From assembly GCF_007679045.1 (NCBI RefSeq), contig NZ_VEFS01000002.1:186001-250000 (forward strand): a stretch of 64,000 nucleotides of DNA, written 5' to 3'. This document shows positions 1-64,000 of the stretch, one piece after another. Numbering within the stretch: the stretch's first letter is position 1; every line of letters begins with the position of its first letter. Made by a program: the position numbers and the translations under genes. A model generated the notes under the pieces. The model ran no database searches and was not told the origin of the DNA. It saw only the letters and a program-made list of their open reading frames with translations. This stretch comes from Microbacterium sp. BH-3-3-3 (GTDB lineage: Bacteria; Actinomycetota; Actinomycetes; Actinomycetales; Microbacteriaceae).

Positions 1-366
1 GAGGCCTGGTTCGGGGCGGTGGCCGCGGGACTCCTCGCCTGCGCGGTGCTGCTCGCCAACAACCTGCGCGACATCGACCAGGACCGCCTCGCGGGAAAGC
101 GCACGCTGTCGGTGCTCATCGGGCGCCGCGCGACGCAGGTGCTCTTCACGCTGTTCGTGCTGATCCCGTTCGGGATCGCGGTGTTTCTCGCCGTGTTCTA
201 CCCGGTCGCGTGGCTCACGCTCATCGCGCTGTTGGGCGGACTTGCGGCGATCCTCATCGTCTGGACCTACCGGACCCCGCGCGAGCTGATCACCGCGCTG
301 CAGGTCACGAGCTTCACCTCGGTCGCGTACGGCGCTCTGCTGTTCTGGGCGTTCGTGGCGGGCTGA
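1..366 (+). CDS. menA: 1,4-dihydroxy-2-naphthoate polyprenyltransferase, C-terminal part (5' end outside window)
   Basis: Integral membrane UbiA-family enzyme that attaches the polyprenyl tail to 1,4-dihydroxy-2-naphthoate, giving demethylmenaquinone. Only about the last 121 codons are present; the frame is open from base 1. The second Asp-rich signature of the family is visible (NNLRDIDQDRLAGKRTL), followed by hydrophobic stretches that look like three to four transmembrane helices and a stop at 366. Identity is supported by menD, menF, menG and a polyprenyl diphosphate synthase within the next 8 kb. It converges on the DUF4229 gene with only 3 bases between stops. Confidence 0.9.
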   Translation, partial: EAWFGAVAAGLLACAVLLANNLRDIDQDRLAGKRTLSVLIGRRATQVLFTLFVLIPFGIAVFLAVFYPVAWLTLIALLGGLAAILIVWTYRTPRELITALQVTSFTSVAYGALLFWAFVAG

Positions 367-369
367 AGC

Positions 370-687
370 TCAGCGGAGGTCGGCGCGAGGCTCGTCGTCG
401 GGGCGGGCCGCGTCGACGACCGCGTCTTCGGCGTCGGCGTCGCTCTCGGCTCCGGAGCGGCGGCCCGTGGCGGTGCGCTGGGCGCGACGCTCAGCGAGAC
501 CCCCGGTGACCTTGTCGAGCGGGCGGCGCAGGAACAGCAGCGACAGGCTGAAGCCGATCAGGGCGGCGAAGATCGCCGCGAGCCACGGCAGTTCCTGGAA
601 CACCGGGAACAGCAGCAGGATGCCGAGGGGCACGAGGAATGCGAGGAGTCGCAGGACCGTGTAGACGAGGGCCGAACGAGCACGCAT
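370..687 (-). CDS. DUF4229-type small membrane protein
   Basis: Protein of 105 residues. The first half has two hydrophobic helices (residues about 8-28 and 33-52); the second half is a charged Arg/Asp/Glu-rich cytoplasmic tail. This arrangement, and the position beside menA, match the DUF4229 family of Actinobacteria, whose function is unknown. The start is fixed by a TAGAAT box ending six bases before the ATG on the minus strand, which implies a leaderless mRNA. A role connected with menaquinone synthesis is only suggested by the neighbourhood. Confidence 0.75.
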   Translation of the reverse strand: MRARSALVYTVLRLLAFLVPLGILLLFPVFQELPWLAAIFAALIGFSLSLLFLRRPLDKVTGGLAERRAQRTATGRRSGAESDADAEDAVVDAARPDDEPRADLR

Positions 688-794
688 CCTTCGATTCTAC
701 GGCGGAGGGTCGGCGCCCGAGTCCGGGTGGTTCGACGGTGAAGTGGACCGCCGACTCCGGGCCGCTGTCCAGCCGACGCACGTAGACTCGGGTC

Positions 795-1241
795 ATGGCA
801 CGGTTGCTTCTCATCTTGGCGCTCGTGGCGACCGTCTTCTGGGTCTACACGATCGTGGATTGCGCCGTGCAGAATCCGTCCCGCCACCGCGGTGTGAACA
901 AGCCCGCGTGGCTGGCGATCGTCATCCTGCTCCCCGTCCTCGGCGGCATCCTCTGGTTCCTGATCGGCCGCGGACGTGCGACGAACACCGTGGTGCGACG
1001 TGCCCCCGACGACGACCCCGAGTTCCTCGGCCGCATGACCGCCTCGGCCCGTGCCGAGCAGGACGAGCGCATCCGCCGTCTCGAAGAGGAGCTGGCGCAG
1101 CTCGACTCCGAGGCCGACGACCCGGCTCCGCCCCAGAAGGCGACCGGTCAGGGCGAGACGCCCGAGAAGGGCTCCGGAGCCCCCGGCACCCCCGGAACCG
1201 GCGACGACGACACCCGCGGTCAGCGCGGCGCCGTCGGCTGA
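795..1241 (+). CDS. PLDc_N domain membrane protein
   Basis: Protein of 148 residues. Residues 1-60 form two transmembrane helices with the pattern of the phospholipase D nuclease N-terminal (PLDc_N) domain: a first helix ending in FWVYTIVDCAVQ, a polar loop, then PAWLAIVILLPVLGGILWF. No PLD catalytic domain follows; the rest is a charged, low-complexity tail rich in Glu, Asp, Pro and Gly. The gene is leaderless by sequence (TAGACT, six bases, ATG). It lies three bases before menD and is probably co-transcribed with it. Function unknown; membrane association is the safe inference. Confidence 0.75.
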   Translation: MARLLLILALVATVFWVYTIVDCAVQNPSRHRGVNKPAWLAIVILLPVLGGILWFLIGRGRATNTVVRRAPDDDPEFLGRMTASARAEQDERIRRLEEELAQLDSEADDPAPPQKATGQGETPEKGSGAPGTPGTGDDDTRGQRGAVG

Positions 1242-1244
1242 ACC

Positions 1245-3038
1245 GTGGTCTCCGACACCGTGCGTTCCGCCGCGCCCGCCACCGATGCCGCGGCGGCCCT
1301 GCTCGCCGGTCTCGTCTCGCGTGGCGTGCGCCACGTCGTGGTCAGCCCGGGCTCGCGCTCGCAGGCCCTGGCCCTCGTCGCCGCCGACCTCGAGCGCGCC
1401 GGCCTGATCGAGCTGCACGTGCGCATCGACGAACGCGTCGCCGGCTTCACCGCCCTCGGCATCGGCCGTGAGACCGGGATCCCCGCCGCGGTCGTCTGCA
1501 CCTCGGGCACCGCGGTGGCCAACCTGGTGCCCGCCGTGCTGGAGGCCCACCACGCGGGGGTGCCGCTCGTGCTGCTCACCGCCGATCGCCCGCCTGAGCT
1601 CCGCGGCGTCGGGGCCAACCAGACCACCCGTCAGCCCGGTCTCTTCCGGTCCGCCGTGCGCTTCGAGGCCGATCTGGCCGTGCCCGAGCTCGTCGACGAC
1701 GACGGGTCGAGCGAGCAGAGCATCGCCCTCGACGCGGTCGCCGCCGACACGCTCGCGGCGGCCCTCGGCGAGGGCTCCCGCGCGGCCGGGCCCGTGCACC
1801 TGAACGTCCCCTTCCGCGAACCCCTCGCGGGGGCGTCTCCGTCATGGCTGGCGGAGCGGGCGGCATCCGGGATCATCGCCGAAGCCGTCGCGGCCGACGA
1901 GTCCGGCGAGGACGACGGATCCGGTGCCCTGTACCAGGGCGGCGGGGGCATCGGTGAAGCCGATGTCGCGCCCGACGCCGAAGGCCCGCACCCCGTCGAA
2001 CTCGGGCTGCGCACGATCGTCGTCGCCGGCGCCGACGCCGGAGCGGCCGCCGAGCAGTTCGCCCACGACGGCGGCTTCCCGTTGGTCGCGGAGATCGTCA
2101 GCGGCGCGCGTTTCGGCCGCCAGATCGTGCACGGCTACCGCGCGCTGCTCGACGACCCCGAGCTCGGCGGACGCATCGAACGCGTCGTGGTGTTCGGTCG
2201 GCCCACCCTCAGCCGCCAGGTGACGCGTCTGCTCATGCGCGACGACGCCGAGGTGCTCGCCGTGCGCGGACCGGGTGAACCCATCAACCTCAACGGGTCG
2301 ACGGTCGCGGTCGACGCGGTGCGCGTGGGCGACGGGGCCCCCGATCGCGAGTGGCTCGGGGCGTGGATGCGCGCCTCGCGCGCGCACCTGGTGGATCTGT
2401 CTCCGCCCGCCCCCGACGCCGACGGCCTCGCCTCGGCCGTGCCGCACGAGCGTCTGGGCGCCCTGAACGCCGAGGTCGAGGTGATGCGCGCCCCCATCGA
2501 CCGCGCCGCTCTCGTCGATGCCCTCTGGCGCGCGAGCTGGCCGCACGACCGGCTCGTCTTCGGGTCGTCGCGCATCGTGCGCGTCGCCGACGAACTGCTG
2601 GGCGGCAAGAAGGTCGCCGTGCACTCCAACCGGGGGCTTGCGGGCATCGACGGCACCATCGCGACCGCGACCGGGATCGCCCTCGCGAGCCAGGTCGACG
2701 ATCGGCCCGGCGTCACCCGTCTGCTGCTCGGCGATCTCGCCTTCCTCCACGACATGGGCGCGCTGATGCTTCCCCCCGGCGAGCACGAGCCGCGCCTGCA
2801 GGTCGTGGTCGGCAACGACGGCGGCGGCACGATCTTCGACGGACTCGAGGTCGCCTCGGTCGCAGGCGACGACGCCATGACGCGCGTGCAGTACACCCCG
2901 CACACCGCACGCCTCGAGCAGCTCGCCCTCGCGTTCGGCTGGGAGTACCACCGTTGCACCACGCGCGTCGCGCTCGACCAGGTGCTCACCGCCCCCACCG
3001 GTGGTCGGCAGCTGATCGAGGTCCCCCTTCCGCGCTGA
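1245..3038 (+). CDS. menD: 2-succinyl-5-enolpyruvyl-6-hydroxy-3-cyclohexene-1-carboxylate synthase
   Basis: Thiamine-diphosphate enzyme that condenses isochorismate with 2-oxoglutarate in menaquinone synthesis. 597 residues, close to the usual length of the family. Seen: N-terminal Pyr domain with SPGSRSQALAL and the cofactor-activating Glu region RIDERVAGF (near residue 65), TSGTAVANL and the characteristic TADRPPELRG segment, and a C-terminal PP domain with the ThDP/Mg motif GNDGGGTIFDGLE near residue 525. GTG start three bases after the preceding stop, so translation is probably coupled. The isochorismate synthase gene lies on the opposite strand 0.9 kb downstream. Confidence 0.95.
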   Translation: MVSDTVRSAAPATDAAAALLAGLVSRGVRHVVVSPGSRSQALALVAADLERAGLIELHVRIDERVAGFTALGIGRETGIPAAVVCTSGTAVANLVPAVLEAHHAGVPLVLLTADRPPELRGVGANQTTRQPGLFRSAVRFEADLAVPELVDDDGSSEQSIALDAVAADTLAAALGEGSRAAGPVHLNVPFREPLAGASPSWLAERAASGIIAEAVAADESGEDDGSGALYQGGGGIGEADVAPDAEGPHPVELGLRTIVVAGADAGAAAEQFAHDGGFPLVAEIVSGARFGRQIVHGYRALLDDPELGGRIERVVVFGRPTLSRQVTRLLMRDDAEVLAVRGPGEPINLNGSTVAVDAVRVGDGAPDREWLGAWMRASRAHLVDLSPPAPDADGLASAVPHERLGALNAEVEVMRAPIDRAALVDALWRASWPHDRLVFGSSRIVRVADELLGGKKVAVHSNRGLAGIDGTIATATGIALASQVDDRPGVTRLLLGDLAFLHDMGALMLPPGEHEPRLQVVVGNDGGGTIFDGLEVASVAGDDAMTRVQYTPHTARLEQLALAFGWEYHRCTTRVALDQVLTAPTGGRQLIEVPLPR

Positions 3039-3092
3039 GTCCGCTCCGTCAACGGGTGGCGATGATCCCGGATGCCGCGGCAGCATGACCCC

Positions 3093-3950
3093 ATGAGCTC
3101 GAAGAACCGCTGGTCCACGCCCGCCGCCGCCGCCCTGAGCGTCGAGCCCGGGTTCCGCCTCGCCGACGTCGACCCCCGTTCGACCCCGGGATACGACGGC
3201 GACAAGGACGACGGGAAGGCGGACCTCGAGGCCGGTCGCGCCCCGCTCGAGGCTCTGCAGGAGCGCCTCTTCGCGCAGAGCGTCGCGGGCACGGCGACCG
3301 GATCGGTGCTGCTCGTGCTGCAGGCGATGGACACCGCGGGCAAGGGCGGCATCGTCCGTCACGTCGTGGGGGCCGTCGACCCGCAGGGGGTGGAGCTCGC
3401 CTCGTTCAAGAAGCCGACCGCCGAAGAGCTCGCGCACGACTTCCTCTGGCGCATCGAGAAGAGGCTCCCGGATGCCGGGCGTATCGGCGTTTTCGACCGC
3501 TCGCACTACGAGGACGTGCTCATCGGCCGGGTGCGCTCGCTCGCCCCCGCCGACGAGATCGAGCGGCGCTACGGCGCGATCGTGGCGTTCGAGGCGCAGG
3601 CCGCCGAGATGGGCATCCGCGTGGTCAAGGTCATGCTGCACATCTCGAAGGACGAGCAGCGCGAGCGCCTCGCCGAACGGCTCGACCGCCCCGACAAGCA
3701 CTGGAAGTACAACCCGGGCGACGTCGACGAGCGCGAACTGTGGGACTCGTACATGGACGCCTACCAGGTGGCGATCGAGCGCACGTCGACGCCCCTGGCG
3801 CCCTGGCACGTGGTTCCCGCCGATCGCAAGTGGTACGCCCGCCTCGCGGTGCAGCGCCTGCTCATCGACGCCCTCGAGCAGATCAACCCGCAGTGGCCCG
3901 CGGCCGACTACGACGTCGAAGCGGAGAAGAAGCGGCTCGCAGAGTCCTGA
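3093..3950 (+). CDS. ppk2: Polyphosphate kinase 2 family protein
   Basis: Predicted polyphosphate:nucleotide phosphotransferase, 285 residues. It carries the PPK2 Walker A variant MDTAGKGG, the lid/Walker B segment FDRSHYEDVLIGRV, and the conserved W-KYNPGD segment before the last third. PPK2 enzymes use polyphosphate to phosphorylate nucleoside mono- or diphosphates; which nucleotide is used cannot be told from the sequence. An upstream in-frame ATG at 3072 exists, but 3093 gives the normal family N-terminus (MSSKNRW). No strong Shine-Dalgarno sequence is visible. It ends one base before the converging menF stop. Confidence 0.9.
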   Translation: MSSKNRWSTPAAAALSVEPGFRLADVDPRSTPGYDGDKDDGKADLEAGRAPLEALQERLFAQSVAGTATGSVLLVLQAMDTAGKGGIVRHVVGAVDPQGVELASFKKPTAEELAHDFLWRIEKRLPDAGRIGVFDRSHYEDVLIGRVRSLAPADEIERRYGAIVAFEAQAAEMGIRVVKVMLHISKDEQRERLAERLDRPDKHWKYNPGDVDERELWDSYMDAYQVAIERTSTPLAPWHVVPADRKWYARLAVQRLLIDALEQINPQWPAADYDVEAEKKRLAES

Positions 3951-3951
3951 C

Positions 3952-5229
3952 TCAGGCGAGCGCCTCGACGATCGGGCGGAACTTCACCCGCGTCTCGAGC
4001 AGCTCCGACTCGGGCACGCTGTCGGCCACGATTCCGGCGCCGGCGTAGGCCGTGATCGGTGCGGTCGGCGAGGAGGGGGCGGACCGATCGATCTGCGCAC
4101 AGCGCAACGCGATCGCCCACTCGCCGTCGCCCGAGGCGGCCGTCCACCCGACCGCGCCGGCGTAGCGGCCCCGGTCGAAGGGCTCGAGCCGGCGGATGAC
4201 GTCCATCGCCGCGGGAGTCGGTGTCCCCGCCACCGCGGCCGTGGGGTGGAGCACCCCGAGCAGGTCGAGTGAAGAGGCGTCTTCGCTCAGCACGCCCTCG
4301 ACGTCGGTGGCGAGATGCCACACGTTCGGCAGCTTCAGCGTGAACGGCTGATCCTCGGCCGCGAGCGACGAGGTGTGCGGACCGAGCGCCTTGAGCACGC
4401 TCTGCACGGCGAAGCGGTGCTCGTCCTGGTCTTTGGTGCTGCGGGTGAGGCCGATGGCCGCCGCCACGTCGGCGTCGGCGTCGCCGCCGCGCGCGACCGT
4501 CCCCGCGAGCACCCGCGCCGAGACCGTCCCGTTCGACACCGTCACCAGCGTCTCGGGGCTCGCCCCGATGAGTCCGTCGACCGCGAAGACCCAGCAGTCG
4601 GGATAGCCCTCGAGCAGCGACCGCACGAGCCGGCGCAGGTCGGAACCCGCCGGGATCGTGCCCGTGATGTCGCGGGCGAGCACGACCTTTCCCACCTCGC
4701 GCCGGCCGATCGCCTCGATTGCCTGGCGCACGGCATCCTGATACTTCTCCGCCGTCTGGCGGCCCGGGCCCAGCGTCGCCGACCAGTGCGGACCGAAGGG
4801 CGAGCGCGGAGGCAGCTCGGGCTCGGGCTCGTCGGGGGTGTCGTCGAAGGCGAGCCGCGTGACCCACGCCCGTCCGCTATGGCGGCCGACGATCATGCCG
4901 GGCACGCGCAGCACGTTCTCGCGCTCGGACTCGGGGTCGAAGACGAACGATCCGAACGCCACCAGACCCGAACCGGGCAGCTGCACCGGATCGTCGACCT
5001 CGGCGGCCGCGGCGATCGCGCGCCAGCGCTCCGAGATCGTGGCATCGCCCGGCTGCGCGCCCGTGTAGCGCAGGGTCAGCAGGTCGCCGAAGGCCGCGAG
5101 CGACTCCCCGCGACGGCTCCAGAACAGCGGGTCGTAAGGGGTGGTGTAGGCGAGCACGTCGTCCATGGGGGGCAGCTCGCGCGTGACCACGCGCAGGCGC
5201 GGCACGACGTCATCCGCGGGTTCCGGCAC
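3952..5229 (-). CDS. menF: Isochorismate synthase
   Basis: Chorismate-binding enzyme that converts chorismate to isochorismate, the entry step of menaquinone synthesis. 425 residues. Seen: GKVVLARDI, DGLIGASPETLV, RVLAGTVARGGD, STKDQDEHRFAV, the LHPTAAVAGTP segment and the C-terminal GRYAGAVGW motif with the conserved acidic Mg site. An open frame reaches up to 5271, but I set the start at GTG 5229 because a TACGCT box ends seven bases upstream, the leaderless arrangement repeated through the window. MenF rather than a siderophore-type EntC is inferred from menA, menD and menG around it; no siderophore genes are near. Confidence 0.9.
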   Translation of the reverse strand: MPEPADDVVPRLRVVTRELPPMDDVLAYTTPYDPLFWSRRGESLAAFGDLLTLRYTGAQPGDATISERWRAIAAAAEVDDPVQLPGSGLVAFGSFVFDPESERENVLRVPGMIVGRHSGRAWVTRLAFDDTPDEPEPELPPRSPFGPHWSATLGPGRQTAEKYQDAVRQAIEAIGRREVGKVVLARDITGTIPAGSDLRRLVRSLLEGYPDCWVFAVDGLIGASPETLVTVSNGTVSARVLAGTVARGGDADADVAAAIGLTRSTKDQDEHRFAVQSVLKALGPHTSSLAAEDQPFTLKLPNVWHLATDVEGVLSEDASSLDLLGVLHPTAAVAGTPTPAAMDVIRRLEPFDRGRYAGAVGWTAASGDGEWAIALRCAQIDRSAPSSPTAPITAYAGAGIVADSVPESELLETRVKFRPIVEALA

Positions 5230-5440
5230 GCCTGCCAGCGTAGACCCGCACTCGCCGGCCCGGAGGTGCACGGCATCCGGATGCTACGGCGTCGAAGCGA
5301 CGGGGCGTGCACGACGCAGGGGAATCGTCCCGGCGGGCGGTCCAGGCTGCTCCCGGGCGAGGAGAGCGCCTCGGAATTCCTGCGTTGTGTCGGGATGGGG
5401 ATGCGCCGACCCCCGTCGGAGCGCGTTTTAGACTCCGAAC

Positions 5441-6004
5441 ATGAATCCTCGACCCGCACCCGGCACCCGGCTGATGTTCGAGTGGCGCAAATGGGACGGC
5501 TCCCCGCACTGGGTGCAGGACAGCGTGTACCTCGGCTCCGACGCCTGGGGCGAGTGGTTCGGCCAGCAGGTCGGGTGGCGCAGCGCCCGCCCGGGCGCGG
5601 AGTTCGTGTGCCGTCAGCCCAACGTGACCCTCGTGCCCGCGAGCGGCGACTGGGCGTTCACGCACAACGCCGACCCCCACCCGGTCGCGGTGTACATCGA
5701 CCTGGCGTGGGACATCCGCTGGCACGACGACGGGGTGCCCCGCGGCATCGACATGGACCTCGACGTGGTGCGCCGTACCGACGAGCGGGGCACGTGGATC
5801 GACGACCGCGACGAGTGGGACGAGCACCGCGTGCGCTACGGCTACCCCAGCGACATCGTGCAGCACCTCGACGCCACCGCGAGCGACCTCGAGCGCCGCG
5901 TGCGCGAGCGCGAGGCGCCGTTCAACGACGAGGTCACCGGGCCGTGGCTGCACCGGCTCGCGGCTCTGGCAAGCCCCGGCGACGACGCGGTGGAGCCCGC
6001 CTAG
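5441..6004 (+). CDS. DUF402 domain protein
   Basis: Protein of 187 residues with the DUF402 pattern: a small beta-rich fold with the run PVAVYIDLAWDIRW followed by DMDLDVVRR and a C-terminal helix region with many acidic residues. Some DUF402 proteins are nucleoside-diphosphate phosphatases or RNase-linked domains, but the role of this actinobacterial type is not established. The ATG is preceded at six bases by TAGACT, implying a leaderless mRNA. It is followed nine bases later by menG, which has its own TAGACT box overlapping the end of this gene. Confidence 0.75.
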   Translation: MNPRPAPGTRLMFEWRKWDGSPHWVQDSVYLGSDAWGEWFGQQVGWRSARPGAEFVCRQPNVTLVPASGDWAFTHNADPHPVAVYIDLAWDIRWHDDGVPRGIDMDLDVVRRTDERGTWIDDRDEWDEHRVRYGYPSDIVQHLDATASDLERRVREREAPFNDEVTGPWLHRLAALASPGDDAVEPA

Positions 6005-6013
6005 ACTCGACGG

Positions 6014-6733
6014 GTGAGCAGCGACCCCAACCGCGCCGACCTCGGTAAAGACCCGCAGCGCGTCAGCGGCATGTTCGACCAGGTGGCGGCAGCCTACGAC
6101 CGCACCAATTCGGTGCTGAGCCTCGGCAACGACCGCTTCTGGCGCGTCGCGACCCTGCGCGCCGTCGCGCCGCAGCGGGGGGAGCGCATCCTCGACCTCG
6201 CCGCGGGCACCGGCACCTCGTCGATGGCGTTCGTGCCGAGCGGGGCGCACGTGGTCGCGGCCGACTTCTCCAAGGGCATGATCGCCGAGGGGCGACGCCG
6301 CCACGGCGACGTCCCGAACCTCGAGTTCGTGCAGGCGGATGCCACCGACCTGCCGTTCGCCGACGGCGAGTTCGACGCGGTGACGATGTCGTTCGGTCTG
6401 CGCAACGTCAACGACCCCCGTCGCGCGCTGCGGGAACTCCGCCGCGTCACCCGCCCCGGCGGGCGCATCGTCGTGTGCGAGTTCTCGCACCCGCAGTCGC
6501 GCGCCTTCAACAGCCTGTACCGCTTCTACAACGGCCGGGTGCTGCCCGTCGTGGCCAAGGCCGTGAGCTCGAACGCCGAGGCCTACGACTACCTCAACGA
6601 GTCGATCCGCGACTGGCCGAACCAGCCGACGCTCGCGCAGTGGATGCGCGACGCGGGATGGGACGAGGTGGCCTACCGCAACCTCACGTTCGGCATCGTG
6701 GCCCTGCACCGCGGGATCAACCCGGGCGTGTGA
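6014..6733 (+). CDS. menG: Demethylmenaquinone methyltransferase
   Basis: SAM-dependent C-methyltransferase (UbiE/MenG family) performing the last step of menaquinone synthesis. 239 residues, full length. Seen: [21 protein letters not shown] at the N-terminus, the SAM motif [12 protein letters not shown], and the family signature RLVNxP-like region [15 protein letters not shown], plus [17 protein letters not shown] start with TAGACT six bases upstream. The polyprenyl diphosphate synthase follows after 64 bases. Confidence 0.95.
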
Positions 6734-6797
6734 GCCCACTGTCAAGCCGTCGAGATACCCGCGACGGCCCGCGACCGCGCCAGGATAGGCTGAAACC

Positions 6798-7859
6798 GTG
6801 ACCCCGAGACCGCACGCGGCAGGCTCGCGCCTGTCCGGCAAGATGGGCCTGAGCGACCGCATCTTCGCAGGCCTGCGTTCGCGCACCCTCCTCAGCACCG
6901 TCGAGGCGGGGCTCGCCCGGGTCGAGAGCGAGCTCGAGGGCGAGGTGCGCAGCGCCGACAAGCTCGCCGACGTCACCGCCCGCTACCTCTACGAGGCCGG
7001 CGGCAAGCGCGTGCGGCCCATGCTCGCGATCCTCACCGCGCAGCTCGGTCAGGGTACGACGAAAGAGGTCGTCGAGGTCGCCACGGCGCTCGAGCTCACG
7101 CACCTCGGTTCGCTCTACCACGACGACGTCATGGACGGCGCCGACAAGCGCCGCGGCGTCCCCAGCGCGCAGACGGTCTGGGGCAACAACATCGCCATCC
7201 TCACCGGCGACCTGCTCTTCGCCCGCGCGAGCCAGCTGATGGCCCGCCGCGGGGAGCGCGCGATCCAGCTGCAGGCCGACACGTTCGAGCGCCTCGTGCT
7301 CGGGCAGATGCACGAGACCGTGGGCCCGCAGGAGGGCGACGAGCCCGTCGACTTCTACCTCAAGGTGCTCGCCGACAAGACCGGTTCGCTGATCGCCGCG
7401 GCCGCGCAGTCGGGTGTCATCTACTCGGGGGCTCCCGAGGAGTTCGAAGAGCCGATGGTCGTCTTCGGCGAGAAGGCGGGTGTCGCCTTCCAGTTGCTCG
7501 ACGACGTGATCGACCTCTCGCCCGACCCGTCCGAGACGGGCAAGGTACCCGGCACCGACCTGCGCGCGGGCGTGCCGACCATGCCCTACCTGCTTCTCGG
7601 TCACCGCTCCGACACGGCATCCGCCGATCTGCGCGCGCGCATCGACGAGGGGCAGGAGCGCATCGCCGCCGGCGCCGACCCGTCGATCCTCGACGCGCCG
7701 CTCGCCGAGCTGCGCGACCACGAGACCACGCACGAGACCCTGAGCCTCGCGCACCAGTGGTCGCAAGAGGCGATCGACGCCCTTGCGCCGCTTCCCGACG
7801 GCGCTGTGCGCGAGGCGCTGACGCGCTTCGCCCGCGCCGTGGCCGACCGCTCGGCCTGA
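6798..7859 (+). CDS. Long-chain polyprenyl diphosphate synthase
   Basis: Trans-isoprenyl diphosphate synthase, 353 residues, predicted to make the menaquinone side chain (heptaprenyl to nonaprenyl). The first Asp-rich motif is seen as YHDDVMDGADKRRG and the second as FQLLDDVIDL, with GGKRVRPML near residue 70. Chain length cannot be read reliably from sequence. GTG start with TAGGCT six bases upstream. Its place directly after menG suggests supply of the tail for MenA. Confidence 0.92.
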   Translation: MTPRPHAAGSRLSGKMGLSDRIFAGLRSRTLLSTVEAGLARVESELEGEVRSADKLADVTARYLYEAGGKRVRPMLAILTAQLGQGTTKEVVEVATALELTHLGSLYHDDVMDGADKRRGVPSAQTVWGNNIAILTGDLLFARASQLMARRGERAIQLQADTFERLVLGQMHETVGPQEGDEPVDFYLKVLADKTGSLIAAAAQSGVIYSGAPEEFEEPMVVFGEKAGVAFQLLDDVIDLSPDPSETGKVPGTDLRAGVPTMPYLLLGHRSDTASADLRARIDEGQERIAAGADPSILDAPLAELRDHETTHETLSLAHQWSQEAIDALAPLPDGAVREALTRFARAVADRSA

Positions 7860-7897
7860 CCCTTTCCACCCCCCCCGATCGCGATCGAGAGGAACCC

Positions 7898-9271
7898 ATG
7901 ACGAAGCTGCGCCTCGCCATCGTCGGAGCCGGCCCCGCCGGTATCTACGCCGCCGACATCCTGCTGAAGTCCGAGCGTCAGTTCGACGTCTCCATCGACC
8001 TGTTCGAGCAGCTGCCCGCGCCCTACGGTCTCGTCCGCTACGGCGTCGCCCCCGACCACCCGCGCATCAAGGGTGTCGTCACGGCCCTGCGCGAGGTGCT
8101 CGACCGCGGCGACATCCGCATCTTCGGCAACGTGCGCTTCGGCGAGGACATCACCCTCGACGACCTCAAGAAGCACTACAACGCGGTCATCTTCTCGACC
8201 GGCGCCATCCGCGACGCCGACCTCGACATCCCCGGCATCGACGCGAAGGGCTCCTACGGCGCCGCCGACTTCGTCAGCTGGTTCGACGGCCACCCCGACG
8301 TGCCGCGCGAATGGCCGCTCCAGGCCGAGTCGGTCGCCGTGATCGGCAACGGCAACGTCGCCCTCGACGTGACCCGCATGCTGGCCAAGCACGCCGACGA
8401 CCTGCTGCCCACCGAGGTGCCCGACAACGTGTACCAGGGGCTCAAGGCCTCGCCGGTCACCGACGTGCACGTCTTCGGTCGTCGCGGTCCCGCCCAGGTG
8501 AAGTTCACTCCGCTCGAGCTGCGCGAGCTCGGCGAGCTGCGCGACGTCGACATGGTCGTCTACGACGAGGACTTCGACTACGACGAGGCCTCGAAGACCG
8601 CGATCGAGACCAACAAGCAGGTCAAGGTCATCGACCGCGTGCTGCAGCAGTGGCGCACCCGCCCGGGCGTGAACAACGCCGGGGGCGAGGCGTCGCGTCG
8701 CCTGCACCTGCACTTCTGGGCGAAGCCGCTCGAGGTCGTCACCGACGACGAGGGCCGGGTCTCCGCCTTCCGGTACGAGCGCACGAAGCCCGACGCCGAG
8801 GGCGGGGTCGTCGGCACCGGCGAGATCCGCGAGGTCGCGATCCAGGCGATCTACCGCGCCGTCGGCTACTTCGGCTCTCCTCTGAAGGACATCCCCTTCG
8901 ACGAGCGTCACGGCGTCATCCCCAACCACGAGGGCCAGGTGCTGTCGGCCGACTCGAACTCGCGGATGCCGGGTCTGTACGCGACCGGCTGGATCAAGCG
9001 CGGCCCCGTCGGTCTCATCGGCCACACCAAGTCAGATGCCATGGAGACGGTGCGCCACGTCATCAACGACCAGGCCGAATGGTGGCGCCCCGAGCACCCC
9101 GAGGAAGACGCCATTCCGGCTCTGCTCGAGGAGCGCGGCGTGCGCTGGACCGACCTCGACGGCTGGCACCGCCTCGACGAGCACGAGGTCGCCCTCGGTG
9201 CTCCGCACGAGCGTGCGCGCATCAAGGTCGTGCCCCGCGACGAGATGATCAAGATCTCGCGCGGCGAGTAA
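7898..9271 (+). CDS. fprA: Ferredoxin--NADP+ reductase (FprA/adrenodoxin reductase type)
   Basis: FAD- and NADPH-binding flavoprotein, 457 residues, which moves electrons between NADPH and ferredoxin. Seen: N-terminal FAD motif IVGAGPAGIYAAD, LPAPYGLVRYGVAPDHP typical of adrenodoxin-reductase-like enzymes, the NADP-binding VIGNGNVALDVTRML near residue 150, and the C-terminal GWIKRGPVGLIGHTK. Start at ATG 7898, four bases after a clear GAGAGGAA ribosome site; longer open frame upstream overlaps the prenyl synthase and is rejected. A hairpin follows the stop by 12 bases. Confidence 0.94.
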   Translation: MTKLRLAIVGAGPAGIYAADILLKSERQFDVSIDLFEQLPAPYGLVRYGVAPDHPRIKGVVTALREVLDRGDIRIFGNVRFGEDITLDDLKKHYNAVIFSTGAIRDADLDIPGIDAKGSYGAADFVSWFDGHPDVPREWPLQAESVAVIGNGNVALDVTRMLAKHADDLLPTEVPDNVYQGLKASPVTDVHVFGRRGPAQVKFTPLELRELGELRDVDMVVYDEDFDYDEASKTAIETNKQVKVIDRVLQQWRTRPGVNNAGGEASRRLHLHFWAKPLEVVTDDEGRVSAFRYERTKPDAEGGVVGTGEIREVAIQAIYRAVGYFGSPLKDIPFDERHGVIPNHEGQVLSADSNSRMPGLYATGWIKRGPVGLIGHTKSDAMETVRHVINDQAEWWRPEHPEEDAIPALLEERGVRWTDLDGWHRLDEHEVALGAPHERARIKVVPRDEMIKISRGE

Positions 9272-9282
9272 TCCTCCCCGCT

Positions 9283-9320
9283 GAAGAGCCGCCCCGTCGT
9301 GTCGACGCGGGCGGCTCTTC
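9283..9320 (+). terminator. Hairpin terminator after fprA
   Basis: Perfect 12-bp stem GAAGAGCCGCCC (9283-9294) and GGGCGGCTCTTC (9309-9320) with a 14-base loop, 12 bases after the fprA stop. There is no T run, which is common for terminators in this GC range. Confidence 0.6.
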
Positions 9321-9337
9321 TCGCGCGGGCGGCGGTA

Positions 9338-9417
9338 CCGAACTCCGGAGATTCGGCCGGTGAACCCCCTTGAACCGGCTGCGCGGGCCCGTTCGACGCG
9401 AGATCTCCGGAGTTCGG
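9338..9417. repeat. 15-bp perfect inverted repeat, 50-bp spacer
   Basis: CCGAACTCCGGAGAT at 9338-9352 is the exact reverse complement of ATCTCCGGAGTTCGG at 9403-9417. The spacer holds a smaller CCGGT/ACCGG hairpin. It fills most of the gap between fprA and the hydrolase and lies just upstream of the hydrolase TAGGCT box at 9459-9464. Each arm contains the palindrome CTCCGGAG. It may be an intergenic palindromic repeat family or an operator pair. Confidence 0.8.
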
Positions 9418-9470
9418 CACGGGCAAGCCGGGCCGGTGCCTCAGGAAAACGCCCGTCGTAGGCTGGGGCG

Positions 9471-10433
9471 ATGGGGGAGTGGCGACCGGACATTCTCGGC
9501 GACGGGTTCGAGCAGCAGACGCTGCCGCTGGGCAGCGATGCCGAGGGCGAGGTCGTCGCCACCCTCGTCCGCTCCCGTCCCCATGCCGGCGCCCGGCTGT
9601 TCGGCGCCCTGCGCGAGGTCGACGTGCTGTACGTGCACGGCTGGTCGGACTACTTCTTCCAAACCGACCTCGCGCGTTTCTTCACCGACCGCGGGGCGCG
9701 CTTTCACGCCCTCGACCTGCGCAAGTACGGCCGGAGTCTGCGGCCCGGCCAGGCGCCGGGCTACGTCGCCGCCCTCGACGTGTACGACGCCGATATCGCG
9801 GCTGCGCTCGAGGTCATGGGCACGTCCGCCGAGGGGCGACGCCTCGTGCTCCTCGGCCACAGCACGGGCGGCCTCACCCTCACACTCTGGGCCGCGCGGC
9901 ATCCGGGCGTCGCCGACGCTCTCGTGCTGAACAGCCCGTGGCTCGAACTGCAGCTCGGCCCGCTCGCGCGCCAGGCCCTGGCGCCGATCGTGCAGGCGCG
10001 CGCCCGCTTCGACCCGCTCGGCACTCATCCGGTGGTCGACCTCGGCTTCTACACGCGCGCCCAGCGCGATCTCGGCACTCTCCCCGACAGCCCCGAGGGG
10101 TGGCGCCCGGCGCAGGGCTTCCCGACCCACCCCGGCTGGCTCGCCGCGATCATCGCGGGGCACGCGCGGGTGGCATCCGGAGTCGACGTCGGCTGCCCGG
10201 CGCTCGTGCTTCTCTCGGCGCGTTCGACCCCGGCCCTGTCGTGGAACGACGCGATGCGCGCGACCGACTCGGTGCTCGTCGTCGACGACATCGCCCGCGC
10301 CGCCACCCGCATCTCGAGCACCGTCACCATCACGCGCATCGACGGGGCCCTGCACGACGTCTTCCTGTCGGCTCCGGATGCCAGGGCTCGGGCCTTCGAC
10401 GCGCTCGATGCCGGCATGAGAGGTCTAGCGTAG
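9471..10433 (+). CDS. Alpha/beta hydrolase
   Basis: Protein of 320 residues with the alpha/beta-hydrolase fold: VDVLYVHGWSDYFFQ with the oxyanion-hole region, the nucleophile elbow LLGHSTGGLT (Ser near residue 127), and a C-terminal His in DGALHDVFLS. No signal peptide, so cytoplasmic. Likely an esterase or lysophospholipase-like enzyme; the substrate is unknown. TAGGCT lies six bases before the ATG (leaderless). The acyl-CoA ligase gene follows after 20 bases, so the pair may release and then activate an acyl chain. Confidence 0.85.
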   Translation: MGEWRPDILGDGFEQQTLPLGSDAEGEVVATLVRSRPHAGARLFGALREVDVLYVHGWSDYFFQTDLARFFTDRGARFHALDLRKYGRSLRPGQAPGYVAALDVYDADIAAALEVMGTSAEGRRLVLLGHSTGGLTLTLWAARHPGVADALVLNSPWLELQLGPLARQALAPIVQARARFDPLGTHPVVDLGFYTRAQRDLGTLPDSPEGWRPAQGFPTHPGWLAAIIAGHARVASGVDVGCPALVLLSARSTPALSWNDAMRATDSVLVVDDIARAATRISSTVTITRIDGALHDVFLSAPDARARAFDALDAGMRGLA

Positions 10434-10453
10434 AACGCGTTCGAAGGAGCTCC

Positions 10454-12157
10454 ATGACCCCCACCGCCGCGTCCGCGACCGAGCACTACCGCGCCGCTCG
10501 CGACCACCTCCTCGCCGTCCGCTCCAACCCCGCCGCCGCCGCGGACTTCTCGTGGCCGCAGTTCGAGGGGCCGTTCAACTGGGCGATCGATTGGTTCGAC
10601 CCGATGGCCCGCGGCAACGGCGACACGGCGCTCATCGTCGTCGACGACGACGGCACGCACCACGAGCGCACGTTCGACGAGCTCGCGCGGCGCTCCGACC
10701 AGGTCGCCGCGTGGCTCGAGACGCGGGGCGTCCGCCGCGGCGAGACCGTGCTGCTCATGCTCGACAACCAGGTCGAGCTGTGGGAGGCGATGCTCGGCAT
10801 CATGAAGCTCGGCGGCGTCATCGCCCCGACCACGACGGCGCTCGGCTCGGTCGACCTCGCCGACCGCATCGCGCGCGCCGAGATCCGCCATGTCGTCGTC
10901 GGAGCGACGGATGCCGAGAAGTTCGACGACCTGCCCGAGGGTCTCGGTCGCATCGTCGTGGGCGGTTCGCACGCGGGGTGGGCGACCTACTCGGACGCCT
11001 TCGCCATCGAGGCGGAGCCCGCTCGGCATCCGGGAACCACCGCCGACGAGCGCCTGCTGCTCTACTTCACCTCGGGAACCACCTCGAAGCCCAAGCTCGT
11101 CGAGCACACGCACTCGTCGTACCCGGTGGGCCACCTCACGACGATGTACTGGCTGGGGCTGCAGCCCGGCGACGTGCACCTCGCCATCAGTTCGCCCGGG
11201 TGGGCCAAGCACGCGTGGAGCCTGTTCTTCGCCCCGTGGATCGCCGGGGCGACGGTGCTCGCCCTCAACTACTCGCGTTTCTCGGCGGAGCGCCTGCTCA
11301 CGGAGCTCGAGAACGACCGCGTCACCACCTTCTGCGCGCCGCCGACAGTGTGGCGCATGCTCATCCAGGCCGATCTGACCGGGCGTCGCGGGTCGCTGCG
11401 CGAGGTCGTGTCGGCGGGCGAGCCGCTCAATCCCGAGGTGATCGCCTCGGTGCAGCGCGCGTGGGGCCTCGACATCCGCGACGGGTACGGGCAGACCGAG
11501 ATGACCGCGGTCGTCGCGAACACCCCCGGCGCCGACCTCGTGCCGGGCTCGATGGGGCGGCCGCTGCCCGGATGCCCGGTCGTGCTCGTCGACCCGGTGA
11601 CGGGCGAGCGCACCGACGAGGGCGAGATCTGCATCGACCTCGCCGAGCGACCCGTCAACCTCATGACCGGGTACGTGGGCGACCCCGAGCGCAACGCCGA
11701 GGCGTTCGCCGACGGGCTCTTCCACACCGGCGACGTCGCGCGACGTGATGAGACGGGCAGCATCACCTACATCGGCCGCACCGACGACGTCTTCAAGGCG
11801 TCGGACTACAAGATCAGTCCGTTCGAGCTCGAGAGCGTGCTGATCGAGCACCCGGCGGTCATGGAGGCCGCGGTCGTTCCCGCACCCGACGAGCTGCGCC
11901 TCGCCGTGCCAAAGGCGTACATCGTGCTCGCCGGCGGTCACGAGGCGGGCGAGGAGGTCGCCCTCGACATCCTGCGCTTCGCGCGCGAGCGGCTCGCCCC
12001 GTTCCAGCGCGTGCGCCGCGTCGAGTTCTTCGAGCTGCCCAAGACGATCTCGGGCAAGATCCGCCGCGTCGAACTGCGTCAGCGCGAAGAGGCGGTGTTC
12101 CGCGGAGAGGTCGACTGCGTGGAGTGGACGGATGCCGCCCTGCGGGGCGATCGCTGA
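10454..12157 (+). CDS. AMP-dependent acyl-CoA synthetase
   Basis: ANL-superfamily ligase, 567 residues, that adenylates a carboxylic acid and transfers it to CoA. Seen: P-loop YFTSGTTSKPKLVEHTH (about residue 205), DGYGQTEMTA (A5), the hinge region YIGRTDDVFKASDYKISPFE, and the C-terminal catalytic Lys in LPKTISGKIRRVEL. The overall pattern is closest to medium-chain or acetyl-type acyl-CoA synthetases; the substrate is not certain. Start at ATG 10454, with AAGGAG six bases upstream. Confidence 0.9.
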   Translation: MTPTAASATEHYRAARDHLLAVRSNPAAAADFSWPQFEGPFNWAIDWFDPMARGNGDTALIVVDDDGTHHERTFDELARRSDQVAAWLETRGVRRGETVLLMLDNQVELWEAMLGIMKLGGVIAPTTTALGSVDLADRIARAEIRHVVVGATDAEKFDDLPEGLGRIVVGGSHAGWATYSDAFAIEAEPARHPGTTADERLLLYFTSGTTSKPKLVEHTHSSYPVGHLTTMYWLGLQPGDVHLAISSPGWAKHAWSLFFAPWIAGATVLALNYSRFSAERLLTELENDRVTTFCAPPTVWRMLIQADLTGRRGSLREVVSAGEPLNPEVIASVQRAWGLDIRDGYGQTEMTAVVANTPGADLVPGSMGRPLPGCPVVLVDPVTGERTDEGEICIDLAERPVNLMTGYVGDPERNAEAFADGLFHTGDVARRDETGSITYIGRTDDVFKASDYKISPFELESVLIEHPAVMEAAVVPAPDELRLAVPKAYIVLAGGHEAGEEVALDILRFARERLAPFQRVRRVEFFELPKTISGKIRRVELRQREEAVFRGEVDCVEWTDAALRGDR

Positions 12158-12204
12158 CGCGCAAGCCCCTCGCGGTCGCCGTTTCCGCGTGTGAGCATCG
12201 ATCC

Positions 12205-12345
12205 ATGGAAAAGGATCAGAAGCAGCCGTTCGAGAACCCTTCCGTCGACGACGACAGCGACATGCCCTCGCTGATGGAGGAGCGCAACATCGGTCGCGAG
12301 ACCGAGCGCGAGATCACCCAGATGATCAACGGCATCGAGGGCTGA
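12205..12345 (+). CDS. Small acidic hypothetical protein (46 aa)
   Basis: Short frame of 46 residues rich in Asp, Glu and Asn, with no hydrophobic segment or known motif, ending ITQMINGIEG. It starts at ATG 12205, 47 bases after the acyl-CoA ligase stop, and has low-GC-style codons (AAA, AAG, GAT). No clear ribosome site is visible. It is probably real because its composition is that of a soluble protein rather than an Arg-rich artefact. Function unknown. Confidence 0.5.
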   Translation: MEKDQKQPFENPSVDDDSDMPSLMEERNIGRETEREITQMINGIEG

Positions 12346-12359
12346 CAGGCCCCCGCGAC

Positions 12360-12497
12360 TCACACCGGCTCGGTCGTGCGGATCAGTCCGCAGTTCACGC
12401 ACGACCACGCGACGAGGAACCGCTCGTCATCGAGGATCTCGAACCGCAGGGGGTCGCCGCACGTCGGGCACGTGAGTGGGCTGAGGGGCTGCTCCAT
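12360..12497 (-). CDS. Tiny zinc-ribbon protein (45 aa)
   Basis: A 45-residue protein read directly from the minus strand: it begins MEQPLSPLTCPTCGDPL and has a second Cys pair in WSCVNCGLIR. Two CxxC knuckles about 23 residues apart form a classic zinc-ribbon, with a beta-type segment between them (RFEILDDERFLVAW). GGAGAG lies six bases before the ATG, and the gene starts 14 bases after the DHFR-like stop, so the two are probably one transcript. Such ribbons bind nucleic acid or protein partners; the target is unknown. Confidence 0.75.
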   Translation of the reverse strand: MEQPLSPLTCPTCGDPLRFEILDDERFLVAWSCVNCGLIRTTEPV

Positions 12498-12511
12498 CGG
12501 GCTCTCCGCGC

Positions 12512-13153
12512 TCACCGCGCGAAGGTGACGTGCACGACGCCGCTCTCGGCGACCTCGGAGGTGACGGTGTAGTCCTCGTCGAGGTTGCGCAGGTCGTCCC
12601 AGAGGCGGCCGCCGCGCCCGAGGATCACGGGGCGGACGGCGACGTGCAGACGGTCGACGAGACCCGCAGCCAGCGCGGAGCGCACCGTCGAGAGGCCACC
12701 ACCGACTCGCACGTCCGCGCCGTTCGCGAGGTCGGTCGCCCGGGCCACGGCATCCGTGATGCTCTCCGACGAGAACTCGAAGCGCGTGCCGTCGGCGAAA
12801 GAGAGGGGTGCGCGCTCGCGGTGCGTGAGCACGATCACCGGCACCTCAAAGGGCGGCTCGTCACCCCACCACCCGCGCCAGTCGGGGTCGTCGGGGAAGG
12901 AGTGCAGGCCGAACATGGCCGCGCCCATCACCTCGGCGCCGATGCCCTCGAAGTACCCGGCGGCGTAGCGGTCGTCGACGCCGGTCGTGCCCGCGCCGGA
13001 GGTGTCGCGGAAGACGCGCTCGCGGAACGTCCTCGTGGCCATGTAATCGGCGACGAGCCGGCCCCAGTCCTCACCCATCGGGTTCTCGGGGGTGGGGTCG
13101 GCGGGCATCGCCACCCCGTCGAGCGAGATGTTCAGATCGACGCGGACGGCCAT
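12512..13153 (-). CDS. Dihydrofolate reductase-like protein (RibD C-terminal domain family)
   Basis: 213-residue protein of the RibD_C/DHFR fold, probably an NADPH-dependent reductase. Seen: VDLNISLDGVAMP at the N-terminus, GAEVMGAAMFG, the strand PVIVLTH, VRVGGGLSTVRSAL (nucleotide-binding glycine loop) and the C-terminal VILGRGGRLWDDL. Members in Actinobacteria are often called dihydrofolate reductase family proteins, but the real substrate is unknown. Start chosen at ATG 13153 with GGAG seven bases upstream, rather than four codons earlier. Confidence 0.85.
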   Translation of the reverse strand: MAVRVDLNISLDGVAMPADPTPENPMGEDWGRLVADYMATRTFRERVFRDTSGAGTTGVDDRYAAGYFEGIGAEVMGAAMFGLHSFPDDPDWRGWWGDEPPFEVPVIVLTHRERAPLSFADGTRFEFSSESITDAVARATDLANGADVRVGGGLSTVRSALAAGLVDRLHVAVRPVILGRGGRLWDDLRNLDEDYTVTSEVAESGVVHVTFAR

Positions 13154-13223
13154 GGCGTGCTCCAAAGGTGGTGGGGAGGCGCAACCGAGGTGCGCGTTCG
13201 GAGACGATGCTAGCCGCGCGCCC

Positions 13224-14345
13224 TCACTTGCGCCGCAGCTGCCACCAGCGTCGGCGACGTTGGGGCGCGGGGCGCGCGACGGCCGCGGGGGCCTCGTCGC
13301 GACCGGCGCCTCGACGGATGCGGCGGCCCTCGGCGATGTCAGCCTCTTCCTTCTTCTCCCGCTTGTCGCTCTGGCGGGTGTCGCGGGGCGGAAGCTGGAT
13401 GTCCGCCTCCGCGGCCATTCCGGCCTGAAGCTGACGCCCCCGCTCGAGCTCCGCGTCGAACTCGGCGCCGAAGAGCAGTGCGAGATTGGCGATCCACAGC
13501 CACAGCAGGAAGACGATCACGCCGGCGAGCGAGCCGTAGGTGCGGTCGTAGTTCGAGAAGTTCGCGACGTAGAAGCCGAACCCGGCGGTGGCGGCGGCCA
13601 GCACCACGATGGCGATGATCGCGCCGAGACTGAGCCACCGGAACTTCGGCTGCTTGGCGTTCGGGGTGGCGTAGTAGAGCACCGCCACGAGGAAGACGAT
13701 GACCAGGAGCATGACCGGCCATTTCGCGATGTCCCAGGCGACCTGCACGCCCTCGCCGAGTCCAAGTGCCTCACCGATCGCGGTCGTGACCGGGCCGCTG
13801 ATCACGAGTCCGAGGGCGACGAGCACGAGGGCGACGACGGCGATCAGGGTCACGACCAGCTGCATCGGGCGCAGCTTCCAGAACGGCCGACCTTCGTCGA
13901 TCTCGTAGATGCGGTTCATCGCGCGGCTGAAAGCTCCGACGTACCCGGAGGCGGACCACAGGGCGAGGACCGTTCCGCTGATGAGGGCGAACCCGGCGGC
14001 CGGCGAACCGGCGATCTGCTCGATGGGGCCGGCCAGCGTGTCGGCGGCGCTGGGCGCGACGTCGCGGACGATGCCGATGACGGCCTCCGCTGCGGCATCC
14101 CCTTGGCCGACGACGCCGAGGATCGAGAAGATCGCGAGCAGCGCCGGAAAGAGCGCGAGCACGGCGTAGTAGACGAGGCCGGCTGCGGCGTCGGTGCATT
14201 GGTCGGCGCTGAACTCGCGCAGCGTCTTGCGCAGCACGTATTTCCACGAGCGCTCGTGCAGGTCGGTGGGTGCATCTGGCTTGCGTCCGTCTTCGGGATC
14301 GTCGGCGTCAGTGCGGGTGTGCCGCTCCAGGGTGTGCTTGGCCAT
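13224..14345 (-). CDS. YihY/virulence factor BrkB family membrane protein
   Basis: 373-residue inner-membrane protein with six hydrophobic helices in the YihY/BrkB pattern: FSADQCTDAAAGLVYYAVLALFP near the N-terminus, GYVGAFSRAMNRIYEIDEGRPFWKL in the middle, and TYGSLAGVIVFLLWLW near the end. It has charged N- and C-terminal extensions; the C-terminal tail is very Arg-rich. Start at the ATG (MAKHTLERHT) with GGGAG upstream; the frame extends farther without a ribosome site. The family is of uncertain function; transport roles have been proposed. Confidence 0.88.
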   Translation of the reverse strand: MAKHTLERHTRTDADDPEDGRKPDAPTDLHERSWKYVLRKTLREFSADQCTDAAAGLVYYAVLALFPALLAIFSILGVVGQGDAAAEAVIGIVRDVAPSAADTLAGPIEQIAGSPAAGFALISGTVLALWSASGYVGAFSRAMNRIYEIDEGRPFWKLRPMQLVVTLIAVVALVLVALGLVISGPVTTAIGEALGLGEGVQVAWDIAKWPVMLLVIVFLVAVLYYATPNAKQPKFRWLSLGAIIAIVVLAAATAGFGFYVANFSNYDRTYGSLAGVIVFLLWLWIANLALLFGAEFDAELERGRQLQAGMAAEADIQLPPRDTRQSDKREKKEEADIAEGRRIRRGAGRDEAPAAVARPAPQRRRRWWQLRRK

Positions 14346-14476
14346 CTCGACTCCCGCGGGGATGCCCCGTGTCTCTGCGCTCCGCGTCGTTCGCGGCCGC
14401 TTCGGGAGTCTGGGGGCCGGATGCCGTTTCACGTCCGCCCCTTGCCGGGATGTGCCGCTCGGGGTAACGCAGACGG

Positions 14477-14516
14477 AAAAGGACCGTCGGGGGCGTGGTG
14501 CCCCGACGGTCCTTTT
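14477..14516 (-). terminator. Strong hairpin terminator between yajQ and the YihY gene
   Basis: Perfect 16-bp stem AAAAGGACCGTCGGGG (14477-14492) and CCCCGACGGTCCTTTT (14501-14516), loop of 8 bases. The flanking A and T runs allow it to act on either strand; it follows the yajQ stop by 23 bases. Confidence 0.85.
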
Positions 14517-14539
14517 CGGCTCTGCGGCCGAGTTCCGCG

Positions 14540-15028
14540 TCAGCGGTAGTTGGTGAACTGCAAGTCGACGTCGAGGTCGGCGGCCTTGAGGATGCGCTGG
14601 ACTTCCTGAAGGTCGTCGCGCGACTTCGACTGCACGCGCAGCTCGTCGCCCTGGATCTGCGACTTGACGCCCTTGGGGCCCTCGTCGCGGATGATCTTGT
14701 TCACCTTCTTGGCGTCTTCTTGCGAGATGCCCTCTTTGAGAGTCGAGGTGATGCGGTACTCCTTGCCGCTCGGCACGGGCTCGCCCGCATCGAGGCTCTT
14801 CAGCGAGATGCCGCGCTTGATGAGCTTGGTCTGGAACACGTCGAGCACGGCGTTCGCGCGCTCTTCCGAGTTCGCCTTGATGACGATCGAGTCGCCGCTC
14901 CAGGCGATGGAGGCGTCGGTGCCCTTGAAGTCGTAGCGCTGTTCGACCTCTTTGTGCGCCTGGTTGAGCGCGTTGTCGGCTTCCTGCCGGTCGATCTTGG
15001 AGACGATGTCGAACGAAGAATCAGCCAT
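14540..15028 (-). CDS. yajQ: YajQ family nucleotide-binding protein
   Basis: 162-residue protein with the two ferredoxin-like halves of the YajQ family: [48 protein letters not shown] and the end VDLQFTNYR are all typical. Family members bind nucleotides, and some bind cyclic di-GMP; the role in Actinobacteria is unclear. A TAGAAT box ends six bases before the ATG on the minus strand, so the transcript is probably leaderless. Confidence 0.93.
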
Positions 15029-15123
15029 GGCTCGATTCTATTCGGGAGGTTCGCTCGTGCACCCCCTGGACATCGCGGTCGGGCCCGCCCCGGGTGGTCC
15101 GGGCGCTCGTAGACTCGGATGCC

Positions 15124-15624
15124 ATGCGAGCACTCACCGAAGACGAGGTCCGCGACGCGTTCGTCAACGCCGCACCCGAGGAACTGCGGGTAATGAGCCT
15201 GCCCCACGACTTCGTCTTGACCGACTGGGATCACCTGGACTTCCTCGCGTGGCGCGACCCTCGCACCCGCGGACGCGGCTACATCGTCGCCGAGCACGAG
15301 GGTGAGCCCGCGGCGATCGTGCTGCGCGTGGCCGACGGACAGTCGCGGGCGCGCTCGGCGATGTGCAACCTCTGCCACACGATGCAGCCCGGTGACCAGG
15401 TCGCGCTGTTCACCGCGCGCAAGGCCGGCACCGCCGGCGAGCACGGCGACACCGTGGGCACGTACATCTGCGCCGACATGTCGTGCCACGAGACCGTGCG
15501 CCTCGCCGCCCCTCTCGCGCCCAGCGAGATCCGTGCGAGCGTCGACCGCAAGATCGACGGCGCCAAGCGCCGCACCGAGGAGTTCGTCGCCCGTGTGCTC
15601 GACGCCGCCGAGGTGTCGCGATGA
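15124..15624 (+). CDS. FBP domain protein (treble-clef zinc finger, FusB-like C-terminus)
   Basis: 166-residue protein. The C-terminal half has a CNLCHTM knuckle and a second pair in YICADMSCHET, matching the FBP C-terminal treble-clef zinc finger found in elongation factor G-binding proteins such as FusB/FusC. The N-terminal domain here is unlike FusB, so fusidic acid resistance should not be assumed; ribosome association is the inference. TAGACT lies eight bases before the ATG. It overlaps the next gene by four bases (ATGA), indicating coupling. Confidence 0.8.
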   Translation: MRALTEDEVRDAFVNAAPEELRVMSLPHDFVLTDWDHLDFLAWRDPRTRGRGYIVAEHEGEPAAIVLRVADGQSRARSAMCNLCHTMQPGDQVALFTARKAGTAGEHGDTVGTYICADMSCHETVRLAAPLAPSEIRASVDRKIDGAKRRTEEFVARVLDAAEVSR

Positions 15625-16502
15625 CCGGACGGGTGGTCGTCGTCGGTGACGCGCTCATCGACGAGATCCGCGACGACACCGGCGTGCGCGAGTTCGTCGG
15701 CGGGGCCGCACTCAACGTCGCCGTGGGGCTCTCGCGGCTCGGCGTTCCGGCCACGCTCCTCGCAATGGTCGGGGACGATGCGGCGGGAGAGCAGATCCGC
15801 TCCTTCCTCGCCGAGTACGACGTCGAACTGCTCGCGAGTCCCGCGCCGCACGGGTCGTCGCGCGCGGTGAGCACGCGTTCGCCCGAGGGCGAGCCCGTCT
15901 ATGTCTTCAACGAGGCCGCCCAGAACCGCCGTGTGGCGTACGGCGAGGCCGAACGTGCAGCGATTGCCGCGGCTCCCATGGTCGTGGTCAGCTGCTTCCC
16001 CTTCGACGACGCGGACCAGACCGCGCTGCTGGTGGAGGCCACGGCATCCGCCTCCACCCCGCTCGCGATCGACCCCAACCCCCGCAGCGGCATGTTGCGG
16101 GATCGCGGCGAGTTCGTGCGCGGGTTCGAGAAGGCGGCATCCGGTGCCCTTCTCGTGAAGGTCGGCGAAGACGACGCGCAGCTGCTCTACGACGCGCCGC
16201 TCGACGACCTGCGGAAGAAGCTCGTCGGCCTGGGCGTCGAGGCCGTGCTCGCGACGTACGGCGCCGGTGGGGCCGCGATCGACGCGGGTGCGACGACCGT
16301 CTCGCGGGGCATCTCCGACCTGCCCGGACGCATCATCGACACGATGGGCGGGGGCGACGCCGTGCTCGCCACCACCGCCGCGCTCGTGCGCGACCGGCTG
16401 CCCGCGGATGCGGGTGAGTGGGATGCCGTGCTCTCGCGCGCCATGGACGTCGCGGCCGCGACCTGCCGCCACGAGGGTGCTCTGCTGCGCACGCCGGAGT
16501 GA
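15621..16502 (+). CDS. PfkB-family carbohydrate kinase
   Basis: 293-residue sugar kinase of the ribokinase/fructokinase family. Seen: N-terminal VVVGDALIDEI, the sugar-site motif EFVGGAALNVAVGLSRLG, the ATP/anion-hole signature DTMGGGDAVLATTAAL near residue 240 with the catalytic Asp, and a lid region. In place of the usual DTxGAGD the motif is DTMGGGD, a small departure. Start at ATG 15621 overlapping the FBP gene stop. The substrate is unknown; fructose or ribose are likely. Confidence 0.88.
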   Translation: MTGRVVVVGDALIDEIRDDTGVREFVGGAALNVAVGLSRLGVPATLLAMVGDDAAGEQIRSFLAEYDVELLASPAPHGSSRAVSTRSPEGEPVYVFNEAAQNRRVAYGEAERAAIAAAPMVVVSCFPFDDADQTALLVEATASASTPLAIDPNPRSGMLRDRGEFVRGFEKAASGALLVKVGEDDAQLLYDAPLDDLRKKLVGLGVEAVLATYGAGGAAIDAGATTVSRGISDLPGRIIDTMGGGDAVLATTAALVRDRLPADAGEWDAVLSRAMDVAAATCRHEGALLRTPE

Positions 16503-16593
16503 GGTCGGCGATGGTTTCGAGCATCGCCCGCGGGATAGTAGAGTGGTCTATCGCGCCTCCGGTCGACTGAACAAGCCGGACGGGTGCGCACCT

Positions 16594-16678
16594 GGCGAGT
16601 TACCCAAGCGGCCAAAGGGATCTGACTGTAAATCAGACTGCATTGCATTCGGGGGTTCGAATCCCTCACTCGCCACCA
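16594..16678 (+). tRNA. tRNA-Tyr (anticodon GTA), CCA encoded
   Basis: Acceptor arms GGCGAGT (16594-16600) and ACTCGCC (16668-16674) pair perfectly. The anticodon stem holds CTGTAAA with GTA at 16628-16630, there is a long variable arm as expected for a class II tRNA, and the T loop is GGGGTTCGAATCCC. CCA is encoded at 16676-16678. The foreign island begins at once after this gene, and tRNA 3' ends are favoured integration sites. Confidence 0.97.
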
Positions 16679-17031
16679 CGGGGTATCCCCTTATCTCAGG
16701 GATTTTGTCCCCGTATCTCAAATCTCCGTCCGGGCCAGGCCCGAAATCGGACCTGGCCGGAGGTGTTTTCTGGGCCTGGTGGCGCCTCGCGCGTTCTGCT
16801 GGAGCGAGTGAGTTGCGCTCGTTGGGTAAGCGGTCGGGTGGCGGATTCCGCTGGCGGGGGGACTGCCTTAAGCCTCTCGGAGGGGGCGTGAGGCTTGTGT
16901 GAGGTCGCGGCGTGAGTCGTCGAGCCGCTCCATTTTCATCTAGCTCATCCGCGAATGCTCGTCAGTGAGCTCGAATGCGACCCGAACGCCGCGGACGCAC
17001 CAAGGTCGAGAATTCGACCGGACCGGCCGGC
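16679..17031. other. Gene-free island edge with short repeats
   Basis: 353 bases without a credible gene. It starts with GGGGTATCCCC (16680-16690) and then two imperfect direct repeats, TCCCCTTATCTCA (16686-16698) and TCCCCGTATCTCA (16708-16720), 22 bases apart. A CCGGGCCAGG/CCTGGCCGG hairpin follows at about 16731-16765. Short direct repeats beside a tRNA 3' end resemble integrase arm sites, but no integrase gene is present, so this is a suggestion only. Confidence 0.4.
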
Positions 17032-17667
17032 TTAGGTCAACCGGTCCGCCTGGCTGCCGTACAAAACTGTGTCGGCGAACAACCGGGACTGCACAATGGG
17101 ATCGTCGATGGCGGGCAGGCCCTTGCTATGTCGGGAGATGTCCGCGTAGACGCTGGTCATGGTGGCCCTATCGGGCACCAGGCCGAGTAGTGCCGCTTTG
17201 CCGAGAACGGTAAGGGAGCTGATGAAGTCGAGGCCGTGCTGATTGGTCAGGCGTTGACCGCCGCCGTCGTCCACCACCACGACCACCCTTTCACCATGTT
17301 CTCTTAGTGCAGCGGCGTGGGCGACAGCCATTGTCTCGCCGAGGTCTTTGGCGCGGTGCGCCACCTCCGCGCGGGGGAATCCGAAGAGTTTTGATACCCA
17401 CCTGTCGAGGACCTCGTCGTCCCCAACCTGGTGGGTGGCGATGGCGAGTCGGTTGCGCCGTGCGGCTCCCTGCAGGTTGGATGCAGCGCGCGTGTACGGC
17501 AGGATCTCCGTCGACTTGTAGCCCACCTCGTCGGCAACGTCTTGCGGAACGAGAACGGAAGCACTGACCGCCTGTAGGACACCCAGGAGCACATCTGTGT
17601 GACCCGTTCCCATGAAACGCAGGCATGGGCCTGTGTCCAAAATTGTGACATCCAACCTAGAGGTCAT
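17032..17667 (-). CDS. PIN-domain nuclease-like protein (putative toxin)
   Basis: 211 residues. The N-terminus reads VTILDTGPCLRF with the first PIN Asp at residue 11; further acidic positions fit the PIN active site: Glu47 in ADEVGYKS, Glu111 in LGETMAVAHA, and Asp133/134 in VVVVVDDGGG. PIN domains are Mg-dependent RNases, frequent in toxin-antitoxin pairs. The gene is last of a three-gene operon after the Xre and ImmA/IrrE genes, overlapping the protease gene by 11 bases. I infer that the Xre protein represses the operon and that protease or Xre controls the nuclease. No experimentally known close relative can be named from sequence alone. Confidence 0.72.
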   Translation of the reverse strand: MTSRLDVTILDTGPCLRFMGTGHTDVLLGVLQAVSASVLVPQDVADEVGYKSTEILPYTRAASNLQGAARRNRLAIATHQVGDDEVLDRWVSKLFGFPRAEVAHRAKDLGETMAVAHAAALREHGERVVVVVDDGGGQRLTNQHGLDFISSLTVLGKAALLGLVPDRATMTSVYADISRHSKGLPAIDDPIVQSRLFADTVLYGSQADRLT

Positions 17668-18430
17668 CGAGTGAGAGTTCCCCTCCGGTCACCGGGGGAA
17701 CAATACCTTCAGCCTCAAACCGGCGTCGCAGTTGCTCCACCGGAGCGCCCTCCACGACCGCGACCGCTTCCAACGGCAGCTGGTGCAGCAGATAGGCGTC
17801 CGTGGCGTTGGCAAGCATCCGTGCTGGCGGGAGAGAAGTCAGGGATTCTTTGACCCGGATGTCGCGCGCGTCGGCCCAGCCGTATCGAAGAGCGAGCGAT
17901 GACGCTTCCGCGCTCGACCATTCTGACGCGAGAGACTCTCCGATATATCCGAAGCGCCGGAGTTGGATGGCAGCGACCTGTCCGGAGACGCGGAAGTGCT
18001 CGACGATGTTCGAGAGCATCCGGAGGCCGCCACCGTCGTTGCCACCCCCCGTGAAGAACGCCTCGAGCTCATGGCGTGGCAGGAGGAGGTGCCGGGCGAA
18101 GGCATGCGCTTGCAGCTCGCTCGCGTCGTCCTTCTCGGGAGTGTGCAGATGCCCGAAGACGAGATGGCCAATCTCATGAGCGAGTGAGAAGCGCTGACGC
18201 TCGGGGTTGTCCGAGGTGGCGATGGCAATGAGAACCACCTCCGTCTCCGGGTCCCGTTTGGTGACGGCGTCGGCAACGGCCGGCATTTTCATGAAGGCGA
18301 CGTCAGCATGGAAGACCCGACTGGCGATGGCAGGTAGGTCGAGCACCGGTGCGGTGATCTCGTATCGACTCTGAAACTCGCGTGCACGCGACTCCCCGAG
18401 ATCGTCCTGCGAGAAGTCCATGTCACGCAT
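17657..18430 (-). CDS. ImmA/IrrE family metallo-endopeptidase
   Basis: 257 residues. The zinc protease motif is LAHEIGHLVFGH, with His85, Glu86 and His89, followed by the third-ligand segment ASELQAHAFARHLLLP; this is the COG2856 ImmA/IrrE signature. Proteins of this family cut Xre-type repressors, releasing mobile-element or stress genes. The start ATG sits in ATGCGTGA, overlapping the end of the Xre gene by 8 bases. The C-terminal part (residues about 150-257) has no clear motif and may sense the trigger. Confidence 0.85.
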   Translation of the reverse strand: MRDMDFSQDDLGESRAREFQSRYEITAPVLDLPAIASRVFHADVAFMKMPAVADAVTKRDPETEVVLIAIATSDNPERQRFSLAHEIGHLVFGHLHTPEKDDASELQAHAFARHLLLPRHELEAFFTGGGNDGGGLRMLSNIVEHFRVSGQVAAIQLRRFGYIGESLASEWSSAEASSLALRYGWADARDIRVKESLTSLPPARMLANATDAYLLHQLPLEAVAVVEGAPVEQLRRRFEAEGIVPPVTGGELSLDDL

Positions 18431-18776
18431 GGGCGCCCACTTTCGTGTACCGCAAGTGCGCGTCCAACTCCATGAGGTAGTCGAGGCGGTCGTGGAGCGA
18501 TCCCAGCTCTTGGTTCTCCGACTCGGACAGGTTGCGGCTCTTCAGCCGCGTGACCGACACGAGACGCTCGCGCACCGGGCCGCTGACCGATATCGACTCG
18601 ACAGTTCGACCCAGCGCATTCGCCACGGCGCCCAGTTGACCCAGCGTGGGTTCTTTGCCGTCCTCGATACGCTGCCAGGTCGACTGGGAGATCCCCGCTC
18701 GCTTTGCGGCCTCCCGCTGATTTAGGCCGAGCGCGTTGCGTGCGTCACGCACTCGGGTCGCGAGGTTCTCGCTCAT
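18423..18776 (-). CDS. Xre-family helix-turn-helix regulator
   Basis: 117 residues. An HTH_3 domain occupies residues 5-60: RVRDARNALGLNQREAAKRAGISQSTWQRIEDG. The C-terminal half is helical. It is the first gene of the Xre-ImmA/IrrE-PIN operon, with AGGA just before the ATG. The expected role is operon autorepression and being the protease target. The divergent gene at 19018 has its promoter in the same 241-base gap. Confidence 0.88.
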   Translation of the reverse strand: MSENLATRVRDARNALGLNQREAAKRAGISQSTWQRIEDGKEPTLGQLGAVANALGRTVESISVSGPVRERLVSVTRLKSRNLSESENQELGSLHDRLDYLMELDAHLRYTKVGAHA

Positions 18777-19017
18777 CGTTCCTCCAGAATCATCGAACTG
18801 ACACTTGATTCAACCACGAGTGTCCGACATCGATTCCCACTCGGGGGCGCTGGCCGTGACCTCGTCGCGGGTGGACCTCTGGGGGCCGCAGGAGTCGGCC
18901 GCGGCTCTCGTGACGGGCCATCTCGCCACCCCGGTCGGCGCCGGCGGACTTGCGCCCCGGAGGGGAGCAGAGAGCCCGGTCAATGTCTCCTCTCGGCGCG
19001 CCCCCTACTCTGTGACT

Positions 19018-19494
19018 GTGACAGGCGACGAGCTGCAGCGACCGATGATGTTTCGTACACGGGGGCCGGTGATGCTGTCTGATCTGACGCTGGTAGACGT
19101 GAGACAACTGCGCGACTGGTGGGTCGACGACGTCAACAATGGCAACCGAGAGTTGCATCGGTGTCGGCGTTCGTGCGGACTCACGGAGGATGGACGCCAC
19201 GCTCCCGACTGCCAGTACGTTCAGGGCGTTGACGTGGACGCGGCGATAAGGAGCGCGGTCTCCTACCTTCAACGTCCTCATCCTGCGCCGTCCGTACCCA
19301 CTTTCGTCACCGCGGACACAATGGGGTTGGCCGAAGGATCACGGCAGACTGAGCTGACGCTCTCCTTCATCACAGATCCCATCGCCGTTGGCCACGACGG
19401 ACGGTACTCGAACGGTCGTCATCGCATACGAACGATTCTCGGTGGCGGTGTCGTTGGGTATGTCCCCGTCGCGCAGGGGGGGCAACACTGGTGA
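19018..19494 (+). CDS. Hypothetical protein with YSNGRHR motif
   Basis: 158 residues, not firmly recognised. The C-terminal segment DGRYSNGRHRIRTILGGG resembles the ligand segment 'NGQHR' seen in ParB/sulfiredoxin-like and DndB-like proteins and in unnamed actinobacterial proteins. A Cys/His-containing stretch CRRSCGLTEDGRHAPDC lies in the middle. I place the start at GTG 19018 because TACTCT (19006-19011) ends six bases before it; an open frame extends farther upstream to 18805 but with Arg/Ala-rich, unlikely content. It lies alone between two minus-strand operons. Confidence 0.5.
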   Translation: MTGDELQRPMMFRTRGPVMLSDLTLVDVRQLRDWWVDDVNNGNRELHRCRRSCGLTEDGRHAPDCQYVQGVDVDAAIRSAVSYLQRPHPAPSVPTFVTADTMGLAEGSRQTELTLSFITDPIAVGHDGRYSNGRHRIRTILGGGVVGYVPVAQGGQHW

Positions 19495-19676
19495 TGAGCT
19501 GAGGTGAAGCGACTGCGTTCGGCTTTCCCGCCAGCGCACCAGCCGGGGCTGCTGGACGGTGTCGACGTCTGCCGGGCGCTGGTCCTGCGGAACGGGCCAT
19601 TCGCCCGCTGAGGCGGGTAGCGAGTCCTGTCACCGTGAGTCCGGCCCAGTCAGTTCGACGGTCGCGGTCCTCCGTG

Positions 19677-20591
19677 TTATCCCTCCGGGAACGTGCCTGC
19701 AGTGCGCCATCCCTCGTGGTTCTGGTGGACTGCGAGCTCGCAATTGATCAAACGCGTGATGAGCGCGCGACGGCTATCCACGTCGTTTCTCAGCCAGACG
19801 TAATTGAGACCATCTATGTCGCTGAGGGGACGCACGTCTCCAATGCGCACGAGCACGACCTTGTCCGGGCGGAGAGCCATCGCCCACCCCGCCTCGAAGA
19901 TGACGTTCTGGCGCGCCTGGCCCGAGGGGGAAGCCTCCCGTGGATCATCCCTACCCGGCTGGAAGAAGTCGTGTTTGACGTATCCCAGGTCGTCGGGCGT
20001 CATCAGGACAACCACGGCGTCGGACATGTCAATGCCCGCCCGCACGATGTCGAGCGTGTGCGGGGTGCCGCCCCCCGCGTGCGTTGTCGCTTCGTCCCAG
20101 GTCACGACCCGCAGATCGAGTGAGGTGAGGAAAGCAACAAGTGATTTGTGTGCCGTGGTGTCGCGCCCGTGGACGACGAACACGTAACGACTTGTATGGG
20201 CCTCCGCGGCTTTTCGGGGTTCAGGAGCGGAAGTCCCCGGGCGAGCGAACTGCCGTCTCGGGGCATGTGCCGCGACGGGTGGCGTCGCGCCGGGCGAGGG
20301 GACGTGTCCATCCATCTGCTGCCAGAAGTCCTGAGATTCCGGGCTGCCCTTACCAAACTGCCGGCTCATTCCGGAGGCCGGCGTCGAAATGTACGAGATG
20401 AGCTGGTCGAGCTTCTCGCGCCTGTTGAGCTGACCGACCAGGTAGTTGGCCTTCTGCAGCTTGTTCATACTGCGGTCGGTGGGCACCCCAATCTCGTACC
20501 GCAGGTAAAGGCTGTCGAGCAAGGAGTGGGTTGCCTCGCGTTCGAGGAATTGCGCGAGGGATTGTTGTATCGCGCCGCTGAACTTCGTCAT
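19677..20591 (-). CDS. TIR-like domain protein with N-terminal adaptor-like helical domain
   Basis: 304 residues in two domains. Residues 1-70 are helical (YEIGVPTDRSMNKLQKANYL and LNRREKLDQLISYI) and resemble the effector-associated, death-like adaptor domains of bacterial conflict systems. After a Pro/Ala-rich linker, residues 135-290 match the TIR-like nucleotide-binding family (PF10137): YVFVVHGRD, VVVLMTPDDLGY, RQNVIFEAGWAMAL with the expected catalytic Glu233, and LSDIDGLNYV. Such domains act as NAD-cleaving effectors in anti-phage defence. No cyclase lies next to it. AAAGG precedes the ATG. It is probably downstream in the same transcript as the AlbA_2 gene. Confidence 0.78.
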   Translation of the reverse strand: MTKFSGAIQQSLAQFLEREATHSLLDSLYLRYEIGVPTDRSMNKLQKANYLVGQLNRREKLDQLISYISTPASGMSRQFGKGSPESQDFWQQMDGHVPSPGATPPVAAHAPRRQFARPGTSAPEPRKAAEAHTSRYVFVVHGRDTTAHKSLVAFLTSLDLRVVTWDEATTHAGGGTPHTLDIVRAGIDMSDAVVVLMTPDDLGYVKHDFFQPGRDDPREASPSGQARQNVIFEAGWAMALRPDKVVLVRIGDVRPLSDIDGLNYVWLRNDVDSRRALITRLINCELAVHQNHEGWRTAGTFPEG

Positions 20592-20697
20592 GCAGGCCTT
20601 TCAGGTGAGCTGTAACCCTATCCGGGGGTGTGCTCGCGTGCGCGGCGGGACGCCCGGCGCAGAAACAACAAGCGAGCGAGCAACGCGCCACCGGCGT

Positions 20698-21985
20698 TCA
20701 ATAGCGGTCGAGGAGGCTGTCTTGCACACTGGCGACGACCTCCTTCGAGGCATTTTTCCATCCGAAGCGCTGGAAGAGTTGGCGGGCAAGCTCGGCTGCG
20801 ACGGGCTTGTGCTGGCCCTCGTCAAAGTACGGCGGCAAAATCTCGGTTTGCGTCCAATTGTCGTCGGCCATCGCGTACTCGTGAAGGAATGGGCGTCCGA
20901 GCTTGCGTGCAGTGAGTTGCCAGCCCTGAGCGTCCACCAGCGATACCGACACGGAGAAGGGCTGGTCCGGCGCTACCCGTTGCTGCAGGCGCGCGGCGAA
21001 GTGCGCCACGTCTGTGATGAAGTGCACCGGAAGGGAAAGGGGCAGATAGTGAGTGCCACCCTCACCGGCGCCCACTCCGCCCGGATCGGGGCCGAATCTC
21101 GTGGGCAGGGGGCGAACGAGAAGGAATTGTCCAGATTGAAACAACGCCCAAGTCTGCAACGCTGGCCCGTGCGTGTTCCCGAACAGATACGTCGCGCCGC
21201 GCTCCACAGAGCGCAGGTCGGGGAGTGTCGCATCGGCCGACACGGCGGAACCGTTCAGGGTTGCCTGCAGCGACTCGTACTCGATTTGGTCAGGCCGATA
21301 GTGCACCGGGTGCACCCATGCCATCAAACGCGGGCAGTCGATATAGGCCTGCGAGTCGGCGCGCTGCAGGTAGGTGTCTCGTTCGGTCCCGAAGGGCGGA
21401 GGCGCGTCGAGCGCTGCGCCAAAACCGACATTGCGCGCGGTTTGCAGGTACGCCCGGACACCTTTCTCGACGGCGAGTTGCAGCAGTTCGCGCAACTCGT
21501 TCGGCGTTTGCTGCGGGCTGGTTTCCGCCTTTGCCATCGACCGGGTGTAGAGCCGGCCCACGTGGATGTTCTGCTGGTGGGCACGCTTGGAGAGGACCGG
21601 CACGAGATCGAATTCTTTGACTTCGACCACGACGACGGACCGACCGTCCGGCAGCGCGCGCTCTGCCACAGCGAGCTGCACTGGGGGGGGCTGCGTAGGC
21701 GTTGATCTTGCTCATGACGTTGTCGACGTCAGTCCACTGCGCGACGAGATGGCTGTCCATGCCGCTGTTGGGACCCAGCGGTTGTTTATCGTCCACACCC
21801 AGGACGACGTGCCCGCCGTCGCGCATATTGGCCATGGCTAAGCACGCGCGAGCGACCACTGCGAGATAGTCCTTGGTGTTCAGGTCCCCGGCGGCTTTGA
21901 ACTCGACCCGCCGGGTCTCGCTGCCTGCTTCGACGAGCAAGCGCACGTCCTCATCTGTAAGCACTAGGCCAATGTAGGCGTTCAC
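20698..21985 (-). pseudogene. AlbA_2 (Schlafen-type) domain protein, interrupted by a frameshift at a G8 tract
   Basis: The 5' part (from GTG 21985) encodes an AlbA_2 domain: TRRVEFKAAGDLNTKDYL and GGHVVLGVDDK. The frame is then broken at eight consecutive G on the plus strand (21683-21690; C8 in the mRNA sense). With seven C the sequence reads smoothly from NAYAAPP into VQLAVAERALPDG and stays open to the stop at 20698, giving about 428 residues. AlbA_2 domains occur in bacterial defence and regulatory proteins; the C-terminal two thirds here are unrecognised. The cause may be a sequencing error, a real mutation, or phase variation by slippage. It lies 106 bases upstream of the TIR gene on the same strand. 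Confidence 0.75.
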
Positions 21986-22098
21986 TCTCGGCGACTTTCG
22001 CGCGGAGCGATGAGACGGGCATCCCTGGGATGAGCACGTCGCCTGTCGGTACACTGCAAGAGCTGCGACGGCGTGGCAGCTTCGCACGGGGGGGTGCA

Positions 22099-23178
22099 AT
22101 GCTCACAGAGGATGACGTGCGCGTGCTGCGCGCGTGCACCGGCAAATTGAACGCAAGCTCCGCTATCGCATGGGTCGCTGAAGGGCGGCGGCTCACCACA
22201 AACGACAGCCGGCAGCTTCTCGGTCCGTTACTCAAGGCGACTTCCTCGCAACTTCCTCTCGCGGATGAGGCGCTGTGGCGCGTGTCCCGTGACCTGTTGG
22301 CGAGTGACGTGGACAGCTCTGCGATGAGCGGTGAGGTCGCGCTGACCCCGACGCAGTGCGATGCCGCTCTCCGATTGCTCGCTGCCTTCCGCCCCTTGTC
22401 GGCCGTGCGTGGTGACGACCTCCAGCGCGCCTTCGCGCAGGATACGAACGTCATGGAGGTTTTTCTTCAGATCGCGGGTCTCACATGGAAGGACGCCCGG
22501 CGACTCTCGTCGGTGGAGTTGCCGGCCGAACCTTCGCCCTTTTTGACACCCCTGCAATTTGCCTCGATTGTGGCCCTTGTGCATTTCGCCCGCGTGACGC
22601 GCGGTCGTGCGCCCGTTGAAGTGATTACTTCGGACTTGCCCCCGGACGAGGTGCTCGACAGCTCGCACGCCAACGGCGTGTCCCTTGGGACGCTGCTCGC
22701 TCAACGCGCCGCCGGGGGCACCTGGCTCGCGCATCGGTCTCGGACGAGTGCGTCCGTGCGGATAGATGTCGTCTCCGACATCTGCGACGACCTGCAAGCC
22801 GCCGGCGTGCCTTTCCGCGCCAGCATCAAAGATCGTCCGTACACAAAATCTGCACGCTACCTCTCCGAGGAGGTGTGCGCGCCCGGCAAACGGATCGGCC
22901 AGCTCGCCATCGTTGTTCGGTCCTCGAACGGCACCCCGGCAGCGGCCGTTTGTGTAGCTGTGGCCCAGGACGGAGGAACCGCGCGGAAGACCGCGGCGAC
23001 CCTTCTCCCGGTTCCATTGGCGCTCACTATCCCTGCGTACCTGCTGCTGGCCGGCCCGGGGTGGCAATCACGAACCGAGACGCTCGGGCTGTTCCATGCC
23101 TTCGAAGGGCGTGTCTTCACTGATCGCGGTCGCACCGATCTGGTCGCGGCCCTGCAACAGCAATACGAAGGAGCCTGA
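22099..23178 (+). CDS. Unknown protein, first gene of the ParB/SNF2/nuclease operon
   Basis: 359 residues, not recognised. It looks globular and mixed alpha/beta with no membrane segment or signal peptide. Segments of note: VRGDDLQRAFAQDTNVMEVF, SDICDDLQAAGVPFRAS and the C-terminal LALTIPAYLLLAGPGW. I choose ATG 22099 with a G-rich site directly upstream; the frame also starts at 22030. A possible -10 TACACT is at 22050-22055. It overlaps the ParB-like start by one base (TGATG), so it is an integral part of the operon. Given its place, a nuclease, adaptor or sensor role is possible, but nothing in the sequence proves one. Confidence 0.7.
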   Translation: MLTEDDVRVLRACTGKLNASSAIAWVAEGRRLTTNDSRQLLGPLLKATSSQLPLADEALWRVSRDLLASDVDSSAMSGEVALTPTQCDAALRLLAAFRPLSAVRGDDLQRAFAQDTNVMEVFLQIAGLTWKDARRLSSVELPAEPSPFLTPLQFASIVALVHFARVTRGRAPVEVITSDLPPDEVLDSSHANGVSLGTLLAQRAAGGTWLAHRSRTSASVRIDVVSDICDDLQAAGVPFRASIKDRPYTKSARYLSEEVCAPGKRIGQLAIVVRSSNGTPAAAVCVAVAQDGGTARKTAATLLPVPLALTIPAYLLLAGPGWQSRTETLGLFHAFEGRVFTDRGRTDLVAALQQQYEGA

Positions 23179-24614
23179 TGACTCAGCCCATTACCGACGA
23201 AGCCCGCAGACAGGTCATCGCTGCGGCGCAAGAGGCGGCTAAGACCGCTGTTGCCGAAGGCTCCGCCGCGGCGGCTCAGCTCTTCTACAAGGGCCAGACC
23301 ATCACCCTGCCGGTCGCTCGAGTGAATTTGGACTACGTCCTGCTGAATCCCGGCAGCCACCGTATCGGAGGCCAGGTTCAGTCGTTACCGCAAGATAAGC
23401 GCAAGCTCCTCGAAGAGGACCCTCTCGGCGCCCCCGCACAGAAGTTGATTTCTGACCTCCTTCGGGAGACTGCGGGGTACAAGCGCATCCTTGAGACGCT
23501 CCGCGTGCAAGACCAGCGCCACGAAGGCGTGATCACCGATGCCGGTGTGCTCATCAATGCCAACACCCGCGCCGTAGCTCTGCGCGAGCTCGGTCAGCAG
23601 TACATCAACGTCGTTATCCTGCCCTCGGACGCAGAAGACACCGAATTCAACGAGATCGAGTTGCGGCTGCAGATGGCCGTCAACATCCAACAGGACTACA
23701 GCTTCACCTCGCAGCTGCTGTTCATCGCTGATCTTGTAACGAGCGGTCGCACCATCGATGAGATCGGTCGACACCTCCGGCCCGATCTGACAAGCAACGC
23801 CTCCGACTTGAAGAAGGCGAAGAACGAAGTTGAGCAGGAATTGCGTCTGCTTGCCCTGGTGAAGGAGCTCGTCGCGCTCGGCGGAGGCAACCTCGTCTAC
23901 ACCGACTTGGACGACAGTCGCCAGGCTCTGATCGAGATCGACAATGACTATCAGACCAGCAAGAACAAGGATCGCGAGGCAGCAGACCGGGTGAAGTACG
24001 CCCAGCTCACGGCCATGTTGTCACGGGTCGACTACAGGAAGATCCGCGGTATCGACGGCGCCCTCATCGACGGCTACATCGTCGACGCGTTGGAAGAGGA
24101 TGGCGTCCTCGCAGGCCGAGTTCAGGACCTCCTTTCCTCTAACGAGACCGATTCGGACGCACCCCTCGATGGGCTCGATTTCCTCGACGACGACGACGAT
24201 GAGGATGACGGCCCGGGGACGCAGACACCGGCATCTTTCAAGCGGCTTCTCACCCTCATTGCCCGAGCTGACCCTGAAGGCGAAGTGTCGCTGCCCGGAG
24301 TGGGAGACCAGCCGGATACAACGGTATCGACGGTGACTATCCGTTCTGCAATCCAGAACGCGTTCGTCGTGGCGCTGAAAAGCCGCGACCAGAACGCAGC
24401 TGCGGGCGACACCCTGAGTGCTCCCACTCGGTTGTTGAAATCGGCGGCAAGAAGTATTGACGATGCCCTTGCCGCCTTTGAGGACGTTCGAACGGATCCG
24501 GGCTTCGACCGAGACGCCTTCGACCGCGCCGTGGAGAAGCTGGAGCGAGCATACGAGTCGCTCAGCGACACGCTCGATGAGCAGCTGCCCGAGGCAGAGG
24601 TCATCGCTTCGTGA
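23178..24614 (+). CDS. ParB-like domain protein
   Basis: 478 residues. The region 40-200 resembles ParB/sulfiredoxin-fold proteins: a strand TITLPVARVNLD, then EGVITDAGVLINANTRAVAL, the equivalent of the 'dGxxidGnrR' motif, with AsnThrArg at 129-131. Helical DNA-binding-like region follows (IDEIGRHLRPD). Residues about 330-350 contain a run of Asp and Glu (DFLDDDDDEDDG), and the C-terminus is helical and possibly coiled-coil. ParB-fold proteins can bind or cut DNA and hydrolyse nucleotides; here I infer DNA recognition for the helicase. It overlaps the helicase start by four bases (GTGA). Confidence 0.68.
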   Translation: MTQPITDEARRQVIAAAQEAAKTAVAEGSAAAAQLFYKGQTITLPVARVNLDYVLLNPGSHRIGGQVQSLPQDKRKLLEEDPLGAPAQKLISDLLRETAGYKRILETLRVQDQRHEGVITDAGVLINANTRAVALRELGQQYINVVILPSDAEDTEFNEIELRLQMAVNIQQDYSFTSQLLFIADLVTSGRTIDEIGRHLRPDLTSNASDLKKAKNEVEQELRLLALVKELVALGGGNLVYTDLDDSRQALIEIDNDYQTSKNKDREAADRVKYAQLTAMLSRVDYRKIRGIDGALIDGYIVDALEEDGVLAGRVQDLLSSNETDSDAPLDGLDFLDDDDDEDDGPGTQTPASFKRLLTLIARADPEGEVSLPGVGDQPDTTVSTVTIRSAIQNAFVVALKSRDQNAAAGDTLSAPTRLLKSAARSIDDALAAFEDVRTDPGFDRDAFDRAVEKLERAYESLSDTLDEQLPEAEVIAS

Positions 24615-26473
24615 CGGCTCGTCTCAGTCTCGCGCTGCGCGGGACCACCGTACGCGCGACGCGCAACGACGTCCCCGACGCTTTCTGGTTCACCCTTCTT
24701 TCTGAATGGGGGACAGGGGGTGCCGATGTGAGTCGCCATCTCGACACGACCGTCGACCGGGTATTGCGGCGCACGGACTGGCTGAAAAGGGCGTGCGAGC
24801 AATTCGTTGTCAGCATCGACTGGGATGACGCTCTGTCGTCACTGATGCGCTCACTTCAGCAGGATCGGGTGCGCCTGCGAACCATCTTGGCCGAGGGTCC
24901 CGCATTGGACGCCGCGCAAGTGCAAGAGCGGCTGAGCGGCACCCGGTTCACCCGCACTCTCCGCCCCTTCCAAGTTCGTGACCTCGGGAAGCTGTTGGCC
25001 TTGGACAACGGTGCGAACTTCTCGGTACCGGGTGCAGGCAAGACCACGGTCGCGCTCGCGACTTACGAGGCCGAACGCATCGCCGGTCGCGTCGCGCAAA
25101 TGCTTGTCGTCGCGCCGCTGTCCGCATTCGAAGCATGGAAAGACGGGATCAACGACTGCTTCGACGGAGCCAAACCTACAATCGCGAGCGTAACGGGGGA
25201 CACCATCCCCAACGCCGAGATCGTGCTGGTGAACTATCACCGCTTGGATAACAGGTTCGACGCGCTTGCCGCCTGGGCGCGCGAGCGGCCGACGCTGCTG
25301 CTGCTCGATGAAGCGCACCGTATGAAGCGGGGGTGGGACGGTGCGTTCGGGACCGCGTGCTTGAACATGGCGCCGCTGGCCGCTCGACGAGATATCCTGA
25401 CCGGCACCCCTGCGCCGCAGAGCCCCGGGGATCTCACTGCGCTCATCGATTTCCTGTGGCCGGGGCAGGCGCGCAGGATCCTTCCGCAGGACGCACTCAG
25501 TCTGCCCGCCGCTCCGGATGCGGGGCAGCGGGTCGCTGAAGCGATCAGACCGCTGTTCGTTCGCACCAAGAAGTCCGACTTGGAATTGCGCGACCCGCAA
25601 CTGAGAGTTGTGACCGTCGACCCCAGCGAGTTGCAGTCGCAAATTTACGCTGCGCTACGAGACCGGTATAGCGGCGCGCTTGCCGTGTCTATGAACGACC
25701 GAGCGCGACTCGTTCGTATGGGTGCCGTAGTGATGTACCTGCTCGAGGCAGCGACCAACCCTAAGTTGCTGTCCGCGGGTTCGACGGCGGACGACGTTGA
25801 CGAGTTCCGACACCCGCCTTTGGACGTGCCCCCGGATTCGACACTGTGGGAACTCATCCGGCGCTACAACCAGTACGAGACCCCGACGAAATTCGAGCAG
25901 CTCGCCCGCATCGTGCACGAGAACGCAGAACAGGGACGGAAAACGCTCGTTTGGACAAATTTTGTCCGAAACATCCACACCCTCAAGCGTCTGCTGTCCC
26001 GCTATGAACCGGCAACGATCTACGGGGCCATCCCTCCCGAGGCCAGCGCCTCCGAGTCCGATGTCACCCGAGAACAGGAGTTGGCGCGCTTTCGCGATAA
26101 GGACGGACCTTGCAAAGTGCTTCTTGCCAACCCCGCCGCGATGAGTGAGGGCGTCAGCCTGCACCACGACGCTCACGACGCCGTTTACCTTGACCGCACT
26201 TTCAACGCAGGTCAGTATCTGCAATCGCTGGACCGGATTCACCGCCTCGGCTTGAAACCGGACGACGAGACGCGCATCACCTTTCTCGTCACGCGTGGCA
26301 CCGTCGACGAGGTCATCGACGCGCGAGTGAAAGCGAAGGCGACGCTGCTGGGAGAGATGTTGGACGACCCCGACATCGAAACAATGGCGTTGCCCTCCAA
26401 TGATCAGTACGGCGATCCCGTAGATGTCCAGGACCTCGAAGCGTTGTTCCGGCATCTCCGGGGCGAGGGATAG
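24611..26473 (+). CDS. SNF2-family DEAH helicase/translocase
   Basis: 620 residues. RecA domain 1: RTLRPFQVRDLGKLLAL (near 117), Walker A VPGAGKTT (139-146), DEAH box LLLLDEAHRMKRGWDG (233-236) and ILTGTPAPQSPGD (motif III). RecA domain 2: KTLVWTNFVRN, NPAAMSEGVSLHH and the SNF2 motif VI LQSLDRIHRLG. A 110-residue N-terminal extension has no known domain. Such translocases power restriction and defence complexes such as DISARM DrmD. GTG start overlapping the ParB-like stop; three bases separate it from the nuclease gene. Confidence 0.9.
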   Translation: MTARLSLALRGTTVRATRNDVPDAFWFTLLSEWGTGGADVSRHLDTTVDRVLRRTDWLKRACEQFVVSIDWDDALSSLMRSLQQDRVRLRTILAEGPALDAAQVQERLSGTRFTRTLRPFQVRDLGKLLALDNGANFSVPGAGKTTVALATYEAERIAGRVAQMLVVAPLSAFEAWKDGINDCFDGAKPTIASVTGDTIPNAEIVLVNYHRLDNRFDALAAWARERPTLLLLDEAHRMKRGWDGAFGTACLNMAPLAARRDILTGTPAPQSPGDLTALIDFLWPGQARRILPQDALSLPAAPDAGQRVAEAIRPLFVRTKKSDLELRDPQLRVVTVDPSELQSQIYAALRDRYSGALAVSMNDRARLVRMGAVVMYLLEAATNPKLLSAGSTADDVDEFRHPPLDVPPDSTLWELIRRYNQYETPTKFEQLARIVHENAEQGRKTLVWTNFVRNIHTLKRLLSRYEPATIYGAIPPEASASESDVTREQELARFRDKDGPCKVLLANPAAMSEGVSLHHDAHDAVYLDRTFNAGQYLQSLDRIHRLGLKPDDETRITFLVTRGTVDEVIDARVKAKATLLGEMLDDPDIETMALPSNDQYGDPVDVQDLEALFRHLRGEG

Positions 26474-26476
26474 CGC

Positions 26477-27367
26477 GTGAGTACGTCGCTGTACCTTCTG
26501 CAGGCAGCCGCTCTCGCGGCGTCCGTTCTCACCCCTTCCGGTACTCCGCAGCACACCGCCGATAAGAGCTACCGTTCGATGGTCACCGGCGGGCTCTACC
26601 GACACGACGCGCTCCGTGCAGGACAGGAAGTCCTAGAGCGGGCGAGCCTCGTGAAGATAGTCGACGATGTCATCTTCCCGGTCGAAGACCTGCAGGCGAT
26701 GACGCGCATGCCTCAACAGGACGCGGTCGAGATGCTGTTTCGCGCGCTCGTTCTTCAGGAGCGACCCCTCTGGTTGTGGGGGCTCGTCGACGAACGCGGC
26801 CTGCACTTGGACAATGTCCCCGACGACGCGGCGTCAGTGCTCTCCAAGATGATGCGAACGGTGGAGGAGCGGGAGGCTTACCTCCTCAGCCTGGCGCGGA
26901 CGGTGGATACTCAGCAGCTTAAAGAGCTGGGCCTTCGTGGCGAGGAGCTGGTCGTCGCCACGTGCCGGGCACACCTCAGCGACCGCGGACGCTCGGATCT
27001 TGCTGATCTTGTTTGCCGGGTGAGCGAGATCAGCGACGAGCTGGGATACGACATCACCTCCATCGACACTGGCGGTACTCGCCACCGTCTCGAAGTCAAA
27101 GCGACTCGTGTGGCTGTCAACAAATTCGAGTTCTACCTCTCGCGCAACGAGGCGGATTTCGCCGCCCGGGACCGGAATTGGTCCTTGGTAGCGGTCTGCC
27201 TCGACGGCGACGACCGTGTTCTCGGGTGGTGCAGGAGCGAGGCGCTCGCACCCCACCTTCCCGTGGATACGAGCGAGTTTGCTCGATGGGCCAGCGTCAA
27301 AGTGTCGATGCCATTGGCCGATCTCACGCCCGGCTTGCCGTTGGACGCAAGAACGGGTGCTCACTGA
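26477..27367 (+). CDS. DUF3883-type PD-(D/E)xK nuclease-like protein
   Basis: 296 residues. The C-terminal domain has the DUF3883 pattern: RGEELVVATCRAHL, ISDELGYDITSIDTGG, HRLEVKAT and FYLSRNEADFA. Predicted catalytic residues are Glu156 or 157, Asp192 and Glu206-x-Lys208, giving a PD-(D/E)xK nuclease core. The first 150 residues form a helical domain of unknown role. GTG start three bases after the helicase stop. Its end overlaps the converging methyltransferase gene by 44 bases. I infer this is the DNA-cutting part of the system. Confidence 0.8.
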   Translation: MSTSLYLLQAAALAASVLTPSGTPQHTADKSYRSMVTGGLYRHDALRAGQEVLERASLVKIVDDVIFPVEDLQAMTRMPQQDAVEMLFRALVLQERPLWLWGLVDERGLHLDNVPDDAASVLSKMMRTVEEREAYLLSLARTVDTQQLKELGLRGEELVVATCRAHLSDRGRSDLADLVCRVSEISDELGYDITSIDTGGTRHRLEVKATRVAVNKFEFYLSRNEADFAARDRNWSLVAVCLDGDDRVLGWCRSEALAPHLPVDTSEFARWASVKVSMPLADLTPGLPLDARTGAH

Positions 27368-29393
27368 GCTCGGTTCGCATCTTTTCCGCCCACCCGTCGG
27401 GGAGCTCGCCGACCTGTCGGACGTACCCGGATACGAGGCTGAGGAAGCTCGCTTCGTCGCCGTCGTTTGCACCCGGGTAGTGCTGCAGCACGGGCCGGGA
27501 CCCGCGCGGCACCAGATCAAGGATCAGGTCGAGTGTGCACGCGCGGACGTTACGCTTGGCCGCGTCCGACTCGTTCTCGCTATGGATGATCTCGGTCCCG
27601 GCGGTGCGATAGCCCGCGTTGTGCAACGCGCCCAACAGCTCAATCCACGCACGCGGATCGCGGTTTGCGAAGCTGAAAATGAGGTGCCCGTCGGCGCGGA
27701 GTGTCCGACGGCACTCGCGGAAGATGCGGGCGAGAAGGTCGGCCTGCGGCTCCTCACGCGCAATGCGTGGATTTACCGCGACATCCCCGAAGACGGCAGT
27801 CGTGGGCAGCCCCGCCCACGCGCGAAGAGGAAGTGAGAGCTCCTCGTACTGGACATCGTCGTGGTACGGCGGGTCCGTTAGGACGAGGTCGCAGGAACCG
27901 TCCGGTAGCGTCTGACGTTCGGAACTACCCCATGCCACCGTGACTGGCGATTCCCATGACCCCGTCGAGCTCGACTGGGTCACATCCTGAAACGCGGCCG
28001 AAATAGGCGTACCCACGCGCGAGGACCACCAATCGCTTGCGGACAACATCCTCGCAACGCGCCGCAGCACTGTCCCACGCCCGCTGGCTCGTGTACCCCA
28101 CACGTTCGGTTCGGCCGCGAACGTTGTGAAGTTGAACCGATGGTTTGCCATCGACTCGAAGCTCTTCAGGTAGAACCGATCCCAGCGGGACAGTAAACCG
28201 GCCATCTCGGTCGTCCCAATGATGGCTAGCCGCAGCGCATCTCCTACACGGTCGTCGCTCGCAACATACTGAACCTCATCGAGCAACTGCTCAGTCAGTA
28301 TCTGTTGCCGCCGAGGGTACAAGTCCTGCCAGCGGCGGAACCCGTGGCGCAGCAACACCGCGGTCTCCTGGCCGTCTGGGATCTCCCCGAGATCACGTAC
28401 GGGCTTCCACCGGACGTCTTCGGCCTGCTGAACCTCAGCCGGGCGCGGCAGGTCGATCTCGCGTCGCCGGCCGCTACTACGTTCGACCAGCACGGGTTCC
28501 CACCGATAGCTGGACTGTTCGGCGCGCTCGCTCAGCCTGTCGTCCTTCCCGCACGACCAGCAACGGATGATGCGCCGTCCGGTGTAGTTTGCTGACGGCT
28601 CGACGGTGAGCTGACACTGCGGGCACCCCTGCGTTCCGTCGCGCAACCCGCGGAACAGATGACCTCGGGCGCAGGCTAGGAATGCGGCGCTTTCCCCGCG
28701 CTCGGCGCGCGCACACAGACTGACCAGAGCGTGCGGGAACATGCGACTGCGCACATCGCAGTGGGTGCAGGCTGCAACGGCGACGCGGAAGGTGTGCGAG
28801 ATCTCACCTCGAGCGCCGTCCGAGAGGGTTGTCCCATACGCCGCCTCGGTCAGCGCCGTGATGCGCTGGGCCAGTGCGGCGAATCCCTCTTCGAGGTCGG
28901 CTCTGGCCGGCGAGCTCAGCATCGCCTTCAGCCCACGAGCAGCCCAGGGGTTGAGGTCCTGGGCGTAGACGCGGTGGCCACGAGCAACCGCAGCGAGGGG
29001 AATGACTCCGCCTCCAGCGAACGGATCGCTGATGAGCAGTGATTGGCCGCGGTCAAGCGCAGCGGCGTCGATGAGTGCCCCGTTGACCGCCTCAGTTCGC
29101 CGGGCCCACCATCGGTACGTGGTGACGGGAGGCAGCTGAATCTCTCGGTTACGGCTTTCGCTGCGGGCGCTAGCGCTCACGTGAGCCGTATCGAGGTGGC
29201 GCAACGGACTGCGAATGAGCCCCGGTGCGTCCGACCGTGGTGGGCTTTCGGGCCGCGTCTGCCCCGTTGCTCCGTATGCCATCTCGACTGCCCCCGGCTC
29301 GCTGGGCACGGTCTCCCTGCGCCCGCCCTCCATCCTGCCATGCGGGAGTCGGGGTTCTCGCGTGTACCCGGGGGCGAGATGCAAGTTGCTCAT
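27324..29393 (-). CDS. Zn-ribbon DNA methyltransferase (COG1743/DUF1156-like)
   Basis: About 689 residues from ATG 29393. Seen: N-terminal VTTYRWWARRTEAVNGAL, SAM-binding loop SDPFAGGGVIPLAAVARGH, a pair of zinc knuckles (GCPQCQ and CWSCGKDD), and the catalytic LTDPPYHDDVQYEELSLPLRAW near the C-terminus. This order matches adenine-specific methylases with Zn-ribbon; an N4-cytosine or N6-adenine product is expected because of DPPY. The start is uncertain: 29282 would also give a full core, and the frame is open to 29522. It is probably the protective modification enzyme for the facing nuclease operon. The 3' end overlaps that operon by 44 bases. Confidence 0.82.
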   Translation of the reverse strand: MSNLHLAPGYTREPRLPHGRMEGGRRETVPSEPGAVEMAYGATGQTRPESPPRSDAPGLIRSPLRHLDTAHVSASARSESRNREIQLPPVTTYRWWARRTEAVNGALIDAAALDRGQSLLISDPFAGGGVIPLAAVARGHRVYAQDLNPWAARGLKAMLSSPARADLEEGFAALAQRITALTEAAYGTTLSDGARGEISHTFRVAVAACTHCDVRSRMFPHALVSLCARAERGESAAFLACARGHLFRGLRDGTQGCPQCQLTVEPSANYTGRRIIRCWSCGKDDRLSERAEQSSYRWEPVLVERSSGRRREIDLPRPAEVQQAEDVRWKPVRDLGEIPDGQETAVLLRHGFRRWQDLYPRRQQILTEQLLDEVQYVASDDRVGDALRLAIIGTTEMAGLLSRWDRFYLKSFESMANHRFNFTTFAAEPNVWGTRASGRGTVLRRVARMLSASDWWSSRVGTPISAAFQDVTQSSSTGSWESPVTVAWGSSERQTLPDGSCDLVLTDPPYHDDVQYEELSLPLRAWAGLPTTAVFGDVAVNPRIAREEPQADLLARIFRECRRTLRADGHLIFSFANRDPRAWIELLGALHNAGYRTAGTEIIHSENESDAAKRNVRACTLDLILDLVPRGSRPVLQHYPGANDGDEASFLSLVSGYVRQVGELPDGWAEKMRTELSEHPFLRPTASRA

Positions 29394-29445
29394 GAACTGA
29401 CTATGCGCGGCAAAGCCACCGACGTGGTCACGGCCGCCTCGGCCC

Positions 29446-29763
29446 CTAGAGGCGGTCGATCCAGGTGTCGTGATCACGTTGGTCCCACGAGCTTCCAGTC
29501 GCGCTGCGTCCACCTGCAGCAACGCGGCTCTCCAGCCGGCCGATCAGGGTGACCGCTTGTCGGGCTGTGAGGTCTTGCACGCGGGAGATCCGGACCCCGA
29601 TCAATTCGGCGACCACCTCGAACTGGGTGGGGGCGTCGACGATGCCGAGGGTGCGGAAGTGGCCGCCGATAACGACCCGTTGATCCGGAGTCATGGGATA
29701 GGTGGTCGGTTCGACCGGCTGCTCAGGCTCTTCGAAGTCAAACAATGATGGCTGATCGCTCAC
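29446..29763 (-). CDS. Small hypothetical protein upstream of the methyltransferase
   Basis: 105 residues. The core (MTPDQRVVIGGHFRTLGI, then VAELIGVRISRVQDLTARQA and LIGRLESR) resembles a short helical domain found in actinophage and plasmid proteins that ends 'LTxxEAxxVIxxLE'. The N-terminus is acidic (SLFDFEEPEQP). GTG start with a G-rich site upstream. It lies 52 bases before the chosen methyltransferase start on the same strand, so the two form an operon; a DNA-binding accessory role is a guess. Confidence 0.6.
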   Translation of the reverse strand: MSDQPSLFDFEEPEQPVEPTTYPMTPDQRVVIGGHFRTLGIVDAPTQFEVVAELIGVRISRVQDLTARQAVTLIGRLESRVAAGGRSATGSSWDQRDHDTWIDRL

Positions 29764-30278
29764 GCCCCCAAGCCTCCCACCGTTGACGCCTTACCCCGTC
29801 GCGCACACCCCCGCCCAGCGAGCCGCGACGCGGACTGTCTCTCAGGCCATGGCTGCGCAGTCGAGTTCCGAGCCCCCGGCGTAGCCGGACAGCATGCTCG
29901 CTGTGCGCGGAGCGTGCAGTGGGCTGAACCAAGTCACGGCGCGCTGATGCTCCTAGACAAGACAGACTCCCCATGGGCGAATCTGCTCGACGGGTGGGGC
30001 CAGGCGCGAGAACAACATTGGCGACGACGCGAAACAGGCTTGGGGTAATGCTGCCGGGGTGGCGGCCCCGACACGTGAGGTGCTGGGTCCTGGCCAGCTG
30101 GGGGCGGGCGGGACCCGTGTGGGAATAGCGATGGGAAGCGGTGAGAAACGACGCCGAAACCGTTCGCGCGATCCCTTGAGCCTCAAGGGAACGGGGAGAT
30201 GCGGGGATACCCCACCACGAAGAAAAGGGCACCCAAATCGGGTGCCCTTTTCTCGTTCCCGCGGGATTCGTCTGGGGC
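29764..30278. other. Gene-free right edge of the island
   Basis: 515 bases without a convincing gene; open frames here are Arg/Pro-rich shadows. It holds CCACCACG at 30212-30219, which also occurs at the tRNA-Tyr 3' end (16673-16680), and GGGGATACCCC at 30203-30213, the reverse complement of the 11-mer at 16680-16690. After these comes the VOC gene terminator. This is the probable junction back to host sequence. Confidence 0.4.
30221..30253 (-). terminator. Rho-independent terminator of the VOC gene
   Basis: Perfect 14-bp stem AGAAAAGGGCACCC (30221-30234) and GGGTGCCCTTTTCT (30240-30253) with a 5-base loop. On the minus strand it follows the VOC stop by 25 bases and ends in a T run. Confidence 0.88.
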
Positions 30279-30731
30279 TCAGGCGGAGACGCTGATGCTC
30301 CACGTCACGCCGAAGCGATCGGTGAGCATGCCGAACCCTGCGCTCCACGCCGAGGCGGCCAGCGGCTCGACCACGACGGCGCCGACGGCCAGGGCGTCCC
30401 AGTGGCCCTGCAGTTCTTCGAGGGTGTCCGCGCTGAGGGAGACGAACACCGCCTGGTCGGTGACGGTCGTGCCGTTCTCGCGACGGGTGGAGCCTCCGCC
30501 GACGATCGGTCCGTCGGTCAGGCCCGGGACGTCGTAGCCCATCACGCGGAAGCCGTTCTCGCCGGCGACGAGGCCGAAGACGACCTTGTCGGAGCCCGGG
30601 ACCTCGGCCGGCATGCCGAAGTCGGCGTAGGTGTTGACGACGAGGTGCCCGCCGAAGACGCTCTGGTAGAACTCCAGCGCCGCACGGGCGTCGCCGCGGA
30701 AGTTGAGGTGCGTGGTCGTCTGAATGGTCAT
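30279..30731 (-). CDS. VOC family protein (PhnB-like glyoxalase fold)
   Basis: 150 residues with the PhnB-type vicinal oxygen chelate pattern: TTTHLNFRGDARAALEFYQSVFGG at the start, FRVMGYDVPG in the middle and the C-terminal GFGMLTDRFGVTWSISV. PhnB-like proteins often lack known catalytic activity. Start at ATG 30731 with AGGAG four bases upstream; the frame reaches 30782 without a ribosome site. The divergent WYL regulator is a likely controller. Confidence 0.9.
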   Translation of the reverse strand: MTIQTTTHLNFRGDARAALEFYQSVFGGHLVVNTYADFGMPAEVPGSDKVVFGLVAGENGFRVMGYDVPGLTDGPIVGGGSTRRENGTTVTDQAVFVSLSADTLEELQGHWDALAVGAVVVEPLAASAWSAGFGMLTDRFGVTWSISVSA

Positions 30732-30828
30732 GATGCTCCTGTCCGAGTGGGCCCGGGTGGCCCGATACAGGAAGAGTCCCACCCGTATAGGCGCGTTTCT
30801 GTCCTAGACCCCGCGTAGCGTGAATCGC

Positions 30829-31815
30829 ATGACCACCACCGCCCGACTGCTCGCCCTGCTGTCGCTGCTGCAGACCCGGCGCGACTGGCCTGGCTCGCTT
30901 CTGGCCGTGCGGCTCGGCACGAGCGATCGGACGGTGCGACGCGACATCGAGCGGCTGCGCGAGATGGGATACGCGATCCAGGCGACGATGGGCCCCGACG
31001 GGGGATATCGCCTCGGGCCCGGTGACGACCTGCCACCCCTGCTGTTCGACGATGATCAGACGGTGGCGGTGGCCCTCGCCCTACAGACCCTCCCCGCGAT
31101 CGGCGCCGGCATCGAGGAAGCCGCGAGCAGAGCGCTGGGGACGATTCGGCAGGTGATGCCGGAGCGTCTGCGTCGCCGCCTCGACGCGCTGAAGGTCACG
31201 ACGGTCCGGGGCGCGGGTGACGCAGCGCCCATGCCGCTCTCGCTCGACGTGCTCGTCACCCTGGCGCAGGCGACCCGCGCGCACGAGGTGCTGCGGTTCG
31301 ACTATCCGCCCCGCGACGCGGTGGACGACGGCCCTGCCTTCGGGCCTGCGCGTCGCTGCGAGCCCGTGCGCGTCGTGGCCTCGAACGGTCGGTGGTACCT
31401 GCTCGGATGGGATCTCGATCGCGAGGACTGGCGTCTCTACAGCGTCGACCGCGTCCGGCCGCGCACGCCGAACGGACCACAATTCACCCCGCGCGCCGTG
31501 CCCGGTGGCGACGTCGAAGAATTCGTCTCCGCGCGCTTCAAGGGGTCGGACGTGAACGAGTGGCCCTGCCGCGGCACCGTGATCCTCGACCTCCCGGCGC
31601 ACGAGGTGCTGCCGTTCGCGGGGGACGGAACCGTGACCGTGGTCGACGAGGGGCGCTGCGCCCTCGAGTCGGGATCGTGGTCGTGGGGGTCGTTGGCGGC
31701 ATCGTTCGGTCGGTTCGAAACCGCGATGCAGGTGGTGGGCCCGCGCGAACTGGCGGCGGCCTTCGAGACGGTCGCCGAACGGTATCGGGCGACGACGGTG
31801 TCGTCGGCGCCGTGA
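30829..31815 (+). CDS. WYL-domain transcriptional regulator (YafY type)
   Basis: 328 residues. N-terminal winged HTH (residues 1-55: LALLSLLQTRRDWPGSLLAV and TSDRTVRRDIERLREMGY) and a WYL domain at about 140-215 with VLRFDYPPRD and NGRWYLLGWDLDREDWRLYSVDRV. WYL domains sense ligands, often nucleotides. TAGCGT lies seven bases before ATG 30829 (leaderless); an in-frame GTG at 30820 overlaps the box and is rejected. It is divergent from the VOC gene, with 97 bases between. Confidence 0.9.
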   Translation: MTTTARLLALLSLLQTRRDWPGSLLAVRLGTSDRTVRRDIERLREMGYAIQATMGPDGGYRLGPGDDLPPLLFDDDQTVAVALALQTLPAIGAGIEEAASRALGTIRQVMPERLRRRLDALKVTTVRGAGDAAPMPLSLDVLVTLAQATRAHEVLRFDYPPRDAVDDGPAFGPARRCEPVRVVASNGRWYLLGWDLDREDWRLYSVDRVRPRTPNGPQFTPRAVPGGDVEEFVSARFKGSDVNEWPCRGTVILDLPAHEVLPFAGDGTVTVVDEGRCALESGSWSWGSLAASFGRFETAMQVVGPRELAAAFETVAERYRATTVSSAP

Positions 31816-31821
31816 CCGCGC

Positions 31822-32169
31822 TCAGCTCGCCGCGAGCAGTGCCTTCGACTTCGTCTCGAGGAAGGAGACGAGGGCGCCGAGCACGTTGAGCTCGTTGCCG
31901 AGGTTGACCAGTTCGACGCAGCCGAGCTCGATGGTGGCCTCGCGGGCTTCCATCGTCGCCTTCCAGCTGCCGTCGCCGCCGGCGATCGGCTGGAGATAGG
32001 TAACCGTCTTCGCCTCGGTCAGGTCGACGACGATGAGTCCGGTGTCGGGGTCGGTCTCGTCGTCACGCTCGAGAACGCGGATGTCGCTGCCGGTGAGGTA
32101 GCCCATCGCCCGGAACTCCGCGAGCCACGCGTCGAGAAGGGCCATGTCGATCAGCGTGCGTACGGGCAC
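31822..32169 (-). CDS. Hypothetical protein (115 aa)
   Basis: Not recognised. 115 residues, soluble, acidic, with LIVVDLTEAKTVTYLQPI and a C-terminal helix ending in LETKSKALLAAS. GTG start at 32169 with GGAG six bases upstream; an ATG eight codons later is possible. Its codon use is like the host's. It ends 6 bases before the converging WYL gene. Confidence 0.65.
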   Translation of the reverse strand: MPVRTLIDMALLDAWLAEFRAMGYLTGSDIRVLERDDETDPDTGLIVVDLTEAKTVTYLQPIAGGDGSWKATMEAREATIELGCVELVNLGNELNVLGALVSFLETKSKALLAAS

Positions 32170-32219
32170 GGGCGTCTCCGATCCAGGCGCGTGAGCGTCA
32201 CGCGTCCGACCAGTATGAA

Positions 32220-32247
32220 GCCCGCTGCGCCTTTCGGGCGAGCGGGC
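32220..32247 (-). terminator. Hairpin after the DUF7882-like gene
   Basis: GCCCGCT (32220-32226) pairs with AGCGGGC (32241-32247), loop 14 bases. On the minus strand it follows the stop at 32261 by 13 bases. No T run, so moderate support only. Confidence 0.45.
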
Positions 32248-32260
32248 GTCATTCGTGCTA

Positions 32261-32629
32261 TCAGGCGGCGCGGACCGAGCGGCCGACGGGGCGCGCGGAG
32301 CGCACCGGAGTGCGGGTCGCTTCTTCGGCCGACTCCCACGTGCGGGTGTCGATGACCAGACCCGACGCGGCGTTGGCCTGGTCGGCGAGGCTGCGGAGGT
32401 AGTCGCCCACGAGCTGCTCCGGCTCGACCGAGTCGAAGACGAAGCGCAGGGGGATGGCCGGCTGCAGCCAGATGGTCGAGCGACCGGGCTCCTCGGCGGT
32501 GCCGGTCCACGTCAGCGTGAACGATTCTCCGCGACGGAGTTTCGTCGACGCGATGACCTTGATGTAACCCATCAGACGGTCGGGCAGGGCGATGGGAGCG
32601 GTGTCAGAACCGTAGTAAAGCTTTGCCAT
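32261..32629 (-). CDS. DUF7882-like small protein
   Basis: 122 residues starting MAKLYYGSDTAPIALPDRLM, with a beta-rich core (KVIASTKLRRGESFTLTW, TIWLQPAIPLRFVFDS) and an Arg-rich tail. Similar Microbacteriaceae proteins are placed in DUF7882 and are often mislabelled as ATP-dependent DNA ligase; there is no ligase motif here. AAGGAGAT precedes the ATG. A TACCTT -10 on the minus strand (32668-32673) lies in the shared control region with the MarR gene, which may regulate it. Confidence 0.6.
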   Translation of the reverse strand: MAKLYYGSDTAPIALPDRLMGYIKVIASTKLRRGESFTLTWTGTAEEPGRSTIWLQPAIPLRFVFDSVEPEQLVGDYLRSLADQANAASGLVIDTRTWESAEEATRTPVRSARPVGRSVRAA

Positions 32630-32663
32630 GACGATCTCCTTCAGTCGGGGTCGGTCGGGCTAA

Positions 32664-32731
32664 TCACTAAGGTACCAGAAATTTAACCGGATTAATTAAC
32701 TTCGCAAAATATTCGAGATCTTCACTAAGGT
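32664..32731. promoter_or_regulatory. Divergent MarR/DUF7882 control region with 10-bp direct repeats
   Basis: AT-rich patch in a GC-rich genome. TCACTAAGGT occurs at 32664-32673 and again at 32722-32731. The second copy holds TAAGGT, a -10 for the MarR transcript; the first holds TACCTT on the other strand, a -10 for the DUF7882-like gene. Between them lie TTAA-containing palindromic sequences (TTAACCGGATTAATTAA). Overlap of operator and both promoters suggests MarR controls both genes. Confidence 0.6.
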
Positions 32732-32737
32732 GGGGTT

Positions 32738-32770
32738 GTGGCCGGCCGGGCTACGCCGAGGAGGTGGTGA
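32738..32770 (+). CDS. Ten-codon leaderless mini-ORF before the MarR gene
   Basis: GTG at 32738 lies six bases after TAAGGT (32726-32731), the leaderless arrangement used elsewhere in the window. It encodes VAGRATPRRW and stops with TGA at 32768-32770, two bases before the MarR start at 32773. The MarR ribosome site (GAGGAGG) lies inside it, so translation of the mini-ORF could couple to, or limit, MarR synthesis. It may equally be chance. Confidence 0.3.
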   Translation: MAGRATPRRW

Positions 32771-32772
32771 CA

Positions 32773-33201
32773 GTGGCACACACCTCTGTGCTGATGCAGG
32801 CGCTGGACGAATACGTCGCGGTGCGCGACGAGAGCATTGCGAAAGCGCGGATCGACCTCGGCGTGAGCGAGCTCGAGGCCGAGGCCCTCCGGTGCATCGG
32901 CGAAGAACCCGGTATCCGCCCCTCGAATCTGCGCGGTCACCTCGGTGTGACGGCCGCGGGGGTCACGACCCTCGTCGATCGGCTCATCGGCCGCGGTCTC
33001 TTGCGCCGCGAACTCGACGCCGAAGATCGCCGCGTCAACCACATCTACCTGCAGATCGATCTCGAGGCCGAGCCGTGGTCCGCGTTGCGCAGCTTCCCCC
33101 GTCAGGTGGAACGCGCCGTGGCCGCGGAGCCGGTCGAGAGCGCGCGGGCGGCGGCTGAACTGCTGCGTCGCATCACCGAGCGGGTTCGTTCTCGCGCCTG
33201 A
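32773..33201 (+). CDS. MarR-family transcriptional regulator
   Basis: 142 residues with a winged helix-turn-helix: GIRPSNLRGHLGVTAAGVTTLVDRLIGRGLLRRELDAEDRRVNHIYL is the DNA-binding helix and wing region with the usual Asp-Arg-Arg wing tip. GTG 32773 has GAGGAGG eight bases upstream; in-frame GTG codons at 32764 and 32767 are alternatives. Its end overlaps the converging aztA gene by 29 bases. Confidence 0.85.
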   Translation: MAHTSVLMQALDEYVAVRDESIAKARIDLGVSELEAEALRCIGEEPGIRPSNLRGHLGVTAAGVTTLVDRLIGRGLLRRELDAEDRRVNHIYLQIDLEAEPWSALRSFPRQVERAVAAEPVESARAAAELLRRITERVRSRA

Positions 33202-33823
33202 GTCGCCCTGCCTCGACGCGGATCACCTGATTCGCTGACGAGATCAGTCTGTCGTCATGGCTGACGCAAACCACGGCGACCCCGCGCTCGACCTCGTCGG
33301 CGATCGCCGTGTGGTTCAGAGCCGCGCTGGCGGCGTCGAGCCCCGTCGTCGGCTCGTCGAGCAGCAGGATGTCGGCGGTGCGCGCCAGGCCCTGGGCGAG
33401 CAGGGCGCGCTGGCGCTGGCCGCCCGACAGGCTCGAGAACGGGAGCCGAGCGAGATCCGCGATGTCGAGCCTGAGCATCGCGGCATCCACCGCCCGACGG
33501 TGCGCGCCGGTGACCCGTCCGAGCAGTCCGGCGCCGCCCCAGGCGCCCACGACGACCACGTCGCGCACGGTGAGGGGGAGGTCGTCGGCGATGGCCGCGC
33601 GCTGGGGGACGAAGGCTCGCGAGCGGGGTCCGGCGTCGACGATTCCGGATGCCGGCGGACGCGCTCCCGCGAGGATCTCGAGCAGCGTCGACTTGCCCGC
33701 TCCGTTGGGTCCGACGATCACGGTGAGGGCGGCCTCGGGAATCTCCACGTCGACCTCGGCGAGTGCGGCGATGCCGCCGTAGTCGGCGCGGAGGTCTGTG
33801 CCGATCAGGGCCTGGGGGGTCAT
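33173..33823 (-). CDS. aztA: Zinc ABC transporter ATP-binding protein
   Basis: 216 residues: Walker A GPNGAGKST, signature LSGGQRQRALLAQGLA, Walker B ILLLDEPTTG and the switch His in VCVSHDDR. Smaller than a full ABC domain, as usual for metal-type AztA/ZnuC. A perfect TATAAT (33831-33836 on the minus strand) lies seven bases before ATG 33823, so I reject the ATG at 33832, which overlaps the box. It is divergent from aztB across a Zur-like palindrome, so subunits of one transporter are controlled from one site. Confidence 0.9.
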   Translation of the reverse strand: MTPQALIGTDLRADYGGIAALAEVDVEIPEAALTVIVGPNGAGKSTLLEILAGARPPASGIVDAGPRSRAFVPQRAAIADDLPLTVRDVVVVGAWGGAGLLGRVTGAHRRAVDAAMLRLDIADLARLPFSSLSGGQRQRALLAQGLARTADILLLDEPTTGLDAASAALNHTAIADEVERGVAVVCVSHDDRLISSANQVIRVEAGRLRRENEPAR

Positions 33824-33842
33824 GGCATCCATTATATGAGTT

Positions 33843-33857
33843 TGAGAATCGTTCTCA
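33843..33857. promoter_or_regulatory. Zur/Fur-like operator between aztA and aztB
   Basis: TGAGAATCGTTCTCA, a 15-base perfect palindrome about a central base. It sits seven bases upstream of the aztA -10 and nine bases before the aztB -10-like TACGGT (33866-33871). It fits the TGAxAATxxTTxTCA form of Zur/Fur-family boxes. Zinc-replete repression by Zur is inferred from the genes on both sides. Confidence 0.8.
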
Positions 33858-33879
33858 CTTAACGCTACGGTCGAGCACC

Positions 33880-34734
33880 ATGACCTCGCTCACCGATCCG
33901 TTCGCGCTGGAGTTCGTCCAGCGGGCGATGCTCGGCGGCACGCTCGTGGCGATCCTGTGCGCCGTCGCCGGCACCTGGGTGGTCGTGCGGGGGATGGCGT
34001 TCCTCGGCGAGGCGCTCGCCCACGGGATGCTGCCCGGCGTGGCTCTGGCCACCGTTCTCGGACTGCCCGTGCTGGTGGGCGCCGCGGCGAGCGCCGTCGC
34101 CATGAGCCTCGGCATCGGCGCGCTGCGCAGGCGCGCGAAGCTCTCGTACGACACGAGCATCGGCTTGCTGTTCGTCGGCATGCTCGCTCTCGGCGTCATC
34201 GTCATCTCGCACGCCGGGAGCTTCGCGACGGATGCCACGGCGATCCTCTTCGGCGACATCCTGGCGATCGGCGTCGACGACCTCGTCGTGCTCGCGATCG
34301 CGGTTGCGGTGGGCGTGGGATCGGCGACCCTGGCCCACCGGTCGCTGGTCGCGCTCGCCGTCGACGAACGCGTCGCACGCGTGCTGGGCCTCGCACCGCG
34401 ACTCGCCCAGACCGTGCTGGTCGGCCTCGTCACCCTCGCCGTGGTCGCCTCGTACCAGGCGGTCGGGTCGCTGCTCGTGGTGGGACTGCTCGTCGCTCCC
34501 GCCGTTGCCGCGCGGCAGTGGACGACCCGCCTCGTATCGACCATGGTGCTCGCCGCGGCCATCGGCACGGCCGCCGTCGCCGTGGGCCTCGTCGTGTCGT
34601 GGCACGCGGCCACCGCCGCCGGCGCCACCATCGCCGCCACCGCGATCGTCGCCGCGGGGCTGTCGTGGGCCCTCCGCGGCGTCATCGTGGCAGTGCGCCG
34701 CCGCACGGCATCCCCTGTCCTTTCATCCGCCTGA
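33880..34734 (+). CDS. aztB: Zinc ABC transporter permease
   Basis: 284 residues, seven to eight hydrophobic helices in the ABC-3 (ZnuB/AztB) pattern: MAFLGEALAHGMLPGVAL, ILFGDILAIG, VASYQAVGSLLVVGLLVAPA. Plasma-membrane channel of the zinc importer. ATG 33880 lies eight bases after TACGGT, so leaderless or nearly so. It heads the operon with aztD-like, aztC and aztD. Confidence 0.9.
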   Translation: MTSLTDPFALEFVQRAMLGGTLVAILCAVAGTWVVVRGMAFLGEALAHGMLPGVALATVLGLPVLVGAAASAVAMSLGIGALRRRAKLSYDTSIGLLFVGMLALGVIVISHAGSFATDATAILFGDILAIGVDDLVVLAIAVAVGVGSATLAHRSLVALAVDERVARVLGLAPRLAQTVLVGLVTLAVVASYQAVGSLLVVGLLVAPAVAARQWTTRLVSTMVLAAAIGTAAVAVGLVVSWHAATAAGATIAATAIVAAGLSWALRGVIVAVRRRTASPVLSSA

Positions 34735-34748
34735 TCCGGAAAGCCCCC

Positions 34749-35957
34749 ATGCCCCACCTCTTCTCCCGACGCCTCACCGCCGTCGGCCTCTTCGGCGCGG
34801 TCACCCTGACCGGCTGCGCGGCCCCCGTCGACGGCCCCGCCGCCGAACCGGTCGACACGCACGGAGCGATCGCCGGCGCGTCCGAACTCGCCGAGCCCGC
34901 TCTCGGTCTGACCACCATCGACCCCGACGGACACGTGTCGCACCTCGACCTGCTCGACGAGACCACCGCCGAGCTCGGACGGGTGCGTGCGCCGGAGACG
35001 GTGCACTCCGACGGCCGCTACCTGTTCGCCGCGGATGCCGAAGGGCTCTCGATCGTCGACAGCGGAGTGTGGACGTGGGATCACGTCGACCACTTCCACT
35101 ACTACCGCGCGCCCGCTCGCGTGGTGGGCGAGGTCGCGGGGGAGGGGGTCGCCACGGTCGCGACCTCGAACTCCTCGACCACCGGCGGCACGGGTGTGTT
35201 CTTCCCCGGTTCCGGCGAGGCGGTGCTGCTCGACACCGAGGCGCTGTCGGCGGGTGAGATCGTCGAGCTGTTCCGTCTCGAGCGCGCGGCCGGAGCGGGC
35301 ATGGTCGTGCCGGCCGGGTCGTTCGCCGCGGTCGCCGCGGGTGACGAGGTGACTTTGCACGCCGCCGACGGCACGGAGATCGGGGCGACCGCTCCGTGCG
35401 TCGAGCCGAGCGGCACGATCACCACCCGAGTCGGAGCGGTGATCGGATGCCGCGACGGGGCGCTGCTGGTGACGGTCGCCGATGCCGTCCCCGTCGTCGA
35501 ACGCATCCCCTACCCCGCTGCCGCGACCGCGCCGCGCGCCAGCGCCTTCGCGAATCGCGAGGGCCGGCCGACGGTCGCCGCCGTCGCGGGCGAAGCGGGC
35601 GTGTGGATGCTCGACACCCGGGAGCGGTCGTGGACGCTCGTGCCGACCCCGGAGGCGGTCGTGCAGGCGACCGCGGTCGACGACAGGGCGCAGAACCTCC
35701 TCGCCCTCACCGCCGACGGGCGCGTGCTCGTGCTCGACGGTGCAACGGGGGAGCTGCGGGCGCAGACGCCGGCACTGGTGGGCGCGAGCCTCGCCGCGGG
35801 CGAGCCCGTGTCGCTCGTCGCCGACCAGCAGCGGGCCTACCTGAACGGACCCGCCGAGGGTCGCCTGTGGGAGATCGACTTCGCCGACGACGCACGCATC
35901 GCGCGGGAGTTCACGCCGTCGCGGACCCCGCTCTTCGTCGCCGAGACGGGGCGCTGA
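34749..35957 (+). CDS. AztD-like zinc metallochaperone lipoprotein, first copy
   Basis: 402 residues. Signal peptide with lipobox LTGC (Cys near residue 23), then repeated beta-propeller-like strands (RYLFAADAEGLSIVDSG, RVLVLDGATGELRA). A His-rich patch WDHVDHFHYY could bind zinc. It resembles the AztD chaperone encoded two genes later, but is clearly diverged and lacks its HHGVS segment at the same place. Extracytoplasmic, membrane-anchored. It hands, or stores, zinc for AztC by inference. It ends one base before aztC. Confidence 0.72.
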   Translation: MPHLFSRRLTAVGLFGAVTLTGCAAPVDGPAAEPVDTHGAIAGASELAEPALGLTTIDPDGHVSHLDLLDETTAELGRVRAPETVHSDGRYLFAADAEGLSIVDSGVWTWDHVDHFHYYRAPARVVGEVAGEGVATVATSNSSTTGGTGVFFPGSGEAVLLDTEALSAGEIVELFRLERAAGAGMVVPAGSFAAVAAGDEVTLHAADGTEIGATAPCVEPSGTITTRVGAVIGCRDGALLVTVADAVPVVERIPYPAAATAPRASAFANREGRPTVAAVAGEAGVWMLDTRERSWTLVPTPEAVVQATAVDDRAQNLLALTADGRVLVLDGATGELRAQTPALVGASLAAGEPVSLVADQQRAYLNGPAEGRLWEIDFADDARIAREFTPSRTPLFVAETGR

Positions 35958-35958
35958 G

Positions 35959-36858
35959 GTGCGCCGCTTCGCCGTCGCGGCCCTCTCCGCCGTCGCCCTG
36001 ATCCTCGCCGGATGCGCCGGGGGCACGGCATCCGACCGCCCTCTCGTCGTCGTGTCGACGAACATCCTCGGCGACGTCGTCTCGCAGCTGGTCGGCGACG
36101 ACATCGAGGTGCTGACCCTGATGCGCCCCGGGAGCGACCCGCATTCGTTCGAGATCTCCGCGGCCGAAGCGGCGCGGATGCGCTCGGCCGACCTGCTCGT
36201 GACCAACGGGCTCGGGCTCGAGGAGGGACTGCAGCAGCACCTCGACGCCGCTGCGGCCGCCGGAGTCGAGACGGTCGTGGCCGGGGATGCCGTACGCGTG
36301 CTGCCGTATACGTCGACGGATGCCGAAGGAGCCGACGACCCGCATTTCTGGACCGACCCCGCGCAGATGATCGCCGTCGTCGACCGGCTCACCCCGGCCC
36401 TCGAGAAGCTGGGCGACCCGGCCGTCACCGCGCGGTCCGCCGACTACCGCGCGCAGCTGGAGGCCCTGGATGCCGACATGACTGCGACGTTCGCGACGAT
36501 CCCGGCGGACAGACGCGCCCTCGTCACCAACCACCACGTGTTCGGCTACCTCGCCGAGCGCTTCGACTTCCGCCTCGTCGGAGCGGTGATCCCGGGAGGG
36601 ACGACCCTCGCCGCGCCCAGCGCGAGCGACCTCGCCGACCTCGTGGCGGCGATCGACGAGGCGGGCGTGCCGACGGTGTTCGCCGAGAGCTCCTCGCCCG
36701 ACCGCCTCATGCGGGCCCTCGCCGACGAGGCCGACCGCGACGTCGTCGTGACCGAGCTGTTCACCGAATCGCTGACCGACGCGAGCGGCGACGCCCCCGA
36801 CTACCTGACCATGATGCGCGTCAACACGGAGCGCATCGCCACCGGGCTCTCACCCTGA
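35959..36858 (+). CDS. aztC: Zinc-binding lipoprotein of the AztABC transporter
   Basis: 299 residues, cluster A-I (ZnuA-type) solute-binding protein. Lipobox LAGC near residue 19. Zinc ligand candidates: His in PGSDPHSFE, the His of DDPHFWTDP, the His pair in TNHHVFGYLAERF, and an acidic residue in VFAESSSPD. The His-rich loop of ZnuA is absent or short, as in AztC. GTG start one base after the upstream stop. Confidence 0.9.
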   Translation: MRRFAVAALSAVALILAGCAGGTASDRPLVVVSTNILGDVVSQLVGDDIEVLTLMRPGSDPHSFEISAAEAARMRSADLLVTNGLGLEEGLQQHLDAAAAAGVETVVAGDAVRVLPYTSTDAEGADDPHFWTDPAQMIAVVDRLTPALEKLGDPAVTARSADYRAQLEALDADMTATFATIPADRRALVTNHHVFGYLAERFDFRLVGAVIPGGTTLAAPSASDLADLVAAIDEAGVPTVFAESSSPDRLMRALADEADRDVVVTELFTESLTDASGDAPDYLTMMRVNTERIATGLSP

Positions 36859-36891
36859 CGAGACCCACCCCACCTGAAGAAAGAGACACGA

Positions 36892-38094
36892 ATGCGCAGC
36901 TTCTCCCTGCCCCGCGCGGGCCTGGTCGCCCTCGCGATCGGCGCGACCGTCACCCTGTCGGCGTGCGCCGGCGGAACCGGCCCCGGGTCGGCGGCCCCGG
37001 CGTCGAGCCCCGCGACCGACACCGCCACCCGCGTCGCCCTGTCGTACCCCGGCGGCATCCTGGTGCTCGACGGCGACACCCTCGAGACCGTCGCCGACCT
37101 CCCCTCGGAGGAATTCACCCGCCTGAACCCGGCCGGCGACGAACGGCACGTCATGGTCACCACGAGCGCGGGTTTCCAGGTGCTGGATGCCGGCACCTCG
37201 ACGACCGCCCCCGAGCTGACCGACCTGGTGTTCGAGGCGGCGAAGCCCGGCCACGTCGTCACCCACGGCGGAAAGACGGTGCTGTACGCCGACGGCACGA
37301 GCGACTCGACCATCTTCGACACCGATGCGCTCTTGGCATCCACCGACTCCCTCCCCGAAGTCGAGACCATCCCGGGCATCGAGGCGCACCACGGAGTGTC
37401 GATCGTTCTGACCGACGGCACCTTCCTCACCACCGTGGGCAACGCCGACGGCCGCAACGGCGTGGTGGCGAAGGACGCCTCCGGTGCCCCCATCGCCGAG
37501 AGCAGCGACTGCCCCGGCGTGCACGGCGAGGGCACCGCGAAGGACGAGGTCGTTGTGTTCGGCTGCGAGAACGGCGCCCTCGTCTACGACGGCGGCACCT
37601 TCACGAAGCTCACCGCCCCCGACCAGCCCTACGGCCGCATGGGCAATGCGTACGTGAGCGAGAACAGTGCGCTCATCGTCGGCGACTACAAGGACGACCG
37701 CGACGCCGAGGGCTACCTGCTGCACCGCCTCGCGCTGATCGACACCGCGGCGAAGACCCAGCGCGTGGTCGACATGCCCGCGGGGGCGGAGTACACCTTC
37801 CGCGACGTGGCCCGGGGTCCCGGTGATCTCGCCTACGTCCTGGCATCCGACGGGGCGATCCACGTGCTCGACCCCGCGACGGGGGAGTTCACCGACGCGT
37901 TCCCCGTGATCGATCCGTGGGAGGGCCCGGTCGAATGGCAGGACGCCCACCCCGCGATCAAGGTCTCGGGTGACCTCGCCTACGTGACCGAGCCGGCGAA
38001 GAACGCCGTACACGCGGTCGACCTCACCACCGGCGAGATCGTGAAGAGCGCGACGCTCGAGCAGACGCCGAACGAGATCGCGCTGACGAAGTAA
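36892..38094 (+). CDS. aztD: Zinc metallochaperone AztD
   Basis: 400 residues. Lipoprotein signal with LSAC lipobox near residue 22; then a beta-propeller of seven-type repeats with His-containing segments HHGVSIV, DCPGVHGEGTAKDE and WQDAHPAIKV that fit the zinc-binding sites of AztD. AztD delivers zinc to AztC outside the membrane. An AAGAAAGAG site precedes ATG 36892. It ends 8 bases before the converging LysR gene. Confidence 0.85.
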   Translation: MRSFSLPRAGLVALAIGATVTLSACAGGTGPGSAAPASSPATDTATRVALSYPGGILVLDGDTLETVADLPSEEFTRLNPAGDERHVMVTTSAGFQVLDAGTSTTAPELTDLVFEAAKPGHVVTHGGKTVLYADGTSDSTIFDTDALLASTDSLPEVETIPGIEAHHGVSIVLTDGTFLTTVGNADGRNGVVAKDASGAPIAESSDCPGVHGEGTAKDEVVVFGCENGALVYDGGTFTKLTAPDQPYGRMGNAYVSENSALIVGDYKDDRDAEGYLLHRLALIDTAAKTQRVVDMPAGAEYTFRDVARGPGDLAYVLASDGAIHVLDPATGEFTDAFPVIDPWEGPVEWQDAHPAIKVSGDLAYVTEPAKNAVHAVDLTTGEIVKSATLEQTPNEIALTK

Positions 38095-38102
38095 CCGCGC
38101 CC

Positions 38103-38990
38103 CTACCGGCCGCCCCGGTCGTACGCCACCTGCAGTGCCGCGCGCACCGCGCGTACGCCGGGGCGGTCGGCGGTTCCGCGGCGCACGGCCGTGAACACCT
38201 CGCGCCGCGGCTGGCCGGGAAGACCCACGAGCCGCACGGGCGGGGCCTCGCCCGCGAAGACGAGGTCGGGGATCATCCCCACGGCATGACCGGATGCCAC
38301 GAGCCGGGCGTGAGCGGTGAGGTCGGCCATCTCGAACCGCACGTCGGGCTCGAACCCGGCGGCCCGGCATTGCTGCGTGGCCCACTGTCGGGCGGCGGTT
38401 CCCACCGGTTCCATGACCCACGCGCGCTCGCGAAGGTCTTCGAGGTGCTGCGCGGGGTCGTCGTGCGCGACGGCGAGGCGGATGGCGTCGCGCCCCAGGA
38501 GTCCGCGTTCGAGGCCTTCGCGGTGCTCACGCGTGTGCCCGGGGTACTGCTCGGCGACGGCGAGGTCGAAGCCGCGCGCCGCGACCTCGAACAGGCCCTC
38601 CTCGGGGGCGAGCTCGGCGACCTCGACGCGCAGCTGCGGCTCGCTCTCGGCGAGGGCGTCGAGGGCCCGGGGGAGAAGGCCGTGCGCGGCGGACTGCATC
38701 ACGGCCAGGCGCACCGGGGCGAGGGAGGGCCGCATGCGCTCGAGCTCGGCGCGCGCGGCCTCGTCGGCGGCGAGCATGCGCGCGGCGTGGGCGGCGAGGG
38801 CGGCGCCCTGCGCGGTGAGGCGCACGCGGCGCCCGTCGGGCTCGAGCAGGGGGACGCCAGCCTCTTTCTCGAGCAGTGCGAGCTGCTGCGAGATGGTCGA
38901 CGGGCTGTAGGCGAGCGCCTCCGCGACGGCGGCGAGGGTGCCCCGCACCGACAGCTCGTGCAGCAGGCGCAGACGGCGCAGATCGAACAT
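38103..38990 (-). CDS. LysR-family transcriptional regulator
   Basis: 295 residues. N-terminal winged HTH (residues 1-60: LRLLHELSVRGTLAAVAEAL, SPSTISQQLALLEKEAG) and a C-terminal effector domain. Divergent from putA with 99 bases between, so it probably controls proline use; the true effector is unknown. Upstream TACTGT and AAGGGA suggest a normal leadered transcript. Confidence 0.88.
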   Translation of the reverse strand: MFDLRRLRLLHELSVRGTLAAVAEALAYSPSTISQQLALLEKEAGVPLLEPDGRRVRLTAQGAALAAHAARMLAADEAARAELERMRPSLAPVRLAVMQSAAHGLLPRALDALAESEPQLRVEVAELAPEEGLFEVAARGFDLAVAEQYPGHTREHREGLERGLLGRDAIRLAVAHDDPAQHLEDLRERAWVMEPVGTAARQWATQQCRAAGFEPDVRFEMADLTAHARLVASGHAVGMIPDLVFAGEAPPVRLVGLPGQPRREVFTAVRRGTADRPGVRAVRAALQVAYDRGGR

Positions 38991-39089
38991 GGCATCCCTT
39001 CGACTTCATCGAACAGTATGCGTCAGGAATCATCGCTTTTCTCGAACGGACGCGAGCCCCATGCTGAGAGCATCCGAGGAAGGATCGCC

Positions 39090-42000
39090 ATGTCGCTCAC
39101 CGATGTCCCCGACACCACGTCCGGCACCACCCCCGCCGCGCTCGTCTCTCCGCACGAGCTCGCCGACGAGGCGATCGCCCTCGTGCGCCGCTGGCTCGCC
39201 GAGAGCCGCGACGAGCCCGTCGACGCCGCCGCCCAGCGACTCGCGGGAGTCCTCCGCGACCCGCACGGCCTCGACTTCACCGTCGGCTTCGTCGACGGCG
39301 TCGTGCGCCCCGAAGACGTGCGCGTCGCCGCGCGCAACCTCGCCGCGCTCACCCCGCTCATCCCGGGCTTCCTGCCGCTGCACCTCAAGGCCGCGATCCG
39401 CCTCGGCGCCTTCGCCGCCCCGATCCTGCCGCAGGTCGTCGTGCCCGCCGCCCGCACGGCGCTGCGCTCGATGGTGCGCCACCTCATCGTCGACGCCACC
39501 GACCGCAAGCTCGGCGAGGCCATCACCTCGATCCGGGGCCGGGGCGACGGCATCCGTCTCAACGTGAACCTGCTCGGCGAGGCGATCCTCGGCAAGAAAG
39601 AGGCCGCGCGCCGCCTGGCCGGCACCCGCAAGCTCCTCTCGCGCGACGACGTCGACTACGTCTCGATCAAGGTGTCGTCCACCGTCGCCCCGCACACGCC
39701 GTGGGCCTTCGACGCCGCCGTCGCCGACGCGGTCGCCGCTCTCCGCCCCCTGTACCGCGTGGCGAAGGAGACGGGGACCTTCCTCAACCTCGACATGGAG
39801 GAGTTCAAAGACCTCGACCTCACCCTCGCCGTCTTCGAGACGCTGCTGTCGGAGCCCGAGTTCCACGGCGTCGAGGCCGGCATCGTGCTGCAGGCCTACC
39901 TGCCCGACGCGCTCGCCGCGATGATCCGCCTGCAGGAGTGGACCGCCGCGCGCGTGGCATCCGGGGGAGCCCACATCAAGGTGCGCGTGGTCAAGGGCGC
40001 GAACCTGCCGATGGAGCGGGTGGATGCCGATGTGCACGACTGGCCGCTTGCCACCTGGCCCTCGAAGCAGGCCACCGACGCCTCGTACAAGGCCGTGCTC
40101 GACTACGCGCTGCGCCCCGAGCACACGAAGCACGTGCGCATCGGCGTCGCCGGGCACAACCTCTTCGACGTCGCCCTCGCCTGGCTACTCGCCGAGCGCC
40201 GCGGGGTGACCGGCGGCATCGACGTCGAGATGCTCCTCGGCATGGCGACCGCGCAGCAGGCCGTCGTGCGTCGCACGGTCGGCTCGATCCTGCTCTACAC
40301 CCCCGTGGTGCACCCGCAGGAGTTCGACGTCGCGATCGCCTACCTGATCCGCCGCCTCGAAGAGGGCGCGTCGAGCGAGAACTTCATGTCGGCGGTGTTC
40401 GACCTCGACACCCACGAGGCGCTGTTCGCGCGCGAGCGCGACCGCTTCCTCGCTTCGCTCGCCGACATGCCCGGGGGCGTGCCCGCCTCGAACCGCGTGC
40501 AGGACCGGTCGGCCGAGGCCGCCTCCGCCCCCACGCACGGCTTCCGCAACACCCCCGACTCCGACCCGGCGATCGAGGCCAACCGTGACTGGTCGCGGGC
40601 GATCGTCGCTCGCATGGAGGAGTCGACCCTCGGCGCGCAGACCATCGCCGACCACACGATCACCGACGAGGCCGCGCTGAACGCGCTGATCGAGGACGCC
40701 GCGACAGCCGCCGCGGGCTGGCGCGAGCTCGGAGCCGCCACGCGCGCCGAGATCCTGCACCGCGCGGGCGACGCCCTCGAGAAGCACCGCGCCGACCTGC
40801 TCGAGGTCATGGGCGCCGAGTGCGGCAAGGTCATCGAGCAGAGCGACCCCGAGGTGTCGGAGGCGATCGACTTCGCCCACTACTACGCCGAGCAGGCGCG
40901 CACGCTCGAGACCGTCGACGGCGCGACCTTCACCCCGGTCGGCGTCACCGTCGTCACCCCGCCGTGGAACTTCCCCGTCGCGATCCCCGCGGGCTCGACC
41001 CTCGCCGCCCTCGCCGCAGGCTCGGCCGTGGTCATCAAGCCCGCGGGCCTGGCCGAGCGCTCGGGCGCCGTCATGGTGGAGGCGCTGTGGGAGGCCGGCG
41101 TCCCGCGCGAGGTGCTGAAGCTCGTGCAGGTGTCGGAGAACGACCTCGGTCGCCAGCTGCTCACCCACCCCGCCGTCGAGCGCGTCGTGCTCACCGGGGC
41201 GTACGAGACGGCCGAGCTGTTCCGCTCCTTCCGCCCCGACCTGCCGCTGCTGGCCGAGACGAGCGGCAAGAACGCCGTGATCGTCACCCCGAGCGCCGAC
41301 CTCGACCTCGCGGCGAAGGACGTCGCGATGTCGGCCTTCGGCCACGCCGGACAGAAGTGCTCCGCGGCATCCCTCGTCGTGCTCGTCGGATCTGTGGCGC
41401 GCTCGCGCCGCTTCCGCGACCAGCTCGTCGACGCCGTCACCTCCCTCGAGGTCGGCCTGCCGTGGGACGAGGCCTCCCGCATCGGACCCCTCATCGAGCC
41501 CGCGAACGGCAAGCTGCTGAAGGCCCTCACGAGCCTCGAGCCCGGCCAACGCTGGGTAGTCGAGCCGCGCAAGCTCGACGACGAGGGGTCGCTGTGGCGC
41601 CCCGGCATTCGTGAGGGGGTGCAGCCCGGCAGCGAGTTCCACCGCACCGAGTACTTCGGGCCCGTGCTCGGCATCATGACCGCCGAGACGCTCGACGAGG
41701 CGATCGAGATCGTCAACGCGATCGAATACGGCCTCACCTCGGGTCTGCACGCGCTGGACGAGGCCGAGATCCAGCAGTGGCTCTCGCGCATCGAGGCGGG
41801 CAACGTCTACGTCAACCGCGGCACCACCGGCGCGATCGTGCAGCGTCAGCCGTTCGGCGGATGGAAGAAGTCGGCCGTCGGCGCGGGCACCAAGGCCGGC
41901 GGACCGCACTACCTCTACGGGTTCGGAACGTGGGCGGATGCCGAGACCTCGGCGCCCCGCACGCCCGACGCCCTCGCCGCCCCGGCGCTGGCCGCCGTGC

Positions 42001-42545
42001 CCGCGGCCGACCGCGAGTGGGTGGCATCCGCCCTCTCGAGCGACGCCGCCGCCTGGGCCGAAGAGTTCTCGCTGGCCCGCGACGTGACCGGCCTGGAGTC
42101 GGAGCAGAACGTGCTGCGCTACGCCGCGGTGCCCGTGACCGTGCGCCTCGAAGACGCCTCGGAGGCCGCGCTGGTGCGCGTGGTCGCGGCGGGCGTCCGC
42201 GCCCGCTCGACGGTGACGGTCAGCTCGGCGCGCGAGCTCTCACCCGCCGTGCGCGCGTGGCTCGAGGGCGTGGGCGTTCGGGCCTCGGTCGAGGACGCCG
42301 CCGACTGGGGCCGCCGCGCCGCACGTCTGGCCCGCACCGGCGGCCGTATCCGTCTGCTCGGCGGATCGCCCGTGGTGGTGGCCGAGGCGACGAACGGCTC
42401 GCCGTCGGTGGCCGTGTACGCCGGCGAGGTCACCCGCGCCGGGCACGTCGAACTGCTGCCGTTCCTGCGCGAGCAGGCCGTGTCGATCACGGCGCACCGC
42501 TTCGGCACGCCGCGCCGTTACGAGGTGCCGCCGCTGGTCGGCTGA
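39090..42545 (+). CDS. putA: Bifunctional proline dehydrogenase / L-glutamate gamma-semialdehyde dehydrogenase
   Basis: 1151 residues. Residues about 1-470 are the FAD-dependent proline dehydrogenase (YVSIKVSSTVAPH, NLDMEEFKDLDLT, RVVKGANLPMER, ASSENFMSAVFDL). Residues about 490-1000 are the NAD aldehyde dehydrogenase with TPPWNFPVAIPAG, catalytic Glu in LAETSGKNAVIV and catalytic Cys near residue 757 in GHAGQKCSAAS. A 150-residue C-terminal piece follows. It oxidises proline to glutamate. No N-terminal ribbon-helix-helix DNA-binding domain, so it is not its own repressor. GAGGAAGGA precedes ATG 39090; a much longer upstream frame is rejected as it runs antisense to the LysR gene. Confidence 0.95.
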   Translation: MSLTDVPDTTSGTTPAALVSPHELADEAIALVRRWLAESRDEPVDAAAQRLAGVLRDPHGLDFTVGFVDGVVRPEDVRVAARNLAALTPLIPGFLPLHLKAAIRLGAFAAPILPQVVVPAARTALRSMVRHLIVDATDRKLGEAITSIRGRGDGIRLNVNLLGEAILGKKEAARRLAGTRKLLSRDDVDYVSIKVSSTVAPHTPWAFDAAVADAVAALRPLYRVAKETGTFLNLDMEEFKDLDLTLAVFETLLSEPEFHGVEAGIVLQAYLPDALAAMIRLQEWTAARVASGGAHIKVRVVKGANLPMERVDADVHDWPLATWPSKQATDASYKAVLDYALRPEHTKHVRIGVAGHNLFDVALAWLLAERRGVTGGIDVEMLLGMATAQQAVVRRTVGSILLYTPVVHPQEFDVAIAYLIRRLEEGASSENFMSAVFDLDTHEALFARERDRFLASLADMPGGVPASNRVQDRSAEAASAPTHGFRNTPDSDPAIEANRDWSRAIVARMEESTLGAQTIADHTITDEAALNALIEDAATAAAGWRELGAATRAEILHRAGDALEKHRADLLEVMGAECGKVIEQSDPEVSEAIDFAHYYAEQARTLETVDGATFTPVGVTVVTPPWNFPVAIPAGSTLAALAAGSAVVIKPAGLAERSGAVMVEALWEAGVPREVLKLVQVSENDLGRQLLTHPAVERVVLTGAYETAELFRSFRPDLPLLAETSGKNAVIVTPSADLDLAAKDVAMSAFGHAGQKCSAASLVVLVGSVARSRRFRDQLVDAVTSLEVGLPWDEASRIGPLIEPANGKLLKALTSLEPGQRWVVEPRKLDDEGSLWRPGIREGVQPGSEFHRTEYFGPVLGIMTAETLDEAIEIVNAIEYGLTSGLHALDEAEIQQWLSRIEAGNVYVNRGTTGAIVQRQPFGGWKKSAVGAGTKAGGPHYLYGFGTWADAETSAPRTPDALAAPALAAVPAADREWVASALSSDAAAWAEEFSLARDVTGLESEQNVLRYAAVPVTVRLEDASEAALVRVVAAGVRARSTVTVSSARELSPAVRAWLEGVGVRASVEDAADWGRRAARLARTGGRIRLLGGSPVVVAEATNGSPSVAVYAGEVTRAGHVELLPFLREQAVSITAHRFGTPRRYEVPPLVG

Positions 42546-42554
42546 CGACCTCGG

Positions 42555-42590
42555 CGGACGGGGCTGCACCTTCGGGGGCGGCCCCGTCCG
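42555..42590 (+). terminator. Hairpin terminator after putA
   Basis: 10-bp stem CGGACGGGGC (42555-42564) and GCCCCGTCCG (42581-42590), followed by TCGTTT. It starts nine bases after the putA stop. Confidence 0.75.
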
Positions 42591-42620
42591 TCGTTTCCGT
42601 GGCGGACCGGTGCCGGACTG

Positions 42621-42851
42621 CCGTCGTGCGGATGCCGCGGGCGACACGCCGGCCCAGGGCGCGGGGCCGCGGCGCGTCGGGGCTGGCGTCCGCACGACGG
42701 TCGTCCCCGACGGGTGGGGCCTTTTCGACTGGAGTCGTCGGGGACGTGTCGTCGTCCCCTGCACGGGACCGCCGTCGTGCGGATGCCGCGGGCGACACGC
42801 CGCCCCAGGGCGCGGGGCCGCGGCGTGTCGGGCCCCGCATCCGCAGGACGG
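42621..42851. repeat. Two related hairpin elements plus a middle hairpin
   Basis: An approximately 80-base unit occurs twice, at 42621-42700 and 42772-42851, with about 10 differences. Each unit is bounded by inverted ends: CCGTCGTGCGGA with TCCGCACGACGG in copy 1 (perfect 12 bp), CCGTCGTGCGGATGC with GCATCCGCAGGACGG in copy 2 (one mismatch in 15). Between them CGTCCCCGAC (42702-42711) pairs with GTCGGGGACG (42737-42746). The block fills the space between converging putA and the PNPOx gene. The 321-base gap holds no credible gene. Confidence 0.85.
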
Positions 42852-42866
42852 CGGAGCCCGAGGGGC

Positions 42867-43541
42867 TCAGGCCGTGCCCGAGGCCGCGACGCGGCGCGCG
42901 GCCCGGCGGACCGACTCCGGCACCGGCGTGCCCGCCACCGTCTGCGGTGAGGTGACGGGGTCGCCGGCGACGACCCGCAGCGGCAGCATCCCGGCCCACA
43001 CGGAGCGATCCTCGCCGTCGTCGTCGACCTCGACGAGCGAGCCCGCGTTGTCTTTCACGCTCGCCTCGGCCAGCGGGATGCGCAGCACCAGGGTCGCGGC
43101 GATCTCGCGCGCGGTCATGGGTCGCACGTCTTCGCTGCGCCCCGGCATGAGGTGTTCCGACAGGGTGAGCAGGGCCGCCTCCTTCTCTTCGGGAGGGACG
43201 ACGGATGCCACGGCGTGCACCACCGCACAGCGATAGCGCATCGAGCTGTCGAACAGGGAGCGGGCGTACTTCAGGCCCATCAGGTGCGTGATCGTCAGGC
43301 TCACCGGGGCTCCCGCGGCGATGCGGCGGAAGAAGTCGCTGCCGGTCGAGCCGTGCACGAGGAGGTCGTCGCCGTCGCGACCGATGCCCACCGGAAGGGC
43401 GACCGGGCGGTCGTCGCGGACGATCGCGAGGGTGGCGTACAGGGCCGTGTCGACCACGTCGTACAGGGCCGCGCGGTCGGTGCGCTGGTGGTGGGCCCCA
43501 CGGCGGACGCGCGTCAGGGTGGTGAGCGGGAGATCGGTCAT
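42867..43541 (-). CDS. Pyridoxamine 5'-phosphate oxidase-fold protein
   Basis: 224 residues with a split-barrel flavin-binding fold: RADDYDVVDTALYATLAIV-like start (LYDVVDTALYATLAIVRDD), LLVHGSTGSDFFRRIAAGAPVSLTITHL and a C-terminal half rich in acidic residues. Family members bind FMN or F420; the substrate is unknown. ATG 43541 has GGGGA just upstream. It is divergent from the MocR regulator with 81 bases between, and such pairs are common. Confidence 0.82.
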   Translation of the reverse strand: MTDLPLTTLTRVRRGAHHQRTDRAALYDVVDTALYATLAIVRDDRPVALPVGIGRDGDDLLVHGSTGSDFFRRIAAGAPVSLTITHLMGLKYARSLFDSSMRYRCAVVHAVASVVPPEEKEAALLTLSEHLMPGRSEDVRPMTAREIAATLVLRIPLAEASVKDNAGSLVEVDDDGEDRSVWAGMLPLRVVAGDPVTSPQTVAGTPVPESVRRAARRVAASGTA

Positions 43542-43622
43542 GTCCCCATTGCAGAGCATCCGATGGCCCAGTGCGTAGTCCGGTTCTGCGCCGATTGAAT
43601 GGACCAGTGACAGAATCGTCGC

Positions 43623-45029
43623 GTGATCGACGTCGGCAGCCTGGACCGTGGCGCCCCCGCGCCCCTGCACGAGCAGCTCGCCCACAGCCTGCGCGCGTCG
43701 ATCCTCGCCGGTCGGGTGACCAGCGGCGAGGCGGTCCCCTCGACGCGGGCCCTCGCCGCCGACCTGGGGCTCGCTCGCGGCACGGTGGTCTCGGCCTACG
43801 AGATCCTCACGGGGGAGGGGTACCTGACGGCCCGGCCCGGCGGCGGCACCGTCGTCGCCGAGATCGTGCGTCCCTCGGAGCCGCGGTCTCTTCCGGCCGT
43901 CGCCGCCGCACCCGAGCCCGCCCCGGCCGTGATCGACCTGCGTCCGGGGCGGCCCGGGACGGCGGGAATCGTCGACGCCGCATGGCGCTCGGCGTGGCGG
44001 CGCGCGAGTGCGCTCGAGGTCGCCGCCGACGTGGCCGACGTGCTCGGCGAGCCCGCCCTGCGCCGTCAGATCGCCGCGCACCTCGGCCGCACGCGCGGGC
44101 TCGACGTCGCCCCCGACGATGTCATCGTGACGGCGGGGACGAGCGATGCGATGCTGCTCACCGTGCTCGCCCTCGAACCCCGCGGGGCGCGGCTGCGGAT
44201 CGGCATCGAGAACCCCGGGTACCCCCGCGTGCGGCATCTACTCGGCCGCGTGGGCGTCGAGGCGGTGCCGATCGCGGTGCGACTCGGCGCGGGTCTCGAC
44301 CTCGACGACATCGAGGCGCGCGACGACCTCGACGCGATGATCGTCACCCCGCACCACCACTACCCTCTCGGCAGTCGGCTGGATGCCGCGGCCCGGGCCC
44401 GTCTGCTCGCGTGGGCGGCCCGCACGGGAGCCGTCGTCGTCGAAGACGACTACGACAGCGAGTTCCCCCACGGCCGCGTGCCGCTGCCGCCCTTGCACCT
44501 GCTCGATCCCGCGAACGTGGTGCTGATCGGTTCGCTGTCGAAGGTGCTCACCCCGGCCCTGCGCTGCGGGTGGATCGTGGCGACCGGGGCGTGGCGCGAA
44601 CACCTCGCGGCCGCGCGCGCCGACCTCGATCCGTCCGTCTCGCAGGTGCAGCAGCAGGCGCTGGCCCTGTACCTCGGCGACGGAGCCCTCGCTCGCCACA
44701 CCGCCCGGCGCCGCCGCGACTACCGCCACCGGCGCCGGCTGATGCTCGAGGCGTTCGCCGGTGTCGAAGGCGTGACGCTCACGGCCACCGACGGGGGATT
44801 GCACGCCGTCGTCCTGCTGCCCGGCTCCGCGCGCGAGGCGGAAACCCGCGTGGTCGCAGCGCTCGCGGCCCGCGGCATCGTGGTGGCGCCCCTCGCGGGA
44901 TACGCGGTGCCGGGAACCGAGACCGAGCTGCCGCCGGGCCTGGTGTTCGGGTACGCCGAGCCCTCGACTCCCGCTCTGATGAGGGCGGTCGAGACGATCA
45001 TCGCGACCGCCCGTGCGGCGACGAGCTAG
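43623..45029 (+). CDS. MocR/PdxR-family regulator (GntR HTH plus aminotransferase fold)
   Basis: 468 residues. Residues 1-70 are a GntR winged helix (APLHEQLAHSLRASILAG, STRALAADLGLARGTVV), residues about 100-460 a fold-type I aminotransferase domain with VVVEDDYDSEF and the PLP lysine in IGSLSKVLTPALRCGW. MocR proteins sense PLP or a PLP-bound amine and regulate vitamin B6 or related genes. GTG start with CAGAAT six bases upstream. It probably controls the divergent PNPOx-like gene. It converges with the next gene, overlapping by four bases. Confidence 0.9.
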   Translation: MIDVGSLDRGAPAPLHEQLAHSLRASILAGRVTSGEAVPSTRALAADLGLARGTVVSAYEILTGEGYLTARPGGGTVVAEIVRPSEPRSLPAVAAAPEPAPAVIDLRPGRPGTAGIVDAAWRSAWRRASALEVAADVADVLGEPALRRQIAAHLGRTRGLDVAPDDVIVTAGTSDAMLLTVLALEPRGARLRIGIENPGYPRVRHLLGRVGVEAVPIAVRLGAGLDLDDIEARDDLDAMIVTPHHHYPLGSRLDAAARARLLAWAARTGAVVVEDDYDSEFPHGRVPLPPLHLLDPANVVLIGSLSKVLTPALRCGWIVATGAWREHLAAARADLDPSVSQVQQQALALYLGDGALARHTARRRRDYRHRRRLMLEAFAGVEGVTLTATDGGLHAVVLLPGSAREAETRVVAALAARGIVVAPLAGYAVPGTETELPPGLVFGYAEPSTPALMRAVETIIATARAATS

Positions 45030-46615
45030 CCGCCGAGCATCTCCAGCGCCGCCATCGCCGCGTTCTGCCCGCCGATGCCGCTCACCGCGCCGCCGCGCTG
45101 GGCGCTCGACCCGCACATCAGCACCCGCGGGTGAGGGGTCGCGACACCCCACCGCTCGGCCGGCGTCGAGGCGGGCGCCTCGAGCCACGGCCACGACAGC
45201 GCCCCGTGGAAGATGTCGCCGCCGGCCATGTTCAGCGCGCGCTCGAGGTCGGTCGTCGTGCGCGCCTCGATGCACAGGCGCCCGTCGGGGGCACGGTGGA
45301 TGCAGTCGCGCAGCGGCTCGGCCAGCACGGAGTCGAGCGAGGCCTGCGCCGCGGCCAGCAGGCGCGCTCCCGCGGCGACGGGGTCGGTGTCGTCGAGCAG
45401 GCGGTGCGGCACCTGCAGGCCGAACATCGTGAGCGTCTGCGCCCCCGACGCCTGCAGCTCCTCGCCGAGGATCGACGGGTCGGTCAGCGAGTGGCAGTAG
45501 ATCTCGACGGGCAGCGGGTCGGGGACGAGACCTCCGGATGCCGCGGCGTAGGCGGCATCGAGCTGTGTCATGGTCTCGTTGACGTGGAACGTGCCCGAGA
45601 ACGCCTCCTCCGGCGTCACCGATACGTCGCGCAGGCGCGGCAGGCGCGAGAGGAGCATATTCACCTTGACCTGCGCTCCCTCGGGCTCGTTGCCGCCGAT
45701 CGTGGCGGAGCCACCGGCCGCGAGCAGGCCGTCGAGCACCGCGCGTCCGACCCCGCTGAGCACGAGGTCGCCGCGGAAGACCTCGGAGCGGTCGGTCATG
45801 GTGTGCACCTCGCCGTCGGGGCTGATCGAGACCACCTCGACGCCGGTGAAGATCTCGACACCGAATGAGCGGGCGGCGCGTTCGAGCTCGGCGGTCACGG
45901 CGCCCATGCCGCCGACGGGAACGTCCCAGTCGCCCGTCCCTCCGCCGATCACGTGGTAGAGGAAGCACCGGTTCTGCGCGAGCGAGGGGTCGTCCGATGT
46001 CGAGAAGGTGCCGATGAGGCCGTCGGTGAGGGCGATGCCGCGTACGAGGTCGCTCTGCAGCGACCGGCGCAGGAGGTCGCCGAGGGGGCGGCTCGTGAGG
46101 GCCTCCCACAGCTCGTCGTCGCCGAGACGCTCGCGCACCTCGTCGGCGGTGGGCAGGGGCTCGGTCATGGTCGGGAAGACCGCGCGGCCGAGGGGCGCCA
46201 GGCGCTCGCCGAAGGCCGAGAAGCGTTCGGCCTCGGCGGCACCGTCGTCGCCCAGCGCGCGCGTGAACGACGCGGCCGTGGCCTCGGCGTCGTGGGTGTC
46301 GACGAGGATCCCGCGCGAGGGGTCCGCCGGGTCGGGCGTGTACGACGAGTACCGCCGGCGCTTCAAGGTGATCTGCAGGCCGAGGTCGTCGATGATCTGC
46401 TGCGGCAGCAGGCTCACGAGGTACGAGTAGCGCGACAGGCGGGCGTCGACTCCGCGCCAGGGTCTCTCCGACACGGCGGCTCCGCCCACGGCATCCGCCC
46501 TCTCGATCACCGCCACGCGGCGCCCGGCGCGCGCGAGATAGGCCGCGGAGACCAGGGCGTTGTGCCCGCCCCCCACGATGACGACGTCGTACTGGCGAGA
46601 ATCCGAGGCGGTCAT
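45026..46615 (-). CDS. PYROXD2/phytoene desaturase-like FAD oxidoreductase
   Basis: 529 residues. N-terminal FAD motif YDVVIVGGGHNALVSAAYLARAG, then the GGAAVSERPWRGVDARLSRYSYLVSLLP segment and a C-terminal GGDIFHGALSWPWLE with VLMCGSSAQRGGAVSGIGGQNAA. This is the PYROXD2-like branch of the phytoene desaturase family. With no phytoene synthase near, carotenoid work is unlikely. TAGCGT lies six bases before the ATG on the minus strand, back to back with the IMPase gene. Confidence 0.85.
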   Translation of the reverse strand: MTASDSRQYDVVIVGGGHNALVSAAYLARAGRRVAVIERADAVGGAAVSERPWRGVDARLSRYSYLVSLLPQQIIDDLGLQITLKRRRYSSYTPDPADPSRGILVDTHDAEATAASFTRALGDDGAAEAERFSAFGERLAPLGRAVFPTMTEPLPTADEVRERLGDDELWEALTSRPLGDLLRRSLQSDLVRGIALTDGLIGTFSTSDDPSLAQNRCFLYHVIGGGTGDWDVPVGGMGAVTAELERAARSFGVEIFTGVEVVSISPDGEVHTMTDRSEVFRGDLVLSGVGRAVLDGLLAAGGSATIGGNEPEGAQVKVNMLLSRLPRLRDVSVTPEEAFSGTFHVNETMTQLDAAYAAASGGLVPDPLPVEIYCHSLTDPSILGEELQASGAQTLTMFGLQVPHRLLDDTDPVAAGARLLAAAQASLDSVLAEPLRDCIHRAPDGRLCIEARTTTDLERALNMAGGDIFHGALSWPWLEAPASTPAERWGVATPHPRVLMCGSSAQRGGAVSGIGGQNAAMAALEMLGG

Positions 46616-46676
46616 GAGCCCACGCTAACGACGGCGAAGAAATCGGCCGAGGGGGTGGCGCAGTAGCGTGGATGCC

Positions 46677-47474
46677 ATGACCTCTCCCGCGGATCTGCTC
46701 GAGCTCGCCACGCGTATCGCCCGGGAGGCCGGCGAACTGGCCCACCGTCGCCGCCGGGAGGGGGTGACGGTCGCCGCCACCAAATCGGCCGCCGCCGACA
46801 TCGTCACCGCCGCCGACCGCGAGGTCGAGGCGTTCATCCGTGCGGAGCTCGCGCGCGAGCGGCCCGACGACGGGTTCTTCGGCGAGGAGTCGGGCGCCGA
46901 GAAGGGCACGAGCGGCATCACGTGGGTCGTCGACCCGATCGACGGCACCGTCAACTACGCCTACGGCATCCCCGCATGGGCGGTCAGCATCGCCGCGGTC
47001 GAGGGCACGGCCGAGACCGCGTCGTGGACGGCGCTCGCCGGGGCCGTCTTCAACCCGGTCACGGGGGAGCTCTTCACCGCGTCGCGCGGCGGGGGAGCGT
47101 GGCTCGGCGACCAGCGCCTGTCGGTCAGCGAGGTCGGACCCGCCGGTGGTCTCGTCGCGACCGGCTTCGGCTACGACCCCGAGACGCACGGACCCGCCCT
47201 GGCCCAGTTGTCGCGCGTCATGCCGATCGCGCGCGACGTGCGCCGCATCGGTGCGGCCTCGCTCGATCTGGCCTCGGTGGCCGCAGGGCGGGTCGACGCG
47301 TACTACGAGCGCGGCACCCACCCGTGGGACCACGCGGCGGGCGCCCTGCTGGTCGAAGAGGCCGGCGGCACGGTCGGCGGCGCGCCGGGCGGGCGTCCCG
47401 GCAACGGCATGGTCATCGCGGCAGGGCCCGGATTCTTCGGTCGCCTCGAGCCGCTGCTCGATTACGCGAGGTGA
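46677..47474 (+). CDS. Inositol monophosphatase family protein
   Basis: 265 residues. Mg-binding motifs of the family: FFGEESG, WVVDPIDGTVNYAYG, and the C-terminal THPWDHAAGALLVEEAGG. May act on inositol phosphate, fructose bisphosphate, or histidinol phosphate; the exact substrate is not clear. TAGCGT is seven bases before ATG 46677, so I prefer it to the in-frame GTG at 46668 that overlaps the box. Confidence 0.9.
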   Translation: MTSPADLLELATRIAREAGELAHRRRREGVTVAATKSAAADIVTAADREVEAFIRAELARERPDDGFFGEESGAEKGTSGITWVVDPIDGTVNYAYGIPAWAVSIAAVEGTAETASWTALAGAVFNPVTGELFTASRGGGAWLGDQRLSVSEVGPAGGLVATGFGYDPETHGPALAQLSRVMPIARDVRRIGAASLDLASVAAGRVDAYYERGTHPWDHAAGALLVEEAGGTVGGAPGGRPGNGMVIAAGPGFFGRLEPLLDYAR

Positions 47475-47559
47475 GTCGGGCACCTTTCATGGCATTCACA
47501 GACCCGTCGGGGTAGGGTGTTTACCAGTTCGTTATCTTCCGCAACCCGAACCTGCGGAG

Positions 47560-49101
47560 ATGGTCAAGCCCCGAAGCCCGAAGCCGTCGCGCCTGCGACA
47601 CGACACGAGAGCCCCTTCCGCGTTGCCGTCTGAAGCCTCCGAGACTGAGCCCGCCGTCACCCGACGGTCTCGTCGCCCCCTCCCCGCCAGCGCCCCCGAT
47701 GCAGAACCCCGGCTCACTCGAGCCGAGATGCGTCGCCGGGCAGCGAGCGTCGCCACCCTCGACGCCCCGGCCTCCGCCGACCAGAAGGCGGCCGATCCGG
47801 CCCCCGTCGACGCCGAGTCCGCGAGCCAGCCCGCGATGGTCGAGGCCGTCGCCGCCGCCGTCGTCGAGACGGTGATCGCCGCCACGATCGAGCCGACCCT
47901 CCCCGCGTCCGACGCCCTCGTCGAGAAAGCGGATCCCGCCGATGCGCTCGAGGTCACCGTCGTCGAGGAGCACCGCTCCGATGACGTCGCCGTGATCCTG
48001 CAGAGCGCCGACAGCGACGCCGCGACCACGCCGGTCAGCCTCCCGACCTCGCCGATCACGCTCCCCGTCTCGCGCCGCTCGCGCCGTCGCCCCGTCGCCG
48101 ACGCCGTGATCATCGACTCCGCCGTCGACGCTTCGGTCGCCGACTCCGAGCCCGTCGAGACTCCGGATGCCGCTGAGCCCGAGGTCGCGGCCTCCGTCTC
48201 GGCCCCCGCCGACGACGTCGCCGACGAATTCGCTTCGGCGGCCCGCCTGTTCGCCTTCACCGGCGAGACCCCCACCCAGCAGGCCGCGCCGGTCGCCCCG
48301 GCCGCCGAGCCGGTGTCGGAGGGCCTCCCCGCCGCTGCGGCTCCCCGCTCGCGCCGCACCGCCCGTCGCATCGCCGCGACCTCGTTCTCGGTCGGCGTCA
48401 TGGGCGTCGTGGGTCTGCTCACCGTCGGCATGACCATGCCGGTCAGCGCTCTCGCGTCGGCGGCCGGCACCGACAATGTCGCCGCCCCCGAGGTCGCGAC
48501 CACGCGTCTCGCCGTCGCCGGCGACGTCGCGGCATCCGGTGCGAACGACATCCAGGCCTACGTCGCGCCCGCCCAGGCGCAGTCGGCCGCGGTCGACCGT
48601 GCCGATGACGGATACTCCGCCACCACGTACACCAAGATGGCGCTCGACTCGGGCATCACGCGGCCCTCCGACTTCTACACCAACGACCCGACGGCGCCCA
48701 TCCAGTGGCCCTTCGCCGTGGGTGTGTCGATCTCGTACGGCTTCGGCATGCGCGACGGCGGCTTCCACGAGGGCGCCGACTTCGTCCCCGGTGAAGGCTC
48801 GCCCGTGCAGGCCATCGCCGACGGCACCGTGCGCATCGCCACCGAGCAGGGCGGCGCCTTCGGCGTCACCGTGCTGATCGACCACGAGATCGACGGACAG
48901 CTCGTCTCGAGCCGCTACGGCCACATGCAGTACGGCTCGCTCCAGGTCACGCAGGGCGAGAAGGTGCACGTGGGCCAGTTCCTCGGCCGCACCGGCAACA
49001 CCGGACGCTCGTTCGGTGCGCACACCCACGTCGAGATCCTGCAGAACGGCACCACGCCGATCGACCCGATCGCGTGGCTGCGTCAGCACGCCGGAGGGTG
49101 A
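47560..49101 (+). CDS. M23-family peptidase (LytM) with long N-terminal region
   Basis: 513 residues. Residues 1-265 are Ala/Asp/Val/Glu-rich and disordered, with Arg-rich patches; a single membrane segment lies near 270-300 (VGVMGVVGLLTVGMTMPVSA). The peptidase domain spans about 385-505: HEGADFVPG (zinc His and Asp), RYGHMQYGSL and the HTHVEI motif. It probably cuts or remodels peptidoglycan outside the cell. The start follows a G-rich GCGGAG site; upstream frame belongs to another frame of the IMPase gene. Confidence 0.88.
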   Translation: MVKPRSPKPSRLRHDTRAPSALPSEASETEPAVTRRSRRPLPASAPDAEPRLTRAEMRRRAASVATLDAPASADQKAADPAPVDAESASQPAMVEAVAAAVVETVIAATIEPTLPASDALVEKADPADALEVTVVEEHRSDDVAVILQSADSDAATTPVSLPTSPITLPVSRRSRRRPVADAVIIDSAVDASVADSEPVETPDAAEPEVAASVSAPADDVADEFASAARLFAFTGETPTQQAAPVAPAAEPVSEGLPAAAAPRSRRTARRIAATSFSVGVMGVVGLLTVGMTMPVSALASAAGTDNVAAPEVATTRLAVAGDVAASGANDIQAYVAPAQAQSAAVDRADDGYSATTYTKMALDSGITRPSDFYTNDPTAPIQWPFAVGVSISYGFGMRDGGFHEGADFVPGEGSPVQAIADGTVRIATEQGGAFGVTVLIDHEIDGQLVSSRYGHMQYGSLQVTQGEKVHVGQFLGRTGNTGRSFGAHTHVEILQNGTTPIDPIAWLRQHAGG

Positions 49102-49133
49102 CCCTCGATTCGTGTGAGAGTGTCGCGATCTGA

Positions 49134-49139
49134 TATTCT
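49134..49139 (+). promoter_or_regulatory. Possible -10 box of the tRNA-Thr transcript
   Basis: TATTCT, 29 bases before the tRNA, in the only AT-rich patch of the gap. A matching -35 is not convincing. Confidence 0.4.
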
Positions 49140-49168
49140 CTTCTAGTTGCCCGGAGCGATCCGGGTAC

Positions 49169-49240
49169 GCCCCGATAGCTCAGTGGCAGAGCACTTCCAT
49201 GGTAAGGAAGGGGTCGTCAGTTCAATCCTGACTCGGGGCT
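49169..49240 (+). tRNA. tRNA-Thr (anticodon GGT)
   Basis: Acceptor arms GCCCCGA (49169-49175) and TCGGGGC (49233-49239) pair. D arm AGCTCAGTGGCAGAGC, anticodon loop ATGGTAA giving GGT, T arm GTCAG-TTCAATC-CTGAC. No encoded CCA. Confidence 0.97.
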
Positions 49241-49274
49241 CAAGGCATCCACTTCTGAATACCGGATGCCGTGC

Positions 49275-49348
49275 GGCGGGGTAGCTCAGTTGGTGAGAGC
49301 GCACGACTCATAATCGTGAGGTCGCGGGTTCAAGCCCCGCTCCCGCTA
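49275..49348 (+). tRNA. tRNA-Met (anticodon CAT)
   Basis: Acceptor arms GGCGGGG and TCCCGCT pair with two G-U. Anticodon loop CTCATAA gives CAT; T arm GCGGG-TTCAAGC-CCCGC. First pair G1-U72 is a normal pair, so it is likely an elongator. No encoded CCA. Confidence 0.95.
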
Positions 49349-49356
49349 CGGATGAA

Positions 49357-49379
49357 GCCCCGGTCGCCCGGGGCTTTTT
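49357..49379 (+). terminator. Rho-independent terminator after tRNA-Met
   Basis: GCCCCGG (49357-49363) pairs with CCGGGGC (49368-49374), followed by five T. Placed 8 bases after the tRNA. Confidence 0.9.
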
Positions 49380-49415
49380 CATTGCCTCGGCGCGTGCTCG
49401 GGCGTCGGTCGCGGA

Positions 49416-49494
49416 CACAACCGCGGGATGTTCGCCGGACACGCCGCCGCGGTCGCCGCGTGGCGGCGTGTCGTCGATGATCCCCGCGGTTGTG
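49416..49494. repeat. Nested 79-base inverted repeat
   Basis: Outer arms CACAACCGCGGG (49416-49427) and CCCGCGGTTGTG (49483-49494), perfect 12 bp; inner arms ACACGCCGCC (49439-49448) and GGCGGCGTGT (49462-49471), perfect 10 bp. A related piece (CGATGTTCCCCGCGGTCGTG) recurs about 50 bases later. It sits between the tRNA terminator and the end of the decarboxylase gene. Confidence 0.85.
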
Positions 49495-49583
49495 CGCGCG
49501 GTATGACGTGTGGCGGCGGCGAACGGTCGATGTTCCCCGCGGTCGTGTGCTCCCGCCCGGCCCGCGCGGCGCCGGGCCCGGCC

Positions 49584-50966
49584 TCAGGCCATCGTGTCGA
49601 GGATCCCGACCAGGTCGTCGAAGGTCGTGCGCGGGTTGAGGATCGCGAAGCGCGCGTTGACGCGGCCCGCGTGGCTCGACGGCGTGACGAACGCGTGCTG
49701 GTCGTCGAGCAGGCGGGCCGACCAGCGGTCGTAGTCGGGCTTGTCCCATCCCACGCGCTCGAAGACGACGACGCCGAGTTGCGGGCGTCGCACCAGCGCG
49801 ACCTCGGGGCGGCGCTCGATCTCGTCGGCGATGCGTTCGGCGAGGTCGATGGCGGCCGTGATGGCTTCGCGGTACACGGCGGCGCCGTAGGTGGCGAGCG
49901 AGAACCAGAGGGGGAGTCCGCGCGCGCGGCGGGTCAGGTGCGCGGCGAAGTCGGACGGGCTCCAGTCGCTTGTCTCGGTGAGGGTGTCGAGGTACTCGGC
50001 GTGCTGCGTGTGCGCGCGGCGACCGAGCTCGGGGTCGCGGTAGATCAGGGCGCACGCGTCGAACGGCGCGAAGAGCCACTTGTGCGGGTCGACGACGAGG
50101 GAGTCGGCGTGCTCCACCCCGGCGAAGCGGTGCCGGGCGCGGGGCGACAGCATGCCCGTCAGGCCGTAAGCGCCGTCGACGTGCAGCCACGCGTCGGTCC
50201 CCTCGATGGCGAGGGCGATGTCGGCGATGTCGTCGACGATGCCGAAGTTGGTCGAGCCGGCCGTCGCGACGACGGCGAAGACGCTCTCGCCGTACTCGTC
50301 GAGGGCCGCGCGCACGGCATCGCCGCGCAGCACGCCGTCTTCGCCCACGGGCACGCCGACGACCTCGACGTCCATCACCCGCGCGGCCGAGGCGATCGAG
50401 GAGTGCGCCTCGACGCTGCAGACCACGCGCCACGCGTCGGGGCGCGGCGTGCCGGCATCCGCGAATCGATCCCGAGCGGCCTCGCGCGCTGCGACGAGCG
50501 CCGACAGGTTGCCGAGGGTGCCGCCCTGCACGAACACCCCGCCCGCTCCGGCGGGCAGGCCGAACTCGGCGGCGAGCCAGCGCAGCACCTCGTTCTCGGC
50601 GTGCACCGCGCCCGCACCCTCGAGCCACGATCCGCCGTACAGGGCGCTCGCCGACACGACGAGGTCGAACGCGGCCGCCGCCTTCGTCGGCGCGCTCGGG
50701 ATGAACGACAGGTACCGCGGGTCGTCGGTCGTGATGCAGGCCGGCGCCAGCACGTGCTCGAACACCCCGAGGGCCTTGCGCGCGCCGATGCCGGCCTCGT
50801 CGATCGTGCGACCTGCCAAACGTGTGAGCTCGGCGGCGGGGAGGGGCTTGTCGAGAGGGGTGTCCTCCGACAGCAGGCGGGTGCGGGAGTAGTCAAGCAC
50901 CATGTCGACGATCGCGCGCGTCTCGTCGGTGACCTCGTGCATGCGGCCGGGAGTGCTGTTGGTCAT
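49584..50966 (-). CDS. PLP-dependent group II amino acid decarboxylase
   Basis: 460 residues of the aromatic-L-amino-acid/glutamate/diaminobutyrate decarboxylase family. Seen: VFVQGGTLGNLSAL, CSVEAHSSIASAARVMDV, TAGSTNFGIVDDI, HVDGAYGL and the PLP lysine in DSLVVDPHKWLFAPFDACALI. A lyase making an amine and CO2; the substrate (aromatic amino acid, Glu, or 2,4-diaminobutyrate) cannot be chosen. Start at ATG 50966 (MTNSTPGRMH); the frame reaches 51341 but with Arg/Pro-rich content. Confidence 0.88.
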   Translation of the reverse strand: MTNSTPGRMHEVTDETRAIVDMVLDYSRTRLLSEDTPLDKPLPAAELTRLAGRTIDEAGIGARKALGVFEHVLAPACITTDDPRYLSFIPSAPTKAAAAFDLVVSASALYGGSWLEGAGAVHAENEVLRWLAAEFGLPAGAGGVFVQGGTLGNLSALVAAREAARDRFADAGTPRPDAWRVVCSVEAHSSIASAARVMDVEVVGVPVGEDGVLRGDAVRAALDEYGESVFAVVATAGSTNFGIVDDIADIALAIEGTDAWLHVDGAYGLTGMLSPRARHRFAGVEHADSLVVDPHKWLFAPFDACALIYRDPELGRRAHTQHAEYLDTLTETSDWSPSDFAAHLTRRARGLPLWFSLATYGAAVYREAITAAIDLAERIADEIERRPEVALVRRPQLGVVVFERVGWDKPDYDRWSARLLDDQHAFVTPSSHAGRVNARFAILNPRTTFDDLVGILDTMA

Positions 50967-51229
50967 CGGGGTTCTCCGGGTGTGGGGGCGCCGATCGCAT
51001 GATCGACAGAAGGAGCGTAGCGACCGCTGCGCGTGCCCGGCGATCGCGGACCGCGTCGGCGGCGGCGCCGCTTCGGGGAATGCTGCAGCGCGAGGATCCT
51101 TCCGATCGTCGAATCGTCCATGTCGGGTGGGCGATCGTCCTCTGATCACGCGCCTGGGCCCCAGTAGCGTGAGCGAGGAACATCCCGCCCGGTCGCGCGA
51201 CCGGCGATCAATGGAGATAAGGAACGCGG

Positions 51230-52273
51230 ATGACGAAGAAGACAGTTCGCATGAGCGCGACCGGGGTGGTCGGAGCGGCCATCGCCGTCCTGGCCCTGGC
51301 CGCCGTGACCGCCTGCAGCTCGGGCATGGAGACCGCGTCACCCGACTCGGGCGCCGCCGCCGGCCCGAAGGACGGCCCCCTCACGATCGCCTTCCTGCAG
51401 AAGCAGGGCGATCAGCAGTACTTCATCGACGAGGCGAACGGCGCCAAGGAGGCCGCGCAGGCGGCGGGGGACGTCACGATCAACGCCGTCGACCTCGGCA
51501 CCGACTCGAACAAGGCCATCTCCGAGGTGGAGGCGGCGATCGCCCAGCAGGTGGACGGGATCATCATCGTCGTCCCCGACCAGCAGATCGGCCCCCAGGT
51601 CATCCAGCTGGCGAAGGACGCCGGCATTCCGATCATGGCGGCCGACGACACGATCGAAGACGCCGCGGGCAACGCTGCGCCGTTCTCGGGCTTCGACGGG
51701 ACCTCGATGGGCGAGAAGGTCGGGGCCGAAGCCGCCCGGCTGTACGAGGAAGCCGGATGGACCGCGGCGAACACCCGCATCCTGTCGGCATACAAGCAGG
51801 ACCTCACCGTCTGCCAGCAGCGCGTCGACGGCGCGAAGAGCGCCTTCACCGAGGCGATCTCCGACGGCCCCGAGGTGATCGACGTCGGCACCGACAACTC
51901 GGCGACCGACGCGCAGGACAAGGCCGGCGCCGTCATCACGGCGAACGCCGGAGTGACCAACTGGGTCGTGTGGGGCTGCAACGACGAGAGCGAGACGGGC
52001 GTCGTGACGGCCCTGCAGAACTCGGGCGTCGCCGCCGACAACATCATCGGCGTCGGCCTGGGCGCCTACCTGACCTGCAAGGACTGGAAAGCCGGTCAGC
52101 AGACGGGCAACAAGGCCGCGCTGTTCATCTCGGGCGTCGAGGTCGGCAAGGCCGCCGCGAACTCGATGATCGACCTGCTGCGCAACGGCACCGCCCTGCC
52201 GCCCCAGTCGATCGCCAACACCGAGATCGTCGACGCGAGCAACTGGGAAGCCAAGGGCGTCGTCTGCACCTGA
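51230..52273 (+). CDS. Sugar ABC transporter substrate-binding lipoprotein
   Basis: 347 residues, cluster B-I (AraF/RbsB-like) binding protein. Lipobox VTAC near residue 28; then TIAFLQKQGDQQYF, IIIVVPDQQIGPQVI, ILSAYKQDLTVCQQR and NWVVWGCNDESETGVVTAL. Features fit an arabinose-type AraF protein. AAGGAA is seven bases before ATG; a TAGCGT box at about 51164 probably starts the transcript. First gene of the importer operon with ATPase and permease. Confidence 0.88.
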   Translation: MTKKTVRMSATGVVGAAIAVLALAAVTACSSGMETASPDSGAAAGPKDGPLTIAFLQKQGDQQYFIDEANGAKEAAQAAGDVTINAVDLGTDSNKAISEVEAAIAQQVDGIIIVVPDQQIGPQVIQLAKDAGIPIMAADDTIEDAAGNAAPFSGFDGTSMGEKVGAEAARLYEEAGWTAANTRILSAYKQDLTVCQQRVDGAKSAFTEAISDGPEVIDVGTDNSATDAQDKAGAVITANAGVTNWVVWGCNDESETGVVTALQNSGVAADNIIGVGLGAYLTCKDWKAGQQTGNKAALFISGVEVGKAAANSMIDLLRNGTALPPQSIANTEIVDASNWEAKGVVCT

Positions 52274-52346
52274 CCCGACGACGGATGGAGGCGGCGGAGC
52301 GCCGCCTCCATCACCGGTGCCACGACGACGTGAGAAGAGGACGACG

Positions 52347-53843
52347 GTGAGTCAGGAAAGCATCGCGCTGCGCGCGGCGGGGATCTCGAAGAACTTCGGC
52401 CCGGTCCATGCCCTCCGGGGAGTGGAAGTGGAGCTGCGGTCGGGAGAGGTCACCGCGCTCATGGGGGAGAACGGTGCGGGGAAGTCCACCCTGCTCAAGA
52501 TCCTGAACGGCGACTACCGTCCCGACGGCGGCAGCCTCGAGATCGACGGGAGGCCCGTCGAGTTCTCCGACCCCTCGGACGCGCGACGAGCGGGCCTACG
52601 CGTCATCGCCCAGGAACCGGAGATCATCGCCGCGGTCTCCGTCGCCGAGAACATCTTCGTCGGCGACCTCGGGGGAGTCGGCTTCAACCGACGCGCCCTC
52701 ATCGAGCGCACGCGTACGGAGCTGCGCCGCTGGGGGTTCGATCGGGCCCTGCGCGCCGACGCCCTCGGCTCCGACCTCTCGCCCGCGCAGAGGCAGCTCG
52801 TGGAGATCATGCGTGCGGTCGTCAGCCGCCCGCGCATCATCTGCTTCGACGAGCCCACCTCCTCACTCGGCGACGAGGAAGTGGCGCTGCTCTTCTCCCT
52901 CATCCGACAGCTCCAGGACGACGGCGTGGCGGTGGCGTACGTGTCCCATCGCATGGCCGAGATCTTTCAACTCGCCGACAGGATCACGGTGCTGCGCGAC
53001 GGCGCCTTCGTCGGGACCAAGCGGGTCTCGGAGACCGATCACGACGACCTCGTGCGCATGATGGTGGGCCGCGACCTCGAGAAGTTCTTCCACCGCGACC
53101 GTGCCGCCCTGGGCGAGACGGTGCTCGAGCTCATCGGCGTCGGCAACGAGCACGTCACCGACGTCGATCTCACCGTGCGGGCCGGAGAGGTCGTCGGGGT
53201 CGCCGGCCTCGTCGGCGCCGGCCGCAGCGAGCTCATGAAGACCATCGCGGGCGACTACCCCGCGACCGCGGGCCGGATCGTCGTCTCGGGCGAGGTCCGT
53301 AGCATCCGCCAACCCTCCGACAGCATCCGCGCCGGCATCGGCTTCGCGCCCGAGGAGCGGAAGGCCGAGGCCCTGCTCCTGCAGAGGTCGGTGCGCGACA
53401 ACGCGGCCCTGGTCGTGCTGAAGTCTCTCGCCCGCTGGATCTTCGTGCGCGGTCGTGCCGAACGCGCGCTCGCCCAGGAGTACATCCAGAGGCTGCGGAT
53501 CCGCACCCCCTCCTCCGAGCAGCTGGTGGGCAACCTGTCGGGCGGCAACCAGCAGAAGGTCGTGCTCGCACGGTGGCTCGCGACGAAGCCCCGACTGCTT
53601 CTGCTCGACGAACCCACCCGCGGCATCGACGTCGGGGCGAAGTCGGAGATCTACGCGATCATCGACGAACTCGCCCACCAGGGTGTCGCCGTCATCGTCG
53701 TCTCGAGCGAGCTCCCCGAGATCCTCGGCGTCTCCGATCGCATCTACGTCATGGCCGACGGGCGCATCGCCGGCGAGCTGGACCGCGAAGACGCCACCGA
53801 GGAGCGCATCCTCGCGCTCGCGATGAACGACATCTCCGCATGA
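52347..53843 (+). CDS. Sugar ABC transporter ATPase (AraG/RbsA type, two ABC domains)
   Basis: 498 residues with two fused ABC domains. Domain 1: GENGAGKST Walker A, DLSPAQRQLVEIMRAV, IICFDEPTSSLGDEE. Domain 2: GLVGAGRSEL (degenerate Walker A), NLSGGNQQKVVLARWLA, LLLLDEPTRGIDVGAKSE. Powers uptake of a monosaccharide. GTG start with AGAGGA seven bases upstream. It overlaps the permease by four bases (ATGA). Confidence 0.93.
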   Translation: MSQESIALRAAGISKNFGPVHALRGVEVELRSGEVTALMGENGAGKSTLLKILNGDYRPDGGSLEIDGRPVEFSDPSDARRAGLRVIAQEPEIIAAVSVAENIFVGDLGGVGFNRRALIERTRTELRRWGFDRALRADALGSDLSPAQRQLVEIMRAVVSRPRIICFDEPTSSLGDEEVALLFSLIRQLQDDGVAVAYVSHRMAEIFQLADRITVLRDGAFVGTKRVSETDHDDLVRMMVGRDLEKFFHRDRAALGETVLELIGVGNEHVTDVDLTVRAGEVVGVAGLVGAGRSELMKTIAGDYPATAGRIVVSGEVRSIRQPSDSIRAGIGFAPEERKAEALLLQRSVRDNAALVVLKSLARWIFVRGRAERALAQEYIQRLRIRTPSSEQLVGNLSGGNQQKVVLARWLATKPRLLLLDEPTRGIDVGAKSEIYAIIDELAHQGVAVIVVSSELPEILGVSDRIYVMADGRIAGELDREDATEERILALAMNDISA

Positions 53844-54901
53844 CCTCCTCACCCCGAAGGGACCCCTCCGTGTCTACCGCCCCCCTCGCGCCGGCTCGCG
53901 CGGACGCACCCGAGACCCACACCGTCTCCCCGGCCAAGCGCTTCGTCGCGACGGTCGGCGTGCAGAACATCTCGCTGATCATCGCCATCGCGTTGGTCGT
54001 CGCCGTCATCGGCATCCAGAATCCGCTCTTCTTCACCATCGCGAACCTCCGCGTGATCGGGACGGCGGTCGCCATCGTGGGCCTGCTGGCGGTCGTGCAG
54101 ACGATCGTGATCATCCTCGGCGCGCTCGACATCTCGGTCGGATCGATCGCGGGACTCACCTCGGTGACCTCGGCGATGCTGTTCACCGCCACGTCGTCCG
54201 CTCTGGTCGGGGTGGTCGGCGCGGTCGCCATCGGCGTGGTCTGCGGTCTCGTGAACGGCTGCATCATCGTGTTCGGCCGCGTGAACCCCGTGATCGCGAC
54301 CCTCGCGACCCTCGCGGCGTTCAAGGGCGTCGCCCAGCTGATCTCGGACGGTCGCGCGCAGGGCTACACCGGGGCCGACCCGTTCTTCGTGTTCCTCGCC
54401 CGCGGAGCGGTGCTCGGCGTGCCGACGCTCATCTGGGTGCTGGTCATCGTCGCGGTCGTCGCCCACCTCGTGCTGCGGTACACGACCATCGGTCGCAACA
54501 TCTACGCGGTGGGCGGCAACAACATCGCCGCCCGCCTCGCTGGCATCAACATCAACCGGTACATCATCGGGGTCTACATGGTGACCGGCGCCGTCGCGGC
54601 CATCGCCGGCGTGCTCATCACCGCCCGAACCGGCTCGGGTCAGCCGATCTCCGGCTCCGAGGGGCTCGAGCTGCAGGCGATCACGGCCGCCGCCCTCGGC
54701 GGTGCCGCGCTCAAGGGCGGCAAGGGCGCGACCGCCGGAACGATCCTCGCGGTGATCCTGCTCGGCGTGCTCACCAACGGCATGACGCTGCTGGGCGTGA
54801 ACACGTTCTGGCAGAACGTCGCGCAGGGCACGCTGCTCGTGATCGCCGTGGTCATCCAGCAGCTCCGCTCCGGCGAGCGTCGCATCGGGATCCCCGGCTG
54901 A
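53840..54901 (+). CDS. Sugar ABC transporter permease (AraH/RbsC type)
   Basis: 353 residues with nine to ten hydrophobic helices: VQTIVIILGALDISVGSIAGLTS, FGRVNPVIATLATLAAFKG, IYAVGGNNIAARLAGI, VLITARTGSGQP. The conserved GxNxxAARLAGI segment marks the BPD_transp_2 family. ATG 53840 overlaps the ATPase stop; GTG 53870 is an alternative. Probably imports a pentose. Confidence 0.92.
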   Translation: MTSSPRRDPSVSTAPLAPARADAPETHTVSPAKRFVATVGVQNISLIIAIALVVAVIGIQNPLFFTIANLRVIGTAVAIVGLLAVVQTIVIILGALDISVGSIAGLTSVTSAMLFTATSSALVGVVGAVAIGVVCGLVNGCIIVFGRVNPVIATLATLAAFKGVAQLISDGRAQGYTGADPFFVFLARGAVLGVPTLIWVLVIVAVVAHLVLRYTTIGRNIYAVGGNNIAARLAGININRYIIGVYMVTGAVAAIAGVLITARTGSGQPISGSEGLELQAITAAALGGAALKGGKGATAGTILAVILLGVLTNGMTLLGVNTFWQNVAQGTLLVIAVVIQQLRSGERRIGIPG

Positions 54902-54925
54902 CGCCGACGGATGCCGAGTCCCGAT

Positions 54926-55834
54926 CTATCCCTTGTGCTGCGAACGATAGGTGGAGGGGTTGACGCCGTGCATGCGCCGGAAATGACGCGAGAAGTACAG
55001 CGGGTCCGCGTACCCCACCGCCACCGCCACGTCGGCGATGGGCATCGTCGTGGTGTCGAGCAGGGTCCGGGCCCGGCTCATGCGCAGCGATGTGTGGAAG
55101 GCACCCGGTCCGCCGCCGGTGGCCTGGTGGAACAGCGCGCTCAGATGCGAGGGGGAGACGCCCACGATGGCGGCCAGCTCCGGCACCGAGATGGCACCTT
55201 CCACGCGGGCCTCGAGGTAGCGCATGGCGCGCTCCAGGGGCGAGCCGGTCGCGGGGAGCCGGCTGTCGGCGGCGAGTCGCGTCAGCAGGTGCCAGGCGAT
55301 TCCGGATGCCGCGAGCAGGTGGATCGGCGAGGGCCGCTGCTCCATCGTCTCGACGAGCTCGTCGAACAGCGCGGCGATGCGGTCCACCGACTTCAGCACC
55401 ACGACCGGCTGTTGCGCGCGGAGCACCGAACCGATCAGATCGGCCACGTCGGCACCGCGGACGTGCATCCACCAGATCGTCCACGGATCCGTGTCGGACG
55501 CCGCGTAGTGGTGGCTGACGTAGGGCGGGATGATCGCGCACCCGGAGGCGTCGAGGGCGAAGCTCTGGCCGTCCACGGTCACCGTGCCGCTGCCCGCGAC
55601 GCAGAGGATCACGATCGTCTCCGACGTGCCGTGCGCCCGCCGGCGGCGATGGCGCCGCGCGCGGGGGAAGTAGCCCGCGTCGGTGACGAGGAGCTGCCGC
55701 GTCCCGGCGCGACCGATGGCCTCTTCGACGAGGGGACGCGGCACCACGCACAAGCGCTGGTTCGCGAAACCCTCCATCAGTCCCGAGACGTCGTCGCCCT
55801 CCGGCGCAAGGGCGATCGGCCCCGACTCACTCAT
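54926..55834 (-). CDS. AraC-family transcriptional regulator
   Basis: 302 residues. N-terminal cupin-type sugar-binding domain (VILCVAGSGTVTVDGQSFALDASG, IIPPYVSHHYAA) and C-terminal double HTH (VPELAAIVGVSPSHLSALF, PIADVAVAVGYADPLYFSRHFRRMHGVNPSTYR). TAGGGT lies seven bases before ATG 55834 (leaderless); the GTG at 55843 overlaps the box. It is 25 bases from the end of the sugar importer operon and divergent from the DUF5107 gene, both of which it may control. Confidence 0.88.
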   Translation of the reverse strand: MSESGPIALAPEGDDVSGLMEGFANQRLCVVPRPLVEEAIGRAGTRQLLVTDAGYFPRARRHRRRRAHGTSETIVILCVAGSGTVTVDGQSFALDASGCAIIPPYVSHHYAASDTDPWTIWWMHVRGADVADLIGSVLRAQQPVVVLKSVDRIAALFDELVETMEQRPSPIHLLAASGIAWHLLTRLAADSRLPATGSPLERAMRYLEARVEGAISVPELAAIVGVSPSHLSALFHQATGGGPGAFHTSLRMSRARTLLDTTTMPIADVAVAVGYADPLYFSRHFRRMHGVNPSTYRSQHKG

Positions 55835-55869
55835 GTGGAACACCCTATTGCTCGCCGAGGAGGCGTCCG

Positions 55870-58830
55870 ATGACCATGCACCCCGAGACCTCCACCGCGC
55901 CCGGGCCGGCCGAGATCGAGCTCCCCGACGCCCCGAGCGCCCTGCGCGACGAGCTGGCCGAGGGGCGGGCGATCGCGTGGGACGAGCCGCTCACCATCCG
56001 CACGTACGACGCCCACGAGCCCAGTGAGTACCCGATGTTCCTCGACCATCGCGTGTACCAGGGCTCTAGCGGCAAGGTCTATCCGCTGCCGTTCATCGAG
56101 CGGGTGTCGGACGAGCCGCGGGCGCGGCAGTGGCAGGCCGTGCATCTGGAGAACGAGTACCTCCGTCTCGTGGTCCTCCCCGAGCTCGGCGGTCGCATCC
56201 ACGTGGCCTACGACAAGACCACCGACTACGACTTCTTCTATCGCAACAACGTCATCAAGCCCGCCCTCGTCGGCCTCGCCGGCCCGTGGGTCAGCGGCGG
56301 TGTCGAGTTCAACTGGCCGCAGCACCATCGACCGGCGACCCACCTGCCCGTCGAGACGTCGATCGAGCACGGTGACGACGGCTCGGTCATCGTATGGTGC
56401 GCTGACCACGACCCCTTCACGCGCATGGCCGCGCAGCACGGCGTGCGGATCCGCCCCGGCAGCACGGTCGTGGAGGTCGCGGTGCGCCTGCACAACCGCA
56501 CGAGCGAGCGTCAGACCTTCCTCTGGTGGGCGAACGTCGCCGCTCGGGTCAACGACGACTACCAGTCGTTCTTCCCCGAGGACGTGCGCTACGTCGCCGA
56601 TCACGCGCGTCGTGCTCTGACGGCGTTCCCCCGCGCGGACCGGCCCTACTACGGTGTCGACTACGCCGCGCTCGCCGCGGCCGCGCCCGAGGCGGTCCCG
56701 GCGGCCGACCGCATCGACTTCTACCGGAACATCCCCGTGCCGACCTCGTACATGATCGTCGACTCGGAGGACGACTTCTTCGGCGGGTACGACCACGGCG
56801 CGGGGGCGGGCTTCGTCCACTGGGCGGAGCGCCGCATCTCACCCGGAAAGAAGCAGTGGACGTGGGGAGACGCTCCCTTCGGCCACGCCTGGGATGCGCA
56901 GTTGACCGACGAAGACGGTCCGTATGTGGAGTTGATGGCGGGCGTCTACACCGACAATCAACCGGATTTCAGCTGGCTCCTGCCGGGCGAGACGAAGACG
57001 TTCTCGCAGTACTGGTATCCGATCCCCGCCCTGGGACCCGCCCATCAGGCGACCCCCGACGCCGCGGTGCACGTCGACCGCGCCGAGGGGGTGCGAGCGG
57101 TCTTCGCCGTGACGTCGCCGCAGCCGGCGGCGGTGATGCGCATCGTCGTGAACGGCCGTGTCGTGGCGGAGCGGCGGGCGGATCTGCATCCGGGAACCGT
57201 CGAGGAGATCGTGTGGGAGGGGCCCGCCGAGGGAGCGCTCGAGGTCGAGCTGCGCTCGGCGGACGGGGTGAGCCTCGTGCGGTGGACGCCCTCGATGGTC
57301 GACGACGCCGAACCGTGGGTGGCCGACGAACCCCCGCTCCCCGCGCAGATCGACACCGTGGAGGAGCTGTACCTCACGGGTCTGCACCTGAGCCAGTTCC
57401 GGCATCCGACGCGCTCTCCGCTCCCGTACTGGGAGGCGGCCCTCGACCGCGATCCCGGCGACGTGCGCGTCAACCTGGCGCTGGGCGACGCGCGATACCG
57501 CTCGGGCGAGTACGCCGAGGCGCTCCGGCACGTCGAGACCGCCGTGAGTCGGCTCACGCGTCGCAACGCGAACCCGACGGATGCCGAGGCCTTCTACCTC
57601 GGGGGGCTGATCCTGCAGCGACTGGGGCGGCCCATCGACGCGGAGCGCGCCTTCGGAAAAGCCGGATGGGACGGCACGTGGGCGGCGGCCGCCGGCTTCG
57701 AGCTGGGGTCGTCGCTCGCGCGCCGGGGTCGTACCCGGGCGGCCCTGCGGGTTCTCGATTCGCTCGACGGGGTCGCAGCGTACGACAGCCGTCGAGAGGT
57801 ACTGCGGGCCGTGCTCCTGCGCCGCGCGGAGCGGGCGACCGAGGCCGACCTCGTCCTGCGCGAGGTGCTCGCGGTCGAGCCCCTGAACCCCACCGCGCGG
57901 CACCTCTCGGGCGCGCCCGGTACGGACGACCCCGGTCTGCTGCTCGACACCGCCCTCGACCTCCTCCATCTGGGCGAGGTGGACGACGCTCTCGGAGTCC
58001 TCGCCCGGGTCGTGGCCCTCCCGGTCTGCCCGGCGGGGAACGTCATCCCCCTCGCGCACTATCTCGCCGCGGCCGCTCTCCACGAGCGGGGCGAGACCGA
58101 TGCGGCCGCCGCGGCGCGATCGGCGGCCCGCCGCAGTGATCTGACGTGGGCGTTCCCGCACGGACTCGCCGCGTTCGACGCCCTCGGCGCCGCGATCGCG
58201 GCGGACGACTCCGACGCTGTCGCCCGCTTCCTTCTCGGCAACTTGCTCTACGGTCAAGGACGGCGCGAGGACGCCTTGGCGCGGTGGCGCGAGGCGATCG
58301 AGCGGGGCCTTCGCGACGTGGTGCTGCTGCGCAACGCCGCGATCGCGGAGTTCACCGTCGCCCGCGACGACGACGCGGCGTGGAACCTCTACGAGGAGGC
58401 GACGCGGACCGCCCCCGACGACGCGCGGCTGCTCTTCGAACGCGATCAGCTGGCGGCCAAGCTGGGGCACTCGACGGCCGATCGTCTCGCCGTGCTCGAC
58501 GAACGGCGCGAGGTCGTGCTGACCCGCGACGACCTCACCATCGAATACGTCACGCTGCTGACCTCCGAGGGACGTGCGGGGGAGGCACGCGGCATCCTGC
58601 TCGGTCGGGCCTTCCACCCGTGGGAAGGGGGCGAGGGGCGCGCGCTGGCCGCGTGGGACCAGACCAACGCCGCGCTCGGTCTCGCGCCCGCCGACCCGCC
58701 GCCGTCTCTGGGCGAGGCGCGCCCGCGCTACGTCGCTCCCGCCGCCGTCCGCGACGACGGGGTCACCGACTACTTCGCGACGAGCCTGCCCGAGCTGCTG
58801 CTGTTCCACCGCGAGGACGAGAGGGGATGA
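55870..58830 (+). CDS. DUF5107 domain protein with TPR repeats
   Basis: 986 residues. Residues about 50-400 match DUF5107: YPMFLDHRVYQGSSGKVYPLPF, NEYLRLVVLPELGGRIHVAYDKTT, GPWVSGGVEFNWPQHHRP and the mutarotase-like beta-sandwich with conserved Asn, Gly, His. Residues about 530-900 are helical TPR-type repeats (YWEAALDRDPGDVRVNLALG). No signal peptide, so cytoplasmic. DUF5107 is linked to sugar loci and the GH-like/epimerase fold; substrate unknown. GAGGAGG seven bases before ATG. It overlaps the epimerase by four bases. Confidence 0.85.
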   Translation: MTMHPETSTAPGPAEIELPDAPSALRDELAEGRAIAWDEPLTIRTYDAHEPSEYPMFLDHRVYQGSSGKVYPLPFIERVSDEPRARQWQAVHLENEYLRLVVLPELGGRIHVAYDKTTDYDFFYRNNVIKPALVGLAGPWVSGGVEFNWPQHHRPATHLPVETSIEHGDDGSVIVWCADHDPFTRMAAQHGVRIRPGSTVVEVAVRLHNRTSERQTFLWWANVAARVNDDYQSFFPEDVRYVADHARRALTAFPRADRPYYGVDYAALAAAAPEAVPAADRIDFYRNIPVPTSYMIVDSEDDFFGGYDHGAGAGFVHWAERRISPGKKQWTWGDAPFGHAWDAQLTDEDGPYVELMAGVYTDNQPDFSWLLPGETKTFSQYWYPIPALGPAHQATPDAAVHVDRAEGVRAVFAVTSPQPAAVMRIVVNGRVVAERRADLHPGTVEEIVWEGPAEGALEVELRSADGVSLVRWTPSMVDDAEPWVADEPPLPAQIDTVEELYLTGLHLSQFRHPTRSPLPYWEAALDRDPGDVRVNLALGDARYRSGEYAEALRHVETAVSRLTRRNANPTDAEAFYLGGLILQRLGRPIDAERAFGKAGWDGTWAAAAGFELGSSLARRGRTRAALRVLDSLDGVAAYDSRREVLRAVLLRRAERATEADLVLREVLAVEPLNPTARHLSGAPGTDDPGLLLDTALDLLHLGEVDDALGVLARVVALPVCPAGNVIPLAHYLAAAALHERGETDAAAAARSAARRSDLTWAFPHGLAAFDALGAAIAADDSDAVARFLLGNLLYGQGRREDALARWREAIERGLRDVVLLRNAAIAEFTVARDDDAAWNLYEEATRTAPDDARLLFERDQLAAKLGHSTADRLAVLDERREVVLTRDDLTIEYVTLLTSEGRAGEARGILLGRAFHPWEGGEGRALAAWDQTNAALGLAPADPPPSLGEARPRYVAPAAVRDDGVTDYFATSLPELLLFHREDERG

Positions 58831-59735
58831 TCGACGACGTCGTTCTGACGGCGGGGCACTACGAGGCCGTCGTCACCCCGTTCGGCGCCGCGCTGCGCTC
58901 CGCGCGACGTCGGGGTCGCAACCTCATCGCCGAGCGGCCGCCGGGGTTCGACCCGTCGATGAGGGGAGCGGTGCTCGCGCCGTGGCCGAACCGGACGGCG
59001 GACGGTCGTTACGAGTTCGACGGACGGACGCACGAGCTGGGGATCACCGAACCGACGACCCGGACGGCCGTGCACGGCCTCGTGACGCGAACGCTGTTCG
59101 ACGTCGCCGCGCGGACCGATCGATCCGCCGTGCTGAGCACGGTGATCGATCGACCCTCGGGCTACCCCTGGCGGGTGCGACTGGAGGTCTCGATCGTCGT
59201 GTCCGAGGAGGGCGTCGAGCAACGGATCACCGCGACGAACGAGTCGGAGGAGCGCGCCCCCGTCGGGCTCGGAGCGCACCCCTCCCTGGTCGCAGGTCCT
59301 GCGGTGCCGTCGGCGATCGACCGGTGGGTCCTCACGGTCCCCGCCGACGAGGTGATGATGGTGTCGGACGACAGGATGCTGCCCATCGGTCGGGTGCCGG
59401 TCGAGGGAACGCCGTTCGACCTCCGCCGCGCTCAGCCGATCGGGGCGCGCGTCGTCAACAACGCCCTGACCGCGCTGCGACAGGACGACGAGGGGCTCGT
59501 CCGGGTCTCTCTCGTCGATCCGGCCGACGGGACGGGCGTCGAGCTGCGGGTCGACGGCAGCTCGCCCTGGCTGCAGGTCTACACCGCCGACCACGGACCC
59601 GCGGGGGAGTACCGGCACGCGGTGGCCGTCGAACCGTCGACCTGTCCACCCGACGCCCTCCGCTCCGGGGTGGATCTGCGCCTGCTCGAGCCCGGTCAGT
59701 CGACGTCGCTGTGGTGGGAGCTTCGCGCTCTCTGA
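58827..59735 (+). CDS. Aldose 1-epimerase family protein
   Basis: 302 residues, mutarotase fold: NRTADGRYEFDGRTHELGITEP with the Asn-Arg substrate site, TAVHGLVTRTLFDV (first catalytic His), LGAHPSLVAG (second His) and AVAVEPSTCPPDALR (catalytic Glu). It interconverts alpha and beta anomers of an aldose. ATG 58827 overlaps the DUF5107 stop. Confidence 0.92.
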   Translation: MIDDVVLTAGHYEAVVTPFGAALRSARRRGRNLIAERPPGFDPSMRGAVLAPWPNRTADGRYEFDGRTHELGITEPTTRTAVHGLVTRTLFDVAARTDRSAVLSTVIDRPSGYPWRVRLEVSIVVSEEGVEQRITATNESEERAPVGLGAHPSLVAGPAVPSAIDRWVLTVPADEVMMVSDDRMLPIGRVPVEGTPFDLRRAQPIGARVVNNALTALRQDDEGLVRVSLVDPADGTGVELRVDGSSPWLQVYTADHGPAGEYRHAVAVEPSTCPPDALRSGVDLRLLEPGQSTSLWWELRAL

Positions 59736-59779
59736 GCTCCGAAGCCCTCCCCCTTCGCTCGCGGGCATAGGCTCAGCGC

Positions 59780-59866
59780 ATGTCGATCGCCGCGGGTCAC
59801 GGCGGCGGGTCCCACCCCGCCCCGATCTTCGGCGACCACTCCTACCGGTCCGAGCTCTATCAGTGA
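59780..59866 (+). CDS. 28-residue leaderless ORF upstream of the SAH hydrolase-like gene
   Basis: ATG 59780 lies six bases after TAGGCT (59768-59773), a leaderless arrangement. It encodes MSIAAGHGGGSHPAPIFGDH followed by eight more residues and stops with TGA at 59864-59866, 42 bases before the next ATG. The stop codon lies in the 5' arm of a hairpin. It may be a leader peptide controlling the downstream gene, a truncated gene, or a small protein. Confidence 0.45.
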   Translation: MSIAAGHGGGSHPAPIFGDHSYRSELYQ

Positions 59867-59899
59867 CGCGGGTGTCGTTCTTCGCCACCCCTCACTGAT
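59859..59899 (+). promoter_or_regulatory. Hairpin between the leader ORF and the SAH hydrolase-like gene
   Basis: ATCAGTGA (59859-59866) pairs with TCACTGAT (59892-59899), extended inside by GGGTG with CACCC. It contains the stop codon of the 28-codon ORF and ends ten bases before ATG 59909, so it may hide or reveal the ribosome site GGATCGCC. No match to the published SAH riboswitch was identifiable by eye. Confidence 0.5.
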
Positions 59900-59908
59900 C
59901 GGATCGCC

Positions 59909-61042
59909 ATGACCACCCGTACCTACCCCACCCCTCCCGCGCCCGGCCTCGAATGGGCCGACGCGCACATGCCCCTCACCCGCGAGGCCGTCCGCGAGCT
60001 CGCGCCGGTGTTCGACGGCCTGCGCATCGCGATGTGCCTGCACATCGAGCCGAAGACGGCGGTGCTCGTGCGCCTGCTCGTCGAGGCCGGAGCACAGGTC
60101 TCGCTCACCGGTTCTCCCGGGACCACCCGCGAAGACACCGTCGCCGACCTGCGGGATCGCGGTGTCACCGTGCACGCCGCCCGCGACGACGACGCCCCGC
60201 GCGTCGCCGCGGTGCTCGCGAGCGACCCGCACCTCATCCTCGACAACGGCGGCGACCTGTTCCGCGGCGTGCTCGACGGTCACCCCGCCAAGCACCTGCG
60301 CGGCGGGACCGAAGAGACGACGACCGGCGGCATCGTCCTGCGCCGTCGCGAGCACGAGGTGCGGCATCCGATCCTCGTCATCAACGACAGTCCGCTGAAG
60401 CTCTTGGTCGAGAACCGCTTCGGCGTCGGCCAGTCGGTGGTGCAGGCGTTCATGAGCGCGACGAACCTCATGATCCCCGGCTCGCGGGCGACGGTCATCG
60501 GGTTCGGTCCGTGCGGGCGGGGGACCGCGCACACCCTGCGCCAGCTGGGTGCCGTCGCGACGGTGGTCGACACGGATCCCTACCGCGCCCTCGAGGCGTC
60601 GCTCGAGGGGTTCATCGTCGCCGGGCTCGACGAGGCGCTCGCGCAGGCCCGGTTCGTCTTCCTCGCCACCGGGGCACCCGGGGTGCTCGGGGCCGCGCAG
60701 ATCGCGCACCTCCCGCACGGCCTCATCATCGCCGGGGTCGGTCATCACCCGTGGGAGATGGATCTGGCCGCGCTCGGCCGGCCCGTCGCCACCGAGGGAT
60801 TCCACGCGACCTACGCCCTGCCCGGCGACCGCGCGGTGCACGTGATCGCCGACACCAACATGGTCAACCTCGTCGCGGGGCTCGGCAATCCGATCGAGGC
60901 GATGGACCTCGGGCTGACGCTGCAGGCGCGCTCGTTGGCCGCCGTCGCGCGGGGCGAGGTCGCCACCGGGGTGCACCCCGTTCCGGATGCCGTGGACCGA
61001 GGGATCGCCGAGGCCTTCCTGCGTCTGCGCACGGCGAACTGA
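59909..61042 (+). CDS. S-adenosyl-L-homocysteine hydrolase-like protein
   Basis: 377 residues, shorter than a full AHCY (about 430-490). Family segments: HIEPKTAVLVRLLVEAGA, LDNGGDLFRGVL, RGGTEETTTGGIVL, NDSPLKLLVENRFGVGQS, NAD site IGFGPCGRGTAHTLRQLG. The usual Lys is kept in NDSPLKLL, but the canonical Asp of the pair reads as Glu (VENR). The C-terminal KPDHYRY tail is absent. So NAD binding looks sound while the reaction may differ. The MFS exporter follows 13 bases downstream. Confidence 0.8.
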   Translation: MTTRTYPTPPAPGLEWADAHMPLTREAVRELAPVFDGLRIAMCLHIEPKTAVLVRLLVEAGAQVSLTGSPGTTREDTVADLRDRGVTVHAARDDDAPRVAAVLASDPHLILDNGGDLFRGVLDGHPAKHLRGGTEETTTGGIVLRRREHEVRHPILVINDSPLKLLVENRFGVGQSVVQAFMSATNLMIPGSRATVIGFGPCGRGTAHTLRQLGAVATVVDTDPYRALEASLEGFIVAGLDEALAQARFVFLATGAPGVLGAAQIAHLPHGLIIAGVGHHPWEMDLAALGRPVATEGFHATYALPGDRAVHVIADTNMVNLVAGLGNPIEAMDLGLTLQARSLAAVARGEVATGVHPVPDAVDRGIAEAFLRLRTAN

Positions 61043-61055
61043 GTCGCGGCGCCTC

Positions 61056-62525
61056 GTGACGGCATCCGCCCCCGCTCCCGACCCGCGTCGATGGCGTGCG
61101 CTCTCGGTCATGCTGATGGGGCAGTTCGCCGCCCTGCTCGACGTCAGCGTGACCAACGTCGCCCTGCCGTCGATCGGGCGCTCGACCGGGGCGGATGCCA
61201 GCGAACTCCAGTGGATCGTGACGGGGTACGTGCTCGCGTTCGCGCTCGTGCCGGTGATCGGCGGACGACTGGGTGACGGGTGGGGGCGGCGGCGCATCTT
61301 CACGATCGCCGTGCTCGGGTTCGTGATCGCGAGCGCCGCGGTCGGTCTCGCACCGAACGCGGGCCTGCTGATCGCGGCGCGGGTGGTGCAGGGGCTGTTC
61401 GGCGGCATGATGGGGCCGCAGGTCTCGGGCTTCATCCAGAACGCGTTCCCGGCGTGGGAGCGGGGCCGGGCCTTCGGGCGCCTGGGACTCACGGTCGGCG
61501 CGGGCACCGCCCTCGGCCCGGTGATCGCGGGGCTGCTGATCTCGGCGGGCGGAACGGAGATCGGCTGGCGCCTGGTGTTCTTCATCAACGTGCCGGTCGG
61601 TGTCGCCGCGGTGCTGCTCGCCCGACGGTGGGTTCCCGCCGACGAGCCCGTGGCCGCGGCATCCGGTCAGCGCGTCGACGTGCTCGGGGCGGTGCTGCTG
61701 GGCGCCGGCGTGCTGTGTCTGCTGTTCCCGATCGTCGAGACCGGTCAGGGCGGGGGCCCGCTCATGCTGCTCCTGCTGATTCCGGCGGCGGTCTTCCTGT
61801 TCGGGCTCGTGCGGCACGAGGCGCGTCTGGCGAGGGCGGATGCCGGGCCCCTTCTCGACCTGCGCCTGTTCCGCGTGCGCTCGTTCGTCACGGGCGTCGT
61901 GTTCGCGATCGTCTTCTTCTGCAGCAACACCGGCATCCCCCTCGTGCTCGCGCTGTACTACCAGGACGGACTCGGCTTCACCGCGCTGCAGTCGGGCCTC
62001 GGCGTCACGGCGTACGCGATCGGATCGGTGGTCGGCGCACCCGTCGCCGGTCGATTCGTCTCGCGGGTGGGGCGCCCGCTGCTCGTGGGCGCGGTCGCGG
62101 TCTTCACGACCGTCACGGTGATCCTCGGCGTGCTGGTGCAGACGGCGGCCGACGCGACCGATCCGGTCACCGTGATCCTGCGCCTGTGCGTGCCGCTGTT
62201 CGTGCTCGGCGTCGCGGGCGGCGCGATCGTCACGCCCAACCAGACGCTGACCCTCGCCGACGTCGACCCCCGACGCGGCGGGGTCGCCGGGGGCGTCGTG
62301 CAGACCGCGCAGCGCGTGGGATCGTCGATCGGCCAGACCGTGCTGGGCACGAGCTTCGTGCTCGCCGTCGGGACCGCGGCCCGTGCGGGCGGTTCGGGTA
62401 CTCCGGCACCGGATGCCGTTCCCTTCGCCGACGCGCTCACCCTCGCCCTCTCGGTGTCGGTGGTGTTCTCGGGGGCGGCGATGCTGCTCAGCGCGATCGA
62501 GGTGCGGCGCCACCGCGAGCGGTAG
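61056..62525 (+). CDS. MFS transporter (DHA2, drug:H+ antiporter-2 type)
   Basis: 489 residues with about 14 hydrophobic helices. Seen: LLDVSVTNVALPSIGRST (motif D1), GRLGDGWGRRRIF (loop 2-3 motif A), VQGLFGGMMGPQVSGFI, GAGTALGPVIAGLL (motif C). This is the 14-TMS family of EmrB/QacA exporters. GTG start 13 bases after the SAH hydrolase-like stop, so co-transcription is likely. The substrate is unknown; export of a metabolite linked to the upstream enzyme is a possibility. Confidence 0.9.
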   Translation: MTASAPAPDPRRWRALSVMLMGQFAALLDVSVTNVALPSIGRSTGADASELQWIVTGYVLAFALVPVIGGRLGDGWGRRRIFTIAVLGFVIASAAVGLAPNAGLLIAARVVQGLFGGMMGPQVSGFIQNAFPAWERGRAFGRLGLTVGAGTALGPVIAGLLISAGGTEIGWRLVFFINVPVGVAAVLLARRWVPADEPVAAASGQRVDVLGAVLLGAGVLCLLFPIVETGQGGGPLMLLLLIPAAVFLFGLVRHEARLARADAGPLLDLRLFRVRSFVTGVVFAIVFFCSNTGIPLVLALYYQDGLGFTALQSGLGVTAYAIGSVVGAPVAGRFVSRVGRPLLVGAVAVFTTVTVILGVLVQTAADATDPVTVILRLCVPLFVLGVAGGAIVTPNQTLTLADVDPRRGGVAGGVVQTAQRVGSSIGQTVLGTSFVLAVGTAARAGGSGTPAPDAVPFADALTLALSVSVVFSGAAMLLSAIEVRRHRER

Positions 62526-62776
62526 GCGGCCGGTAGCGCTTCGCCGCGCTCGGGCGGAACGCTCTCGTGCGCGTCAGGGGTGGGTTCCGAGGTGATTCCC
62601 CTGTTTCGCCGCGTTGCCGGGCGGTGAAGCGGCTCCCGCCGCGTCTCGGTGGTGGCGTCCGCGGGAGTGCAGCGGGCCCCGGACGGCGTCGGGTCGGACC
62701 CTACCCTGACGGGGCGTACCGACCGATCGGTGCGATGCGCCACCCGAATCCCGCACTCGACCCGCATCGGAGCCTC

Positions 62777-64000
62777 ATGCGATCACTCGCGTCCTCGCGC
62801 GCACGCTGGTCCGCCCTCTCGGCGACCGTCCTGACGTCCGCGCTCGTCCTCAGCCTCGCCCCCGCGGCATCAGCCGCCCCGCCCGGAGGCGTTCTCGCCT
62901 CCGGCGACGACTGGTCCATCACCTCCGCACCGGGCGGTTACCTGGTCAGCTACGAACTCGACGAGCCGCTCCCCATCGTGAGCGACGCGCCGACCCTTCT
63001 CGTCGACGGCGAGACGATCGGTCTCGCGACCGAGTCGGCCGACGGGCTCACCCTGTCGGTGTCCACCTCCGACTCCCGCGTCGTCTCCGCGCACGACGTC
63101 GAGAAGGGCTGGGCCTCCGGCGGAGGAGACAAGGCGGCGGAGGACCCGACCGCGAAGATCTCCTCCCGCACCGACGACGAGCAGGCCGCCCCGCGGGCGA
63201 CGACGTTCTCCGGGGCGGACGACCCCGCCGACCCGGGGCCGAACTCCGTGACCGAGGTGGAGTACGACTTCGGCGACCGCGCCATCGCGCTGCAGGGCAT
63301 CGGCGGCATCCGGGGCGAGATGACCGGCAAGATGTACCTCACCGACGCCCCGGGTGAGCGCCCCACCGTGATCCTGCTGCACGGCCGCCACGCCTGGTGC
63401 GCGACCGGAACGGCGAACACCCTGCGCTGGCCGTGCGACCCCAGCCAGGTGAACGTGCGGTCGTACCAGGGCTACGAGGGGACCGGGCGCGCCCTGGCCT
63501 CGCACGGCTACAACGTCGTGTCGATCGCCGCGAACGCGATCAACGCCAACGACAACCCGTTCGCCCTCGACTTCGGCGCGCGCGCACGCGGGCAGCTCGT
63601 GCTCGACACCCTCGACATGCTCGCGGCCGTCGACGCCGGTCGACCCGTCTCGTACGACGACGTGAGCTGGCCCGACGCGCAGGGGTCGTCGACCACCGTG
63701 ACGCGCACGCTCGATCAGGCGCTCGCCTACGCCACGACCCGCACGGACGCACCGGCGACCGCGGCGGCGGGGGTGACGGCCGCGAGCCTCGCCGGCCGCT
63801 TCGACCTGGACGACGTCGGGATCATGGGGCACTCCCGAGGCGGTGAGGGCGTGACCGCGGCGGTCACCCTGAACGCGGCGCGGACCCAGCCGTTCGGCAT
63901 CACCGCCGTTCTGCCCCTGGCGCCCGTCGACTTCGGCCGTATGACCGTGCCCGACGTTCCGATGAGCGTGGTGCTGCCGTACTGCGACGGCGACGTGGTC
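62777..64000 (+). CDS. Secreted alpha/beta hydrolase, N-terminal part (3' end outside window)
   Basis: 408 codons to the window edge. Signal peptide (residues about 1-38, RARWSALSATVLTSALVLSL, cleavage near AASAAPP). A beta-rich N-terminal region (40-190), then the hydrolase core: RPTVILLHGRHAWC (oxyanion hole), and nucleophile elbow IMGHSRGGEGVT (Ser near residue 354). The family is that of secreted lipase or cutinase-like hydrolases of Actinobacteria. ATG at 62777, with weak ribosome signal. The upstream 250 bases hold no gene; a 10-bp palindrome ACCGATCGGT is at 62722-62731. Confidence 0.8.
   Translation, partial: MRSLASSRARWSALSATVLTSALVLSLAPAASAAPPGGVLASGDDWSITSAPGGYLVSYELDEPLPIVSDAPTLLVDGETIGLATESADGLTLSVSTSDSRVVSAHDVEKGWASGGGDKAAEDPTAKISSRTDDEQAAPRATTFSGADDPADPGPNSVTEVEYDFGDRAIALQGIGGIRGEMTGKMYLTDAPGERPTVILLHGRHAWCATGTANTLRWPCDPSQVNVRSYQGYEGTGRALASHGYNVVSIAANAINANDNPFALDFGARARGQLVLDTLDMLAAVDAGRPVSYDDVSWPDAQGSSTTVTRTLDQALAYATTRTDAPATAAAGVTAASLAGRFDLDDVGIMGHSRGGEGVTAAVTLNAARTQPFGITAVLPLAPVDFGRMTVPDVPMSVVLPYCDGDVV

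Follow-up and report, generated by a model that had tools for sequence, protein, structure and literature searches.

Genes A, B, C, D and M, found in a window of 64,000 nucleotides of Microbacterium sp. BH-3-3-3 DNA (the whole stretch that was analysed), probably encode an unnamed type of restriction-modification machine, in which a dead Type II restriction enzyme would serve as the recognition subunit. In the proposed mechanism, M would methylate the host copies of a target sequence and A would bind unmethylated copies of that sequence. A would load B, a putative nucleotide-gated clamp of the ParB type, and the SNF2 motor C; C would move along the DNA, and D, predicted as a PD-(D/E)xK nuclease, would cut it. 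The first-pass annotation had proposed an unnamed restriction-modification-like defence system here. The co-occurrence of the genes and the lack of a fitting named system bear this out in part, but the apparent dead-enzyme nature of A and the B-C module shared with other loci had been missed, and defence itself is the presumed function.

Gene arrangement and predicted products

The six genes are listed in Table 1. As first described, the ORFs of A and B overlap by 1 base and those of B and C by 4 bases, with a gap of 3 bases between C and D. The operon is convergent with M, and the overlap of D and M is 44 bases. No Pfam family was found above cut-off for A, B, M or S. The surroundings in the window are island-like, with TIR, SLFN and ImmA/IrrE genes close by and a lower G+C content.

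Table 1. Genes of the locus, with positions in the window and the basis of each assignment
Gene and predicted product	Position	Strand	Basis
A, apparent pseudo-restriction endonuclease	22099..23178	+	AF2 model, BstEII/BsoBI matches, lost PD...ExK
B, ParB-fold protein with helix-turn-helix region	23178..24614	+	AF2 model matches, invariant R131
C, SNF2-family SF2 ATPase	24611..26473	+	Pfam, invariant motifs
D, NOV_C (DUF3883) PD-(D/E)xK-type nuclease	26477..27367	+	Pfam NOV_C 2e-9, intact site
M, amino-methyltransferase (DUF1156-like)	27324..29522	-	DPFAGGG, TDPPY, CxxC pairs; 17 loci with M at most 7 kb from the motor
S, small protein preceding M	29446..29763	-	phmmer, 1 of 102 other loci

The AF2 model of B (pLDDT 88.2) matches KorB, Noc, Spo0J and ParB, in agreement with the ParB fold suggested earlier. 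R131 is invariant in 30 of 30 rows, and we take it for the Box-II arginine. B thus has the fold and the arginine of a ParB-CTPase, the arginine being assigned by a reading of the alignment. It is proposed to be a nucleotide-gated clamp, which would close around the DNA. The SNF2 assignment of C holds (Pfam SNF2-rel_dom, 1e-13; Helicase_C, 6e-8), and its motifs FSVPGAGKT, DEAH, LTGTP and DRIHR are invariant in 11 of 11 rows of the alignment; C is proposed to be a translocase that would travel along the DNA. The NOV_C domain of D is the DUF3883 nuclease domain named in the first-pass annotation, and its site is kept, with E156, D192, E206 and K208 invariant in all 30 aligned rows. D would be the subunit that cuts target DNA, which may be that of phages.

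In the window, the methylase M has the motifs DPFAGGG and TDPPY as well as three CxxC pairs. TDPPY is present in all 17 M proteins compared and DPF[AS]GGG in 11 of them. M matched the NCBIfam model DUF1156_antiphage at 1.2e-18, far below the model's cut-off, and the HmaB profile at 2.6e-13. Its ORF has 732 aa and the other M ORFs have 644–698 aa, except for one of 763 aa; M may therefore really start further inside its ORF. M is proposed to be the self-marking enzyme. The small protein that had been noted ahead of M is present as ORF S, but it is not a core part of the system, as phmmer found it in only one (L029) of the 102 other loci.

Candidate dead restriction enzymes

Protein A had been left without assignment, but it is not an orphan, as its predicted model has a restriction-endonuclease-like fold. 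With the AF2 model (pLDDT 85.5), Foldseek returned BstEII first (E 4.9e-4, prob 1.00) and BsoBI second (E 0.036, prob 0.85). The Z scores in VIA were 10.6 for BstEII (243 residues aligned, rmsd 6.2) and 10.0 for BsoBI (233 aligned, rmsd 5.3), and VIA rows 3–5 are Type II restriction enzymes too. The best matches of the model, BstEII, BsoBI, BsaWI, AgeI and PspGI, place it in the Type II restriction enzyme fold. Comparing A, B and D with PDB chains by sequence profile gave nothing useful. The catalytic PD...(D/E)xK is gone from A: all 12 operon copies, that of the window among them, lack both PD and ExK. Judging from model and motif, A therefore appears to be a Type II restriction enzyme that has lost catalysis, and it is proposed to be the target-recognition subunit, which would read the site that M methylates.

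Extra copies of the A family have ExK in 5 of 5 cases and PD in all 4 that are long enough. One of them (L191) lies directly behind an M-like methylase gene and overlaps it, and another (L192) lies 8 bases downstream of a methylase gene; no B, C or D was found around these two copies in the stretch read. Because such active-looking homologues directly adjoin a methylase gene, Type II pairs of methylase and restriction enzyme (M-like with A', dcm with Apd') are the likely source of A. All 12 loci with the window type of A are M-type loci. Against the proposed role of A, it is absent from five of the 17 M-type loci (L027, L034, L039, L041 and L044), and no A gene was found elsewhere in these five genomes; the control of this search was positive in 5 of 5 cases by construction, as the query alignment itself includes the control A proteins.

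Two further families, with no relation that could be detected, repeat the pattern beside B-C. In family Apd, [E/D]xK is present in none of the 26 copies preceding B, of which two are identical (L011 and L074), versus 10 of the 11 standalone copies; the exception, L060, has AVK in place of ExK. Apd relatives were found in 18 plasmid records, and stretches of 8 of these were examined. Apd has no Pfam match and is read as a PD-(D/E)xK family from the motif. In family Ahnh, the HNH histidine is present in none of the 30 copies beside B-C versus 6 of 6 other copies. These 30 copies are placed upstream of B on the same strand (18), upstream on the opposite strand (10) or downstream (2). The B-C copies of both families adjoin C5 methylases, and in the profile survey of 103 loci neither family occurs with M or with an N6 methylase. 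In each of the A, Apd and Ahnh families, the B-C-linked copies form one side of a branch with one change each, so three losses have to be counted, not 68. Genes of the three families were found in none of the 12 N6-methylase loci, and recognition there must come from elsewhere.

A BanI/DpnII-like family is suggestive of a fourth case. When active relatives of BanI were sought, a single weak comparator (L214), under the family cut-off, came up. The third known copy, on phage scaffold L215, is located between B and a 451-aa gene read as a C5 methylase, and by eye it, too, lacks an ExN-like motif. The BanI-like protein of L108 gave nothing useful against PDB chains. No relation was detected by profile comparison between A and Apd (probability 0.1%), A and the BanI-like family (2%), or Apd and the BanI-like family (0.1%).

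Bacteria appear to have built a machine of dead restriction enzyme, ParB-like clamp and motor, usually with a separate nuclease, beside a methylase at least three times. There is about an even chance that this represents a new type of restriction-modification: a motor complex in which a dead Type II specificity subunit, matched to the linked methylase, loads a ParB-type clamp and an SNF2 motor, and a separate nuclease cuts. Such a type would have been assembled at least three, perhaps four times by capturing and killing different restriction enzymes (window-type A, Apd, the HNH family and perhaps the BanI/DpnII-like one), with the partners NaeI, GIY-YIG and DUF4928 interchangeable for the site that their methylase protects.

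Co-inheritance and alternative explanations

The survey leans to the side of the window, as its genome loci are the best 80 of 530. A C relative was present in 96 plasmid records, 7 of which were taken in addition to those found through B; of 80 viral loci, the top four were included as members, with the remaining 76 serving as control. Alignment A1, made from loci that were found mostly through B, favours B-linked motors. Loci that share the B-C module carry methylases of five kinds: M, C5, Eco57I-like N6, N4/N6 and type III Mod. In L020 and L021, the B-C pair is downstream of Mod-Res type III genes. A C5-methylase match in L030 was considered as a second methylase of that system and rejected as a long-branch row.

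Conserved neighbourhood, the test set in the first-pass annotation, came out positive: in 17 of the 103 loci, spread over three phyla, M is found no more than 7 kb from the motor. Over the M-type loci, pairwise identities correlate with those of C with r of 0.96 for A, 0.95 for B, 0.95 for D and 0.89 for M, the pairs not being independent. In the C5-methylase tree (66 labelled rows), the Apd/Ahnh label changes only once. The methylase and the restriction genes are therefore linked and co-inherited, and by these comparisons A-B-C-D-M is a conserved unit. The least credible explanation is that an unrelated methylase happens to adjoin the A-D operon in a defence island, as the island-like region might suggest. 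Against it, the kind of methylase agrees with the branching of the motor tree (4 changes versus at least 28 in 200 shuffles; L018, L081 and L095 with broken or truncated motors left out, and labels of L010, L020, L021 and L034 set by hand) and a methylase of any kind is present in 92 of 103 loci versus 10 of 76 distant viral SNF2 loci, by profiles built from the same 103 loci.

One alternative is that ABCD backs up an ordinary Type II system, degrading or processing DNA bound or cut by a partner restriction enzyme, or guarding the host if methylation lapses. Many C5-type loci do hold a standalone restriction enzyme (among the 103 loci, GIY-YIG in 12, NaeI in 11, DUF4928 in 7 and Sau3AI-like in 4), and the M-type locus L034 has an MvaI/BcnI-type enzyme with its own C5 methylase and Vsr next door. 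However, these four enzyme profiles match no M-type or N6-type locus, an active-looking A' is present in only 2 of the 17 M-type loci (L030 and L031), and no restriction enzyme was found among the three neighbouring genes scanned in the window. A back-up role is therefore considered unlikely.

Silencing instead of cutting is similarly improbable. Dead A would sit on unmethylated sites, the ParB-like clamp would spread, and the motor would strip or block polymerases, with D as an accessory. The dead operon copies of A and the matches of B to Noc, KorB and ParB could be accommodated in this way, ParB being described as spreading outward from its site. In 15 of 28 Ahnh loci, also, no D is found within 7 kb; one of these (L018) ends at C, and 14 of the 15 have Vsr. 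On the other side, the site of D is kept in every aligned row, and 15 of 17 M-type loci have D (the other 2 lack it within 7 kb), as do 11 of 12 N6-type loci. Moreover, in Firmicutes a PLD nuclease domain (PF13091) is fused to the motor, above the cut-off in L024 and just under it in L013, and this fusion points to one machine.

Maintenance of a plasmid or island, with B acting in partition and the rest stabilising the element, is very improbable. It would fit the ParB-like fold of B, the location of several relatives on plasmids, and the ParA genes close by in L010, L013 and L020, but ParA is no recurrent neighbour (2 loci in the neighbour clustering) and the association is with methylases.

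Relation to known systems

No named system matched the window proteins in the libraries searched (including PADLOC of 2023) or in the literature as far as its texts were covered, as had been supposed from the sequence. A literature search that covered few subscription papers, with bioRxiv outside its scope, gave no description of this gene set. DISARM combines an SNF2 protein with a methylase and is defined by the presence of DrmA, DrmB and DrmC. It was rejected, as already argued in the first-pass annotation: no DrmB or DrmC was found with PADLOC among ten window sequences, and C alone gave weak matches to the DrmA and DrmD profiles (DrmA at E 0.0025). Type I and Type III systems are similar in having an ATP-driven SF2 motor and recognition in a separate subunit. 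In these, recognition resides in HsdS or Mod, whereas in the window system it is proposed to reside in a subunit derived from a restriction enzyme. Type II pairs of methylase and restriction enzyme are without motor, clamp and second nuclease and, unlike the window system, have an intact restriction enzyme site. The proposed use of killed restriction enzymes may be likened to dead Cas9, which aims other activities.

CglI and NgoAVII resemble the window system in having separate methylase, ATPase and restriction proteins, the ATPase being of SF2; a recognition protein triggers it, and cleavage needs ATP hydrolysis (PMC4267653). Their recognising R-protein is an active PLD nuclease with a B3 domain, their ATPase has a Z1 domain, and the part of that source drawn on describes no ParB-like clamp or dead restriction enzyme (PMC4267653). 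Firmicute relatives of the window system carry PLD too, fused to the motor. Membership was rejected, as a Pfam scan of window sequences found no PLD, B3 or Z1 domain.

DUF499-centred BREX-related (BR) systems, also named Hma, include an amino-methylase, a Swi2/Snf2 helicase and a nuclease with a central DUF499 ATPase (PMC12839542). Their methylase may be related to M, to judge from the matches given above; their tripartite core, as far as that source describes it in the part used, includes no ParB-like protein and no dead restriction enzyme (PMC12839542). Neither DUF499 nor HmaC was matched among ten window sequences, and membership was rejected. B shares its fold with ParB-CTPase proteins outside ParABS and has an arginine that does not vary at the place expected for Box II; for these proteins, the part of the source used reports no operon of this kind with SNF2, restriction enzyme and methylase (PMC12704722). 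ParABS membership was rejected as well, as ParA is missing from the window operon and, apart from the three loci named above, is not a recurrent neighbour.

If A-B-C-D-M is a restriction-modification machine as proposed, methylation, cleavage and phage defence would be its activities, and it would represent a class that separates recognition from cutting by means of a killed restriction enzyme, a clamp and a motor. It would account for the recurrent cluster "ParB + DEAD/DEAH helicase + DUF3883", annotated domain by domain in plasmid records, and would place a ParB-type switch in a DNA-restriction setting. The dead restriction enzyme, the methylase and the partner restriction enzyme of each locus would be predicted to share one target site, and bacteria would have an unrecognised way to tell foreign DNA from their own.

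The window locus and its products

Between 17 and 30 kb the G+C content per kilobase is 60-67%, against mostly 68-78% elsewhere in the window, and the low-G+C stretch starts just past a tRNA-Tyr gene, so the region looks like an acquired island. The ImmA/IrrE-type gene is flanked by a small gene, read as a putative XRE-type regulator, and by a third gene. The TIR protein has a weak EAD7-like N-terminus, below cut-off, and the SLFN gene may be a pseudogene or reflect a sequence error. A, B, C and D are coupled genes on the plus strand. No match above curated cut-off was found for A, B or M in Pfam, NCBIfam or PADLOC.

Features of the low-G+C stretch and its border (window positions)
Feature	Position	Strand	Remarks
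tRNA-Tyr gene	16594-16678
ImmA/IrrE-type gene	17032-18776	-	Metallopeptidase, capP/RmrA-like; adjoins tRNA-Tyr at the edge of the stretch
TIR gene	19677-20591	-	CAP12/Pycsar-type; match to PADLOC candidate PDC-S35
SLFN AlbA_2-domain gene	20698-22099	-	Frame shift, apparently near a G run at ~21685
A	22099-23178	+	ORF
B	23178-24614	+	ORF
C	24611-26473	+	SNF2 and helicase domains (Pfam, NCBIfam, PADLOC)
D	26477-27367	+	NOV_C (DUF3883) (Pfam, NCBIfam, PADLOC)
M	27324-29522	-	Converges with A-D; distant DUF1156/HmaB methylase relative
S			Small gene preceding M

Residues 38-307 or so of the model of the ParB-fold protein B (pLDDT 88.2) can be matched to KorB, Noc, Spo0J and ParB; they cover the nucleotide-switch domain and, as we read it, a helix-turn-helix part. 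All 30 rows have R131, whose motif is taken for Box II. According to PMC12704722, nucleotide binding is lost when the conserved arginine of Box II is changed, and ParB-type folds bind CTP, ATP or GTP, so the nucleotide of B could be any of these. All 11 rows of the SNF2 motor C retain FSVPGAGKT, DEAH, LTGTP and DRIHR, and the nuclease D retains E156, D192, E206 and K208 in all 30 rows aligned. DUF3883 has been called a new REase domain, joined to an SNF2 helicase within R-M operons (2013 HEPN study, PMC3710099), and is listed as a presumed Type II REase group (archaeal survey, PMC10609329). Motors of four Firmicute loci (L013, L022, L023, L024) have an N-terminal extension with a PLD-like (HxK) sequence, read as a PLD nuclease; Pfam PLDc_2, scanned on two of them, was above cut-off in L024 and slightly below in L013. 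Given this extension, motor and nuclease seem to belong together.

Restriction-enzyme-like proteins beside B and C

The structure of A was predicted from a 14-row alignment (pLDDT 85.5), and its top solved match in Foldseek was BstEII (E 4.9e-4, probability 1.00), followed by BsoBI (E 0.036, probability 0.85). In a second comparison the first five rows were all Type II restriction enzymes, with BstEII at Z 10.6 (243 aligned, rmsd 6.2), BsoBI at 10.0 (233 aligned, rmsd 5.3), BsaWI at 9.1, AgeI at 8.6 and PspGI at 8.5; since top Z scores between 7 and 8 are commonplace, the weight rests on BstEII and BsoBI. PD and ExK of the PD-(D/E)xK site are both lost in the 12 aligned copies that immediately precede B, among them that of the window, and a D-x-G-T-A motif a few residues further along is retained in them. 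ExK is kept in all five extra copies not preceding B (L030, L031, L191, L192, L193), and PD in the four long enough to show it. The alignment thus accounts for the failure of sequence searches. The extra copy of L191 lies directly behind, and overlaps, an M-like gene of 717 aa, and that of L192 lies 8 bases behind a methylase gene; B, C and D were not found in the stretches read around either. Thus, a pair of methylase and active-looking homologue (A') exists alone, and A is probably a dead descendant or sister of this A'. The operon appears to pair a dead A with a live D.

The gene preceding B at C5-methylase loci is of families other than window-type A, and two such families, Apd and Ahnh, are found beside B-C. 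Before B there are 26 Apd copies, two of them identical, with IQK, VQK or IRK; 11 standalone copies read ELK (7), DLK (3) or AVK (1). Standalone Apd overlaps a cytosine methylase gene at the latter's end in 8 of 8 plasmid records fetched and in Rhizobium record L009, and the Kozakia standalone copy is split in two. The HNH histidine is absent from the 30 Ahnh copies beside B-C (18 in the place of A, 10 upstream on the other strand, two downstream) and kept in 6 of 6 others; L208, the one copy with this histidine that was scanned, matches Pfam HNH. B-C-linked copies form one side of a branch in each of the three families (support 100, 100 and 92), and active-site loss needs one change per family in the trees of A, Apd and Ahnh, which makes three inactivations beside B-C. 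No relation was found between the A and Apd families. Suggestive of a fourth inactivation is the gene that precedes B in one Streptococcus phage and one viral contig: it has Pfam RE_BanI and DpnII matches above cut-off and reads VSF...DVS where a weak comparator reads FDF...ETN.

Methylases and partner enzymes

The methylase belongs to the unit. The 103 C-motor loci compared were the window, the best 80 of 530 species-genome relatives and a further 22 found on plasmids, in a phage, on viral contigs and in family genomes, a sample leaning to relatives of the window and to B-linked motors. Profiles placed a methylase no more than 7 kb from C in 92 of the 103 (C5 60, M 15, Eco57I-like N6 12, N4/N6 kind 3, M plus C5 2), against 10 of 76 distant viral SNF2 loci, where B occurred in none; the methylase profiles were built from the 103 loci themselves. 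Among the other 11, two (L020, L021) carry an annotated type III Mod, L010 lies on a small plasmid that carries its cytosine methylase at another place, the sequence ends close to C in L057, L074 and L095, C is broken in L081, B was not found in L048, and L012, L025 and L110 are exceptions. On a motor tree computed by a quick method (100 rows, 94 labelled), methylase kind needs 4 changes and kind of A needs 6, against minima of 28 and 41, respectively, in 200 shuffles. In the M-type clade (17 loci, from Actinomycetota, Acidobacteriota and Pseudomonadota by the organism names of the records), pairwise identity correlates with that of C at r 0.96 for A (12 loci), 0.95 for B (17), 0.95 for D (15) and 0.89 for M (17).

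The B-C pair attaches also to type III systems, as Mod-Res genes in L020 and L021 (Lactococcus and Enterococcus plasmids) are followed directly by ParB-like and SNF2 genes. The nearest plasmid relative of M (L019 8917-10854, Rubrobacter, 37% identity) is in a different operon, which also encodes a PLD-domain protein and a large protein related to helicases.

The type of A tracks the methylase class. Of the 17 M-type loci, 12 carry window-type A, and it is absent from the remaining 86. Apd was counted in 26 loci; a C5 methylase lies within reach in 23 of these, and M or N6 in none. Ahnh is in 28, all with C5. None of the three was found in the 12 N6 loci. These (L040, L042, L045, L046, L049, L050, L052, L054, L065, L067, L068, L085) form a sister clade joining B-C to an Eco57I-like N6 methylase, with D in 11. 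In the five M-type loci without A, none was found elsewhere in the genome (positive control 5 of 5, by construction), so A can be lost or replaced.

C5 methylases, standalone pairs included, split into an Apd clade and an Ahnh clade with one change over 66 labelled rows. GIY-YIG enzymes are in 12 loci, all with Apd and none with Ahnh; DUF4928 is in seven (L055, L059, L061, L073, L008, L043, L093), five with Apd and none with Ahnh; NaeI is in 11, only alongside Ahnh. GIY-YIG and DUF4928 partners are interleaved inside the Apd clade. The pattern is as expected if dead protein and methylase share a target and the active enzyme is swapped for others of the same site. NaeI recognizes GCCGGC, and the GIY-YIG enzyme Eco29kI recognizes CCGCGG. 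As DUF4928 lies near C5 methylases of the clade with GIY-YIG partners, it could be a restriction enzyme that shares its target with the GIY-YIG enzymes.

Position among known systems

Several findings weigh against the machine proposed below, among them the five M-type loci without A and the lean of the sample. Fifteen of the 28 Ahnh loci lack D, one of them, L018, because its contig ends at that point. Vsr is in 14 of these 15, immediately following C in L101 and L104; Vsr is a usual companion of C5 methylases, however, and may be unconnected with the absence of D. M-type locus L034 has a complete C5-Vsr-MvaI/BcnI system as neighbour. Presence is sporadic, with B in 5 of 299 genomes sampled from the family of the window, its own genome included.

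According to the portions of the literature consulted, the nearest mechanism is that of CglI/NgoAVII, in which the recognition protein triggers an ATPase ahead of cleavage, and DUF499-centred BR/Hma systems have methylase kin and a Snf2 motor in common with the window system. Neither ParB, SNF2 and DUF3883 with a dead restriction enzyme nor anything closer was found described in those portions. The first-pass annotation had proposed a candidate system here, which is borne out as real; it is unnamed as far as literature and database searches reach.

Two main rivals were weighed. That A-B-C-D serves Type II systems as a back-up arm is considered improbable, and silencing, ranked after it, is likewise doubtful. 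A-B-C-D-M is, with some confidence, a motor-driven restriction-modification machine in which the pseudo-REase A would be the specificity subunit. The decisive addition to the earlier view is that a restriction enzyme, apparently dead, is present and that it arose repeatedly.
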